The notes beneath the pieces were generated by a model, which did no database searches, had not been told where the DNA came from, and was given only the letters and a program-made list of their open reading frames with translations. This document shows positions 1-64,000 of a stretch of 64,000 nt of DNA, piece by piece. Position numbers and translations under genes: made by a program. Within the stretch, counting starts at the first letter, position 1; every line of letters begins with the position of its first letter. Source of the stretch: Gammaproteobacteria bacterium (GTDB lineage Bacteria; Pseudomonadota; Gammaproteobacteria; Nitrosococcales; Methylophagaceae); contig JARGFJ010000008.1 of NCBI GenBank assembly GCA_029210875.1, positions 1 through 64,000 of the forward strand, written 5' to 3'.

Positions 1-104
1 TTATACTTATACGGACTATAATTCCCTGTAATTGAATAATCAAGCTTAAAGCGGGAATTATTTGTGGCCTATCAAAAACACACGATTAGTCATGGCTAAA
101 GTCA

Positions 105-130
105 AGCCAGAACAATCACTCATTCTGGCT
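105..130 (-). terminator. Candidate hairpin downstream of nrdB
   Basis: An 8-bp inverted repeat (AGCCAGAA / TTCTGGCT) with a 10-nt loop starts 7 bp past the nrdB stop codon. Read in the nrdB direction it is followed by only a short T-rich stretch, so it is a weak intrinsic terminator candidate. Bases 1-104 show no gene that I can support. Confidence 0.4.
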
Positions 131-136
131 TTCTGT

Positions 137-1291
137 TTAATCCCACTTAAGTGCGCCACCTGTTTGGTACTCAGTGACTTTAGTTTCGAAGAAGTTTTTC
201 TCTTTTTTCATATTGGCTTGTTCATCTAGCCAAGGCAGGGCATCTTCAGCACCGGGGAAGGGTTCTGCAAAGCCCATTTGTTTAGCTCGTCTATTAGCGA
301 TAAAACGGAATTGGCCGATGTGGTCTTCTTTTGAGTAACCCAAGATTGGGTCACGCAAGATGTAGCCCGCATAGGTTTTTTCTGCCGCTTCTGCTTGTTC
401 GAACATGGCTTGTACTTTTGCAGGGTCTAACACCACGTTTTCTTCTTTGATGATTTGTTTTACAACACGGATACCAAACGAAGCATGCATGACTTCATCA
501 CGCATGATGTATTGCAGTTGTTCTGCTGTGCCTTTCATTAAACCCCGACGTTGTAGGGCAAAGATAGGACTGAAACCATTGTAAAACCAGCTACCTTCGA
601 AGATGCCTGCAAAGAAGGCATACGACATCACGAAGTTTTCAAGTTCGTCACGATCAGTCAGGTCAATATCACTACGTAATATTGAGTTTAGGCGATTATT
701 AGCCAATTGAATCTTTTGGTTAATTTCTGGCACCACGCGATAGCGGTTGTAGATTTCGCTTTGATCAAGACCAATGGTTTCGATGCAGTGTTGGTATGTC
801 CATGTGTGCAAGGCTTCTTCATACACTTGGCGTGCCTGATAGATTTGCAATTCAGGTGCTGACATTTTTTCCATAACCGCTAGGCCGATATTACGCATGG
901 CGAGAATGTCGGATGTAGTCAGGTATGACAGTACGTTTTCATAGACATGGCGTTCTTCCATCGTCAGTTTATGGCGGTAGTCATGAACGTCTTGTGCCAT
1001 GTTGATATCAAGCGGTGTCCAGTGATTTTTGTTGGCATTAAGGAAGTATGTCCATGCCCAAGGGTATTTGAACGGTGCTAGTTGGTTGATATCAGTCATG
1101 CCATTGATGACACGTTTATCATCAGCATTCACCGGTGCTACATTAATTTGTGGCGCTGGAGTTGGCGTTTGAACTGGACTGATGCGCGGTGAAGGTTCAT
1201 TCGCCGCTGGTGCAGATTCAGTTGTCGTGTCAGCTTCTGTTAGTTTGTTTGCAGTTGCTGGTGCTGCAAAAGGATCGTCCCAATTCAGCAT
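137..1291 (-). CDS. nrdB: Ribonucleotide reductase class I, small subunit R2
   Basis: This is the radical-generating beta subunit of class I ribonucleotide reductase, which with NrdA makes dNTPs in the cytoplasm. The 384-residue protein has a Pro/Ala/Thr-rich N-terminal extension (about residues 8-58) before the ferritin-like helical core. Visible iron ligands and radical site are D128 (SYLTTSD), E159 and H162 in EALHTWTY, and Y166 at the position of the E. coli tyrosyl radical Y122. Further ligands lie in FEGSWFYNGF and MRDEVMHASFG. The Tyr supports the classical tyrosyl-radical type rather than a Phe-containing class Ic enzyme. The start ATG overlaps the nrdA stop by one base (TAATG), so translation is probably coupled to nrdA. 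The extended N-terminus is longer than in E. coli and is probably a flexible linker. Confidence 0.96.
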   Translation of the reverse strand: MLNWDDPFAAPATANKLTEADTTTESAPAANEPSPRISPVQTPTPAPQINVAPVNADDKRVINGMTDINQLAPFKYPWAWTYFLNANKNHWTPLDINMAQDVHDYRHKLTMEERHVYENVLSYLTTSDILAMRNIGLAVMEKMSAPELQIYQARQVYEEALHTWTYQHCIETIGLDQSEIYNRYRVVPEINQKIQLANNRLNSILRSDIDLTDRDELENFVMSYAFFAGIFEGSWFYNGFSPIFALQRRGLMKGTAEQLQYIMRDEVMHASFGIRVVKQIIKEENVVLDPAKVQAMFEQAEAAEKTYAGYILRDPILGYSKEDHIGQFRFIANRRAKQMGFAEPFPGAEDALPWLDEQANMKKEKNFFETKVTEYQTGGALKWD

Positions 1292-4137
1292 TATTGACAG
1301 GCCTCGCAGTCTGGTTCAAGAATTGAACAGGCTTTTGGTGCTTCCATACCTTCACCTAAGATGATGTCATCAACGGCAACGGGTTTTGTGACTGACGGCG
1401 GCGGTGTTGGTGCTGCTGAAGATGTTTTTTCAGCGGCTGTTGCACCCATTGAACGTAGGTAATAAGTGGTTTTAAGACCACGTACCCAAGCCAATTTGTA
1501 CAAGTTATCCATTTTTTTACCTGATGGTTCCGCCATGTATAAGTTCAAGCTTTGTGCTTGGTCTAACCATTTTTGACGACGTGATGCCGCTTCAATTAAC
1601 CAACGGGCATCCATTTCAAAAGCAGTGACGTATAAGGCTTTTAATTCAGCTGGAATACGGTCGATAGCCTGGAGGCTACCATCGTAGTATTTCAGATCGT
1701 TGATCATGACGTCATCCCACAAACCACGTGCTTTTAGGTCTTCAACCATGTATGGGTTGATGACGGTGAATTCACCTGACAAGTTCGATTTAACAAACAA
1801 GTTTTGGTAGGTAGGTTCAATTGATTGGCTGATACCACAAATGTTGGCAATGGTTGCTGTTGGTGCAATTGCCATTGTGTTTGAGTTACGCATGCCTTGA
1901 CGTTTTACTTTGTCACGCAGTGCATCCCAATCTAAGGTTTGGCTTTGATCTTGTTGCAGGTAGTCACCACGCGCTGCTTTCAAAATTTTGATTGAGTCGA
2001 TTGGTAAAATACCTTGGCTCCACAAACTGCCTTCGTATGATTTGTATTGACCACGTTCATCAGCCAGGTTTGATGATGCTTCGATAGCGTAGTAGCTCAC
2101 TGCTTCCATTGATGTATCAGCAAAGCTTACTGCTTGATCAGAGCTGTAAGGCAGACGTAGTTTGTACAATGCATCCTGGAAACCCATGATACCCAGACCA
2201 ACTGGACGGTGTTTTAGGTTTGAGTTACGTGCTTGCGGTACGCTGTAGTAGTTGTACTCAATGACGTTATCTAACATACGCATTGCAGTGGTGATGGTGC
2301 GTTTTAGTTTGTCCAGGTCTAGTTTGCCATCAACAATGTGTTGTGGAAGGTTGACTGAACCCAAGTTACAGACAGCAATTTCATCATCTGATGTGTTTAA
2401 TGTGATTTCTGTACATAGGTTTGAGCTATGAACAACACCAATGTGTTGTTGTGGGCTACGCAAGTTACATGGATCTTTAAATGTAACCCAAGGGTGACCT
2501 GTTTCGAACAGCATGCCTAACATTTTGCGCCATAAGTCATTTGCTGGCAGTGTTTTGGTATTGCGAATTTCGCCTTTAGCTGCTTTGGCTTCATAGTCAA
2601 CATAAGCTGTTTCAAATGCCAAGCCGGTTAAGTCATGTAGGTCAGGCACTTCTTCTGGTGAGAACAAGGTCCAATCGCCATTTTCAGCAACACGTTTCAT
2701 GAATAAGTCTGGGATCCAGTTTGCGGTATTCATATCGTGGGTACGACGGCGATCATCACCTGTGTTTTTACGAAGATCCAGGAATTCTTCAACGTCAATA
2801 TGCCATGTTTCTAAATAAGCACAGACAGCGCCTTTACGTTTACCACCTTGGTTAACCGCCACAGCAGTGTCATTTGCCACTTTTAAGAATGGCACTACAC
2901 CTTGTGAGCTGCCGTTAGTGCCTTTGATGTGAGCGCCTAAACCACGAACACGTGACCAGTCATTACCTAAACCGCCAGCATATTTAGATAGCAGGGCGTT
3001 ATCACGCATTGCACTATAAATACCGCTCAAGTCATCAGGGACAGTGGTTAGGTAGCATGATGATAATTGTGGCCGTAATGTACCTGCGTTAAACAGAGTA
3101 GGGGTACTACTCATAAAGTCGAATGATGACAATAAGTTGTAGAACTCAATAGCACGTGTTTCACGATCAATTTCATTGATAGCAAGCCCCATAGACACAC
3201 GCATAAAGAATGCTTGTGGTAGTTCAAAGCGAGTGCCGCCATGGTGAATGAAGTAACGATCGTAAAGTGTTTGTAGACCTAGGTAAGTAAATTGGAAATC
3301 ACCATCAGCTTTTAATGCGTGACCTAATTTATCTAAATCATATTGCCCTAATTCAGGTGCGATTAATTCATGATCGATCGCTAGTTGAATGTAATGTTTG
3401 AAATAATCAGGGTAAGCGTCTGTCATTTCTTTGTGTGATGCCTGGCGTGGTTGTTTGTAAACAAACGTTAAAGCTTCACGACGAATGCTATCAAGTAATA
3501 AACGTGCAGCAACGGTACTGTAGCCAGGATCTTTTTCGATAAAAGTACGTGCTGACATGACCAGCGCTTTTTCAACATCAGATGCTGAAACACCATCGAA
3601 AATATTGCGTTGGGTATCGCGTAAAATATGAGCACTGTTGACGGCAGCAACGTCTTCACAGGCTTCAGTAATAAGGTAGCTTAGTCGATCAACATCAAGT
3701 GGTTGTTTGGTGCCATCTGGCAAAGTAACGTTGATGGTTGTTTCATTGACAGCAGTTGGATGTTGTTTTTCTTCTTCAGCACGTTTTTGAGCTTGAGCTT
3801 CACGATACAGTACATAGGCACGAGCTGTTTTATATTCACCTTCACGCATCAATGTTAATTCAACCTGGTCTTGGATATCTTCGATGTGAACAGTGCCACC
3901 ATCATCAAGACGACGGGTTAAATTGTCGGTGATTTGCTTGGTGATTTTGGCAACGATGTCGTGAATACGATGGCTGTTTTGTGCTGATTCACCTTCAACC
4001 GCTAAAAATGCTTTTGTAATTGCGACAGCAATTTTGCTGCTATCAAAATCGGTTACTTGACCATTACGTCGAATAACTTGATATTGGCTGTCAGAGGAAG
4101 AATTTGGAGTGATTTTTGCTGCTGGTTCGGCGGCCAT
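1291..4137 (-). CDS. nrdA: Ribonucleotide reductase class I, large subunit R1
   Basis: This is the catalytic and allosteric alpha subunit, reducing ribonucleoside diphosphates. I chose the ATG at 4137 (MAAEPAAK, 948 aa). It has an AGGAAA ribosome site 9 nt upstream, and the upstream in-frame extension to 4239 would run through the regulatory palindromes. Two ATP-cone-like segments occupy the N-terminus (around YQVIRRNGQVTDFD and INVTLPDGTKQPLDVDRL), which explains the length over the 761-aa E. coli protein. The catalytic cysteines are recognisable in SSCYLTT, SNLCTEITL and AVCNLGSVN. The radical-transfer tyrosines are in KTTYYLRS, and the C-terminal CxxC shuttle pair is C944/C947. It forms an operon with nrdB through a 1-bp overlap. 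Regulation by NrdR and DnaA is suggested by sites just upstream. Confidence 0.96.
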   Translation of the reverse strand: MAAEPAAKITPNSSSDSQYQVIRRNGQVTDFDSSKIAVAITKAFLAVEGESAQNSHRIHDIVAKITKQITDNLTRRLDDGGTVHIEDIQDQVELTLMREGEYKTARAYVLYREAQAQKRAEEEKQHPTAVNETTINVTLPDGTKQPLDVDRLSYLITEACEDVAAVNSAHILRDTQRNIFDGVSASDVEKALVMSARTFIEKDPGYSTVAARLLLDSIRREALTFVYKQPRQASHKEMTDAYPDYFKHYIQLAIDHELIAPELGQYDLDKLGHALKADGDFQFTYLGLQTLYDRYFIHHGGTRFELPQAFFMRVSMGLAINEIDRETRAIEFYNLLSSFDFMSSTPTLFNAGTLRPQLSSCYLTTVPDDLSGIYSAMRDNALLSKYAGGLGNDWSRVRGLGAHIKGTNGSSQGVVPFLKVANDTAVAVNQGGKRKGAVCAYLETWHIDVEEFLDLRKNTGDDRRRTHDMNTANWIPDLFMKRVAENGDWTLFSPEEVPDLHDLTGLAFETAYVDYEAKAAKGEIRNTKTLPANDLWRKMLGMLFETGHPWVTFKDPCNLRSPQQHIGVVHSSNLCTEITLNTSDDEIAVCNLGSVNLPQHIVDGKLDLDKLKRTITTAMRMLDNVIEYNYYSVPQARNSNLKHRPVGLGIMGFQDALYKLRLPYSSDQAVSFADTSMEAVSYYAIEASSNLADERGQYKSYEGSLWSQGILPIDSIKILKAARGDYLQQDQSQTLDWDALRDKVKRQGMRNSNTMAIAPTATIANICGISQSIEPTYQNLFVKSNLSGEFTVINPYMVEDLKARGLWDDVMINDLKYYDGSLQAIDRIPAELKALYVTAFEMDARWLIEAASRRQKWLDQAQSLNLYMAEPSGKKMDNLYKLAWVRGLKTTYYLRSMGATAAEKTSSAAPTPPPSVTKPVAVDDIILGEGMEAPKACSILEPDCEACQ

Positions 4138-4174
4138 AATGGTGTTTCCTGTGTGCTGTGTAGAAAAGTTTAAA

Positions 4175-4190
4175 CCACAACAAGTTGTGG
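4175..4190 (-). promoter_or_regulatory. NrdR box 1 (near nrdA start)
   Basis: A palindromic 16-mer, CCACAACAAGTTGTGG, sits inside the longer perfect 10+2+10 inverted repeat at 4172-4193. It resembles the NrdR consensus (acaCwAtATaTwGtgt) at its outer arms. It is paired with a second box exactly 32 bp away, the three-turn spacing known for NrdR tandem operators. No nrdR gene lies in this window. Confidence 0.72.
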
Positions 4191-4206
4191 TTTGAAAAAA
4201 CGTAAA

Positions 4207-4222
4207 CCACAAGATAATGTGT
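4207..4222 (-). promoter_or_regulatory. NrdR box 2, overlapping the nrdA -10
   Basis: CCACAAGATAATGTGT matches the NrdR consensus at about 13 of 16 positions. It overlaps the inferred -10 element of the nrdA promoter, so binding would block RNA polymerase. Its start lies 32 bp from box 1. Confidence 0.75.
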
Positions 4223-4239
4223 TTTTGAAAATTAGACAA
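4211..4239 (-). promoter_or_regulatory. Candidate sigma-70 promoter of nrdAB
   Basis: On the minus strand, TTGTCT (4239-4234) and TATCTT (4216-4211) are separated by exactly 17 bp. Both hexamers match consensus at 4 of 6 positions. The -10 lies inside NrdR box 2, consistent with a repressible promoter. Inferred by eye only. Confidence 0.5.
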
Positions 4240-4270
4240 GCATAAAAAGTGGATGGTTTTGTGAGCAAGA

Positions 4271-4279
4271 TGTGGATAA
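4271..4279 (-). promoter_or_regulatory. DnaA box upstream of nrdA
   Basis: TGTGGATAA on the plus strand is a perfect TTATCCACA DnaA box on the minus strand. It lies about 32 bp upstream of the inferred -35. E. coli nrdAB is also DnaA-controlled. A TGATCGATCA palindrome with two overlapping Dam sites (GATC) follows at 4284-4293. Bases 4294-4460 contain no gene I can support. Confidence 0.65.
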
Positions 4280-4460
4280 CTTTTGATCGATCAGTTGTGA
4301 CGTTAGAACCTGTCTTGCTTTGATGAATGTTGAAAAAAATACACGATGAATAAATTATTTTTTGCGTGATCGAAATCAAAGCAAATTTGAGTCTGTTTTT
4401 TGTTAATTTCCGTCAAAATTTTTATCTAAACCCTGTTTTGCCTGTATAAGACTTTATGAT

Positions 4461-4928
4461 TCAGATAGCAGTTAAACTCGCCAGTACTTCCTCAACATGA
4501 TCTTTAACTTTGACATTGCGCCACTCTTTTACGAGTATACCTGCTGTGTTGATGAGAAAAGTGCTTCGCACGATGCCCATATATTCACGGCCATAGTTTT
4601 TTTTAAGATGCAATACATCGAATAAGCCACATAGCTGTTCGTCTTCATCTGATAACAGTTCAAATGGGAATCGTTGTTTTTGTTTGAAATTTTCATGCTT
4701 GCGCAGACTGTCGCGCGAAACGCCTACGATCACAGTATTGTGTTGTGCAAATTGCTTAATATTGTCACGAAATTGTTGTCCTTCTAGTGTACAACCAGGT
4801 GTACTGTCTTTAGGGTAGAAGTAAATAACGATATTTTTACCAAGGTGGTCAGATAGGCGGAAGATACGATTACCAGTACTGGCAATCTCAAAATCGGGCA
4901 CGGGTTGATTTAATTGTACTTTTGTCAT
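4461..4928 (-). CDS. bcp: Peroxiredoxin, BCP/PrxQ family
   Basis: A thiol peroxidase reducing hydrogen peroxide and organic hydroperoxides in the cytoplasm, 155 aa from the ATG at 4928. That start has an AGGA ribosome site and gives the family-typical N-terminus (VQLNQPVPDFEIAS). An in-frame upstream extension to 4979 is unlikely. The thioredoxin-fold signature is PKDSTPGCT, with the peroxidatic cysteine at C46. The resolving cysteine often found five residues later is replaced by Q51. The only other cysteine visible is C100, so the enzyme is either 1-Cys or uses a distant resolving residue. It is divergent from dapA. Confidence 0.9.
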   Translation of the reverse strand: MTKVQLNQPVPDFEIASTGNRIFRLSDHLGKNIVIYFYPKDSTPGCTLEGQQFRDNIKQFAQHNTVIVGVSRDSLRKHENFKQKQRFPFELLSDEDEQLCGLFDVLHLKKNYGREYMGIVRSTFLINTAGILVKEWRNVKVKDHVEEVLASLTAI

Positions 4929-5049
4929 TGGATATGTCCTAATTGATTCGAAAACGTTATTTAAATATACCTTAACCAAACGCGGATGATCTTGTCATCT
5001 TGTGATGAGCAAAGTACCATGCTCGTTTATTTTTTGGAGTCTTGTGAAC

Positions 5050-5928
5050 ATGTTTAGCGGCAGTATGGTGGCACTGGTTACCCCGATGAGAGCAGATGGC
5101 TCTTTGGATAGTGACTGCCTTCACAAGTTAGTTGAGTTTCACATTGAAAATGGTACTGATGCGATTGTCGCTGTTGGCACAACAGGTGAGTCAGCAACGC
5201 TCAATGTTGAAGAGCATTGTGATGTGATTCGACACGTAGTTGAGCAGGTTAATGGCCGTATTCCTGTTATCGCAGGAACAGGCGCAAACTCGACTACAGA
5301 AGCAATTGAGCTGTCAGCTTATGCCAAAGATCTTGGTGTCGATGCCGTGTTATTGGTCACACCTTATTATAATAAGCCAACGCAACAAGGCTTATATTTG
5401 CATTACAAAGCCATTGCAGAAGCGGTTGATATTCCGCAAATTTTATATAACGTTCCAAGTCGTACAGCCTGTGACTTATTACCTGAAACAGTCGCGCGTC
5501 TGGCTGATATAGATAATATTGTTGGTATTAAAGAAGCAACCGGTGATTTGTTGCGCGTAAGTCAAATTAAAGCGCTGTGTGGTGATAAGTTGGAACTTTA
5601 TACCGGTGAAGATGCCAATACAGTCGATTTTATTTTGGCCGGTGGTCAAGGTGTGATTTCGGTGACTGCCAATGTTGCGCCAGCGGCAATGCATTTGATG
5701 TGTCAGGCAGCATTGTCTGGTGACGAACAACAAGCTCGTGCGATAAATAATACGCTGGCGTTATTACATAAAAACCTGTTTTTAGAGGCAAATCCAATCC
5801 CTGTTAAATGGGCATTGGCAGAAATGAATATGATTCCCGTTGGTATTCGATTACCGATGACAGTATTATCAGAAACTTACCATCAGTCGGTGCGTGATGC
5901 ATTAAATGCTGCCGGCGTATTAAATTAA
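5050..5928 (+). CDS. dapA: 4-hydroxy-tetrahydrodipicolinate synthase
   Basis: Condenses pyruvate with aspartate semialdehyde, the first committed step to lysine and meso-diaminopimelate. The chosen start (MFSGSMVALV, 292 aa) has GGAG at 5036-5039. It puts the active-site residues at exactly the E. coli numbers: T44/T45 in GTTGES, Y133 in YNVPSRT and the Schiff-base lysine K161 in GIKEATGD. An upstream in-frame ATG at 5002 would add 16 unlikely residues. It is first in the dapA-bamC-MBL hydrolase-purC run, a neighbourhood shared in part with E. coli (dapA-bamC-purC). Confidence 0.95.
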   Translation: MFSGSMVALVTPMRADGSLDSDCLHKLVEFHIENGTDAIVAVGTTGESATLNVEEHCDVIRHVVEQVNGRIPVIAGTGANSTTEAIELSAYAKDLGVDAVLLVTPYYNKPTQQGLYLHYKAIAEAVDIPQILYNVPSRTACDLLPETVARLADIDNIVGIKEATGDLLRVSQIKALCGDKLELYTGEDANTVDFILAGGQGVISVTANVAPAAMHLMCQAALSGDEQQARAINNTLALLHKNLFLEANPIPVKWALAEMNMIPVGIRLPMTVLSETYHQSVRDALNAAGVLN

Positions 5929-5948
5929 TTGTGAGACATTTTAATTAC

Positions 5949-6977
5949 ATGAAATTATTACGTTTGAAACCTATTTCTTTGGCTATCTTGCTAGCAACAG
6001 TAACGGGTTGTAACTCTTTACCTGCAATTGATGAAGTTGTGCCTGACAACACTAAAAAATACCGCAAAGCTGAGACAATGCCACCGCTTGATATACCACC
6101 CGATCTTAGTACGTCTCGTATCAATGATGATATTGTCGGTAAGTCAAATAGTTCAGCTACGTATTCTGAGTTTGAACAGGCAACCAATAATCCACTCGCT
6201 TCAAGATACAATATTACACCTGAAAGTAAACCAACCTTGTCTGGTGAAGGTGATAAACGCCATGTAATTGCACCAGGTGATCGTGAATTAATATGGCAAC
6301 GATTATTAGATTTTTGGAGTGAAAAGGGTATAGAAGTATCACGTAAAGACATTCGAATTGGCATTATGGATACCGCTACCATTGATGGCGAAAACTATGC
6401 TTATCGTGTTCGTATGGAACGTGGTGAATCAGCAAAACAACAAGATATTTATGTCGGTCCTGCAGGTTCTGAAACCAATACCACCAAAGATGAAGCGATG
6501 CTACGTCAATTAGCGGATTACCTTGGCGTTTTACAACAAGAACAGCAAGAAAAAGTTGAGGCCCAAAAACGAAGTCAACCTCAACAGCAAACCGTTAATG
6601 TTATGTTGATTGATGATGTCGGTGGTCAACAAGCATTGATGATTGAACAAGATTTTTCTGATGTATGGCGCCGAGTTGGTCGTGTCTTGGATAGTAAAGG
6701 TTTCTCAGTAGAAGATCGTGACAGGTCTCGTGGCCATTATTATGTACATTACATTGATCCATTTAATGAAGCAGAAAAAGAAGAAGGGGGACTTTTAAGT
6801 TCTCTTGCTTTCTGGCGTGATGATGATGAAAAGTCACCGGGTGAGTTTTACTATATCAAGTTAATCTCAGATGCCGAAAAAACTAAAATTATCATTTTAG
6901 ATTCTGAAGAAGTAAGAACATCGTCACCTACAGCTAAACGTTTATTAGGTTTAATGCAGGAGCAATTGGCTCAGTAA
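5949..6977 (+). CDS. bamC: Outer membrane assembly lipoprotein BamC (NlpB)
   Basis: A lipoprotein subunit of the BAM machine that inserts beta-barrel proteins into the outer membrane. From the ATG at 5949 the signal peptide ends in a lipobox (TVTGC) with the lipidated cysteine at C21. A GTG at 5931 is an in-frame alternative start. The unstructured N-terminal segment with YRKAETMPPLDIPPDL is the signature that binds BamD. Two helix-grip domains follow, roughly residues 95-190 and 210-342. It follows dapA directly, and its stop overlaps the next start (TAATG). Confidence 0.88.
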   Translation: MKLLRLKPISLAILLATVTGCNSLPAIDEVVPDNTKKYRKAETMPPLDIPPDLSTSRINDDIVGKSNSSATYSEFEQATNNPLASRYNITPESKPTLSGEGDKRHVIAPGDRELIWQRLLDFWSEKGIEVSRKDIRIGIMDTATIDGENYAYRVRMERGESAKQQDIYVGPAGSETNTTKDEAMLRQLADYLGVLQQEQQEKVEAQKRSQPQQQTVNVMLIDDVGGQQALMIEQDFSDVWRRVGRVLDSKGFSVEDRDRSRGHYYVHYIDPFNEAEKEEGGLLSSLAFWRDDDEKSPGEFYYIKLISDAEKTKIIILDSEEVRTSSPTAKRLLGLMQEQLAQ

Positions 6978-7744
6978 TGCGCTTTGCTTCGATCGGAAGT
7001 GGTAGTCGAGGCAATGCAACACTGATTTCATATAAAGAAACCACACTCCTTGTTGATTGTGGTTTCTCTGCTCGTGAAGCTGAAAAACGTTTGCAGCGAT
7101 TACAATTTGATCCAACGATGCTGTCGGCCATTCTGGTCACGCATGAACATGCCGATCACATTAACGGCGTTAGAGTACTGGCACGTAAATATAAATTACC
7201 GGTTTATGCAACACCAGGCACAGCAGGATGGTTACCTGCTGATGTAAAAGATCTGATTCAAGAGTTTAGTTGTCATGAATCGTTTGCTATTGGTGATATT
7301 GAGGTTGAGCCTTTTCCGGTTCCACATGATGCACGCGAACCGAGTCAATTTGTGTTTGCAAATGGCATGCATCGCGTTGGCTTGTTAACGGATGTTGGAA
7401 CAACAACACCGGTTGTAGAGCAGGCATTATCAGCTTGTGATGCATTATTACTTGAAGCCAATCATGATATGACCATGTTAGAAAATGGTGATTATCCCGA
7501 TCATTTGATTTATCGTGTATCAGGTCGTTTTGGTCATTTGAATAACGTACAATCAGCATCGATACTTGAAAAAATTGATACCTCACGCTTGCAACATATT
7601 GTTGCAATGCATTTGAGTGAAAAAAATAATTCGCCAGATATCGTTAGTCCACTTTTTGCCAAGGCATTAGGTTGCGAGCAAAGTTGGATAGCTATAGCCG
7701 ATCAGGATACCGGCTTTGAATGGCGACAAACCAGTAACAGTTAG
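6977..7744 (+). CDS. MBL-fold metallo-hydrolase (YycJ/WalJ-like)
   Basis: A 255-residue cytoplasmic metallo-beta-lactamase-fold protein. The metal site THEHADH gives ligands H56, H58, D60 and H61. Further candidate ligands are in VPHDAREP, LLTDVGT, LLEANHD and near AMHLSEKNNS. The N-terminus (MRFASIGSGSRGNATLI) is typical of the YycJ/WalJ branch, whose members are suspected single-strand DNA exonucleases or phosphodiesterases. The actual substrate here cannot be read from the sequence. It overlaps the bamC stop by one base and sits 12 bp before purC, so it is co-transcribed with the dapA group. Confidence 0.85.
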   Translation: MRFASIGSGSRGNATLISYKETTLLVDCGFSAREAEKRLQRLQFDPTMLSAILVTHEHADHINGVRVLARKYKLPVYATPGTAGWLPADVKDLIQEFSCHESFAIGDIEVEPFPVPHDAREPSQFVFANGMHRVGLLTDVGTTTPVVEQALSACDALLLEANHDMTMLENGDYPDHLIYRVSGRFGHLNNVQSASILEKIDTSRLQHIVAMHLSEKNNSPDIVSPLFAKALGCEQSWIAIADQDTGFEWRQTSNS

Positions 7745-7756
7745 AGAGACAATCTA

Positions 7757-8467
7757 ATGGAAAAAAGACAAGAATTATATGCAGGTAAAGCTAAAAGCGT
7801 ATTTGCAACAGATGATAGTGATTATGTTGTATTAAGCTTTCGTGATGATACTTCTGCGTTCGATGGTGAACGCATTGAACAGCTCAACCGCAAAGGTGAA
7901 GTCAATAACAAGTTTAATGCATTCATCATGCAATATTTAAGTGATGCCGGCATTCCAACGCATTTTGAAAAATTATTAAATGCCAATGAATCATTGGTTA
8001 AAAATATGAAGATGATTCCAGTGGAATGTGTTGTTCGTAATGTTGCTTCCGGTAGTTTAGTTCGCCGTTTGGGTGTTGAAGATGGTATGGAATTGAATCC
8101 ACCTGTATTCGAATTTTTCCTTAAAAACGATGCTTTACATGATCCGATGGTTAATGAATATCATATTGAAACATTTGCTTGGGCAAAAGCTGAAGATGTT
8201 ACTAAAATGAAAGCGTTAACGTTTGAAGTTAATGCTAAATTAAAGAAGTTGTTTGCCGATGCAGGCATGATTTTAGTTGACTATAAACTCGAATTTGGTT
8301 TGTTCAAAGGCGAGGTTATTTTGGGTGATGAGTTCAGTCCTGATGGCTGTCGTCTTTGGGATGCAGAAACACGCAAAAAATTAGATAAAGACCGTTTCCG
8401 TCAAGGTCTTGGTGGTGTGATTGAAGCCTATGAAGAAGTGGCTCAACGTATTGGTGTGCCACTCTAA
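7757..8467 (+). CDS. purC: Phosphoribosylaminoimidazole-succinocarboxamide synthase
   Basis: SAICAR synthetase of de novo purine synthesis, ligating aspartate to CAIR with ATP. The 236-aa length is normal. Recognisable segments are [13 protein letters not shown] (nucleotide-binding loop), [29 protein letters not shown] and LVDYKLEFG...[14 protein letters not shown]. It is the last gene of the dapA-bamC-hydrolase-purC run and is closed by a strong terminator. Confidence 0.96.
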
Positions 8468-8483
8468 CACGCAGTAATAACAC

Positions 8484-8516
8484 AAAAAAATACCCGAATA
8501 ATTCGGGTATTTTTTT
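8484..8516. terminator. Bidirectional terminator between purC and pyrC
   Basis: A 15-bp perfect inverted repeat (A-tract plus TACCCGAA / TTCGGGTA plus T-tract) with a 3-nt loop. The poly-A and poly-T flanks make it function in both directions, serving convergent purC and pyrC. Confidence 0.93.
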
Positions 8517-8524
8517 GTCTGAAT

Positions 8525-9571
8525 TTAGATGACTTTCCAGTGTATTTGTTCGCCTGCCCGCATCGGGATGAGCGTGTGATCTGCAAACGCTAGACTTTCA
8601 GCCACCGTCCATGATTGTTTGGTTAGTGTGATCTGTTTTGAGTTTCGCGGTAACTGATAGAAGTCTGCACCATAAAAACTCGCAAATGCCTCTAGTTTGT
8701 CCAAGGCATTGGCTTGTTCAAACGCCTCGGCATAGAGTTCAATCGCAGCATGGCCACTATAAATACCGGCACAACCGCAGGCATTTTCTTTTAAGTGTTG
8801 TGTATGTGGTGCACTGTCTGTACCTAAGAAAAATTTACTGTTACCACTGGTAGCGGCTTTTATTAAGGCTTGCTGGTGAGTGTTACGTTTTAACACGGGT
8901 AAACAGTAATTGTGTGGATGGACACCGCCCACTAATAAATCATTACGATTGAGTAATAAATGATGGGGGGTGATGGTAGCTGCGATAGTTGCATTAGCAG
9001 CTTTTACAAAGTCGACGGCATCAGCTGTTGTAATATGTTCGAACACGACTTTAAGCTCAGGATAGTCTTTGATAAGCGGAGTTAATACTCGATCGATAAA
9101 GACTTTTTCACGATCAAAGACATCGATATCTGGAGATGTTACTTCGCCGTGAACCAATAATGGCATCTGAAGACGTTGCATTTGTTCAAGTGTCTTGGCA
9201 CATAAACTTAAGTCGGTTACGCCGGCATCAGAATTAGTGGTAGCGCCAGCAGGGTAGAGTTTTACCGCCTGAACAACTCCAGTTTCATGAGCACGCTTAA
9301 TCTCATCAGCGGAGGTATTGTCGGTCAGATACAATGTCATTAGTGGTTCGAAATCGCTGGCTGTTGGGCGTGATTGTAGAATACGTTTGCGGTAAGCCAG
9401 TGCAAGTTCTGTCGTTGTGACGGGAGGGCGTAAATTAGGCATGACGATTGCGCGTCCAAAATAACGAGCGCTATCAATAACGGTTCGTTTTAGTGCCACA
9501 TCGTCGCGCAAGTGAATATGCCAGTCATCAGGCTGGGTGATTGTGAGTGTATTTGTGATTTTTTTTGTCAT
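8525..9571 (-). CDS. pyrC: Dihydroorotase (class II, PyrC type)
   Basis: Zinc amidohydrolase that cyclises carbamoyl aspartate to dihydroorotate in pyrimidine synthesis. 348 aa, the usual length for the E. coli-type monofunctional enzyme. The N-terminal metal motif is [10 protein letters not shown], the carboxylated lysine lies in [10 protein letters not shown], and histidines occur in VHGEV and EHITT. The catalytic aspartate is in [11 protein letters not shown]. It is single, convergent with purC and divergent from the ilv operon. Confidence 0.95.
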
Positions 9572-9647
9572 AGTGATGAATTATGCCATAGCAAACGATT
9601 AAGCCGAAAAGAATTAGACAAACCCATATAAACCAAGGGGTTTAACG

Positions 9648-9683
9648 ATGGTTTTACTTGACCTGAATGCTGATTACAAGTAA
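9648..9683 (+). CDS. Possible 11-codon leader peptide of the ilv operon
   Basis: A tiny ORF, MVLLDLNADYK, has a good SD (AAGGGG at 9635-9640) and ends 59 bp before ilvB. Four of its eleven codons are Val or Leu, the amino acids whose synthesis ilvBHC supports. Its own sequence can fold: TTACTTG (9654-9660) pairs with CAAGTAA (9677-9683). I cannot see a classical GC-rich attenuator with a U-run after it, so regulation by leader translation is only a suggestion. Confidence 0.35.
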   Translation: MVLLDLNADYK

Positions 9684-9742
9684 CTTTAGTCGTTTAATAT
9701 TTTTATGTTTGGCGTTTCAATAATGATTGAAAAGGGGAACAC

Positions 9743-11491
9743 GTGGAATTAAGCGGTGCCGAGATTCTGGTTCGTTGTTTAAAAGACGAAGGTGTTGAAT
9801 TCTTGTTTGGCTATCCTGGCGGTTCTGTGCTTCATATTTATGATGCACTGTATCAGCAGGATGACATCAAACATATTTTAGTGCGTCACGAACAAGCGGC
9901 TACACATGCCGCTGATGGTTATGCGCGCGCGACAGGTAAACCAGGTGTGGTCCTTGTAACATCAGGACCGGGTGCGACTAATGCAGTGACAGGTATTGCG
10001 ACAGCGTATATGGATTCAATTCCTATGGTTGTTATAACAGGTCAAGTGCCTTCTGCTGTGATAGGTAGTGATGCTTTTCAAGAAGTTGATGCTGTTGGTA
10101 TTACACGTCCGTGTGTCAAGCATAACTTTTTAGTTAAAGATGTGACCAAGTTAGCTGAAACAATCAAAAAAGCCTTTTATGTGGCGTCAACTGGCCGTCC
10201 TGGTCCTGTTGTGATTGACGTGCCTAAAGATATTACTGATCCAGCGATTAAAGTGCCTTATCACTATCCTGATAAGATAACTATGCGTTCTTATCAGCCA
10301 ACTGTTAAAGGTCATTCTGGTCAAATAAAACGTGCTGTTGATCTAGTGTTAATCGCTAAAAAACCAATGATTTATACTGGTGGTGGCGTTGTATTGGGCA
10401 ATGCTTCTGAAGAATTACGTACATTTGTACGCCATTTAGGTTATCCGATTACAACAACCTTAATGGGCTTGGGATCGTATCCAGCAAGTGATGAGCAGTT
10501 CATTGGCATGCTAGGTATGCATGGTACCTATGAAGCTAATATGGCAATGCATGACTGTGATGTGTTAATTGCGATTGGTGCTCGTTTTGATGATCGTGTA
10601 ACCGGTAAAATTGCAGAATTCTGTCCTGATGCTCAAATCATACATATTGATATTGATCCGTCATCTATATCGAAAACAATTACGGTTGATATTCCAATTG
10701 TGGGTGATGTTGCAACGGTATTACAGGAGATGAATCATCTGCTCGTAACGGGTAAAAAGCAGCCACAGAAAAAAGCACTTGAAGCATGGTGGACTGTGAT
10801 TAACGGTTGGCGTGCACAGCAATGTATGTCATTTGACCGTAATAGTGACAAGATTAAACCTCAAGCAGTTGTTGAATTAGTACATGAAATCACTAACGGT
10901 GATGCTTATGTCACATCGGATGTAGGCCAACATCAAATGTGGGCAGCACAGTATTATGGCTTTGAGAAACCAAACCGTTGGATCAACTCTGGTGGCTTGG
11001 GTACGATGGGCTTTGGTTTGCCTGCAGCCATGGGCGTTCAGTTAGCTTTTCCTGATGATGTTGTTATCTGCATTACTGGTGAAGGTAGTATTCAAATGTG
11101 TATTCAGGAGCTGTCGACCTGTTTGCAATATGGTCTCCCAGTGAAAATTGTTGCGTTAAATAATCGTTATTTAGGTATGGTGCGTCAGTGGCAAGAATTC
11201 TTTTATAAAGAGCGTTATTCACACTCTTATATGGAATCGTTACCTGATTTTGTAAAATTAGCAGAAAGTTATGGTCATGTTGGCATTCGAATTGATGATC
11301 CAAAAGCGTTACGTGCAGAGCTTGAAAGAGGGTTTGCAATGAAAGATCGTCTGGTGTTTTTCGATATCGTCACTGATCAAACAGAGAATGTGTATCCTAT
11401 GATTGCTCAAGGCAAAGCCCATAATGAAATGCATATGTCACCGCATTCTAATTGTGAATTGCCTCAAAGTCCTGACAGGGAGTTGTCATAA
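9743..11491 (+). CDS. ilvB: Acetolactate synthase large (catalytic) subunit
   Basis: TPP- and FAD-dependent enzyme making acetolactate/acetohydroxybutyrate, the first common step of valine, leucine and isoleucine synthesis. 582 aa with a GTG start preceded by AAAAGGGGA. The catalytic glutamate lies in [16 protein letters not shown]. The TPP motif begins TGEGSIQM and ends ALNN; the GEG form instead of GDG is common in proteobacterial homologues. The C-terminal RQWQEFFY and [16 protein letters not shown] segments are typical of IlvI/IlvB. Its stop overlaps ilvH by one base. Confidence 0.96.
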
Positions 11492-11988
11492 TGCGACGTC
11501 ATATTATTTCTATTTTGATTGAAAATGAAGCAGGTGCATTATCACGAGTTGCCGGCTTATTTTCAGCGCGTGCATACAATATTGAATCGTTGACTGTTGC
11601 ACCAACTGAAGATCCTACCTTGTCACGCATGACGATAGTGACGGTTGGTACCGAACGGATTATTGAACAAATTATCAAACAACTTAATAAGTTGATTGAT
11701 GTTGTTAAGTTATCGGACTTGTCCGAAGGCGCACATATTGAACGTGAAATGATGTTGGTTAAGGTCAAGGCAGCAACGATGTCGCAACGAGATGATGTTA
11801 AACGTCTTTCGGATATTTTTCGTGGCAACATCATTGATGTTACACCATCAACCTATACAATTGAGTTGACGGGTTCAGCCACCAAAATTGATTCGTTTAT
11901 CGAAGCATTGGCCGAACATAAAATTTTAGAAACTGTACGATCAGGCGTGTCTGGCATTGCCCGTGGTGACAAAATATTGCACGTGTAA
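11491..11988 (+). CDS. ilvH: Acetolactate synthase small (regulatory) subunit
   Basis: ACT-domain subunit that activates the catalytic subunit and confers valine feedback inhibition. 165 aa. The ACT domain covers about residues 2-75 (RRHIISILIENEAGALSRV, SARAYNIESLTV). A C-terminal ALS_ss_C-like domain follows. It overlaps ilvB by one base and lies 48 bp before ilvC, so ilvB-ilvH-ilvC is one transcription unit. Confidence 0.96.
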   Translation: MRRHIISILIENEAGALSRVAGLFSARAYNIESLTVAPTEDPTLSRMTIVTVGTERIIEQIIKQLNKLIDVVKLSDLSEGAHIEREMMLVKVKAATMSQRDDVKRLSDIFRGNIIDVTPSTYTIELTGSATKIDSFIEALAEHKILETVRSGVSGIARGDKILHV

Positions 11989-12009
11989 CCCATACGTCGC
12001 ACACATTAG

Positions 12010-13053
<1,044 letters not shown>

Positions 13054-13067
13054 GATTTTATCTGACT

Positions 13068-13165
13068 TATACCCGTGGTCATTGCATTTGCTGTTTTTCG
13101 AGTATGTCTAATGGCTGGAATAGCAATGCCATCGTGGCTTGCTGTAAATCTTGATCACGGGTATA
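13068..13165. repeat. 98-nt imperfect inverted-repeat element after ilvC
   Basis: The ends are perfect 10-bp inverted repeats (TATACCCGTG / CACGGGTATA). Pairing continues inward with bulges. An internal hairpin (GCAATGCCA-TCG-TGGCTTGC, about 13123-13142) has one T-T mismatch. There is no open frame. It could be a dispersed intergenic REP/MITE-type element or act as an unusual terminator between convergent ilvC and the GGDEF/EAL gene. No second copy was noticed in this window. Confidence 0.5.
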
Positions 13166-13215
13166 GCATCAAAAGATGATGTTGGGATGCAATAAAGAGC
13201 CTAACAAACATCGAA

Positions 13216-16038
13216 CTAATTAAGTTCGGGGGGAGCATCCAAAAAATTGGCTTTAGGTTTCCCGACAAAATAACCTTGTGCGTAATCAACACCAAAAGTG
13301 TGTAATAAAGCCAAAATTTCTGCATTTTCAACAAATTCGGCAATGGTTTTTTTGCCCATACCTCTGGCTACATCAACCAGTGCTTTTACGAATAGCTGAT
13401 CGTCAGGATTATGATGCAAATTGCTGATAAATGAACCATCAATTTTAACAATATCAACTGGTAACTCGCGCATGTAGCGGAAAGAGGCAAAGCCAGTGCC
13501 AAAATCATCCAATGAAAAACGACAGCCTAAAGTTTTTAACTGAGTCATCATTTGTTTAGCATGCCTCATGTCAGCCACTGCGGCAGTTTCAGTTAACTCA
13601 AAAATCAGGTGTTCCGGATTGGCATGACTCTCTTTTAAAAGGCGTTTGAGTAAGGGCACTAGAAGAGGATCATCAGCAGCGTGTCCAGATAGATTGATTG
13701 ATAATGAAATATCTGTTTCCTGCCTATCAAGTTGTGCTTGTTTTTCAATACCTTGTTGTAAGACGTAATGATCAATGGCATGAATTAAGCCAGTCTGTTC
13801 TGCGATTTCGATAAAAGAGTCTGGATAATGAATGGTGCCATCATCATCCTGCATTCGAATCAAGACTTCATAATGCGATACCGTGCGAGTACGAATATCC
13901 ATGATCGGTTGGTAATGGAAAATGAAACGATTATGTTCCAATGCCGCTTCAATTTTATTTTTCCATAAAATACGCGACGCTAGATGGTCGCGGGTTTTAT
14001 CATCGAGAGCAAATTGATGCCATGTATTTTTACCTTTGGCTTTTGCTTGATACATGGCCAAATCTGCATTGCTTATTAGATCGTCAACCGTTAAATCTGC
14101 CTGAGGGAATGTGATTAAGCCAATACTTGCAGATATTTTGTAGTGAATATTATTGACAGTCATATCAATAAGACTGATGGTTTTGCAGACTTTTTCAGCG
14201 AAATTAATTGCATTTATTTCTGTTGTTTCGGGTAGCAATACTGCAAATTCGTCTCCACCAAGGCGAGCGACAATATCGGTATCGCGCGTTATTTCAAGTA
14301 AAGACTGTGCCACACGTTCTAATAATTTATCCCCCATTGTGTGGCCACAACTGTCATTAATATCTTTAAATTGATCCAAGTCTAAAAAGAATAGCGAGCC
14401 TTGATGATCGTAACGATTTGAGATTAATAAGAGTTTTTCAAATTCAATCTTAAATCGTCGTCTATTATATAAATTGGTCAAAATATCATGATCGGCAAGC
14501 CAGATTAATTTTTCCTGGTTGAGTTTTTGTTCTGTAATATCCAACCCGATAGAGAGAATAACGGCCTTATCACTCGGGTTAGCTAAACTTGAATGTAACC
14601 AGGATATGATATGACTACTTCCATCTTGATTGATAAACTCTGATTCATGTTGAGTGACACTATTACGATTTTTCTTGAGATGAATAAGCTTCTGTTCAAT
14701 ATCAGGCCATTGTTTTGTCGGGAAAAGCCGTGAAAAGTGTATGTTTGCTGCATCGCGTTCAGAATAACCTGTAATCTGTTCGGCAAAGTCGTTAAATGAT
14801 GTGATCTTGCACTGTCTATCAATGGTGATGATAATGACTTGGGCTGTATCAATCAGGCTTTTTATAAAATCTCGTTCTTGTTGTAACTCAACGTTACGTT
14901 GATTAATTATCGCTGTCCGTTCTTTTACGGATGCGTGCAAAGTCTCAAGCTGACCGGTTAGGTTTTGGGCTGATTGTTCGAGTAGATCGAGTTCATCTAA
15001 TGGCTGACTGGTGTTGTTTGATTTGACTAATTTATGGGCAGCATCAAATTGTTGTAATGCAAGTAATGGCAATGCGTGTGAAACAGCCGATAACCGGGTT
15101 AATGGTTTAGACAAGAATAAAAAAAGTCCAACACCAAATATAACTACGCCAAAGGCTGAAATGAAAATACTTTGGTAGGTGATGTCGGTGATTTCTTGTC
15201 TTTGAGCCGAAATATCATCAATGATCACGAATAAGCTAGTATTACCCGGCTGAATTTTTGATATGTAAAATTCAACCGGTAACTCTGAATAGCGTAAAAG
15301 TTGCGGGTGGCTTATATCAGTCAAACTTTGGCGACTAGCCAGTGATTGCAACAACGGTAAATTGATGTTGAGATTGGATAGGGCGCTTACCGTCATCTGC
15401 CATTCGGGTATAGCCAGATCGGTATCTGTGCTGTCGTTTTTTGTTAGTACCGCCAGATCAGCGCCAGTTTGTTCAGTAAACGCTAATATAGTGTTGCTTA
15501 AGTCATAACCAAGTACTAGTACACTCTCGGCAAAACCATTTATCAGAATGGGAATAATATCGTATTGTTTGCAGTCATAACTGCATTCTATCAATGTGTT
15601 AGGCTGCTCGCTATTTATCACTGATAAGATTAAGTCGTTGATAGTCTGAGGTACTTTTCCTCCCCATCCACCGAGTAGCTCGCCTGTTTTGCTTAAATGC
15701 TGTGCTACGGATACATTCCAGTTTAGTTCAAGTTCACTCTGATGTTGAGACAGTGCATCGTTCATGTGTTGGAAATGATCAGATGTTTTTGTGCTGTTAT
15801 CAGGAATTAAGGTTAATTCAGCAAGACCTTGTAGTTGATCACTGGCTAATTTTAGTTGACCGCTAAGGTTTTGGTGAAATTGTTGCTGAATTTGAGTTCG
15901 GGAGAAAACAAATTTCTGGTTTAGATTCCAATAAACTAATACAGGAAAAGTGGCATTAAATAAGAACAATATGATCCCAAATAAAATTCCGGCTTTCCAT
16001 TTGAGACTAAGGAATGAGGCTTTCTGTAGTGTTGTCAT
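13216..16038 (-). CDS. Membrane sensor with PAS, GGDEF and EAL domains
   Basis: A 940-aa inner-membrane cyclic-di-GMP enzyme. Layout: TM1 about 16-37, periplasmic sensor 40-290 with a CSYDC pair near 152-156, and TM2 291-310. Then come a HAMP/coiled-coil linker to about 388, PAS about 390-505, GGDEF about 510-670 and EAL about 690-938. The cyclase motif RLGGDEF is intact, with the product-inhibition I-site RDTD at 585-588. In the EAL domain the signature is EVL (724-726) instead of EAL. DDFGTGFASF and the glutamine of YAQGYFVGKP are kept, so phosphodiesterase activity is possible. It is last in a three-gene minus-strand operon after the porin (12-bp gap), suggesting it senses something linked to the upstream PstS-like protein and porin. 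Its ligand is unknown. Confidence 0.9.
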   Translation of the reverse strand: MTTLQKASFLSLKWKAGILFGIILFLFNATFPVLVYWNLNQKFVFSRTQIQQQFHQNLSGQLKLASDQLQGLAELTLIPDNSTKTSDHFQHMNDALSQHQSELELNWNVSVAQHLSKTGELLGGWGGKVPQTINDLILSVINSEQPNTLIECSYDCKQYDIIPILINGFAESVLVLGYDLSNTILAFTEQTGADLAVLTKNDSTDTDLAIPEWQMTVSALSNLNINLPLLQSLASRQSLTDISHPQLLRYSELPVEFYISKIQPGNTSLFVIIDDISAQRQEITDITYQSIFISAFGVVIFGVGLFLFLSKPLTRLSAVSHALPLLALQQFDAAHKLVKSNNTSQPLDELDLLEQSAQNLTGQLETLHASVKERTAIINQRNVELQQERDFIKSLIDTAQVIIITIDRQCKITSFNDFAEQITGYSERDAANIHFSRLFPTKQWPDIEQKLIHLKKNRNSVTQHESEFINQDGSSHIISWLHSSLANPSDKAVILSIGLDITEQKLNQEKLIWLADHDILTNLYNRRRFKIEFEKLLLISNRYDHQGSLFFLDLDQFKDINDSCGHTMGDKLLERVAQSLLEITRDTDIVARLGGDEFAVLLPETTEINAINFAEKVCKTISLIDMTVNNIHYKISASIGLITFPQADLTVDDLISNADLAMYQAKAKGKNTWHQFALDDKTRDHLASRILWKNKIEAALEHNRFIFHYQPIMDIRTRTVSHYEVLIRMQDDDGTIHYPDSFIEIAEQTGLIHAIDHYVLQQGIEKQAQLDRQETDISLSINLSGHAADDPLLVPLLKRLLKESHANPEHLIFELTETAAVADMRHAKQMMTQLKTLGCRFSLDDFGTGFASFRYMRELPVDIVKIDGSFISNLHHNPDDQLFVKALVDVARGMGKKTIAEFVENAEILALLHTFGVDYAQGYFVGKPKANFLDAPPELN

Positions 16039-16050
16039 GTTATTACAATC

Positions 16051-17295
16051 TTAAAATCGATAAGAAACTGACATGGCAAACATATTCCAAAACTTCTCAG
16101 TCAACGGAACAGTGTTTTCTCGTTGCGAGAGAATGGCTGTACCTTCTATAAAATGGTATTCAGCTCGCAGCCTGAGATTGGGCTTAATATCCCAATGACC
16201 ACCAAACACCCAAGCTTTGGAATAGTTGTTGCGCGCAGGTGAGGGCGGTTGATTTATTCCAAATCCAGAAAGAAACAGGCTGGTAGCAAGGCTTTCACGG
16301 GCAGCCTTTTTACCATTCCAATCATCACGATTAAGTTGAAATTCTTCGTAACGAATAAATGCTTGTCTGTTGCTGTTGAACTTATAATCTAGTTGTCCGT
16401 AATAGCCAATCGAATCAAAACCGGCTTGATCGAATGCTGCACTGATGTTGTTATATGAAACATGTTCAAAAGCAACTTCGGTTGTAAACTGCCATTTTTC
16501 AGCATTGTATTGAGATGACAAGGTTGTGTAATCAATATCAATTGTGCCTGAACTTAAACCTGCACCAGCTGGAAATGGTATTGCATCTTGTTCACCACGA
16601 TTAAAATCCAGTTCCAGCGTTGTGCCTGAAAGGGCAAAGACCCAACGCCCACCATCATGTTCGTACATAATTCGTCCAAACAGACCGAGTTTTCCTCTAT
16701 CCAGTTTACCTTGCCAGTTTTGCCCCATGAAGGCGTATTCAACATTTTTATCAGGAAGAGGATAGCCTGCTCCTATTCGTATTAATATATTTCCAGAAGA
16801 TAAAAAATGATTACTGTATAAATGAAAGCCATCAGCCGACATCAGTAGATTTCGTACTTTATCAAAATAAATAACTTGCGGTGCAAAAACGCCTTGACGA
16901 GTGTGAGCAACGTCGCGGGTCTCATTATAAAGACCGATAGGATTTTTTATCCGGCCTAGATAGATGCCAAATTGATTTTCTGTGGTTGATAGTAAATTTA
17001 TATCAGCCAAAGCGTAATCGAGCCATGGTGATCCAGTGTATAGTTCACCAGCACGTCGTGATAAAAGCTGACCTGCGACGCGGAGACGGGGTGATAGTTG
17101 ATAGCTTGTATTAATACCTAATTCTGTAAAATCCAAGCTACCATCCTCACTATCACCGAAAAAATTATTAGCAGATGTATGGACATAGGCTTGCGATGCA
17201 AAGCCATGGATTTTTAAATTATCTTGCCTTGTTACTTCTGCAAAGCTTGGATAAGTGACTAAAGTCAATAATAAAATGGCATTCAGCGTGTTCAT
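16051..17295 (-). CDS. Outer membrane porin-like beta-barrel protein
   Basis: A 414-aa secreted protein with a Sec signal peptide (cleavage near PSFA-EV). It has many alternating aromatic/polar strands and a C-terminal VSYRF, the terminal-phenylalanine signal read by BAM. Repeated features such as GIYLGRIKNPIGLYNETRDV, WVFALSGTTLELDF and RQAFIRYEEFQLNRDD fit a general or phosphate-selective type porin, but substrate cannot be assigned. The ATG overlaps the stop of the upstream PstS-like gene by four bases (ATGA), which implies coupled expression. Confidence 0.75.
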   Translation of the reverse strand: MNTLNAILLLTLVTYPSFAEVTRQDNLKIHGFASQAYVHTSANNFFGDSEDGSLDFTELGINTSYQLSPRLRVAGQLLSRRAGELYTGSPWLDYALADINLLSTTENQFGIYLGRIKNPIGLYNETRDVAHTRQGVFAPQVIYFDKVRNLLMSADGFHLYSNHFLSSGNILIRIGAGYPLPDKNVEYAFMGQNWQGKLDRGKLGLFGRIMYEHDGGRWVFALSGTTLELDFNRGEQDAIPFPAGAGLSSGTIDIDYTTLSSQYNAEKWQFTTEVAFEHVSYNNISAAFDQAGFDSIGYYGQLDYKFNSNRQAFIRYEEFQLNRDDWNGKKAARESLATSLFLSGFGINQPPSPARNNYSKAWVFGGHWDIKPNLRLRAEYHFIEGTAILSQRENTVPLTEKFWNMFAMSVSYRF

Positions 17296-17717
17296 GATTC
17301 ACTACCTATTTGAGTGACAGAATCAGTTAGATGTTCTAATTCAATATAACCGATAGCACCTGGTGTATCTGATATTTTTTCAGTCATTTCTTGTGCTGAT
17401 TTAACAGTAATTGGCGCAACGCCTGTACCCGAAAATACCTGCCGATCCCAGATCCGTCGTAATTGATAAGGAAACATGCCAAGAATATGCTTGCAAAAAG
17501 AGATATGAGTCTGGTTTTCGTCTTCAAATACAAACACTTGTATGGGGGTGCCATCAGGCCAGTGCGGTGTGCGCATGGCAAAAATAGCACGAATATTGTT
17601 GCGTGATAGTTCTGAGGTTGGGATTTGGGGGTTAGCGATAAGTATTTGTGCGGTGACGACATCAGGAGCAAAGAAAATGCACAATGTTAAAATATACGTC
17701 TTAAATAGTTTGCCCAT
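17292..17717 (-). CDS. Small PstS-like periplasmic phosphate-binding-type protein
   Basis: A 141-residue exported protein with a signal peptide ending near VTAQ. It is a short version of the periplasmic phosphate-binding fold: IANPQIPTSELSRNNIRAIF is the typical start. WPDGTPIQVFVF, FCKHILGM, IWDRQVFSGTG and PGAIGYIE are the conserved later pieces. It is about half the length of PstS and no pst transporter genes are nearby. It may therefore act as a sensor component for the downstream GGDEF/EAL protein rather than in uptake. SD is GAAGGA. Anion specificity is not established. Confidence 0.72.
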   Translation of the reverse strand: MGKLFKTYILTLCIFFAPDVVTAQILIANPQIPTSELSRNNIRAIFAMRTPHWPDGTPIQVFVFEDENQTHISFCKHILGMFPYQLRRIWDRQVFSGTGVAPITVKSAQEMTEKISDTPGAIGYIELEHLTDSVTQIGSES

Positions 17718-18043
17718 GAACGATCCTTCGGTTCCTGTTTGATCAAACGTCTTTACTCAGTCCATTTTACTTCTAGACAATCGATTCTACTTGGATTTTT
17801 ATGATTATGACAATCGAGAGAGTGATAGTGTTAGATTAATGTAATCGAGTGGCAGATATCAGGTCTGCTAGTGTTTATTATCTTTATAAAAAATAGTCCC
17901 TGCCAGTTGGCAGCTATGCGTTCAGAGACAACCGTATAGTAGTACAAATTGAAGACAGTAGACATTTGCACTTTTTCTCAACAAGGTTAGGATGGGATTA
18001 GTCGCTCGTTTTTAAGCTGCACCTTTCGTTTAGGAAAATATTA
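17718..18043. other. Divergent intergenic region, 326 bp
   Basis: This lies between the PstS-like gene (minus) and the sodium:solute symporter (plus). I see no convincing ORF. Two small dyads are present: TTTGATCAAA at 17740-17749 and CTGCCA-GT-TGGCAG at 17900-17913. Either could be an operator, but no regulator can be assigned. Promoters for both directions must lie here. Confidence 0.4.
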
Positions 18044-19453
18044 ATGGTCTATTCATTTATAGGATTTTTATTACTGTTTTCATTAATTGGTTTGTCGTCA
18101 TTCTGGCATAGTCGAGGAACCAAAGAAGATTACTATATGGCCAGTAGTAGTGTGCGTCCCTGGTTAGTGGGATTATCGGCGGTCGCAACCAACAATAGCG
18201 GTTATATGTTCATCGGTGTTATTGGTTATACCTATGCGACAGGTCTTGCTTCGATTTGGTTGATGATTGGTTGGATCACAGGGGATTTTCTTTCTTCATT
18301 ATATATTCATCAGCGCTTGCGAAATGCAACCAGTGCGAGTGGTGAATTAAGTTATGCTGGTGTGATTAGTAATTGGTATGGACAACAGCATTCTTCTTTG
18401 CAACGTCTGATCGGAATAATCTCATTAGTGTTTTTATTGACCTATGCTTCGGCGCAACTGGTAGCCGGAGGAAAAGCACTTCATGTTCTATTGGCATGGC
18501 CCTTATGGTCGGGTGCCGTTGCCGGAGCAGTACTTGTAAGTCTCTATTGTTTTGCCGGAGGCATACGCGCATCGATCTGGACGGATGCAGCTCAATCTGT
18601 AGTGATGATTTTTGCGATGGGTATACTTTTGTTTATCGCCTTAATAAACCTGGGCGGCTTATCCAGTGCTGTTGAGCAGATGCGGAGTGTCGAAGGCTTT
18701 ATGGATTGGCTGCCAAAAGATCGGGTGTTTTCTGGTTGGATTGGCGGAACATTGTTTATTGGGGGCTGGCTGTTTGCAGGACTCTCTGTGATTGGTCAAC
18801 CTCACATCATGGTGCGCTTTATGGCACTAAATAATCTGGATAATATGCGACAGGCTAAGATCTGGTATTACTTATTTTTTACGCTATTCTACTGTCTGGC
18901 TACGGGTGTCGGCATGCTTTCTCGTATTTATTTACCTGATGTCGGCTCATTTGACGCCGAACTGGCTTTACCTACCATGGCACAATACTTATTACCTTCA
19001 GTTCTGGTGGGATTGATTCTGGCAGGTATTTTTGCCGCCACTATGTCGACTGCTGATTCATTGGTATTGAGCTGCTCAGCGTCAATAACCCATGATATTT
19101 TGCCCCATAAAATTGAGAAAACCTGGTTGTTAAAATTGACGACTATCATGATTACGGGTATTGCACTTTTAATTGCGCTTACCAATAATCAAAATGTTTT
19201 TAGTATGGTGATTATGGCTTGGTCAGGGTTAGCCAGTGCCTTTGCACCGTTGCTTATTTTTTTGTGTTTTGGCAAACAACCGTCACAAGCCATATCGATT
19301 ACAGCAATGCTGGTCGGGTTTGCTGTAGCACTTGTGTGGCGGGCATATGATCTACACGTGATGGTTTACGAAGGTTTGCCGGGGATAGTGTCAGGCCTGT
19401 GTGTGTTATATTTTAGTCGTTTTATATCAGGACAAAATAGGCTCAAACAATAA
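18044..19453 (+). CDS. Sodium:solute symporter family (SSS/PutP-like) transporter
   Basis: A 469-aa integral membrane protein with about 13 hydrophobic helices. The N-terminal pattern SRGTKEDYYMASSSVRPWLVGLSAVATNNSGYM matches the SSS family. ATMSTADSLVLSCSASITHDI is the TM8-region serine-rich segment associated with sodium binding in PutP and vSGLT. It probably imports a small organic solute such as proline or another amino acid with sodium; the substrate cannot be read. SD is AGGAAA before the ATG. It is monocistronic and convergent with the RDD gene. Confidence 0.88.
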   Translation: MVYSFIGFLLLFSLIGLSSFWHSRGTKEDYYMASSSVRPWLVGLSAVATNNSGYMFIGVIGYTYATGLASIWLMIGWITGDFLSSLYIHQRLRNATSASGELSYAGVISNWYGQQHSSLQRLIGIISLVFLLTYASAQLVAGGKALHVLLAWPLWSGAVAGAVLVSLYCFAGGIRASIWTDAAQSVVMIFAMGILLFIALINLGGLSSAVEQMRSVEGFMDWLPKDRVFSGWIGGTLFIGGWLFAGLSVIGQPHIMVRFMALNNLDNMRQAKIWYYLFFTLFYCLATGVGMLSRIYLPDVGSFDAELALPTMAQYLLPSVLVGLILAGIFAATMSTADSLVLSCSASITHDILPHKIEKTWLLKLTTIMITGIALLIALTNNQNVFSMVIMAWSGLASAFAPLLIFLCFGKQPSQAISITAMLVGFAVALVWRAYDLHVMVYEGLPGIVSGLCVLYFSRFISGQNRLKQ

Positions 19454-19514
19454 CGTAGTTATATGAGCGTCGACTCTGTTGTGTTTCGACTTATCAAGCT
19501 ATGTTAAATAATGA

Positions 19515-19988
19515 TTAAGATAAGGGTGATAAGGGTTCATTTTTAGCATTTTTATTGTAGTGTAAACGTGTACCCGAACAGTAATCCAACCACGATTGAT
19601 TGGATCGATTAAGCCATAACCACCAATAGCCCATGCCAGCAGGTAACCATGAAATAATGCCAACGACAAAGCGAATAAAGGCTTGTCGCCATGTGATGTT
19701 GGTATCAGAGCCGTTGATTAAATAGACTTTCCAACTGCGCATGCCTAGCGTTTGCCCGCCATGCGTCCAGAACCAGCCATAAAAAATAAAACTGATTATG
19801 ACTAGGTATAAAGAGAAGAACGGATTACCTGATTCGATAGCATTACCATTATTTACTATTGCGTTGAAGCCGACTGCGAGCGCACTTGCAAACAATAAAA
19901 CTGATAATAGTAATAAGGTGTCATAAATCATAATGCCGAGATAACGGAAGATACTTGGTTTGCAATAGCTTTCTGGCGTGTCTGTCAT
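19515..19988 (-). CDS. RDD family membrane protein
   Basis: A 157-aa membrane protein with RYLGIMIYDTLLL at the start of helix 1, a second helix near 50-72, and the conserved GGQTLGMRSWKVYLI loop. A third helical region (FVVGIISWLPAGMGYWWLW) follows. These are the hallmarks of RDD proteins. Family function is poorly known; some members are linked to ion transport. Proline and serine-rich tails flank the domain. It faces the purL gene divergently. Confidence 0.82.
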   Translation of the reverse strand: MTDTPESYCKPSIFRYLGIMIYDTLLLLSVLLFASALAVGFNAIVNNGNAIESGNPFFSLYLVIISFIFYGWFWTHGGQTLGMRSWKVYLINGSDTNITWRQAFIRFVVGIISWLPAGMGYWWLWLNRSNQSWLDYCSGTRLHYNKNAKNEPLSPLS

Positions 19989-20068
19989 AGAAATAATCGT
20001 AATTTATTTGGGCTGAATGAGTGACATAAAGTATCATTATTCCTTTATTGATGTGAATTGGGTTCACC

Positions 20069-23000
20069 ATGTTGCAATTGTTCGGCCGTTCGGCATTTTC
20101 TGCTTTTCGATTAGATAAATTATTAGCCTTAGTTCAGGCTGATGTTGCCAGTGTTGTGGCAATTCGTACTGAATATCGCTATTTCATTGAAGTTGAAGGC
20201 GATACATCACTCAATGATGCGGATAAAACAGTGCTTGAAACCTTGTTAGAAGCGGAATCACGTGACAGCGTTTCTGCTCAAAATGACGTATTTTATTTGG
20301 TGACACCGCGTCCGGGAACCATTTCTCCCTGGTCGAGTAAGGCAACAGATATTGCGCATAATAGTGGTTTAAAAGATGTAGTGCGAATCGAACGTGGCAT
20401 TGCGTTTTTTGTGGAAACAACATCCGAATTATCTGCTCAAGAGTGGCAGTTAGTTGCGCAATCGTTACATGATCGTATGACTGAATCCGTGTTCAATTCT
20501 GATGAGGAAGCAGATCGTTTATTTGTTCATGGTCAATCACGTCCGTTAATTACGGTTGATATTCTAAATGGCGGTCGTGACGCATTAGTTGAAGCCAATA
20601 AAACAATGGGTTTGGCCTTAGCAAATGATGAGATCGATTATCTGGCTGATAACTTCACAGCCCTGGAACGTAATCCTAATGATATCGAATTGATGATGTT
20701 CGCTCAGGCTAACTCAGAACATTGCCGTCATAAGATTTTTAGTGCTGACTGGATCGTTGATGGCAAGCAAAAATCACATACTTTGTTTAATATGATTCGC
20801 AATACCCATGCCTTAAATCCGTATGGGGTGGTCACGGCATATAGCGATAACTCATCCGTTATTGAAGGTGCAAAAACGCATCGTTTTCATGTTGATATGG
20901 CAACAAATCAATATAGCTATCAGGGCGAAAAACAACATATCCTGATGAAAGTTGAGACACATAATCATCCAACAGCGATTTCACCTTTCCCAGGTGCTGC
21001 TACAGGTGCTGGCGGTGAGATTCGTGATGAAGGTGCAACTGGTCGTGGTTCTAAACCTAAAGCGGGATTAACGGGTTTTTCAGTATCAAACTTGACTATT
21101 CCGGGTTTTGAACAGCCTTGGGAAACACCATACGGTAAACCTGCTCGTATGGCATCAGCACAAGAAATAATGCTTGATGGGCCACTCGGTGGTGCGGCAT
21201 TTAATAATGAGTTTGGTCGCCCAAATTTGTGTGGTTATTTCCGTACTTATGAAGCTTTGGTACCGTCTGCTGATGGCTTTGAAGTACGTGGGTATCACAA
21301 GCCTATTATGGTTGCTGGTGGTGTGGGTTCGATTCGACCCCAACATGTTAAAAAGAATATTTTTGAACCAGGTGTGCAACTGATCGTATTAGGTGGCCCT
21401 GCAATGTTGATCGGTTTGGGCGGTAGTGCCGCCTCATCGGTAGCATCAGGCACCAGTGATGAAGGTTTAGACTTTGCTTCAGTACAACGTGGCAACCCTG
21501 AAATGGAACGTCGTTGTCAGGAGGTGATTGATCGTTGTGTAGCATTAGATGATAAAAATCCGATTGTGGCTATTCATGATGTCGGAGCCGGTGGTTTGTC
21601 CAATGCGTTCCCTGAATTAGTGAATGATAGTGGTCGTGGTGGACGCTTTGAATTACGTGTTGTACCAAATGATGAATCAAGCATGTCGCCAATGGAGATT
21701 TGGTGTAATGAGTCACAAGAACGTTATGTATTAGGGATAAACCCTGAAGATGTTGAGTTGTTCCAAGCCATTTGTGAACGTGAACGTTGCCCATGGGCTA
21801 TTGTCGGTGAAGCAACATCAGAACAGCATTTATTAGTGGGCGATGCCGAGTTCGATCAAAATCCGGTTGACATGCCGTTGTCATTGTTATTAGGCAAACC
21901 ACCTAAAATGTTACGTGATGTTAAACATCAGACCTTTGAAAAACCAGAATTAGATCTATCAGCAATTGAACCGGTTGAAGCGTTAGAGCGTGTATTAAAA
22001 CTGCCTACGGTTGCCAGTAAGAATTTCTTGATCACCATTGGTGATCGCAGTGTGACTGGTTTAGTTGCACGTGATCAAATGGTCGGCCCTTGGCAAGTGC
22101 CTGTGGCGGATTGTGCGGTGACCTTGGCAGACCATCACGGCTTTGATGGTGAAGCAATGTCGATGGGCGAACGAGCACCTATCGCCTTGATTGATGCGCC
22201 GGCATCAGGGCGTATGGCGGTGGGTGAGGCGATTACTAATATCGCAGCAGCAAGTATTGCTAAATTAGGTGATATTAAATTGTCAGCTAACTGGATGGCG
22301 GCATGTGGTCACACTGGTGAAGATGCGATTTTATATGACACAGTTGAAGCCGTTGGTATGGCGTTATGTCCTGCTTTAGGTATTGCGATCCCAGTGGGTA
22401 AAGATTCGTTGTCAATGAAAACAGTGTGGCAAGACGAGGGTGAAACCAAGTCGGTAACATCTCCTTTATCATTAATCGTTTCAGCCTTTGCTCCGGTTAC
22501 TGATGCAGCTAAAACCAGTACACCGGCTTTGCGTAGTGATTTAGGTGATACCGATTTAATTTATATTGATTTGGGGAAAGGTCAAAATCGCTTAGCGGCT
22601 TCAGCCTTGGCTCAAGTTTATAATCAAGTTGGTCATCATGGCCCTGATTTGGATGATCCTGTTTCATTAAAACAATTCTTTGCTGCGATTCAGCAATTAA
22701 AACAAGATGATTTAGTGTTGGCCTACCATGATCGTAGTGATGGTGGTTTGGTTACAACCTTATGTGAAATGGCATTTGCAGGTCACTGTGGTCTTGATGT
22801 GACGTTAGCTGGTTTAGGTGAGCCATTACCTTTGTTGTTTAATGAAGAATTGGGTGCGGTGATTCAAGTACGTCATTGTGATGTTGAAGATGTGCTTGCG
22901 ATATTGCGTGAACAGGATCTCGCCCATTACAGTCATGTCATTGGCAATGTGCGTGATGATCAACAGATCGTTATTACCGTAAATGGTGACAAGGTTATTA

Positions 23001-23953
23001 ATCAATCACGGATTGAACTGCATCGTTTTTGGGCTGAAACCAGCTATCGTATGCAAGCTCTTCGCGATAATCCAGACTGTGCACAACAAGAATTTGATGG
23101 CTTGTTAGATGCTGAGGATCCGGGCTTATTTGCCCGTTTGAGCTATGATCCAGCAGAGCATATTGCTGCCAGTTATATCGTCAGCGGACACCGTCCAAAA
23201 GTGGCTATTTTGCGTGAGCAGGGGGTCAACGGCCAAATTGAAATGGCGGCATCGTTTGATCATGCTGGCTTTACTGCAATTGATGTTCACATGAGCGATA
23301 TCCTGGAAGGTCGTGTGACATTAAAAGAGTTTAAAGGTCTGGTTGCTTGTGGCGGATTCTCTTACGGTGATGTATTAGGTGCAGGTCGTGGTTGGGCTAG
23401 CACTATCTTGCATAATGATAAGGCCCGAGCAGAGTTTTCAGACTTTTTTAATAGACAAGATACCTTTGCATTAGGTGTATGTAATGGCTGTCAGATGTTG
23501 TCGCAGTTGAAAGAATTGATCCCTGGTAGTGATCATTGGCCACGTTTCGAACGTAATCTTTCTGAACAGTTTGAAGCGCGTTTCTCATTGGTTGAAATTG
23601 TGGAATCACCATCTGTACTGCTACAAGGTATGGCAGGTTCAATCATGCCAATCGCTGTTGCACATGGCGAAGGCCGTGCGGATTTCTCTACAACAGGCAA
23701 TCAGGATGATGCGTTAGTTGCGATGCGTTATGTCGATAATTATGGCAATGTGACACAGCAATATCCTCAGAATCCAAACGGTTCACCTGAAGGTATTACT
23801 GCATTAACTACAACAGACGGTCGTGTCACAATTATGATGCCGCATCCAGAGCGTGTGATTCGTACAGTGCAACATTCCTGGCACCCAGATGATTGGGGTA
23901 AAGATGGACCATGGTTACGTTTATTCCACAATGCTAGAAAGTGGGTAGGCTAA
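20069..23953 (+). CDS. purL: Phosphoribosylformylglycinamidine synthase (large PurL)
   Basis: A single-chain 1294-aa FGAM synthetase of de novo purine synthesis, the gammaproteobacterial type with the glutaminase fused at the C-terminus. The FGAMS core contains [34 protein letters not shown] and [11 protein letters not shown]-like segments. The glutaminase (about 1035-1294) has [14 protein letters not shown], the nucleophile cysteine in GVCNGCQML, and the His/Glu of MMPHPERV. The length is normal and the frame is intact. It is followed by a strong terminator. Confidence 0.97.
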
Positions 23954-23960
23954 AAATACA

Positions 23961-23990
23961 AAAAGCCCGATTTTATACTCGGGCTTTTTT
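23961..23990 (+). terminator. Rho-independent terminator of purL
   Basis: AAAAGCCCGA pairs with TCGGGCTTTT around an 8-nt loop and runs into six T residues, ending 37 bp past the purL stop. The A-tract on the left also lets it serve the convergent smr gene. Confidence 0.92.
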
Positions 23991-24028
23991 ATGACTATTT
24001 GTGTTATCAAAGTCAGAAATTGCCAGCC

Positions 24029-24586
24029 TTATTCTGGTAGAGTATTTGTTCTTTTTAGTAATAAATAGAGTGCGCCAGTACCGCCATCTTCTATTGTTGC
24101 ACTACAGAATGCCAAAACAACCGGGTTTTGGCGCAACCAGTGATTCAGCTTAGTTTTTAATACCGGTTTATTATCTTTTGAGCTCCATCCTTTACCGTGA
24201 ATGATGCGTGCACAACGGATCTGCTGTCGTTGACATTGATCAAGAAACTCAGACAGAGTGATTTCAGCCATGGCAAGTGTGAAACCATGCAGATCTAATT
24301 CCGCTTCGATATGGATCTTGCCGTTACGTAACTTGGAGAATGTGCGATATTGGATACCGGGACCGCGGTATTCCAGATATTCTTCATTTCCGACGGTTTC
24401 TGGTGGCAACATGTCAGAAAAATTAGCTTGATGACTTCGGTCGCTGCTTGTTGTGTGTTGCAATTTTTTAGCTTTAGGCTTAGGTGCAGTATGCAGCACG
24501 CTGTCATAATGAATCGGTTTGGCATCACTCATTTCTGAACGAAATAAATCAAATTCATCATCTGGAATGTCGTGTTTATCTGCCAT
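24029..24586 (-). CDS. Smr-domain protein (SmrA/YdaL-like putative endonuclease)
   Basis: 185 aa. The basic/acidic N-terminal half (to about 90) is likely flexible. The Smr domain (about 95-180) has LDLHGFTLAMAE, the IIHGKGW motif and EDGGTGALYLLLKR. Stand-alone Smr proteins of this type are DNA or RNA nicking endonucleases related to the MutS2 C-terminus. The biological role is not settled. It is convergent with purL and divergent from the thi riboswitch. Confidence 0.88.
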   Translation of the reverse strand: MADKHDIPDDEFDLFRSEMSDAKPIHYDSVLHTAPKPKAKKLQHTTSSDRSHQANFSDMLPPETVGNEEYLEYRGPGIQYRTFSKLRNGKIHIEAELDLHGFTLAMAEITLSEFLDQCQRQQIRCARIIHGKGWSSKDNKPVLKTKLNHWLRQNPVVLAFCSATIEDGGTGALYLLLKRTNTLPE

Positions 24587-24661
24587 ATTACTCTGTAATC
24601 TCGCCTGTATTTTCAGATAGTGCTTGCCAAAGAAATCATTTTTACTTTACCATGTTATCCA

Positions 24662-24738
24662 CTTGTCGGGGTGCCATTAAGTTGGCTGAGATTAAACCCG
24701 TTGAACCTGAAGAGGCTAGCACCTCCGTAGGAAACAAG
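24662..24738 (+). ncRNA. TPP riboswitch (THI element)
   Basis: The thiamin-box core is clear: GGGGTGCC, then GGCTGAGA, AAACCCGTTGAACCTGA and GGCTAGCACC with CGTAGGAAA. P1 closes by CTTGT (24662-24666) with ACAAG (24734-24738). It lies 125 bp upstream of thiC, the usual target. Binding of thiamin pyrophosphate should repress the thi operon. Confidence 0.96.
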
Positions 24739-24801
24739 CGAGTATATCGCAAACAGCATTGGTCATTAAGCACGATGTTATAACGTATATTCATCTTCTT
24801 G

Positions 24802-26675
<1,874 letters not shown>

Positions 26676-26681
26676 TAGAAC

Positions 26682-27767
26682 GTGAAGCATTATCTAATTA
26701 TAGGAAGCGGCCTGGTCGGCCGCTTGCTAGCGTGGCGTTTGATATTACAGGGTCATCAGGTATCACTATTATCCAGTGATGATAAAACAGGTACCAGTAG
26801 CGCTGGTTATATAGCTGCGGCAATGATCTCACCAGCAACAGAGGCTGTTCAAACTGAAACCAAGGTCAAAGAAATCGGACTGGTTTCAGCAGAATTATGG
26901 CCCAAATGGTTAGCTGAACTACCTGAACAGATCTTTTATCAAAATAATGGCACACTGGTCGTCGCTCATAATGGCGATCAGTCTGAAATGGCTCGTTTTA
27001 CGCGACGTGCCCAGCATGTGTTAGCAGATGATGATTATGTTGAGTTAAATCACGAACAACTAAACGTTAAAGAACCTCAATTAGCACAACAGTTTGAACA
27101 GGCTTTGTTTTTTGATGGTGAAGCGTGTCTGGATAATCGCCATTTATACCAGGTATTGACGACATTTCTAACAACATCGTCACAGTGTGATTGGCAACAG
27201 TGTGATGTGATTGAATCGTTATCACGTTCGGTTATACATCAGTTATCACAGCGCTATTTTAATTGTAATGCTGAAATCTTCGATGATGTGATTGATTGTC
27301 GAGGTAATGGAGCTAAAGCCGATTTATCTGGATTACGTAGCGTTCGTGGCGAAGTTATTCGTGTGCATGCGCCTGACGTTGATTTTAAGCATGCAGTTCG
27401 ACTTATCCATCCTCGTTATCCGATGTATTTGGCACCACGGCCTGATAATGAATATGTGTTGGGTGCGACTGTGGTTGAAAATGATGATATGTCACCAGTT
27501 AGTATCCGCTCAGGTTTAGAGTTAATGTCAGCTTTATACAGTTTACATAAAGGCTTTGCTGAGGCTCGAGTATTAGAAATGGCTGCGCATTGTCGACCTG
27601 CCATGACTGATAATATGCCTGTGATTAAACGAACTGAATTTGGTTATCAAATCAATGGCTTGTATCGGCATGGTTACCTGTTCGCACCCGCGATCATCCT
27701 CGATTTTTTAGCCTTATTGGATGGAAAACAACAATCAATGAAGTTTGGAGGTCTTTTTAATGCCTGA
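26682..27767 (+). CDS. thiO: FAD-dependent glycine oxidase ThiO
   Basis: Oxidises glycine to the dehydroglycine needed for the thiazole ring, the oxygen-using alternative to ThiH. 361 aa from a GTG only 6 bp after the thiC stop. The FAD Rossmann motif is LIIGSGLVGRLLAWRL. The DAO-family C-terminal region includes HPRYPMYLAPRPDNEYVLGATV and the terminal GLYRHGYLFAPAI. Sequence is more divergent than in Bacillus, but position between thiC and thiS makes the assignment secure. Its end overlaps thiS by 8 bp. Confidence 0.88.
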   Translation: MKHYLIIGSGLVGRLLAWRLILQGHQVSLLSSDDKTGTSSAGYIAAAMISPATEAVQTETKVKEIGLVSAELWPKWLAELPEQIFYQNNGTLVVAHNGDQSEMARFTRRAQHVLADDDYVELNHEQLNVKEPQLAQQFEQALFFDGEACLDNRHLYQVLTTFLTTSSQCDWQQCDVIESLSRSVIHQLSQRYFNCNAEIFDDVIDCRGNGAKADLSGLRSVRGEVIRVHAPDVDFKHAVRLIHPRYPMYLAPRPDNEYVLGATVVENDDMSPVSIRSGLELMSALYSLHKGFAEARVLEMAAHCRPAMTDNMPVIKRTEFGYQINGLYRHGYLFAPAIILDFLALLDGKQQSMKFGGLFNA

Positions 27768-27972
27768 CACGATAGATATTGTAGTTAACGGTGAATTAAG
27801 CAATGTAAAAACAGGATCAACAGTTGCAACGTTGTTACATGGTGAGCGAATTATGACCGGGCGTTTTCTGGTGGTTGTTAATGATGAAGTAGTCTCGAAA
27901 TCAGCCTATGCAGAAACCGTACTTAATGCTGGCGATAGAGTCGATATTATGTCCGCCATAACGGGAGGTTAA
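27760..27972 (+). CDS. thiS: Sulfur carrier protein ThiS
   Basis: A 70-aa ubiquitin-like protein ending in the diglycine (SAITGG) that is adenylated and thiocarboxylated to deliver sulfur for the thiazole. The start ATG at 27760 has a strong GGAGGT at 27747-27752 and overlaps the end of thiO by 8 bp; an earlier in-frame ATG at 27745 is less likely. No thiF is nearby, so activation must use a ThiF/MoeB elsewhere. Confidence 0.93.
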
Positions 27973-27973
27973 T

Positions 27974-28771
27974 ATGCAGGCATCATCCTGGCAGGTCTAT
28001 GGAACTGAGTTACATAGTCGTTTATTTATTGGAACTGCATTATATTCATCACCCCAAGTTATGATAGATGCGATTAAAGCATCTCAGTCCCAAGTTATTA
28101 CAGTGTCATTGCGACGCCAAATACCATCACAAGCAGCTAGTTCTAATCAGTTTTGGCAATTGATACAAGCGTTGAATTGCCATTTATTACCGAATACTGC
28201 GGGGTGTTATAGCGTCGAAGAAGCGGTTAAAACTGCAAGAATGGCCAGAGAATTATTTGAAACAGACTGGATTAAATTGGAAGTATTAGGCGATAGCTAT
28301 AATTTGCAGCCAGACCCATTTGCTTTAGTTGAAGCAACTCAAATTCTGGTATCAGAAGGCTTTAAAGTATTTCCCTACTGCACTGATGATTTGGTGTTAT
28401 GTCAAAAGTTAGCCGATGTGGGCTGTGAGGTGTTAATGCCGTGGGGCGCGCCAATTGGAACAGGGCAAGGTCTGATTAATCCTTATGCATTAGAAACAAT
28501 TCGTAAACGCTTGCCAGAGCTAGCATTGCTGGTTGATGCTGGCATAGGTAAACCCTCTGATGCAGTGCAGGCTATGGAGTTAGGTTACGATGGTATTTTG
28601 CTCAATACTGCGGTGGCAGAAGCGTTAGAACCCGCTCAAATGGCGAGTGCTTTTGCACAGGCAATAAATGCTGGTCGTTTAGCCTATGAAGCTGGAGTCA
28701 TGCCAAAACGAGATAATGCTAAACCCAGCACACCCACATTAGATCAACCTATTTGGCAACAGCATGGTTAA
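27974..28771 (+). CDS. thiG: Thiazole synthase
   Basis: Builds thiazole phosphate carboxylate from deoxyxylulose phosphate, dehydroglycine and ThiS thiocarboxylate. 265 aa TIM barrel. The Schiff-base lysine is in [46 protein letters not shown] and [11 protein letters not shown] are family signatures. It starts 1 bp after thiS and overlaps thiDE by 8 bp. The C-terminal tail ([16 protein letters not shown]) is extended. Confidence 0.96.
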
Positions 28772-30221
28772 ACCTGCTGTTCTGATAATTGGTGGTCTAG
28801 ATCCACAAGGTTGTGCTGGCATTAGTGCAGATATCCAAACAGCAACCATGCATGACTGTCATCCGGTACCTTTAATTACATGTTTAACCGAACAAACACG
28901 TGCAGGGCTTACGGCAACAGGTGCATTATCGCAAGCCCAATTTATGGGACAGTATCATTCCTGTGTTGCTGATATTGATGTTGTCGCAATCAAAATTGGC
29001 ATGATTCCAACGTTAGAAATAGCACAGTGTATAAAGCGTATTATTGAGCATCATTCTGTCCCTGTTGTGTTGGATCCGGTATTGGCAAGCACTTCTGGTG
29101 GCGTGACTCTGACCCAAGAAGTGCAAGACTATATTGTCGATACCTTGTTAGCCAGGGTATCGTTGTTCACACCAAACTTGCCCGAACTTTCGCAGCTTAC
29201 ACACAAAACGGATTTGAATAATCCTAATTTGAACGATCTTAAACAGCTTAGTGAAACACTATTATCTTCAGGTCTTAATGCCTGTTTGATAAAAGGTGGT
29301 CATGCTGATTCAAATTGGGCCACAGATTATTTTAATGATTCTGTTCATGCGTTTTACAGTTATCATCCAAAATCACAAGGCACTGTTCGCGGTACTGGCT
29401 GTGTTACAGCATCCAGTATTGCCTGTCTGCTTGCCCATGGATACGACATAAGAGACAGCGTAGTTTTAGCCAAAGCGTATATTAATCGAGGCATTCGATT
29501 AGCTGAAAAAGTGGGATGTTATTCGATTATTTTTCATTCTCAGGCAGACATGCAGTTAGTCGACATGCCGAAGCTAGCATATTCAGCTGAATTAATTGGC
29601 AAGCCGTTTCAGTTCCCTTCATGTCCACAACGATTAGGGATTTACCCAGTGGTTGATAATAGTGATTGGATTGATAAACTGATCAATGAAAATATTAAAA
29701 CGATTCAACTACGCATTAAAAATGTCAGTGATGATGTTAAACGTAATGAAATTAGACAAGCCGTTGCCTATTGTGACGATTCGATAGCCTTGTTTATCAA
29801 TGATTATTGGCAATCGGCAATTGAGTTGAATGCCTATGGCGTTCATCTCGGCCAGGAAGATTTGCACGATGCCAATTTGATTGAAATTGAACAAGCAGGT
29901 TTACGATTGGGTGTATCAACCCATTCTTATTGGGAATTGGCGAGGGCGTTAGCTATAAATCCCAGCTACATCGCTTTAGGTCCTGTATTTGCAACAACCA
30001 GTAAACAGATGCCTTGGCTGCCACAAGGTATCGAACGTGTTAAACAATGGACAAGCTTGTTAGGCGAACGCTATCCCTTGGTAGCAATTGGCGGTATTAA
30101 TTTTGAACGAGCAAAAAAATTAAAACAGACAGGTGTCGGCTCAGTTGCGATGATTACGGCGATTACTGAAGCAGAAGATTATGTTCAGGCAACGCAACAA
30201 TTAATAGCGTGCTGGCAATAA
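28764..30221 (+). CDS. thiDE: Bifunctional HMP-P kinase / thiamin-phosphate synthase (ThiD-ThiE fusion)
   Basis: A 485-aa fusion joining the last branch steps. Residues 1-260 are the ribokinase-fold ThiD, with a variant N-terminal loop ([16 protein letters not shown]), [11 protein letters not shown] and the anion-hole RGTGCVTAS at 209-217. Residues about 290-485 are the ThiE barrel: [44 protein letters not shown] and VAIGGIN. It phosphorylates HMP-P and couples it to thiazole phosphate to make TMP. It overlaps thiG by 8 bp and ends the operon. Fused ThiDE proteins are known in several bacteria. The next gene is convergent, 92 bp away, with no clear terminator. Confidence 0.93.
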
Positions 30222-30313
30222 TCTCAGTGCTTAGCCGAACTGATTTGTACAATATACAGCAATAGTCTTAACCGTTTTTATACAGTGCGAGACCTTTTAC
30301 TGATGAATTGCAC

Positions 30314-31087
30314 TCATTTTTTGACATCAGGTGTAACATCACCCCACGTTGGTTTTGGTGTCATTTCATCATCTGCATAGGGTGAACCAGAATAGTCGCT
30401 ACTGAAATCATTGATTAAGCGATCATTATTAAGGCTGGTACCAGTGAGTGTATCAGGTGCCAGATTATCTACAGGAACACTTAAATCCTCAACGCGTTTT
30501 GAGTTTTTGTACAGTTTAATTTGAACGTCTAAATCTGATATTTGTTGTTTAAGCTTTTGGTTCTCTAATTCAAGTTCAGCTATTTTTTCAGTGAGTAATT
30601 TTGATTCAGGTGTTTCAGGAGGTATTTGATCTGATGGTATGTCAGCGGTACTATCAGTAGCAATGCCGCCTGTTTTTGATGCTTCAACCATGCCTTTTGA
30701 TATTTGAGATAAACGTGAAGGTTTGTCGCCAGCCATGTTGTCATTGTTAACAGTTTGCTCTGCGTCGGGTGAGCTTGACGGTTCACTAACTGTAGATAAT
30801 GATGGGTCAGCGTTATCTTCAGATTGTGACGGTTCGGCCATCTCTTGTTCTAATGTCATTTCTTGACCCAGTTCGACTGACGCTTCCGGTTCATTATTTC
30901 CAGTGAAAAATATGAAATAGGCACCAGTAGCAAGCAAAATGACTAATACAGAAATAATTGAAATAAGAACAATCCTATTGGAAAGTAATTGTTTAATATG
31001 CGATGGTTTTGCATCCGCTTCAGACTCTGGTAAATCTCCATCGTCAGAGCCAACTTCAAGTACATCATCGTCAATTTCTTCAGCCAT
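30314..31087 (-). CDS. Bitopic acidic membrane protein with coiled coil, unknown function
   Basis: I do not recognise this 257-aa protein. It has a very acidic cytoplasmic head (residues 2-26) and one hydrophobic helix (about 39-61). Next is a long Ser/Glu/Asp/Pro-rich linker (65-155) and a leucine-heptad coiled coil around 163-195 (LTEKIAELELENQKLKQQ). The tail is Pro/Asp-rich. The topology suggests an inner-membrane anchor with a periplasmic coiled coil. It follows the antiporter gene on the same strand with a 76-bp gap and might be co-transcribed. Confidence 0.6.
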   Translation of the reverse strand: MAEEIDDDVLEVGSDDGDLPESEADAKPSHIKQLLSNRIVLISIISVLVILLATGAYFIFFTGNNEPEASVELGQEMTLEQEMAEPSQSEDNADPSLSTVSEPSSSPDAEQTVNNDNMAGDKPSRLSQISKGMVEASKTGGIATDSTADIPSDQIPPETPESKLLTEKIAELELENQKLKQQISDLDVQIKLYKNSKRVEDLSVPVDNLAPDTLTGTSLNNDRLINDFSSDYSGSPYADDEMTPKPTWGDVTPDVKK

Positions 31088-31163
31088 TACATACTCCTGT
31101 TGATTACGGTGGTACTGATTTACGTATAGTTAGTCGTTATAACGCAGGTTTCGACATGTTATG

Positions 31164-32981
31164 TTACCCCGTTTCAGGTTTATCTTTGACTAAAGCAAGA
31201 AGTGTCCAGCCAGCTTCTGGAAGCAAAGTCTCATCGCCAGTAAAAAAGCGTAATTGTCGCTTGGCGTTGAAAATGAACAATGGAATAGCGCGTTTACCAT
31301 ATTGTTGTTTGTAATCGTCGTAGTTAAAGTTATCAGTCAAGTTTGTGTGTTTAATCTTGGCACCTTGACCAATCCAGCTTGCCAGCTGTGAGTAGCTACG
31401 ATCTTTTGCAAACAGTGTGTTATAGCGATGACTGACCGTTGTACGAGATTGTTGTTTTCCATCACTATCTTTTTGATCGTCGCTCGCCAACAGATAGATT
31501 TTATTTGCTCCAAATTCTGCCTGATAACGCTGACCAGCTAAGGCATTACGATCTTTCTGCGGTGTTAATGCCAACAAATGACCTAAACCAACCAAGTCTA
31601 AATGACGGTCGGCATGTTCAGATACAGCATTGCCGTAATAACTCGATAAGCCTTCCATACGTGCTGTTTTGATATTAGTCCAGCTACCATCAGTAACAAC
31701 TGCGGTAAAACCACTTTCCTTAAGTGCTTTTGCGATTAAGCGAGCAACTGGATTCGCACCAATAATTAAAAAACCATTATCTTCAGGCTCTGCCACACCT
31801 AATTGTTGTGCCAGAAATTTTGAGGTCGCACCTTGCAAAACAACCGTGCCAATAATGATAGAAAAGGCAAGGGGTACTAATAATTCAGCATTCTCAACGC
31901 CGATTTCTTGCAGGCGAAGTGCAAATAATGCTGTGACTGCGGCAGCAACAATACCGCGAGGCCCAATCCAGGCGACCATGAATTTTTCTTGCCATTTCAA
32001 GTCAGAACCAAAGGTAGAAACAATGACTTTTATCGGTCTGGCAAAAACTTGAATAAACAGAAATAACCCTAGTGCACCCCAACCTAATATTGCAAACTGA
32101 TCGAAGTTCAGGCGAGCAGCAAGCAGTATAAATAGTCCTGAAATCAATAAGATACTTAGGCTTTCTTTGAAGTCTAAGATATCTTCAACCGGTACATTTT
32201 TCATATTGGCTAACCAAATGCCCATCACGGTCACTGTTAGTAATCCAGACTCTTCAGTGATATGGTTTGATAACGCAAATACGGCAAAAACCAGCGTTAG
32301 CGTTGCAACATTATGCAAATATTCAGGCAGCAGATGTTTTCTTAAAATCAGACCAAATAGATAACCAGTGATAGCACCAATAATGATGCCGGTTAACAAG
32401 GTAGAGCCAAACATAAACATGGTATGACTAATTGAGGCGTGGCCTTGCAATTTCATCGAGACAATAACTTCGAACACTAATACCGCGAGAATGGCACCAA
32501 GCGGATCAATAACAATACCTTCCCAACGCAGTATATTGGCAATTTTGGCATTAGGTCTGACTGTTCTCAACATCGGTACAATCACTGTTGGGCCTGTTAC
32601 CACCATCAGTGCCCCAAATAATAACGATAAATCCCATGCAAAGCCGATGATATAGTGTGTACCCAGGGTAATAGCAGTCCATGTACTTACTACACCTATG
32701 GTTAGCATGTTTCTGACCACTGTTTGTAAGCCACGGATCTCTTCAAATTTTAAGGTTAATGCGCCTTCAAACAGAATGATTGCAACCGATAATGACACAA
32801 AAGGAAACAGCAAATCACCAAATAACTGTTCTGGGTTAAGCCAACCCATGAGCGGACCAATGACAATGCCTGCAACTAATAGAAATAAGATGGCAGGGAG
32901 TTTTATCCACCATGCAAACCATTGGCAAATAATGGCAATAATTCCTATTGCTGATAGTGCGATAATCGTTTCTTGGTGCAT
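31164..32981 (-). CDS. Cation:proton antiporter (NhaP-like) with C-terminal TrkA-N-like domain
   Basis: A 605-aa inner-membrane antiporter. The first about 395 residues hold roughly 12-13 helices with family motifs LFEGALTL, MVVTGPTVIVPMLRTVRP and WEGIVIDPLGAILAVLVFE. The last carries the conserved acidic ion-binding region, with D of IDPLG in place of the usual ND pair. VAWIGPRGIVAAAV marks a late helix. The cytoplasmic part from about 405 begins with a nucleotide-binding type motif (FLIIGANPVARLIAKAL), suggesting RCK/TrkA-N gating. It probably exchanges Na+ or K+ for H+; the ion is not readable. Confidence 0.85.
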   Translation of the reverse strand: MHQETIIALSAIGIIAIICQWFAWWIKLPAILFLLVAGIVIGPLMGWLNPEQLFGDLLFPFVSLSVAIILFEGALTLKFEEIRGLQTVVRNMLTIGVVSTWTAITLGTHYIIGFAWDLSLLFGALMVVTGPTVIVPMLRTVRPNAKIANILRWEGIVIDPLGAILAVLVFEVIVSMKLQGHASISHTMFMFGSTLLTGIIIGAITGYLFGLILRKHLLPEYLHNVATLTLVFAVFALSNHITEESGLLTVTVMGIWLANMKNVPVEDILDFKESLSILLISGLFILLAARLNFDQFAILGWGALGLFLFIQVFARPIKVIVSTFGSDLKWQEKFMVAWIGPRGIVAAAVTALFALRLQEIGVENAELLVPLAFSIIIGTVVLQGATSKFLAQQLGVAEPEDNGFLIIGANPVARLIAKALKESGFTAVVTDGSWTNIKTARMEGLSSYYGNAVSEHADRHLDLVGLGHLLALTPQKDRNALAGQRYQAEFGANKIYLLASDDQKDSDGKQQSRTTVSHRYNTLFAKDRSYSQLASWIGQGAKIKHTNLTDNFNYDDYKQQYGKRAIPLFIFNAKRQLRFFTGDETLLPEAGWTLLALVKDKPETG

Positions 32982-33053
32982 AAAAAGTCCAGTGAATTAT
33001 AATGATAATGACGATTTAATCAGAGTGTTAGCAACTAGAATATGGCATGAATA

Positions 33054-33905
33054 TTAGCGTATTAAGGTGATCTCTGCACGGCGATTAAGCGCACGGCCCT
33101 GGTCAGTTTTATTCGATGCCAATGGTTTTTTCTCAATGTAGGCTGATGTTGTGATTAGCTGTTCGGGGATCTGTCCTTTTTCAATTAAAAATTGTTTTAC
33201 CGCAGCGGCTCGCCTTTCTGAAAGTGGGCCATTCAAGCGTTTACGGCCATGATTATCGGTGTGGCCCGTGATTATGATACGTTTAATACTGTTATCGACT
33301 TTTACATAATTAGCCAAACGAGTCAGTGCTTTTTCTGCATCAGCATTCAATCTGGATTGTTCCAATCCAAAGTGAATAGTTAGCTTGCGAACAGACTCAA
33401 AGGTATCGGGATGAAGATTTGCAATACAGTGTTGAAACCCTGAAATAGAATCGGATAAATGTACAGTTGACATTAACACGTCAACTTCACTGAATGAACT
33501 GGGGCTATGGTAGCGAAGCGCTGGTAGTAGCCCTTGCTGAAGTTGCGTTAATGCCTGTTTGGCGAGTTGGCCTTTAAGTTCAAATACTGTTTGTCCTGCT
33601 TCAGTTGGAAGTGATGTTAAAGCAATACGTTCATCACTGTTTTGCCAAACAGCTGCAGCAATCTCAAAGTGAGCATTATTTTGACTGGCAGGATAATGAG
33701 ACGTAGTAAAACTGAGGCTAAGATCATCGCCTGTCGATTGACTGAACTTAGCTTCACCATAATCGGGAATGTGTTGGATAAGGCTACATTCCAGCGGTGT
33801 TTCAATTACTTGCCAGTGCGTATCAGTGATAGGGGATTGAAATTGTTGTGCATGAGCAACTGAGCCTAAACTCAATACGATTAAAAAGATACGTAGTGTT
33901 ATCAT
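33054..33905 (-). CDS. motY: MotY-like flagellar T-ring protein (OmpA-type C-terminus)
   Basis: A 283-aa exported protein. The signal peptide ends at VAHAQ. The N-terminal domain carries the MotY-type pattern PLECSLIQHIPDYGEAKF. The C-terminal OmpA-like peptidoglycan-binding domain (about 165-283) has ITGHTDNHGRKRLNGPLSERRA and the final NRRAEITLIR. In polar-flagellated gammaproteobacteria MotY forms the T-ring that anchors PomAB/MotAB stators. No other flagellar gene lies in this window; motY is usually stand-alone. It sits 6 bp after apt. A generic OmpA-family protein is the alternative call. Confidence 0.75.
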   Translation of the reverse strand: MITLRIFLIVLSLGSVAHAQQFQSPITDTHWQVIETPLECSLIQHIPDYGEAKFSQSTGDDLSLSFTTSHYPASQNNAHFEIAAAVWQNSDERIALTSLPTEAGQTVFELKGQLAKQALTQLQQGLLPALRYHSPSSFSEVDVLMSTVHLSDSISGFQHCIANLHPDTFESVRKLTIHFGLEQSRLNADAEKALTRLANYVKVDNSIKRIIITGHTDNHGRKRLNGPLSERRAAAVKQFLIEKGQIPEQLITTSAYIEKKPLASNKTDQGRALNRRAEITLIR

Positions 33906-33911
33906 AATTCA

Positions 33912-34427
33912 TCAATAGGTAATGAGAGAGTGGATTGGGTAATTAACGAGTTTATCTCGTCCATTCAAAGCTAACAGTTCTATGACAAAAGCACAGGCTA
34001 CAACTTCGCCTCCTAGTCTTTGTACCAGTTCGCAACTTGCCTCAGCAGTGCCACCAGTAGCGAGTAGATCATCTATTAACAGAATACGGTCACCAGGTTT
34101 AACTGCATCAATATGTGCTTGTAGACTGGCTGTACCATATTCAAGATTGTAGTCGACGCTTTGTACATCATAAGGTAACTTGCCGGGTTTTCGAAGTGGA
34201 ATAAATCCAACATTCAACTGCCAGGCGACAAGACTGCCAAAGATAAAGCCGCGTGCTTCCATACCTGCAACAGCAGTGATATTACTGTCAATATAGGGCT
34301 CGGTAAGTTTTTCTACAGCCAAACGTAGCATTGCTGGATCTTGCACTAACGGCGTGATGTCCTTGAATATAATTCCCTGCTTTGGATAATCAGGAATATC
34401 ACGAATTTTTGTTTTCAATTTATCCAT
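33912..34427 (-). CDS. apt: Adenine phosphoribosyltransferase
   Basis: Purine salvage enzyme converting adenine and PRPP to AMP. The start at 34427 (MDKLKTKIRDIPDYPKQGI, 171 aa) matches the family N-terminus. The in-frame extension to 34565 would overlap the divergent lipoprotein gene and adds a spurious hydrophobic stretch. The PRPP loop is LLIDDLLATGGTAEA; the FKDITPLVQDP and GMEARGFIFGS segments are also diagnostic. The SD is weak. It leads a two-gene unit with motY. Confidence 0.94.
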   Translation of the reverse strand: MDKLKTKIRDIPDYPKQGIIFKDITPLVQDPAMLRLAVEKLTEPYIDSNITAVAGMEARGFIFGSLVAWQLNVGFIPLRKPGKLPYDVQSVDYNLEYGTASLQAHIDAVKPGDRILLIDDLLATGGTAEASCELVQRLGGEVVACAFVIELLALNGRDKLVNYPIHSLITY

Positions 34428-34500
34428 AATAAGCAATCTTGTTTTAGTTAACATATTATATCGGCTGAAATCGTCGCTACTGTAATTATAGAGATAAAAA

Positions 34501-35157
34501 ATGACTGATAACCAACAGATTAAAAACAGTTTGAAAATGTTAAGCGTGTTTGTGTTGATGACCATGTTAACAGGCTGCTTTGGACTTGGCAGTAAAGCAG
34601 ATGATGATGGTGATGGTGAGCCACATTATTACATAGTTGATGTAGATAGAGGCGTTGTTGCAAGTGCGTTTCCTAAAAATCGCGTATTGCTGATAAAACC
34701 AGTTCGAGTAACATCGCACTACCGTTCAAAATCACTAGTATTTCGCATTGGTGAAAATGAATATCAGACACAAAAAAATCACTTGTTTTTTTCTGAACCA
34801 CAGACCATGTTTACAGAACAACTTAAGCGCTGGTTGCAAAAAAGTGGACAATTCAGTCACGTCACGACCGATGAAAGTGTTGCTGCCGATATGGTTCTGG
34901 AATCAGCCGTGACAGCGTTATATGGTGACAAGCGTGAGGCATTTTCCCCGCAAGCAGTTTTAGAAATGCAATTTTTCTTGATGGATGGTCAACAAAATAC
35001 ATCCCAAGCGTTATTTCAAACCGGCTTAAAAGTGGAGGTTGATATAGAGGAAACTACCGCCAACAATGTTGTTAAAGGCTGGAAGCAGGGGCTTGAACAA
35101 CTGTTGGCGACCTTAGAGGATGATTTCAGCGGTTATTTTTTAAAACGTAACCCCTAG
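34501..35157 (+). CDS. PqiC/ABC-type auxiliary lipoprotein family protein
   Basis: A 218-aa lipoprotein with lipobox LTGC (C26). The following domain has VLLIKPVRVTSHYRSKSLVFRIG and a FSEPQTMFTEQLKRWLQ helix, the pattern of the ABC_trans_aux/PqiC family. Those lipoproteins work with MCE-type lipid transporters. Here no MCE, permease or ATPase gene is adjacent, so it is an orphan member. It lies between apt and gyrA, divergent from apt. Family assignment is moderate; the role is unknown. Confidence 0.7.
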   Translation: MTDNQQIKNSLKMLSVFVLMTMLTGCFGLGSKADDDGDGEPHYYIVDVDRGVVASAFPKNRVLLIKPVRVTSHYRSKSLVFRIGENEYQTQKNHLFFSEPQTMFTEQLKRWLQKSGQFSHVTTDESVAADMVLESAVTALYGDKREAFSPQAVLEMQFFLMDGQQNTSQALFQTGLKVEVDIEETTANNVVKGWKQGLEQLLATLEDDFSGYFLKRNP

Positions 35158-35254
35158 TAGTGCTATCGCTAAAAGGTGCATGAAAATACCCATAATGCTA
35201 TTATCATTACTTTGGCAAAATGAGTTGCCGGATGTTTTTTGGATGATGTTATAA

Positions 35255-37837
35255 ATGACTGATGAAATTGCTTTAGAACTCGATTCAATTAGTATTGAAG
35301 ATGAAATGAAGAGATCATATCTCGATTATGCAATGAGCGTAATCGTAGGTCGGGCACTTCCAGATGTACGTGATGGACTTAAACCTGTTCATCGTCGTGT
35401 TCTCTATGCGATGCGTGATTTAGGCATTAACTGGAATGGCTCCTATAAAAAGTCGGCACGTGTTGTCGGTGACGTAATCGGTAAATATCATCCACATGGT
35501 GATACAGCAGTTTACGACACCATGGTACGTATGGCACAACCATTTTCTATGCGTTATATGTTAGTTGATGGTCAAGGTAACTTTGGTTCGGTCGATGGTG
35601 ATTCACCTGCGGCGATGCGTTATACCGAAGTGCGTATGGCAAAAATAACACATGAAATGTTGGCTGATTTAGATAAAGAAACGGTCGATTTTATTCCTAA
35701 CTATGATGAATCTGAATCAGAGCCAGCCGTTCTTCCAACAAAGATCCCTGCATTATTAGTCAATGGCTCATCAGGTATTGCTGTGGGTATGGCGACCAAT
35801 ATTCCACCCCATAACCTCACTGAAATATTAAATGCCTGTATTGCAACGGTTGATAATCCTGCTATTGATATCGATCAGTTAATGGAATATGTGCCAGGTC
35901 CCGACTTCCCAACAGCAGCCATGATTAATGGTGCCAGAGGTATTGCTGAAGCCTATCGTACCGGTCGTGGACGTGTTCATATTCGTGCCAGAGCTGATAT
36001 CGAAACAAATGATGCAACAGGACAGCAAAGTATTGTTGTTCACGAATTGCCATATCAAGTCAATAAAGCACGTTTATTAGAAAAAATTGCAGAGCTAGTA
36101 AAAGAAAAGAAAATTGAAGGTATTTCCGCCTTACGCGACGAGTCAGACAAAGATGGTATGCGTATGGTGGTTGTGCTCAAACGTGGTGAAGTACCTGAAG
36201 TAGTCTTGAATAACTTATATAAACAAACACAAATGCAAACAGTGTTTGGCATCAATATGGTGGCGATTGTTGACGGCCAACCTCGTTTATTAGGGTTAAA
36301 ACAAATTCTTGATGCTTTCATTCGCCACCGCCGTGAAGTAGTCACACGTCGTTCTTTATTTGATCTGCGTAAAGCCCGTGATCGTGCTCATATCTTAGAA
36401 GGTTTAGCGACCGCATTAGCTAATATTGACGAGGTTATCGAGTTAATTAAATCTTCAGATAGTCCTACTGATGCTAAAGAAGCGCTATTAGCTCGTGGTT
36501 GGGCATCAGAAATGATTCTCGAAATGTTGGGTGCTGCTGGTGCTGCCGCTTCCCGTCCTGAAGGACTGGATGAACATTTAGGTTTGGTTAATGGTTCTTA
36601 CAATTTATCGCCAGTCCAAGCTCAAGCTATCCTGGATATGCGCTTGCATCGACTAACTGGATTAGAACAAGATAAGATTTTGCAAGAATATCGTGAAGTT
36701 TTAGAAGAGATTGCAGAACTATTGGCGATTTTGAGTGATCCGGATAATTTGATGGCCGTTATTCGTGAAGAATTAGTTAAAGTGAAAGAAGAATATGGTG
36801 ATGACCGTCGTACCGAAATTATTGATGCACATCTTGACTTAACACTTGAAGATTTGATCACTGAAGAAGAGATGGTGGTCACCCTGTCTCATGCCGGTTA
36901 TGCCAAAACACAGCAATTAGATAGCTATCAAGCACAACGTCGTGGTGGTAAAGGCAAATCAGCGACAGCAATGAAAGATGAAGATTTCATTGAACATTTG
37001 TTTATTGCCAATACCCATGACACCTTATTGTGCTTCTCAAGCAAAGGTCAGGTTTATTGGAAAAAGGTCTATGAACTTCCGACAGGTGGGCGTGCTGCTC
37101 GCGGTAAACCCATTGTTAATTTGCTGCCACTTGATGACGACGAACAAATCAATGCAGTGTTAGCGGTGAGAGAGTTCGAAGCAGATAAATATATCTTTAT
37201 GGTGACTGCATCAGGCACAGTTAAGAAAACACCACTTGTTGATTATTCACGTCCGCGTGCTAACGGCATTATTGCTGTTGATTTAAAAGATGATGATCAA
37301 CTGGTTGCGGTGGCATTAACCGATGGTCAGTCTGATATCATGTTATTTAGTTCAGGTGGTAAGGTTATTCGCTTTGATGAAACAGATGTTCGCTCTATGG
37401 GTCGTGTATCTCGTGGCGTGCGAGGCATGCGTTTACCTGAAGGTGAACGAATTATTTCGATGATCATTGCCAATGAAGACGATGGTGCGATCTTGACTGC
37501 AACCGAGTTTGGCTATGGCAAACGTACACATCTTGAAGAATATCGCGTTCAAGGTCGTGGTGGACAAGGTATTATCTCTATCCAAACGTCAGCTCGTAAC
37601 GGTAATGTAGTCGGTGCTGTTCAAGTTAAAGATGAAAATCAAATCATGCTCATTAGTGATGGTGGAACCCTGGTTCGTACACCAGTGAAAGATGTATCTA
37701 TTGTCGGTCGCAATACCCAAGGTGTTAAATTAATCAACTTAACCAAAAATGAAAAACTGGTTGGTTTGGAACGAATCCTTGAAGAAGAGGAAGAAACTGA
37801 TGATGATGGTGAGCTTGACGGCACAGTAGAAGAGTAA
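35255..37837 (+). CDS. gyrA: DNA gyrase subunit A
   Basis: ATP-dependent type II topoisomerase breakage-reunion subunit. 860 aa. The catalytic tyrosine is Y123 in [11 protein letters not shown]. The quinolone-determining region reads [10 protein letters not shown], with Thr84 and Asp88 at E. coli positions 83 and 87. Thr at this position is a natural variant in several gammaproteobacteria. The C-terminal beta-pinwheel has the GyrA box QRRGGKG and ends in an acidic tail. It is followed 69 bp later by pheA; serC, which often lies between them, is absent. Confidence 0.98.
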
Positions 37838-37906
37838 ACGCATTACTTTTGAATACGACACATGGTTTGTTAGCATCTTAAATTGGGAATAAATGGTTAA
37901 ATATCT

Positions 37907-38992
37907 ATGAGTGAATACGACGCCTTACAGGTAATTCGACAACAAATTGATAGTATTGACCAGCAATTACAAGATTTGCTTAATAAACGCACAGCTATGG
38001 CTCAGGAAGTAGCGCGTATTAAAATCGAACAGGGTGCCGATGCCGATTTTTATCGTCCTGATCGTGAGGCGATGGTGTTACGCCAAGTGATTGAGCGTAA
38101 TGAGGGGCCACTTCCAGATAAAGAAATGGCGCGTTTATTTCGAGAGATCATGTCAGCCTGTTTGGCAACAGAAAAACCATTGGAAGTTGCTTATCTGGGA
38201 CCAGAAGGGTCTTTCACCCAAGCGGCAGCATTAAAACAATTTGGTGGTTCTGTATTGATGCAACCGATGACAACCATTGCTGATGTGTTTCATGCGGTTG
38301 AAACAGGTAATGCTAATTACGGTTTGGTGCCCGTTGAGAATTCTAGCGAAGGTATGGTGTCACATACCTTGGATCGCTTTATTTCTTCACCACTGAAAAT
38401 AAATGGCGAAGTAACCTTGCGCATTCATCACTATTTGCTCAGTACAGCATCTGATTTAACTCAATTGAAAACAGTTTATGCGCACCCACAAGCACTGGGA
38501 CAATGTCGTAAATGGCTGGCAGAGCATCTTTCCAATTGTGAATTAGTGCCGATGAATAGTAATTCGGAAGCGGCTAAAAATGTAATGAGCGATACCAGTG
38601 CTGCTGCCATTGCCGCCAATCAAGCGGCTGATATTTATGATTTGTTGGTATTAGCCAGTAATATTGAAGACGAAATTGATAATACTACGCGATTTTTAGT
38701 AATAGGATCTCAAGATGTAGGGCCATCTGGTTCCGATAAAACGGCCTTACTTGTTTCCACCAAGAATAAACCAGGCGCTTTGCAGATATTACTCAAACCT
38801 TTGGCTGATAGTGGTATCAGTATGACGCGGATAGAATCGCGTCCAGCTCGAACAGGTATTTGGGAATATGTTTTTTTTATTGATATTGAAGGTCATTGTA
38901 ACGATCCTTCGGTATCAACAGCTTTGCAACAATTAGAACAAGAATCATCCATGTGTCGTATTTTAGGTTCTTACCCAAAAGCGGTAATATAA
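37907..38992 (+). CDS. pheA: Bifunctional chorismate mutase / prephenate dehydratase (P-protein)
   Basis: Makes phenylpyruvate from chorismate. 361 aa with three domains. The AroQ chorismate mutase (about 5-90) has [21 protein letters not shown]. Prephenate dehydratase (about 95-270) has [13 protein letters not shown] and the [12 protein letters not shown] motif. The C-terminal ACT domain (about 280-355) contains [26 protein letters not shown], the ESRP feedback site for phenylalanine. It is 4 bp from ispH. Confidence 0.96.
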
Positions 38993-38996
38993 AACG

Positions 38997-39950
38997 ATGA
39001 AATTAATTTTGGCTAATCCACGTGGTTTTTGTGCTGGTGTTGATCGTGCAATTGAGATTGTAGAACGTGCAATCGAGTTATTTGGTGCCCCTATTTATGT
39101 GCGCCATGAAGTTGTACACAACAAATTTGTAGTTGATGGTCTCAGAGATAAAGGCGCAATCTTTATTGAAGAAGTATCTGAAGTACCAGATAATAGTACG
39201 CTGATTTTTAGTGCGCATGGTGTTTCTCAAAAAGTGAGACATGAAGGCAAACAACGTGGTCTTAAAGTGTTTGATGCTACCTGTCCCTTGGTTACAAAAG
39301 TGCATATGGAGGTGTCAAAATATCAAAAGCAAGGTCAAGAATGTATTTTGATCGGCCATGAAGGTCATCCTGAAGTTGAAGGCACGATGGGGCAATATAC
39401 CTCAGAACAAGGTGGGATGTATCTGGTAGAAACACCGGAAGATGTCGAGAGGTTAGAGGTTAAAAATCCTAGTAACTTAGCCTTTGTAACTCAAACAACA
39501 TTATCGGTTGATGATGCATCTATTGTAATTGATGCGTTACGGGCACGGTTTCCTTCAATCGAAGGACCAAGAAAAGACGATATTTGTTATGCCACCCAAA
39601 ATCGCCAGGATGCGGTTAAAAATTTAGCAAAACAATGTGACGTTGTTTTGGTTGTGGGGTCAAAAAACAGCTCGAACTCTAATCGCTTACGTGAGCTATC
39701 AGTCAAGCTGGATACGCCTGCATATCTGATTGATAATACTGATGATATTGAGCTGGAATGGTTCAATGGCAAAACGACAATAGGACTGACTGCTGGTGCA
39801 TCTGCACCAGAGATTTTAGTTCAGAATGTCGTCGCACGTCTTAAAGAACTTGGTGTATCACAAGCTGATGAAGATCAAGGCTTGCGTGAAACAGTTGAGT
39901 TTTCCTTGCCTAGGGAACTAAAAATTGATAGTTCACAACTCACTAAATAG
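38997..39950 (+). CDS. ispH: 4-hydroxy-3-methylbut-2-enyl diphosphate reductase
   Basis: Last enzyme of the MEP isoprenoid pathway, a [4Fe-4S] reductase producing IPP and DMAPP. 317 aa. The three cluster cysteines are C12 ([12 protein letters not shown]), the Cys of [12 protein letters not shown], and the Cys of [11 protein letters not shown]. The histidines in RHEVVHN and GHEGHPE and the TQTTLS motif are conserved. It starts 4 bp after pheA and ends 3 bp before the ABC permease gene. Confidence 0.97.
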
Positions 39951-39953
39951 TGG

Positions 39954-41369
39954 ATGATAATGCCTTTTCTGCCCGTGATTTTATGGACTGATAGCTTAAT
40001 TTACCTGTTATTGGCCGTGTTTGTAGCAAGTGTGTTTTATATCAGACAGCGACCCCATCTTATTACCCCTTGGCAGGCAGTTATAAAACGTAAACGAGGC
40101 ATGATGTCGATCATGATTTTGCTGGTTTATGTCATCGTAGGCTTATTGGACTCAATTCATTTTAGACCAGCACTTGAACCGGATGACAACGGTAATCAGC
40201 ATTATTCATCTGAAGTTTTAACCGTACTTGATGTGGCTTTAATGCCTTTACGCCAACACGTTGAGAAAACCTATTCATCACCCTTAGCGACACGGTTATT
40301 TGTTAGAGAAATGATCGCGTCCGATCAGGGTAAGCTTGACTATGATTATCCAAAATTGACTTATGCTGGTTCCCATTTAGCATCAGAACAAAACAAATGG
40401 GCTGATATCAGCTCGACTTTGATTGATACATCACTTTTAGTATTGCTTATTTGGCTAGGATGGTTGCTATTACTGGTCTTAATTTTTGCTCGATGGCGGC
40501 AGCTGAGTTTTACTGAGGCTGGTCTTGGCATTCTAACTGGCAAATCTGACTATCCGATTAAAACAGGCTTGATAACGCTATTGATCATAGGCTTGTTTGG
40601 TTCAAATCTAATGGCATTAAGTGTTGATTATCATGTCTTTGGTACCGATAAAGTAGGGCAAGATGTGTTATATCAAACCCTTAAAAGTGTGCGGACTGGA
40701 CTGGTCATTGGCACGCTGACAACCTTGGTAATGTTGCCGTTAGCATTGCTAATGGGGATTTCTGCCGGTTACTTTAAAGGCTGGATTGATGATCTCATTC
40801 AATACATTTATACCACGCTTAACTCAATTCCAGGTGTGTTACTGATCGCTGCAGCCGTGTTGATGTTGCAAGTTTATATGAATAATCATCCCGAAAATTT
40901 TGTGACCGTGGCAGAACGTGCAGATATGCGCTTACTGTTTTTATGTATTATTTTAGGAATGACCAGTTGGACAGGCTTATGTCGTATCTTACGTGGTGAA
41001 ACTCTGAAACTGCGTGAATCTGATTATGTGTTAGCCGCCAGAGCACTGGGGGCGGGAAGTTTTACTATCCTTCATCGCCATATTTTGCCGAATTTAATGC
41101 ATATAGTTATGATCGCAATCGTGTTAGATTTTAGTGGATTAGTATTAGCCGAGGCCGTTTTATCTTATGTTGGTGTTGGTGTTGATCCATCGATGATTAG
41201 CTGGGGCAATATGATTAACAGTGCCCGTTTGGAGATGGCGCGTGAGCCCATAGTGTGGTGGTCTTTAACTGCCGCATTTGTTTCTATGTTCGTATTGGTG
41301 TTGGCTGCAAATTTATTTGCCGATGTGGTACGAGATGCCTTTGACCCAAGAATGCAGGGAATAAAATGA
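39954..41369 (+). CDS. Peptide-type ABC transporter permease (OppC/YejE-like), long form
   Basis: A 471-aa inner-membrane permease. The C-terminal half (about 230-470) is a standard binding-protein-dependent permease domain. Its EAA loop (LRESDYVLAARALGAGSFTILHRHILPN) docks the ATPase. The N-terminal half is unusually long, with helices near 10-30, 50-65 and 160-180, a periplasmic stretch, and another helix near 205-225. E. coli OppC and YejE are about 300-340 aa. No OppB-type second permease or substrate-binding protein is adjacent. Its stop overlaps the ATPase gene start (ATGA), so the two are translated together. Confidence 0.85.
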   Translation: MIMPFLPVILWTDSLIYLLLAVFVASVFYIRQRPHLITPWQAVIKRKRGMMSIMILLVYVIVGLLDSIHFRPALEPDDNGNQHYSSEVLTVLDVALMPLRQHVEKTYSSPLATRLFVREMIASDQGKLDYDYPKLTYAGSHLASEQNKWADISSTLIDTSLLVLLIWLGWLLLLVLIFARWRQLSFTEAGLGILTGKSDYPIKTGLITLLIIGLFGSNLMALSVDYHVFGTDKVGQDVLYQTLKSVRTGLVIGTLTTLVMLPLALLMGISAGYFKGWIDDLIQYIYTTLNSIPGVLLIAAAVLMLQVYMNNHPENFVTVAERADMRLLFLCIILGMTSWTGLCRILRGETLKLRESDYVLAARALGAGSFTILHRHILPNLMHIVMIAIVLDFSGLVLAEAVLSYVGVGVDPSMISWGNMINSARLEMAREPIVWWSLTAAFVSMFVLVLAANLFADVVRDAFDPRMQGIK

Positions 41370-43381
41370 CCTCAGCATTATTATCAGTACGGGGTTTAAA
41401 AACATGGTTTGGTTCAGATAAACAAGCGCTACGTGCTGTTGATGGCGTTGATTTTGATATCGCACACGGCCAAACCTTTGCTTTATTGGGTGAGTCCGGC
41501 TGTGGTAAGTCAATGACTGCATTATCATTAATGCGGCTTAACCCGCCCATGGTGAGCCATATTCAACAAGGTGAAATATCACTTGCAGGTGAGGATTTAT
41601 TAGCCCTGTCTGAAACGGAAATGCAACATATTCGTGGTCGACGGATCGCCATGATTTTTCAAGAACCACAAAGTTCATTAAACCCTGTTATGACCGTAGG
41701 TCAACAAATAACAGAGTGTTTAAGATGGCATTTTCACGTTAATGAACAGCAGTGTCAGGATCGCATTATTGAACTGTTAAATGCTGTTGGAATTCCAGAC
41801 CCTGAACAACGCAGTAAGGAATTTCCTCATCAATTGTCGGGCGGAATGAAACAACGGGTGATGATTGCAATGGCTTTAGCAGGCGAGCCAGAATTACTGA
41901 TTGCAGATGAGCCCACTACCGCGCTTGATGTTACGATTCAAGCTCAGATATTAGATTTATTAAAACAAATTCAACGGGATACCGGTATGGCCATTTTATT
42001 GATCAGTCATGATCTGGGTGTGGTTGCCCAAATGGCGGATCATGTAGCCATTATGTATGCCGGCCAAATTGTCGAATCTGCAAGTCGCGAACAGTTATTT
42101 AAACATCATCAACATCCTTACACCGATAAGTTATTTGAAGCCTTGCCATCAGAGCAAAAACGCGACCAACGTTTAACCGTTATTAAAGGCACTGTACCGG
42201 TATTAACGCAACAGTTTAGTGGGTGTCGTTTTGTTGAACGATGTGAACATGCATTTGAACGCTGCCACCAAGAAATTCCTCTGTGGCTTGAACATCAAGG
42301 TCATGGTGTGCGTTGTCATTTATATGAATCGCCCGACTCATTAAATAATACTATTTTAGATCAAGTTAAACATACATCACCTTTGTCAGATGTGTTACCA
42401 GCAGATAAACATATTCTTGATGTGACAGATTTATGTGTGCATTTTCCTGTTCGCAAAGGTTTATTTCAGCGGACAGTGGGGCAGATAAAAGCGGTTGATG
42501 GTGTCAGTCTCACTTTAAAGCAATCAGAAACACTGGCATTAGTTGGCGAATCAGGTTGTGGTAAAACCACCGTTGGCAAGGGAATATTACAATTAGTACC
42601 TGTGACATCAGGCGTTGTTGACTTTCAAGGCAATCATTTGACCGGTTTAACACAACGTCAATTAAAAACACATCGCAGTTTCTTACAAGTTATTTTTCAA
42701 GATCCGTATTCATCGATGAATCCTCGTATGACGGCCAGTCAGATCATTGAAGAAGGCATGGTGATTAAAGATCCACAACTACGTGAAAAACGGATTGAAC
42801 AATTGCTTGAACGTGTCGGCCTACGTTCTGAAATCAAACATCGTTACCCACATGAATTTTCTGGCGGTCAACGCCAACGACTCTGTATTGCAAGAGCATT
42901 AGCAACTGATCCTGACATTATTATTTGTGATGAACCAACGAGTGCATTGGATGTGTCGGTACAAGCTCAAATTCTAAATTTATTACGTGAAATTCAACAC
43001 GAATTTGGCCTATCATTTTTGTTTATTACGCATAATATAGCTGTGGTTGATTATTTGGCTCATCGTGTTGCTGTGATGTATCTCGGACGTATTGTTGAGC
43101 AAGGGCAACGCCATCAGGTTCTAAAATCACCAAAACATCCCTACACCCAGGCATTATTGGCGGCAGTGCCCGACATTGATAACACCAGCGCTAAAGAATA
43201 TATTCGATTGGAGGGCGAGTTACCATCACCAGCAAATCCACCGCAAGGTTGTCATTTTCATCAACGTTGCCCGAAGGTGATGGCTAAATGTTTAGAACAT
43301 TATCCAGCGACAACTACATTAGAAGGTGGTCAAGAAGTACGCTGTTTTTTATATGAAAATGAACAAATGAAAGAGGAATAA
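41366..43381 (+). CDS. Dual-ATPase ABC transporter protein (OppDF/YejF-like fusion)
   Basis: A 671-aa cytoplasmic protein with two ABC domains. The first has Walker [10 protein letters not shown], signature LSGGMKQR and Walker [13 protein letters not shown]. The second has Walker [10 protein letters not shown], signature FSGGQRQR and Walker [13 protein letters not shown]. Each domain ends with the oligopeptide-ABC C-terminal cysteine-rich segment ([15 protein letters not shown] and [15 protein letters not shown]). It powers the upstream permease, probably for peptide uptake. Both nucleotide sites look intact. Confidence 0.92.
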
Positions 43382-43382
43382 G

Positions 43383-43628
43383 ATGGACAAACAAACACAA
43401 CTTGAACTGGAAGCAGCAGCTTTTCGTCGTTTACTCGCACATTTAGATGAAAGAAAAGATGTTCAAAATATTGATCTGATGAACTTGGCAGGCTTTTGCC
43501 GTAATTGCCTCGCAAAGTGGTATTTAGCTGAAGCTGAGCAAAAAGGACTTGATCTCAATTATGACCAGGCGCGTGAAATTATTTACGGTATGCCATATCA
43601 ACAATGGAAAGATAAATATCAAATCTGA
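43383..43628 (+). CDS. DUF1244 family small protein
   Basis: An 81-aa soluble protein. The centre, NLAGFCRNCLAKWYLAEAE, is the conserved DUF1244 signature with a CxxC pair. The function of the family is unknown. It starts 1 bp after the ABC ATPase stop with an AGAGGAA site, so it is in the same transcript. Its last 10 bp overlap the convergent anti-sigma gene. Confidence 0.85.
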   Translation: MDKQTQLELEAAAFRRLLAHLDERKDVQNIDLMNLAGFCRNCLAKWYLAEAEQKGLDLNYDQAREIIYGMPYQQWKDKYQI

Positions 43629-43873
43629 TTATGATCATGCTCTTGATGGCATAAATTATGTAACTGTTTAGCTAACGTATCGATATCAGTATCATTTTGT
43701 TCTTTAGGACGTGCGACAGTGACGATAGAAATGGTAGAACGAATTTGTTGCAAATAATTTCGACAGCAACTGCACAGCAACAGGTGGAAAAACAGTCCGA
43801 TACGTTTACCGATAGTTAAATCGCCATCGATATAATTGTTCACTTCATCAGCAATGTCTTTACATTGGTACAT
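43619..43873 (-). CDS. Small zinc-finger-type anti-sigma factor
   Basis: An 84-aa protein with MYQCKDIADEVNNYIDG followed by the FHLLLCSCCRNYLQQI motif. H29, C33 and C36 plus the N-terminal C4 form an HCC-type zinc site of the zf-HC2 anti-sigma family. It has no membrane helix, so it is probably cytoplasmic and may itself sense metals or thiol oxidation through the zinc cysteines. Its ATG overlaps the sigma gene stop by one base (TAATG), the coupling expected for a cognate sigma/anti-sigma pair. Confidence 0.82.
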   Translation of the reverse strand: MYQCKDIADEVNNYIDGDLTIGKRIGLFFHLLLCSCCRNYLQQIRSTISIVTVARPKEQNDTDIDTLAKQLHNLCHQEHDHNQI

Positions 43874-44490
43874 TATTTTTCACTCTGTTGATATTGTTCA
43901 ATCTTGTGGTGCAAGGTTGTTCTGGCTCGATGTAAAAGGACTCTAACATTCGACGAAGAGATCGAGAGAATGTTACAAATCTCGTTCATTTCGATACCTT
44001 CCAGATCATACATAGTTAAGGCTGCCCGCTGTAAAGCGGGCAATTTCTGGAAAGTGTGTTCAATAATAGTTTGTAGCTGATCATTGGCTAATATTGCTTC
44101 GGGTGTTGCCAGTTCCCAAGGTAGAACATCGTCATAACGATGGCCAGTACGATCAAATTTGTCCGCAGGCTCTGATTCCCAGTTGTCATCTAACGATGAC
44201 ATACGGTTTTCTCGGCGAACCCGAGTTTTAGCACCATTAGCCACAATATGTAATAACCATGTTTTAAGGCTGGAACGACCTTCAAATTGTGGCAACGCTT
44301 TTATGGCTGAGATCCATGCATCTTGTACAACTTCATCAGCAAAAGCCTCACCAACAATAGCACGAGCAACTGATAACATCGTATTGTGGTGCGCTGATAC
44401 GACCCGCTGAAATGCACGTTGATCACCTGCGATAAGTTGCTTTATCAGCTGTGATTCATCATTTTTCCTTAGTTTAGAAAAAAAACTCAT
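43873..44490 (-). CDS. ECF-family RNA polymerase sigma factor
   Basis: A 205-aa ECF sigma factor. Region 2 (about 14-95) includes LIAGDQRAFQRVV and VVQDAWISAIKALPQFEGRSSLKTWL, which bind core and the -10. Region 4 (about 140-195) has LPALQRAALTMYDLEG and a helix-turn-helix ending in SSSNVRVLLHRARTTL for the -35. It is divergent from the repeat-peptide gene. With the anti-sigma gene it probably controls that peptide, DoxX and MsrPQ. Confidence 0.93.
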   Translation of the reverse strand: MSFFSKLRKNDESQLIKQLIAGDQRAFQRVVSAHHNTMLSVARAIVGEAFADEVVQDAWISAIKALPQFEGRSSLKTWLLHIVANGAKTRVRRENRMSSLDDNWESEPADKFDRTGHRYDDVLPWELATPEAILANDQLQTIIEHTFQKLPALQRAALTMYDLEGIEMNEICNILSISSSNVRVLLHRARTTLHHKIEQYQQSEK

Positions 44491-44497
44491 TGTGTGT

Positions 44498-44525
44498 GTA
44501 ACAATCCGAAATAAGGTGTGTCTAT
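44498..44525 (+). promoter_or_regulatory. Candidate ECF promoter for the repeat-peptide gene
   Basis: GTAACA (44498-44503), a 16-bp spacer and GTCTAT (44520-44525) resemble ECF promoters with GTAAC-type -35 elements. It lies about 67 bp upstream of the peptide start codon in the 101-bp divergent gap. Picked by eye, so the evidence is modest. Confidence 0.4.
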
Positions 44526-44591
44526 GTTAGCAAGATTGGTCAGATTTGACTGGTTGTTTTTTTATATTAACTTAAACCGAAGGAAAATATT

Positions 44592-45026
44592 ATGTCTATT
44601 TCTACAAACAAAACAACAATTGCTTTAGCTGCAAGTGCAGCATTAACAGCTGGTCTAGCTCTTTCGCCAATAATTGTAAGTGCAGAAACTAATCCATTTG
44701 CATCAACAGAACTATCAAGTGGCTATATGCAACTTGCTGAAGGTGAAAAAGCAAAAGAAGGTAAGTGTGGCGAAGCTAAGTGTGGCGCTGACAAAGAAGG
44801 TGCAAAAGCAGCAGACGGTGAAAAAGCCAAAGAAGGCAAATGTGGTGAAGCTAAGTGTGGCGCTGACAAAGAAGGTGCAAAAGCAGCAGACGGTGAAAAA
44901 GCCAAAGAAGGCAAATGTGGTGAAGCTAAGTGTGGCGCTGACAAAGAAGGTGCAAAAGCAGCAGACGGTGAAAAAGCCAAAGAAGGTAAATGTGGTGAAG
45001 CTAAATGTGGTGCTGATAAAAAATAA
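44592..45026 (+). CDS. Secreted Cys/Lys-rich tandem-repeat peptide (HvfA-like precursor)
   Basis: A 144-aa low-complexity protein. A Sec signal peptide (1-31, cleavage after IIVSA) and a short spacer are followed by four tandem repeats of 25 residues (51-75, 76-100, 101-125, and a truncated 126-144). Each contains EGKCGEAKCGADK. The eight cysteines (59, 64, 84, 89, 109, 114, 134, 139) occur in C-x4-C pairs; there is no His or Trp. The EGKCG motif is that of HvfA-type precursors, whose cysteines are modified by DUF692/DUF2063 enzymes to bind copper. Those enzymes are not encoded nearby. It is divergent from the ECF sigma/anti-sigma pair and followed by DoxX and MsrPQ. SD is AAGGA. Function is inferred: metal binding or oxidant scavenging in the periplasm. 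Confidence 0.82.
   Translation: MSISTNKTTIALAASAALTAGLALSPIIVSAETNPFASTELSSGYMQLAEGEKAKEGKCGEAKCGADKEGAKAADGEKAKEGKCGEAKCGADKEGAKAADGEKAKEGKCGEAKCGADKEGAKAADGEKAKEGKCGEAKCGADKK
44742..45023 (+). repeat. Tandem 75-bp direct repeats inside the peptide gene
   Basis: Units: 44742-44816, 44817-44891, 44892-44966 and a partial 44967-45023. Units 2 and 3 are identical over all 75 bases. Unit 1 differs from them at four positions, all synonymous. The identity implies recent duplication or gene conversion, and makes repeat number prone to change. Confidence 0.95.
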
Positions 45027-45060
45027 CAACACGTCAGCCCTAATTAATATAGTTTGAACA

Positions 45061-45086
45061 AAAGGGCTCAGTTTGAGCCCTTTTTT
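45061..45086 (+). terminator. Intrinsic terminator between repeat peptide and doxX
   Basis: GGGCTCA (45064-45070), loop GTT, then TGAGCCC (45074-45080) and TTTTTT. It follows the peptide stop by 37 bp and precedes the DoxX start by 23 bp. It probably lets the peptide be made in excess over the downstream membrane and reductase genes, through partial read-through. Confidence 0.88.
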
Positions 45087-45109
45087 ATATCATATCAGGA
45101 GAATGAAAT

Positions 45110-45694
45110 ATGGCTATTTGTAGTTTAGCTAACCGTTTTCAGCATGGATTGAATAAAACAACAGCGTTAGACTTTTTAGCACCTTTGGCACTTCGGCTTT
45201 ATCTTGTGCCTGTTTTCTGGATGGCGGCAAATAATAAATGGAATCCGTTTGATAAAGACAGTTCACTTGACAGCGTAATAGATTGGTTTGGAAATTCTGA
45301 ATGGGGTTTAGGGTTACCGTATCCAGAAATCATGGCTTATTTGGCATGGGGGGCAGAATATTTTGGTGCTATCTTATTGTTGTTAGGCTTAGCGGTTCGC
45401 TGGATTAGTATTCCATTGATGGTTACGATGCTAGTGGCTGCAGTGACAGTACATTGGGAAAATGGTTGGTTAGCGATTGCGGAACCTAGTGCACAATTAG
45501 AAGCGGCACGTTCAATTTTACAAGAACATGGTAATTATGCGTGGCTCACAGAAAATGGCAGTTTTGTTATTCTAAACAATGGTATTGAATTCGCCACAAC
45601 CTACTTTATTATGTTGATGACCTTATTTTTTATTGGTGCTGGTCGTTATGCCAGTGTTGATTACTGGTTAGCTAAAAAATACTCAAATTGTTAA
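45110..45694 (+). CDS. DoxX-family membrane protein
   Basis: A 194-aa inner-membrane protein with about four helices. It carries the DoxX pattern [19 protein letters not shown], a long periplasmic loop, [20 protein letters not shown], and a late insertion (about 118-155) before the last helix. DoxX proteins commonly accompany HvfA/bufferin-like peptide genes; their activity in those clusters is not known to me. SD is AGGAG at 45097-45101. Its stop overlaps the msrP ATG (TAATG), tying it to the reductase genes. Confidence 0.85.
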
Positions 45695-46656
45695 TGCATG
45701 TTATAGCTAAAAAAAGATTAGGCAAAATGCCTGCTGGCGAGATCACCGATCACAAGCTATATCTTAATCGTAGACAATTTATAAATGCTGCAACAGCAAT
45801 CACGACAGCGAGCTTATTACAAAGCTCGCTGGTGCGTGCGGCAGAAACACCAGAACCCACTTTTACCAACTTAGTGACAAGTAATTATTCGACACAAGCG
45901 TCCCCAACGCCATTTGATGCGGTCACTACTTACAATAATTTTTATGAGTTTGGTACCGATAAAGCTTCGCCCGCGATTTTAGCGACGGAGTTTCCTGATA
46001 AAACTAAACCGTGGCATGTCACTATTGATGGTGAGTGCGATAAACCAGGACAATATGACTATGATGATCTTATTCGACCATTTACGTTAGAAGAACGTAT
46101 CTATCGTTTTCGGTGTGTCGAAGGTTGGTCGATGGTTATTCCCTGGGTTGGTTTCCCTTTAGCTGATTTAATTAAAAGGGCACAACCGAACTCTAAGGCC
46201 AAATTTGTTCAATTCACGACACTTTATGATCCAGAACAACTGCCCGGTCAACGTCGAGCTGTTTTAGATTGGCCGTATATTGAAGGCTTGCGTATGGACG
46301 AAGCCATGAACCCGCTAACGATATTATCAGTTGGCTTATATGGTCGTGAACTATTAGGGCAAAATGGTGCACCGATTAGATTGGTTGTACCTTGGAAGTA
46401 TGGTTTTAAAAGTATTAAATCAATTGTAAATATCCGCTTTGTTGAGACATTACCTAGATCAGCATGGATGAAAGCTGGACCGCGTGAATATGGTTTTTAT
46501 TCGAATGTAAATCCAACTGTCGATCACCCCCGTTGGAGTCAAAGCCGTGAACGGCGCATTGGTGAGCTGCTAAAACGTAAAACCGAACTATTTAATGGCT
46601 ATGGTGAACACGTAGCCCATCTATATACGGGTATGGATTTAAAAAAATACTTTTAA
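45694..46656 (+). CDS. msrP: Periplasmic methionine sulfoxide reductase, molybdopterin subunit MsrP (YedY)
   Basis: A 320-aa Mo-molybdopterin enzyme that repairs oxidised methionine in periplasmic proteins after hypochlorite stress. The Tat signal is [11 protein letters not shown] (R26-R27) and the mature protein starts near residue 51. The molybdenum-ligand cysteine is C141 in [27 protein letters not shown]-like [23 protein letters not shown] and the Pro/Arg-rich C-terminus are conserved. I preferred the ATG at 45694, overlapping the doxX stop by one base, to a TTG at 45688. It is followed directly by msrQ. Confidence 0.95.
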
Positions 46657-47280
46657 GTGTTCATAACAATGCCCGTGCCAAAACAAAAACTAATCCTATT
46701 TATCATTAGCCTGCTACCACTAGCATGGATGATTATTGGCTTGTTAACCAATCAGCTTGGCGCAAACCCGATTGAAACATTGACCCGAGATAGCGGCTTA
46801 TGGGCCTTACGCTTTTTATGTCTGACGCTGGCAATCACGCCAATTCGTTGGTTTTTTGACATTAATTTAGTGCCATTTAGACGTATGTTGGGCTTATATG
46901 TGTTCTTTTATGCCACGTTGCATATGTTGCTTTATTTAGGACTCGATCAGTTTTTTGACCTCAGTGAAATCATCAAAGATATTATTAAGCGGCCGTTTAT
47001 TACCATTGGGTTTTTTACCTATTCCGCGTTAATTCCGTTAGCAATTACATCGAATAATAAAATGGTGAAACGTTTAGGTGGCCGTCGTTGGAAAAAATTA
47101 CATCGACTGACCTATTTTATTGCAATAGCCAGTACGGTTCATTTTTATATGTTGGTTAAACAAGATAAGGCTGAACCATTATTATATGCGGTGATGGTAA
47201 GTGCACTATTATTTCCACGTCTCTATCGTTTTTTTCAAAGAAAAATTTCGCAAAATAAGGTTATAACCGTAAGCAAATAA
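46657..47280 (+). CDS. msrQ: Heme-binding membrane subunit MsrQ (YedZ)
   Basis: A b-type heme membrane protein that passes electrons to MsrP from the quinone pool or flavin. 207 aa from a GTG directly after the msrP stop; an ATG at 46669 is an alternative start. About six helices are visible. Heme-ligand candidates are the histidines in FFYATLHMLLYL, KKLHRLTYF and STVHFYMLVK. RFLCLTLAITPIRW is a family signature. It ends the sigma/peptide/DoxX/Msr cluster. Confidence 0.94.
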   Translation: MFITMPVPKQKLILFIISLLPLAWMIIGLLTNQLGANPIETLTRDSGLWALRFLCLTLAITPIRWFFDINLVPFRRMLGLYVFFYATLHMLLYLGLDQFFDLSEIIKDIIKRPFITIGFFTYSALIPLAITSNNKMVKRLGGRRWKKLHRLTYFIAIASTVHFYMLVKQDKAEPLLYAVMVSALLFPRLYRFFQRKISQNKVITVSK

Positions 47281-47420
47281 GAGGTATCGCTTTGGATGGG
47301 ACGAAAAAAATCTTATATATCAGAGAGATTATGGTCTAAAGCTAAACCCTGTCTAGATAGTGGCAAAAACTGTTACAATACCGAGCTGTTTTATGACGCT
47401 ACGTTTTTATGAAGGTATTT

Positions 47421-50075
47421 ATGACAGATTTTGTTGATAACGATCCCCAAGAAACACAAGAATGGTTGGACGCGCTTCAATCTATAATTGAAGTAGAAGG
47501 TGATGACAAAGCGCATCACATCATTGAGAAGCTGATTGATATGGCTCGCCGTTCAGGCATCAACTTGCCATATAGCTCAAATACGGCCTACGTTAATACT
47601 ATTCCTGTTGATCAACAAGAGCGTATCACTGGAAATCAAGATATCGAACACAAATTGCGTTCATACATTCGCTGGAATGCGATGGCAATGGTCGTAAAGG
47701 CTAATCTCAAGCCCGGTGCAGTTGGTGGTCATATTGCCAGTTTTGCTTCATCTGCAACGCTTTATGATGTTGGCTTTAATCACTTTTTTAAAGGTGATAA
47801 CCACGGTAATGGTGCCGATATGGTGTTCTTCCAGGGCCATATCTCTCCTGGCATTTATGCGCGTTCATTTCTTGAAGGCCGTTTGACCGAAGAGCAATTG
47901 GATAATTTCCGATTTGAATCTGACGGTAAAGGCCTACCATCTTATCCGCATCCATGGTTAATGCCTGATTACTGGCAGTTCCCAACGGTATCTATGGGCT
48001 TAGGTCCTATTTTGGCTATTTATCAGGCACGTTTCATGAAATATATGGAACATCGTGATATGGCTGTAACCGAAGACCGAAATGTCTGGGCCTATCTTGG
48101 CGATGGTGAAATGGATGAGCCTGAATCAATAGGTGCAATCACACTAGCGGGTCGTGAAAAGCTTGATAACTTGAACTTTGTTATTAACTGTAACTTGCAG
48201 CGTCTTGATGGTCCTGTTCGTGGTAACGGCAAGATCATTCAAGAACTCGAAGCTATTTTCCGTGGTGCCGGTTGGAATGTCATTAAAGTCATTTGGGGAT
48301 CTGAATGGGATCAACTTTTGGCGAAAGACAAAAAAGGTTTATTGTTAAAACGCATGGAAGAAGTAGTGGATGGTGAATACCAAAACTACAAATCAAAAGA
48401 CGGTGCGTTTGTACGTGAACACTTCTTTGGTAAATATCCTGAGTTGCTGGAAATGGTGTCGGATATGACTGATGAAGATATCTGGCACTTAAGTCGTGGT
48501 GGACATGATCCACGTAAAGTCTATGCGGCTTACAAACGTGCCGTTGAGCATAAAGGCCAGCCAACCGTAATTTTGGCTAAAACAATCAAAGGTTATGGTA
48601 TGGGTCATGCCGGTGAAGCCCAAAATACGACCCATTCTCAGAAGAGTTTGGGCGTAGAGAACATGAAAGTGTTCCGTGACCGTTTTAATATTCCATTGTC
48701 AGATGAACAAGTAGAAGAAATTCCTTACATCAAGTTAGATGATGATAGTGAAGAGAAAAAATATCTATTAAGTCGGCGTGAGGAATTAGGCGGGTTTTTA
48801 CCAAAACGTAATAATGCTGCACCAGCGTTAACAACACCGGATTTGAATATCTTCAGTGCGATGTTGAAATCGAGTGGTGATCGTGAAATCTCGACCACAA
48901 TGGCATTTGTCCGAATTTTAACCGCATTAATTCGTGATAAAAGTGTTGGTAAAAATATCGTGCCGATTGTGCCGGATGAAGCGCGTACTTTTGGTATGGA
49001 AGGCTTGTTCCGTTCATTTGGTATCTATTCATCGTCGGGTCAATTATACGAACCAGAAGATTCTGGCAAAGTGATGTGGTATCGCGAAGATGCCAAAGGT
49101 CAGATTTTGCAAGAAGGTATCAATGAAGCCGGTGCGATGGCAGAGTGGATTTCAGCCGCGACTGCCTATTCAAACTATAACGTTAATATGGTGCCGTTTT
49201 ATATCTACTATTCCATGTTTGGTTTCCAACGTGTTGGTGACTTGGCATGGCTTGCTGGCGATATTCAAGCCAAAGGTTTCTTGATCGGTGCAACAGCAGG
49301 TCGTACATCACTCAATGGTGAAGGTCTGCAACATCAAGATGGTCACAGCTTGATTCAGGCCGGCACGATTCCTAACTGTGTCAGTTATGACCCTACTTAT
49401 GCCTATGAAATGGCCGTGATTGTTCATGATGGTTTCCGTCGTATGTATGAGCAACAAGAAAATGTGTTCTATTACTTAACTGCGATGAATGAAAACTATA
49501 CGCATCCTGATATGCCTGAAGGTGTTGAACAGGGCATTATTAAAGGTTTGTATAAACTTAAAGCTGGCGGCAAACATAAGCTGAAAGCGCAATTGTTAGG
49601 TAGTGGTACGATTCTACGTGAAGTAGAAGCCGCAGCTGAATTGCTTGAGAATGACTGGAAAGTGTCTGCAACAGTTTGGAGTGCAACTAGCTTCAATGAA
49701 TTGGCTCGCGATGGTCACGATGTTGAACGTTATAACCGTTTGCATCCTAAAGCCGAAAAGAAACGTGCTTATGTTGAGCAATGCTTGGGTGAAGAAGCGG
49801 GTATTGTTGTTGCGTCCACTGACTATATTCGTTTATATGCCGAGCAAATTCGTCCATGGGTTAAAGCAGCTTATACCGTATTAGGCACAGATGGTTTTGG
49901 ACGTTCTGATACACGTCAGAAATTACGTAATTTCTTTGAAGTAGATCGTCATCATGTTGTGGTTGCAACCTTAAACAGCCTGGCTGATCAATGTGAAATT
50001 GGTCACGACATAGTTGAAAAAGCAATCAAGAAATATAACATTAATGCAGATGCATTGAATCGAGCAAAGGCATAA
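47421..50075 (+). CDS. aceE: Pyruvate dehydrogenase E1 component (homodimeric)
   Basis: TPP-dependent decarboxylase of the pyruvate dehydrogenase complex. The start at 47421 ([19 protein letters not shown], 884 aa) has AAGGT upstream; an earlier ATG at 47409 would overlap that site. The TPP motif runs from [10 protein letters not shown] to [28 protein letters not shown] and [14 protein letters not shown] are typical of the AceE type. It leads aceE-aceF-lpdA. The 140-bp leader contains a possible TACAAT -10 at 47374 but no PdhR-like palindrome that I can recognise. Confidence 0.97.
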
Positions 50076-50079
50076 GGTA

Positions 50080-51378
50080 ATGGCAGATTTAATTGAATTA
50101 AAAGTTCCTGATATTGGTGATTTTGACGAAGTAGAAATCATTGAGATTTTAGTGTCTGTTGGTGATAGCGTTGAGCAAAATCAAGATATTATTACCTTGG
50201 AATCTGATAAGGCTGCGATGGAAATTCCAGCATCACATGCCGGTGTCATTAAAGAACTGAAAGTTGCTGTTGGCGATAAAGTTGGTGAAGGCACTGTGAT
50301 TGCACTGGTTGAAGTTAGTGGCGATTCTGCAAAAGTAGCAACTGCGGAACCGAAACAAGAAGCAACACCTGCACCTGTGGTAGAAAAATCTGCACCAGTT
50401 GCACCTGCTGTTGCAGCAGAACCAGTTCAAGTAGCACCGGCTGTCCCATTTGCACCGGATAGTAAAGCAGGCATAAAAAGTTCACATGCGTCGCCATCTG
50501 TACGTCAATTTGCTCGTGAATTGGGTGTGACATTGAGTTCAGTTGTAGGGACAGGCATTAAAGGACGTATTTCGAAAGAAGATGTTCAAAACTTTGTTAA
50601 ACAGGCGTTATCAGCTCCAGTAGCCGCACCAGCAACAGGTTCTGCGATTCCTCCTGTACCTGTGATCAATTTCGAACAATTTGGTGATATTAAATCACAA
50701 GAGTTATCACGTATTAAGAAGATCTCTGGTAAACACCTTCATGCATGTTGGTTGAATATTCCACATGTGACTCAATTTGACGAAGCTGATATCACTGAAC
50801 TGGAAGAGTTCAGAAAAGAAAATAAAGATATGGCTGCTAAACGAGGTGTCAACCTGACGCCACTGGTCTTTATCATTAAAGCTGTTGTTGCCAGTTTGAA
50901 AATGTTCCCAGAGTTTAATGCCTCTTTAAGTGAAGACAAAGAAAGCTTAATTCTGAAAAATTATTACAACATTGGTGTTGCGGTCGATACACCAAATGGT
51001 TTGATGGTTCCTGTTATCAAAGATGTTGATAAAAAGGGCTTTTTGGAACTTGCTGGTGAATTAGGCGAAATTAGTCAACGTGCTCGAGAAGGCGCTTTGA
51101 CAGCAAAAGATTTACAAGGTGGTACGTTCTCGATTTCAAGCCTTGGCGGTATTGGTGGTAGTTTCTTTACACCGATTGTTAACGCTCCAGAAGTCGCTAT
51201 TTTAGGCGTTGGTCGTCATAAAATGAAACCAGAATGGAATGGTAAAGAATTTGTGCCGCGCTTAATGTTGCCATTGTCGATTTCATACGATCATCGTGTG
51301 ATTGATGGTGCAGCAGGTGCACGATTCACCGTTATGCTTAATCAGATGTTGTCGGATATTAGAAAGGTATTACTATGA
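50080..51378 (+). CDS. aceF: Dihydrolipoamide acetyltransferase (E2)
   Basis: Core acetyltransferase of the pyruvate dehydrogenase complex. 432 aa, with a single lipoyl domain (about 3-77, lipoyl K44 in ESDKAAME), rather than the three in E. coli. A Pro/Ala/Val linker follows, then the E1/E3-binding domain (about 134-172, [13 protein letters not shown]). The catalytic domain follows with [12 protein letters not shown] containing the active-site His and Asp. It starts 4 bp after aceE and overlaps lpdA by four bases. Confidence 0.96.
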
Positions 51379-53150
51379 GTGTTGTTGAGATAAAAGTCCC
51401 TGATATTGGTGATTTCGATGCAGTCGAAATTATTGATGTTTTAGTCAGTGTTGGCGATCAAATCTCTGCAAACCAGGATATTATTACTTTAGAGTCTGAT
51501 AAAGCTGCGATGGAGATCCCAAGTGAATTAGCTGGGACAGTTGTTGCTTTGAATGTTGCTATAGGCGACAAGGTTTCTCAAGGTGATACCATCATGACTT
51601 TAGAAACAGCTGAAAAGAGTCAAACAGCAGCTATTGCGCCTAAAGAACCAGTTAAAACTGAAACAGTAGTTGAGCAAGCTGCGACGATGACTCAAACTCC
51701 ACCAGCTCCGGTTGATGTTAGTGATGCTGATTTGCATGCACAAGTATTAGTGCTTGGTTCAGGCCCTGGCGGCTATACTGCAGCATTTAGAGCCGCTGAT
51801 CTCGGTAAAAAAGTGGTTATGGTAGAACGCCATGAGCGTATTGGTGGTGTTTGCCTTAATGTTGGCTGTATTCCATCAAAAGCATTATTACATACGGCAC
51901 AAGTCATTAATGAAGCGGCTCATATCGGAGCACATGGTGTTACCTTTGCAAAACCTGAAATAGACATTCGTAAAATTGCAGCTACTAAAGATGGCATCGT
52001 TAATAAGCTGACAGGGGGTCTAACTGCCTTGGCTAAACAACGTAAAGTGACGGTTGTGCGTGGTGAAGGCAAGTTTAGTAGCGCCAATAGCCTACAAGTT
52101 GAAACTGCTGAAGGTATGCAAACAATTTCGTTTGATAATTGTATTATTGCTGCCGGTTCTCGCGTAACAAAAATTCCCGTTTTTCCAAATGACGATCCAC
52201 GGATGATGGACTCAACTGATGCATTAAATCTGGACGATATTCCAGAACAATTATTAGTCATTGGTGGTGGGATTATCGGTCTGGAAATGGCAACTGTTTA
52301 CAATGCATTAGGTTCAAAAATTACCGTTGTAGAAATGCAGGATAGTCTGATCCCTGGTGCGGATAAAGATATTGTGAAACCGTTATTAAAACGTGTGCAA
52401 GGACAATATGAAGCGATTTATTTAAATACAAAAGTAGCTAAAATTGAGCCTGAAAAAGCAGGATTGAAAGTGACTTTTGAAGGTAAAGACGCACCAGATA
52501 CAGCTGTTTTCGATAAGATTTTGGTTGCGGTTGGTCGTTCGCCAAATGGAAAGCTGATCAATGCCGAAGCCGCTGGTGTCGCCGTTAATGAGTATGGCTT
52601 TATCGAAGTCGATCAACAAATGAGAACCAATGTACCTCATATTTTTGCGATTGGTGATATCGTTGGTCAACCGATGTTGGCTCACAAGGCAACCCATGAA
52701 GGTAAAGTCGCTGCTGAAGTTATTTCGGGTATTAAGTCTGCATTTGATCCTATGACGATTCCATCCGTTGCTTATACTGATCCTGAAGTGGCTTGGATGG
52801 GTTTAACTGAAACGGAAGCTAAAGCACAAAACGTAGACTATGTGAAAGGTGCCTTCCCTTGGGCTGCCAGTGGTCGCAGTTTAAGTTTGGGTCGTGATGA
52901 AGGCTTAACAAAAGCATTATTTGATAAAGACTCTGGCAAAATAATTGGCGCTGGCATTGTGGGTCCAAATGCTGGTGAACTAATTGCTGAAGCTGTGTTA
53001 GCGCTGGAAATGGGTGCCGATGCCGAAGATATCGGTTTAACTATACATCCACATCCAACCTTATCTGAAACCTTATGTTTTGCAGCGGAAATGGCAGAAG
53101 GAAGTATCACTGATCTTATGCCGCCAAGAAAAACATTACATTCAAAATAA
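51375..53150 (+). CDS. lpdA: Dihydrolipoamide dehydrogenase (E3) with N-terminal lipoyl domain
   Basis: FAD disulfide oxidoreductase that re-oxidises the lipoyl groups. 591 aa; the first about 78 residues are a full lipoyl domain (K43 in [10 protein letters not shown]) nearly matching that of AceF, joined by an Ala/Pro/Thr linker to the E3 body from about 120. E3 motifs: [18 protein letters not shown], the redox pair C160/C165 in [21 protein letters not shown] and the catalytic HPHPTLSE. Lipoyl-E3 fusions occur in several proteobacteria. Its ATG overlaps the aceF stop (ATGA). Confidence 0.96.
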
Positions 53151-53198
53151 CAACGAATTGTCTCGATTTTTAACAGTGTCATAATCAGGCTTAAGCAG

Positions 53199-53990
53199 AT
53201 GCTTGAAGAAACGACCTCATTATCTCCCCCGCTTAAATGGGCGGGGGGAAAGAGATGGTTATTACCAGTATTACTAAAACATTGGTCGAAACACAGTTCT
53301 CGTCGTTTGGTTGAACCATTTTGTGGTGGTTTATCAGTTGCACTTGGTTTACAGCCAGAAACAGCACTACTCAATGATGTTAATCCTGCATTAATTAATT
53401 TTTATCAGCAGCTTCAATTAGGTTTAACCATAGATATTGATTTACAAAACGATGAGTCGATTTATTATCAATATCGTCAAGATTTTAATAACTCAACCGT
53501 TAAGCTGGATATGGCCAATACATCAGCTCAATTATTCTATTATCTGAATCGAACTGGCTATAATGGTTTGTGTCGATTTAATAAATCCGGTGGGTATAAC
53601 GTACCGTTTGGACGCTATAAAAAAATCAACTACCAATATGATTTTTTAGCGTATCAATCAATTTTGTCTCAATGGCAGTTCACTAATTTAGATTTTGAAC
53701 AATTAGATATAGATAAAAATGATTTTATCTATGCTGATCCTCCCTATGATGTGCCGTTTCGCCAATATTCTCAGGGTGGATTTAGCTGGGATGATCAACA
53801 AAGGCTGGCACATTGGTTGGTTCAGCATCAAGGCCCAGTTGTGTTATCAAATCAGGCCACAGCGCGGATTAAAGAGCTATATCTGGATCTGGGATTTAAA
53901 CTTAAATACCTTGATGCACCAAGACGAATCAGTTGTAAAGGAAATCAACGACATGATGTCAAAGAAGTGCTAGCATTACGCGGTTTTTGA
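53199..53990 (+). CDS. dam: Dam-type DNA adenine methyltransferase
   Basis: An N6-adenine methylase of the D12 class, 263 aa. KWAGGKRWLLP and EPFCGGLSVAL form the AdoMet site, the catalytic DPPY is at 180-183, and NRTGYNGLCRFNKSGGYNVPFGRY is the substrate-recognition segment typical of Dam, so GATC is the expected target. No restriction endonuclease is adjacent, so it is an orphan regulatory/repair methylase. It follows the pdh operon by 48 bp and precedes argG. Confidence 0.93.
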   Translation: MLEETTSLSPPLKWAGGKRWLLPVLLKHWSKHSSRRLVEPFCGGLSVALGLQPETALLNDVNPALINFYQQLQLGLTIDIDLQNDESIYYQYRQDFNNSTVKLDMANTSAQLFYYLNRTGYNGLCRFNKSGGYNVPFGRYKKINYQYDFLAYQSILSQWQFTNLDFEQLDIDKNDFIYADPPYDVPFRQYSQGGFSWDDQQRLAHWLVQHQGPVVLSNQATARIKELYLDLGFKLKYLDAPRRISCKGNQRHDVKEVLALRGF

Positions 53991-54040
53991 TACAATGCAC
54001 TTAATTTATTATACGTATTTTTATAGGAACCTCGAAACTC

Positions 54041-55252
54041 ATGTCTAAGATCAATAAAGTCGTATTAGCCTATTCAGGTGGACTTGATACCTCTGTAATC
54101 CTTAAATGGTTACACGATGTTTACGATTGTGAAGTTGTTACATTTACAGCTGATATTGGTCAAGGTGAAGAGGTTGAACCTGCGCGTGAAAAAGCAAAGT
54201 CCTTAGGTATCAAAGAAATTTATATTGAAGATTTACGTGAAGAGTTTGCGCGTGATTACGTTTTTCCAATGTTCAGAGCAAATACGATTTATGAAGGTGA
54301 ATACCTGTTAGGTACGTCAATTGCTCGCCCATTAATTGCAAAACGTTTAATTGAGATTGCACGTGAAACAGGTGCAGATGCGATATCTCATGGTGCAACG
54401 GGTAAAGGCAATGATCAAGTTCGTTTTGAGTTAGGTGCTTATGCACTTAATCCTGATATTAAAGTTATAGCACCCTGGCGCGAATGGGATTTAAATTCTC
54501 GTCAGAAACTACTTGATTATGCAGAAAAAAATGGCATTGCTGTCGAAATGAAAAGAGGCAAAAAATCACCGTATTCTATGGATGCCAATGCACTACATAT
54601 TTCATACGAAGGTGATATTCTTGAAAACCCATGGAATGAACCAGAAGCAGATATGTGGCGTTGGACCGTGTCTCCTGAACAAGCACCTGATACACCGACT
54701 TATATCGAACTTGACTATATAAAAGGTGATATTGCTGCGATCAATGGTCAAGCCATGACACCATTCCAAGTTATGGAATATCTCAATAAAGTAGGCGGAG
54801 ACAATGGTGTAGGTCGCTTAGACATGGTTGAAAACCGTTATGTTGGAATGAAGTCGCGTGGTTGTTACGAAACACCTGCTGGTACAATCATGTTGCGAGC
54901 ACACCGTGCGATTGAATCATTGACGTTAGATCGTGAAGTGGCGCATCTTAAAGATGAATTAATGCCTCGCTATGCAAGTCTTATCTACAATGGCTATTGG
55001 TGGTCACCGGAACGTGAACTACTTCAAACTATGATCGATCAATCGCAACAGACAGTGAATGGAAAGGTTAGAATTAAGCTTTATAAAGGTAATGTGATTG
55101 TGGCTGGCCGAGCATCAGAAACCAATAGTTTATTTGATGAATCAATTGCAACCTTTGAAGATGATGCTGGTGCTTATAATCAAAAAGATGCTGAAGGTTT
55201 TATTAAGTTGAATGCATTAAGGTTACGAATTGCAGCAAGGAAGAAAGAGTAA
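54041..55252 (+). CDS. argG: Argininosuccinate synthase
   Basis: Ligates citrulline and aspartate with ATP in arginine synthesis. 403 aa, type I. The P-loop is [30 protein letters not shown] and PGIKSRG-like [14 protein letters not shown] are family signatures. The start ATG follows AGGAACC. It ends 34 bp before the diguanylate cyclase. argH and an ARG box were not seen here. Confidence 0.97.
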
Positions 55253-55286
55253 TAATGTATCTCATCATAGGATTCAGGTGGCTTTA

Positions 55287-56324
55287 ATGCAATATAGTGA
55301 AGATCAGGATCAAGTAGCAGAATATATGCGGCTGGCAATCCCGTTAATGACCAAAAATGGTGTCCCAATGACACCTGACAACTACGCTGTATGGTATGAA
55401 TATGCATCTGGTAGAAATGCTGCACTTACAACTAAAATTGATCAGTTATTACAAGAAGAAAAGGGCATAACCCAACAGCAGAGTAAAGAACTATACCAAC
55501 AGTTTTTTGACCGAGGTAAAGATCAAGTAGCTTTACAAGAAATGCGTCAAGATCTACGCCGTGTTTTGACCGAAGTACTTAACTTTGTCAGTGCCGGTGC
55601 AGTCACCTCAGCTCAGTCATCTCAAAAACTTAAGTCTTGCCTCGATAGTATTCGTCCCGATATGAGTCAAGAAGAGGTTCATCAAATTATTGATCAAGTG
55701 TTAGAAGAAACAAGAATCGCTGTTTCGTCAGGCGATTTACTAACAGAACGATTGAACGCTGCCGTTTCTGATATTCAAGATCTAAAGAAAGATCTTGAAC
55801 AAGCTAAAATAGAAGCTAAGACAGATACCCTAACTAAACTTGCAAATCGTAAAGCCTTTGATGAATTGCTATTAAAAGTAACACAAGATTCCGATAACAC
55901 AGGCATTGAAGTCTGTATTATCTTTTGTGATCTTGATTTCTTTAAGAAAATTAATGATACACATGGACATCTTGTTGGTGACCAAGTGCTTAAAGTCGTG
56001 GCATCAAGTCTGAAAAGTGCAGTAAAAGGTCGTGATTTAGTTGTGAGATATGGTGGTGAAGAATTTGCGATACTATTACTCAATACCAGCTTGAGTAATG
56101 TTAAGAAATTGGCAGAAAATATCCGTCTGGATATTGCATCTAAACGTATACAACGTAAAGATACGCGCGAATCTCTTGGTACCATCACTATGTCTTTTGG
56201 TATCGCGCGCTACTTCCCGAATGAAGGCAGTGAAAGTTTTATGCAACGTGTTGATCGCGCACTTTATATGTCTAAAAGAAAAGGGCGCAATGCCATTTCT
56301 GAAGCACCCCCTCCGATTATTTAG
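55287..56324 (+). CDS. Soluble diguanylate cyclase (GGDEF domain)
   Basis: A 345-aa cytoplasmic protein with no membrane helix. The N-terminal helical region (1-165) starts with YMRLAIPLMTKNGVPMTPDNYAVWYEYASGRN and ends in a coiled coil. The GGDEF domain (about 170-338) has DTLTKLANRKAFD, FCDLDFFKKINDTHGH and the active RYGGEEFAILL. The product-inhibition site is degenerate (KGRD rather than RxxD). The start at 55287 has AGGTGG upstream; an alternative at 55230 would overlap argG. Its input signal is unknown. Confidence 0.9.
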   Translation: MQYSEDQDQVAEYMRLAIPLMTKNGVPMTPDNYAVWYEYASGRNAALTTKIDQLLQEEKGITQQQSKELYQQFFDRGKDQVALQEMRQDLRRVLTEVLNFVSAGAVTSAQSSQKLKSCLDSIRPDMSQEEVHQIIDQVLEETRIAVSSGDLLTERLNAAVSDIQDLKKDLEQAKIEAKTDTLTKLANRKAFDELLLKVTQDSDNTGIEVCIIFCDLDFFKKINDTHGHLVGDQVLKVVASSLKSAVKGRDLVVRYGGEEFAILLLNTSLSNVKKLAENIRLDIASKRIQRKDTRESLGTITMSFGIARYFPNEGSESFMQRVDRALYMSKRKGRNAISEAPPPII

Positions 56325-56331
56325 TTAGTAT

Positions 56332-56934
56332 CTAGAACGTATCGGTGAAAAAAACTTCCTCTAATGGAAGTTGACCTGAGCGTGGGCGCGCATCAATTTT
56401 CTTTTTGCCAATAGTTATCATCATGGTAATAATGTGATCATGAGGTAAATTGATAATTTTAGCGACCTGATCAAAATCAAAGCCGTCCATTGGGCAACTA
56501 TCATAGCCCATACCTTTAGCCATTAACATGATATTCATTGCTGCAATACTGGCCGAACGAATACATTCATCACGTTGGCCTTGATGATGGTTAGTATAGT
56601 AATTTTCAATCGCAGGTAACAAATAATCCTGGACTTCTTGAGGTGCGTTTCGCCAATAGCGTTGGGGTTGTTTTTCCCATGCATTGAGATCTGCACACAA
56701 CACTAGCAATAATGATGCTTCGGTTACTTGAGCTTGTCCCCAGCTTGCATCTTGAATTTGTTGACGTTTAACGGGATCTTTAACTCTGACAAAACGCCAG
56801 TGTTGGATATTAAATGCAGTAGGAGATAGCACTGCATGTTCCATCAATTCAGTAATTTCTGTATCAGTCATCACGTGTGATGAGTCAAAATGTTTCACTG
56901 AGCGACGTTGTAAAATCGCTTGTTTAATATCCAT
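56332..56934 (-). CDS. Nitroreductase-family FMN oxidoreductase
   Basis: A 200-aa flavoprotein. The N-terminal RRSVKHFDSSHVMTDTE and SPTAFNIQHWRFV bind FMN, and GYDSCPMDGFDFDQVAKII is the usual later motif. It resembles NfsB/MhqN-type NAD(P)H-dependent quinone or nitro reductases; the substrate is unknown. It starts 10 bp after the secretin-N-like gene and is the last gene of the purB group. Confidence 0.88.
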   Translation of the reverse strand: MDIKQAILQRRSVKHFDSSHVMTDTEITELMEHAVLSPTAFNIQHWRFVRVKDPVKRQQIQDASWGQAQVTEASLLLVLCADLNAWEKQPQRYWRNAPQEVQDYLLPAIENYYTNHHQGQRDECIRSASIAAMNIMLMAKGMGYDSCPMDGFDFDQVAKIINLPHDHIITMMITIGKKKIDARPRSGQLPLEEVFFTDTF

Positions 56935-56944
56935 AAGGTCTTCT

Positions 56945-57751
56945 TTAATGAGTAGTTAAAATGGGTTCTAGTTTGATATAAATATAATGCTGCTGTTGCT
57001 GATGTGTCTGGTAATGTTTAGTGCCAGCCTGTTCAAAATCAGCATTATTATCACTATGGGCAAGCTCCAGCCACGTTGCTGCAGGACCGCTTATAGTAGT
57101 GATTACTTGGGTACGATTAATGCTACCATGACGCTTGGAATAACTGCTGAATTGAGGGTAAATTTCAATAGATACCTGATTGTTTGGTAACACAGTAGTA
57201 ATGGCATCAAATCCATTATTAATTGGAATGTATTCGGTGCTGGATTGTACAGCGACATCGCCATAAAATTGTAAAAAAACATCTTGCTGGGATTGGGGGA
57301 TTAATTGCCCGATATTGAGTTTTATCGGCAAGCCAGCAATTCCCTGGGCCTGATATGTAGCATTAGAATCACTATCTGTCCGAGTTGACCATTTTTTTAC
57401 GGCAACACTGGCTGATCTGACATCATCACGTAACTCAACATCGCCTTGCCACTGTGATTGTTGTTCATCAACTAATTTTGTCGCTGTTTTTAATAAGGTA
57501 AGCTTAAGACGTTGTGGTGGTGTATCAAGTTTGTTGATTAGTTTTTTTATTTCATCAATAGTTGCTGGTTCAGCTTTGATAATAATCATATTATTAAATG
57601 CACGAGCAGTGGCATTTTCTGGTAAAAATGCAACCACTTCAGACAAAACATCTTGTGCTGGACGATGGTTGATTTGAATCGTTTCAATGCTGGCATCAGC
57701 CCAAATATAGCTGGAGAATAAGCTAAATATAATAAAGATGAACTTATTCAT
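56945..57751 (-). CDS. Periplasmic protein with secretin-type N domain
   Basis: A 268-aa exported protein with a Sec signal ending at IWADA. Residues 20-95 form one secretin N-type domain (INHRPAQDVLSEVVAFLPENATARAFNNMI, then EIKKLINKLDTPPQRLKL), as in PilQ or GspD. The rest is beta-rich and Gln/Asn-rich, with NNGFDAITTVLPNNQVSIEIYPQFSS reminiscent of the start of a secretin barrel domain but too short to form the channel. It may be a truncated secretin relative or an assembly partner. It overlaps the upstream DUF7931-like gene by four bases (ATGA). Confidence 0.6.
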   Translation of the reverse strand: MNKFIFIIFSLFSSYIWADASIETIQINHRPAQDVLSEVVAFLPENATARAFNNMIIIKAEPATIDEIKKLINKLDTPPQRLKLTLLKTATKLVDEQQSQWQGDVELRDDVRSASVAVKKWSTRTDSDSNATYQAQGIAGLPIKLNIGQLIPQSQQDVFLQFYGDVAVQSSTEYIPINNGFDAITTVLPNNQVSIEIYPQFSSYSKRHGSINRTQVITTISGPAATWLELAHSDNNADFEQAGTKHYQTHQQQQHYIYIKLEPILTTH

Positions 57752-58251
57752 ATATGGATCTGCCTGACATTGATATCAACACTGCTGTGGTTCCAGATTT
57801 CATCAAAGTCCTGCTTTAAGTTACGTACTGTTAATACATCGTGTAAACAGGCTTTACCTTGGTAGCGTGTTCGATTTGGACAATAAAGATAGCCACTGTC
57901 ATCAACTAACACAAACATCTTATTTTCATTTTTGTGTTGTGGTGCTGTTGAATGAATATGGATTGAACTTGTAAGCTTTTGTGCAAGTGGCAACAATCTA
58001 TGTCCATTTGCAACATTATGTTGCGTAGTATCTATAACAAATTTGATGCTGGTTTTATTATTGCGACGAGCAAATTCACTCAAGCAATCAACCATTGCCA
58101 TATTATCGAAAAGGACGGGATCGATGCTCTGCCCAAAGAAACAAATTTCACGGTGAGCATGCTGAGCTAATTGCAAGGCAGTTGATTGGGCTGATTCTCG
58201 GCCATCAAACTGGATCAGTTCAGATGCATTGTCAGTCGAGAGTTCAGCCAT
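57748..58251 (-). CDS. PLD-like-fold / DUF7931-type small protein
   Basis: A 167-aa soluble protein. The pattern ALQLAQHAHREICFFGQSIDPVLFDN, KFVIDTTQHNVANGHRLL, and MFVLVDDSGYLYCPNRTRYQGKA is like the phospholipase-D-fold domain often fused to a GNAT acetyltransferase in pseudomonads. The HKD catalytic motif is not present, so it is probably not an active PLD enzyme. It begins 6 bp after purB and overlaps the secretin-N gene. I cannot assign a function. Confidence 0.5.
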   Translation of the reverse strand: MAELSTDNASELIQFDGRESAQSTALQLAQHAHREICFFGQSIDPVLFDNMAMVDCLSEFARRNNKTSIKFVIDTTQHNVANGHRLLPLAQKLTSSIHIHSTAPQHKNENKMFVLVDDSGYLYCPNRTRYQGKACLHDVLTVRNLKQDFDEIWNHSSVDINVRQIHI

Positions 58252-58257
58252 GGTTAA

Positions 58258-59703
<1,446 letters not shown>

Positions 59704-59747
59704 CTACCTCTAGATATTTGTATTAGTTTCACTTCGGAGTAATTTAC

Positions 59748-62285
59748 GTGCTGAATGATTATCACAACCATGTTGCCGACAGAGCCTTACAAGGCTTGCC
59801 ACCACTGCCATTGAATGCCGAACAAGTGACGTCACTTGTTGAGCTGCTAAAACAAGGGAAAAACGACAATAGTGAGCTGTTATTAGACCTTCTTATCAAT
59901 CGTGTCCCACCTGGTGTTGATCAGGCGGCTTATGTTAAAGCAGGCTTTTTAACAGCGGTTGCTAAATCAGAAACAACATGTGATTTGATTGATCCTGTCA
60001 AAGCAACAGAATTACTTGGCACCATGATGGGCGGCTATAATATTCAATCATTAATTGAATTATTAGACATCGATGCAACTGCCGAAGCTGCTGAAAAAGC
60101 ATTATCTAAAACCTTGCTAATTTACGATGCTTATCATGACGTTGTTGAAAAATCTGCAACCAATGATTATGCCAAACGCGTAGTTGAATCATGGGCAAAT
60201 GCCGATTGGTTTTTAAACAGAAAACAATTACCCGAACAAATTACGTTAACTGTTTTCAAGGTTCCGGGCGAAACCAATACCGATGATTTATCGCCAGCAA
60301 CAGACGCATGGAGTCGTCCAGATATTCCACTTCATGCCAAAGCCATGCTTGTCAGTAAGATGCCAGAAGGTATTGACACTATCGAAACATTAAAAGCAAA
60401 AGGTCATCCTTTAGTTTATGTGGGCGATGTAGTCGGTACTGGTTCATCACGTAAATCAGCAATTAACTCGGTGTTATGGCATATGGGGCATGATATTCCG
60501 TTCGTGCCTAATAAACGCCAAGGTGGTGTTATCTTAGGTAACAATATTGCCCCGATTTTCTTTAACACTGCTGAAGATTCAGGTGCTTTGCCGATTGAAT
60601 GTGACGTTCAAAATCTAAACATGGGCGATGTGATTACAATTTATCCTTATGAAGGCAAAATTGTGAATAAAGCTGGTGATGTTGTTTCAACATTTGACTT
60701 GCGACCAACTACCATCGCTGATGAAGTACGTGCTGGAGGACGGATTCCATTGATCATTGGTCGAGGACTAACTGATAAAGCACGTGAAACATTAGGTTTA
60801 GCACCATCTGACGTATTTGTACGACCTGTTGCACCAGATGATACGGGCAAAGGTTTTACCCTTGCTCAAAAAATAGTGGGGCGTGCTTGTGGTGTTGAGG
60901 GTGTTCGACCAGGCACCTATTGTGAACCTAAAGTCACAACGGTTGGATCACAAGACACAACAGGCGCGATGACGCGTGATGAATTAAAAGAACTAGCCTG
61001 TCTAGGTTTCAGCGCTGATTTGGTCATGCAATCATTCTGTCACACTGCAGCTTATCCAAAACCGGTTGATATTAAATTACAACATGAGCTACCAGACTTT
61101 ATTAGTACACGCGCTGGTGTTTCATTACGTCCTGGTGATGGTGTCATTCATTCATGGTTAAACCGTATGATTTTGCCTGATACAGTCGGTACCGGTGGTG
61201 ATTCTCATACGCGATTCCCAATTGGCATTAGTTTTCCCGCTGGCTCCGGTTTAGTAGCATTTGGTGCGGCCCTAGGTGTAATGCCATTAGATATGCCTGA
61301 ATCAGTGCTTGTTCGTTTTAAAGGCGAGATGCAACCAGGTATTACATTACGTGATTTGGTGAATGCAATTCCCTATGCCGCGATTCAAAAAGGCTTGCTG
61401 ACAGTTGAGAAGAAAGGTAAGAAAAATATCTTTAATGGTCGTGTATTGGAAATTGAAGGGCTGCCAAACTTGAAAGTAGAACAAGCATTTGAATTATCAG
61501 ATGCCTCTGCCGAACGTTCGGCAAATGGCTGTACGGTACATTTAAATAAAGAACCGATTATTGAGTTCTTAAATTCAAATATTTCATTGCTTGAATGGAT
61601 GATTGCACAAGGTTATCAAGATGCTCGAACCTTGCAACGTCGTATTGAAAGTATGAAAGCATGGTTAGCTTGTCCACAATTATTGCAACCAGATGCCGAT
61701 GCGGAGTATGCAGAAATTATCGAAATTGATTTAAACGAAATCAAACAGCCATTGTTAGCCTGTCCGAATGATCCTGATGACATTAAACCATTATCAGAAG
61801 TAGCTGGTGTTGCTATTGATGAAGTCTTTATTGGGTCATGTATGACTAATATTGGTCACTATCGTGCCGCAGGTAAAGTGTTGGAAAATCTAGGTAACTT
61901 ACCAACAAAATTATGGGTTGCACCACCAACTAAAATGGATGCACATCAACTAACAGAAGAAGGCTATTACAGTATATTTGGCCGTGTTGGTGCGCGTACA
62001 GAAACTCCGGGTTGTTCATTATGTATGGGCAATCAGGCTCGAGTGGCTGATAATGCGACGGTTGTTTCAACATCGACACGAAACTTTCCAAATAGACTTG
62101 GAAACGGGGCAAATGTATACCTGTCATCAGCCGAATTAGCGGCGGTAGTGGCGAGTCTTGGCCGTATTCCAACTGTAGAAGAATATCTGGATAAAGTAGC
62201 TGGCATAGAACCTATGTCTGACGACATCTATCGTTACCTGAACTTTAATGAATTGGAACAATACCAAGGTTCAGCTGTAAATTAA
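59748..62285 (+). CDS. acnB: Aconitate hydratase B
   Basis: TCA-cycle aconitase of the AcnB type, 845 aa from a GTG preceded by CGGAGT. It has the N-terminal HEAT-like domain and swivel domain before the Fe-S core. The cluster cysteines are in [13 protein letters not shown] and CSLCMGNQA plus a third near [11 protein letters not shown]. It can also bind iron-regulatory RNA in other bacteria. It is divergent from purB and convergent with the symporter. Confidence 0.96.
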
Positions 62286-62293
62286 CATTGTAA

Positions 62294-62328
62294 GGCTAGA
62301 CAATTTGTTTAGAGCAAATTGTCTAGCC
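62294..62328. terminator. Hairpin terminator between acnB and symporter
   Basis: A 14-bp perfect stem (GGCTAGACAATTTG / CAAATTGTCTAGCC) with a 7-nt loop, 8 bp past the acnB stop and 10 bp before the convergent symporter stop. The T-tract is short (CTTTAA), so it may work as a stem-only terminator or RNA 3'-end stabiliser. Confidence 0.8.
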
Positions 62329-62338
62329 CTTTAACGTG

Positions 62339-63697
62339 TTAATTCAAATCATGTGTTTTTTGAATGGTTTGAGCAAGCTCTACTTCTACTTGTTGATCAA
62401 GCTTAACGTCATCATCGTCAACTAATCCAGCATCAGGATTTGAGTAAATAGCTAAATCTAACTTGCCTTCACTTTTGGCGACAACGGTTGATACCATTGC
62501 ATCACCAGATACATTGACCGCTGTACGAATCATATCCATCAGGCGGTCTACACCCAACACCAAACCAATACCTTCAACAGGCAAGCCAACTTGGGTAAAG
62601 ACCATTGATAACATCACTAAACCGACACCAGGTACGCCTGCAGTGCCAATGGATGCCAATACTGACATTAAAATCACGGTTAAATAACCTGTTATTCCCA
62701 ATTCAACACCATAAATATTGGCAATAAAAACGGTGGCGACACCTTGCATTATTGCAGTGCCATCCATGTTAATTGTTGCTCCTAAAGGCACAGTGAATGA
62801 GGCGATGGAGTTGCTTGCACCTAATCGGTTTGTAACGGTTTTAAGTGTAACGGGAATGGTCGCATTTGAACTTGCTGTACTAAAGGCAAAAACCTGTGTG
62901 GTTCGCATTTTTTTGATAAATGTTATGGGGTTTAGGCCAGAGAGTAGCTTGAATATAAGCATCAATGTGCCAAATAGGTGAAGTAATAATGCTGCAACTA
63001 ACACAGCAACATAAGCTGCAAGTTGACCGAGAAGCTCTAAGCCTAAGTCTGATATTGATTTAGCGATCAGTGCAAACACGGCATAAGGTGCGGCTAACAT
63101 GACGATGGTCACCATTTTCATCATGACTTCATCAGCAATTTCAGCGAGTTCAATCAGTTGTTTGGCTTTACGCCCGACCATAATCAAGCTGACACCTGTG
63201 ATGATCGCAAACAAAATCAACGGCAACATGTCGCCATTGGCCATCGTTTTGATTGGGTTGGTTGGTATGATGTTGATCAATACATTAGCCAGCGGCGGGG
63301 CTGATTTCCCGATGAATTCAGACGCAGACTCTAAATTCATACCTTGGCCAATAGCAAATGTTGACGCAAGAGAAATGGCAAGTGTAATTGCCAGTGCAGT
63401 GGTTATTAGATATAAAACAAACGATTTTGTGCCGATACGCCCCAGTGTTTTGAGGTGGCCAATACTACATACACCACATAATAATGACAAAAATACCAGA
63501 GGAACAACCAGCATTGTCAGCGCATTAATAAACATTTTGCCGATAATAAAAAAGGCACCATCAACAATGTAGGTTTTTACAAAACTGCCGTCTGATTGCA
63601 GGCTAGTCAGATTGAAGAACAGACCGACTATGATGCCTGATAACATCCCGATTAATACTTTGGTGGTTAAACTCATTTTTTGAGCTTGATTCGTCAC
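62339..63697 (-). CDS. Dicarboxylate/amino acid:cation symporter (DAACS family)
   Basis: A 452-aa inner-membrane carrier of the GltP/DctA type. The serine-rich re-entrant loop is FAFSTASSNATIPVT, and NMDGTAIMQGVATVFIAN is the TM7 NMDGT sodium/substrate motif. SIGTAGVPGVGLVMLSMVF marks the second hairpin. It imports glutamate/aspartate or C4-dicarboxylates with Na+ or H+; the substrate cannot be fixed. The start has AGGAG about 9 nt upstream on the minus strand. Confidence 0.93.
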   Translation of the reverse strand: MTNQAQKMSLTTKVLIGMLSGIIVGLFFNLTSLQSDGSFVKTYIVDGAFFIIGKMFINALTMLVVPLVFLSLLCGVCSIGHLKTLGRIGTKSFVLYLITTALAITLAISLASTFAIGQGMNLESASEFIGKSAPPLANVLINIIPTNPIKTMANGDMLPLILFAIITGVSLIMVGRKAKQLIELAEIADEVMMKMVTIVMLAAPYAVFALIAKSISDLGLELLGQLAAYVAVLVAALLLHLFGTLMLIFKLLSGLNPITFIKKMRTTQVFAFSTASSNATIPVTLKTVTNRLGASNSIASFTVPLGATINMDGTAIMQGVATVFIANIYGVELGITGYLTVILMSVLASIGTAGVPGVGLVMLSMVFTQVGLPVEGIGLVLGVDRLMDMIRTAVNVSGDAMVSTVVAKSEGKLDLAIYSNPDAGLVDDDDVKLDQQVEVELAQTIQKTHDLN

Positions 63698-64000
63698 AAT
63701 CGCTCCTCGTATGTGTTACTAACAAACTGTTTGAATGAAAAACAGTGTAACGTGGTTTTGCTATCAATTTCATAGCTTCTATCCCCATGGCACTTCAATT
63801 TTCAGAAAATCCATCTTTTGTCATCCTCGCGCATGCGAGGGAATGAGGGGTTCTAGTAATTTAACAGCAAATCCAATGGCCATGGCTATATATGGCTATG
63901 AATAGTAATGTAAGGTAATGATTATTGGGCTTGTTTATATAACTCTGTAGAAATAACTAAAATCTTGTTTGATTGAAATAAAAACTGCCAACGCCGTCCA
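63698..64000. other. Intergenic end of window, 303 bp
   Basis: No ORF that I can support. It holds the promoter region of the symporter gene, the REP-like hairpin at 63821-63846 and AT-rich sequence with a short ATGGCTAT direct repeat near 63880-63899. A gene beyond the window may begin downstream. Confidence 0.5.
63821..63846. repeat. REP-like short palindrome
   Basis: TCAT-CCTCGC-GCAT-GCGAGG-GA-ATGA forms a 6-bp GC stem with outer TCAT/ATGA pairing. It resembles the dispersed TCATTCC-CGCGnnnGCGGGAATGA-type repeats found in many proteobacterial intergenic regions. Only one copy is visible here. Confidence 0.45.

Follow-up and report, generated by a model that had tools for sequence, protein, structure and literature searches.

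Repeat peptide and analysed genomes

The window analysed here, a DNA stretch of 64,000 nucleotides, contains a small gene built largely of almost identical 75-bp units. This raises the questions of what the encoded peptide is, whether its number of units changes between species, and which enzymes would act on it. We analyzed the gene, its neighbours and its counterparts in a genus sample of 29 Methylophaga-like genomes, one per species, in which G000 is the genome of the window.

The product matched the KCGExKCG repeat model NF050137 with 70.4 bits (cut-off 19.5). By contrast, it reached only 50.5 bits with the full-length HvfA equivalog model NF050188, under the cut-off of 95, and no Pfam family matched it. 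The product is classed, by the repeat model, as a member of the HvfA family rather than as an HvfA equivalog. A hydrophobic, signal-peptide-like N-terminus (about residues 1-31) is followed by the conserved segment NPFASTELSSGYMQLAEG and then by the repeat array. AlphaFold gave no confident fold for this protein (mean pLDDT 42; 10 sequences) and did not reproduce the beta-helix of repeats that has been published for such peptides.

As presented in Table 1, hvfA is followed by hvfX, msrP and msrQ, and a sigma/anti-sigma gene pair lies upstream in the divergent orientation. The original prediction had listed units 1 to 3 correctly, but had missed the peptide family, the fourth unit and the unlinked enzymes described below.

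Table 1. Features of the hvfA locus, in positions of the window
Feature	Start	End	Strand	Description
Anti-sigma factor	43619	43873	-	H-x3-C-x2-C motif (read from sequence); NF052368 48.5 bits, cut-off 50
ECF sigma factor	43873	44490	-	Divergent from hvfA; Sigma70_r2 and r4_2
ECF-type promoter-like element	44497	44523	+	TGTAACA-N16-GTCT, upstream of hvfA; putative promoter
hvfA	44592	45026	+	144-aa HvfA-family EGKCG metallophore precursor (captophorin, formerly oxazolin)
Unit 1	44742	44816	+	GEKAKEGKCGEAKCGADKEGAKAAD; 4 synonymous differences from unit 2
Unit 2	44817	44891	+	Identical to unit 3
Unit 3	44892	44966	+	Identical to unit 2
Unit 4	44967	45023	+	Partial, 57 bp; 5 differences from unit 3
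hvfX	45110	45694	+	DoxX-type maturation/membrane protein; NF050144 230 bits, cut-off 80
msrP	45688	46656	+	Periplasmic methionine-sulfoxide reductase catalytic subunit; NF003767 461 bits, cut-off 207
msrQ	46657	47280	+	Haem-binding membrane subunit; NF003831 176 bits, cut-off 130

Structure of the repeat array

The array (44742-45023) consists of four in-frame units of 75 bp, or 25 residues, the fourth of which stops at 57 bp. Tandem Repeats Finder (TRF) reported it with a period of 75, 3.7 copies, 96% matches and a score of 502, the top of five rows for the window. It had been claimed that units 2 and 3 are identical and that unit 1 departs from them only by four synonymous changes, and the alignment confirmed both statements: units 2 and 3 agreed at 75 of 75 bases, and unit 1 was set apart by 4 bases and no amino acid. 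One of the differences in unit 4 alters the protein, by a single residue at the C-terminus. Each unit brings one C-G-E-A-K-C (C-x4-C) pair, which gives four pairs and 8 Cys in HvfA, in agreement with the earlier proposal that the number of units sets the number of pairs. For a fixed protein and codon frequencies taken from five window ORFs, about 12 of 25 codons should differ between two units, and the probability that all codons agree was 1.7e-8. Chance or codon bias was ruled out on this value as the origin of the identical units.

We consider it very improbable that a collapsed or duplicated repeat in the assembly has produced the identical units. Units 1 and 4 are distinct from one another and from units 2 and 3, so that at least three units are real, and like arrays were present in 21 of the 29 genomes. 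These observations have to be set against the longest exact run at a lag of 75, which covers 140 bases (44772-44911) and could lead a short-read assembly to miscount identical units, and against the contigs that break at or near hvfA in G006, G011, G015 and G027, as expected if such arrays are hard to assemble.

Evolution of the array in the genus

An HvfA match to NF050137 was detected in 21 of the 29 genomes. The comparison covered 26 hvfA copies: besides one from each of the 21 genomes, it included a sub-threshold copy from G018, two from named Methylophaga records (L044 and L080), and a second copy from G005 (L015) and from G013 (L021), each in tandem with the first. The number of cysteines per copy ranged from 2, in G017 and in the second copy of G013, to 14 in G024. 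The best TRF periods across species were 15, 36, 45, 48, 51, 57, 63, 66, 72, 75, 78, 99, 108 and 120 bp, two of the 26 copies giving no TRF row, and the linkers varied in length and sequence between species. Since the arrays differ in length, period and linkers, repeat number evolves between species; a variable number of EGKCG motifs has already been published. The original prediction had opposed this to a constant array among relatives, and such constancy is ruled out in the genus by the same differences.

We then compared the 36-nt core EGKCGEAKCGA(D/N), which 17 of the 26 copies contain. Core distances averaged 0.093 within copies (63 pairs) compared to 0.130 between copies (1018 pairs), and none of 2000 label shuffles gave a within-copy distance as low. 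This likeness of units within a copy shows concerted or lineage-specific change, by either duplication or conversion. It also fits the earlier view that units arise by duplication or conversion with the protein kept. For the word "recent" in that view the support is weak, units 2 and 3 differing at 0 of 15.7 synonymous sites. G011, the nearest relative with an assembled hvfA, has three units and one GAKAAD linker, compared to four units and three linkers in the window. The synonymous divergence between G000 and G011 was 0.39 for hvfX, 0.19 for dppD and 0.09 for hvfB, and the probability of zero differences between units as old as this split was 0.002, 0.05 and 0.25, respectively. Dating the duplication by synonymous sites was set aside, the sites being too few to decide; a recent duplication of units 2 and 3 is plausible.

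The repeats might also be a low-complexity spacer whose length varies without selection, an explanation in line with linkers whose length and sequence are free to vary between species. However, the KCG motifs and the EGKCGE.KCG core are retained while synonymous sites change, and we regard neutrality as quite improbable.

Separate location of hvfB and hvfC

The hvfBC genes were absent beside hvfA, both in the window and in the genus search. The sole MNIO of G000 is located on another contig (C44:7392-8180) and was identified as HvfB by NF003818 (450.6 bits, cut-off 360), with HvfC adjoining it (NF050145, 301.8 bits, cut-off 142). Around them lie a rhodanese gene, the gene of a 249-residue protein and a KDPG aldolase gene. 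The 249-residue protein (L147 6511-7260), encoded between the rhodanese gene and hvfB, begins with a signal-peptide-like segment, matches no Pfam family and is kept in part of the genus. A single HvfA locus, the present one, was found in G000.

The separation extends to the rest of the genus. An MNIO was detected in 28 of the 29 genomes, and hvfA and the MNIO were on different contigs in all 21 genomes with an HvfA match, the enzyme genes having a conserved neighbourhood of their own. Likewise, hvfB was in the stretch covered at none of the 13 named genus loci (L033 starts just before hvfX), and at 16 of 42 loci from outside the genus. A second MNIO class, viewed at three loci (L088, L094 and L096), adjoins Cys-rich precursors of the CHGHNDCK type, which form tandem pairs in L088 and L094; a precursor from L088, the sole one tested, matches BufA2. 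Because this class stands beside its own Cys-rich precursor at these three loci, it need not compete for hvfA.

A promoter-like element common to hvfA and hvfB

A TGTAACA-N16-GTC sequence precedes the hvfA start by about 87-105 bp in all 21 genomes with an HvfA match. The same sequence lies upstream of hvfB, about 60 bp from the start and 83-89 bp from the G-x-GLGLRR motif. In the 27 genomes with the hvfB start on a contig, TGTAACA-N16-GTCW was exact upstream of hvfB in 26, G019 being one base off (GTCC); these genomes are related, so that the 26 of 27 do not count as 27 independent events. Across 20 aligned hvfB upstream regions, the putative -35 block TGTAACA, an inner T, an inner A, GTC and the following A were invariant, and the columns 12 to 3 bases before the element held no more than 0.4 bits. 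The putative -10 part is unlike between the loci, with GTCTA at hvfA and mostly GTCAT at hvfB. The presence of one conserved element at both genes points to a single system in two loci.

A scan of the 29 genomes with TGTAACA-N16-GTCW gave 132 matches, compared to 57 for the reversed control. Read from their coordinates, 23 were at hvfA loci (the 21 above, G023 and a contig-end site in G027), 26 at hvfB, about 20 in sigma coding sequence and 63 elsewhere. The matches in sigma coding sequence (C-N-I-L-x-I-S-x-S) were not counted as promoters, and the 63 remaining matches, set against the 57 of the control, give little sign of further members. One element lies upstream of a DUF3179 gene in G000 (C77:2175-2201, L157), a possible further member, and sites like it occur in G010:C10 and G022:C42.

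The two-locus reading has to be weighed against the secretion of HvfA in an unmodified form, in which the Cys pairs themselves would bind metal or buffer thiols and HvfBC would modify something else. This could explain a precursor unlinked from its enzymes, as well as the retention of HvfB in G023, which has lost hvfX and has a degenerate hvfA. In addition, PMC12452194 describes stand-alone precursors, for which HvfB/HvfC in the same cluster are not strictly required, and leaves unlinked bufferin precursors either modified by enzymes of another locus or unmodified. We nevertheless consider this explanation improbable: no other known precursor was found beside hvfB in G000, the upstream element is conserved and common to hvfA and hvfB, and EGKCG is the known substrate motif of HvfBC-type enzymes (PMC12668002 and PMC12538549).

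Candidate sigma factors

The element was not accompanied everywhere by an intact cognate sigma gene. In G011 (C63, L148 9508-9805), an internal deletion joins sigma residues 1-36 to anti-sigma residues 20-84, so that only the first 36-38 residues of the local sigma are left, and its next best homologue is 30% identical. In G023 (C3, L159), hvfA lacks the neighbouring sigma, anti-sigma and hvfX genes, msrPQ remain, and HvfA has only 3 Cys. Both genomes keep the element at both loci, suggesting either recent sigma losses or another factor that uses the element. On this evidence, the element may be read by a further factor besides the local sigma, or by a different one altogether. In G018 (C4, L139), sigma, anti-sigma and hvfX have frameshifts or stops, by decay or assembly error, and hvfA and msrP are open.

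The link between the two loci could accordingly be right and the controlling sigma another one, with the neighbouring sigma incidental or redundant. Besides the element retained in G011 and G023, a paralogous ECF sigma of G000 (C4:9000-9575, L165), 47% identical, paired with an anti-sigma gene of its own and adjacent to a weak DoxX-like gene, would be a candidate for this role. We hold this to be unlikely, although it deserves more weight than the other alternatives considered here. The local sigma gene is divergent beside hvfA in most genus loci, no close sigma paralogue able to take over was found in G011 or G023, and outside the genus a sigma/anti-sigma pair lies directly upstream of a contiguous, complete hvfABCX cluster at L054, L068, L074 and L085.

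A proposed system in two loci

Overall, these results make it likely that the repeats form the core of an HvfA-type precursor and that hvfA and hvfBC constitute a split system joined by a shared ECF-type promoter. Locus one would comprise the sigma/anti-sigma pair with hvfA-hvfX-msrPQ and locus two hvfBC. HvfB, an iron enzyme, would act with its partner HvfC to convert the Lys-Cys-Gly sites of the array, in C-x4-C pairs, into thiooxazole ligands of Cu(I), and the modified HvfA, once exported, would serve as a copper buffer in the periplasm. The same envelope response to copper or oxidant stress may involve HvfX and MsrPQ, a repair enzyme. Duplication, loss or conversion of units in frame would change the length of the array and the number of ligand sites.

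A more detailed version, which we judge to have an even chance of being right, describes a captophorin system acting in trans. In this version, hvfA-hvfX-msrPQ would be served by a dedicated HvfBC encoded elsewhere, one ECF promoter code would take the place of linkage, a fast-evolving cassette array would set the copper capacity of each species, and the array would decay after the loss of sigma and HvfX (G018 and G023).

The peptide family and its repeat variation were already known, and the arrangement in two loci tied by a conserved promoter-like element may be new. No such split system was recognised in the mostly open-access literature covered on Methylophaga oxazolin, bufferin or DUF692 and on MNIO with a separate locus or ECF factor. 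Genome surveys of metallophores take the modifying enzyme and the genes around it as their starting point, which can make a precursor at another site appear to be an orphan. A conserved promoter-like element would provide a means of pairing unlinked precursors with enzymes by sequence alone, and the natural range of array lengths within one genus offers natural variants for the question of ligand-pair capacity in an environmental methylotroph.

Comparison with known systems

The locus resembles the HvfA/oxazolin-captophorin precursors (Haemophilus HvfA, FonA and gonophorin) in its repeated EGKCG, in an HvfX/DoxX gene within the operon and in a signal-peptide-like N-terminus. It differs from them in that its units are 25 residues long and combine an EGKCGEAKCG pair with a GAKAAD linker, and in having hvfBC outside the cluster. 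Thiooxazoles and copper binding are reported in PMC12668002, where a two-repeat substrate was modified and a one-repeat substrate was not. In PMC12538549, modification of the Microbulbifer precursors, which have 5-8 Cys depending on the strain, is proportional to the number of cassettes, MmrA with 1, 2 and 3 cassettes losing 8, 16 and 24 H. The two-Cys cassettes, whose number sets the number of modifications, are the point of likeness with MmrABC. By contrast, mmrA, B and C are clustered there, whereas precursor and enzymes are separate here and the genus ranges from 2 to 14 Cys.

Regulation of such genes by an ECF sigma factor has precedents. Caulobacter sigma-F, whose motif is GTAACC-N16-CGAA, has three unlinked transcription units under its control, with DUF692/DUF2063/DoxX operons and YedY (MsrP) among their genes (PMC3511200). 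One ECF sigma over unlinked units would be common to both systems, but the DUF2282 precursors of Caulobacter adjoin their enzymes, whereas the EGKCG precursor lies apart from the only HvfB here and MsrPQ is encoded downstream of hvfX. According to PMC7907618, Haemophilus RpoE2/HrsE, an ECF sigma paired with a small anti-sigma, controls a DoxX/HvfABC-type cluster together with methionine-sulfoxide reductases in the presence of hypochlorite. In that system the doxX cluster is intact and the reductases are MsrAB/MtsZ, in contrast to the divided genes and the MsrPQ of the present locus.
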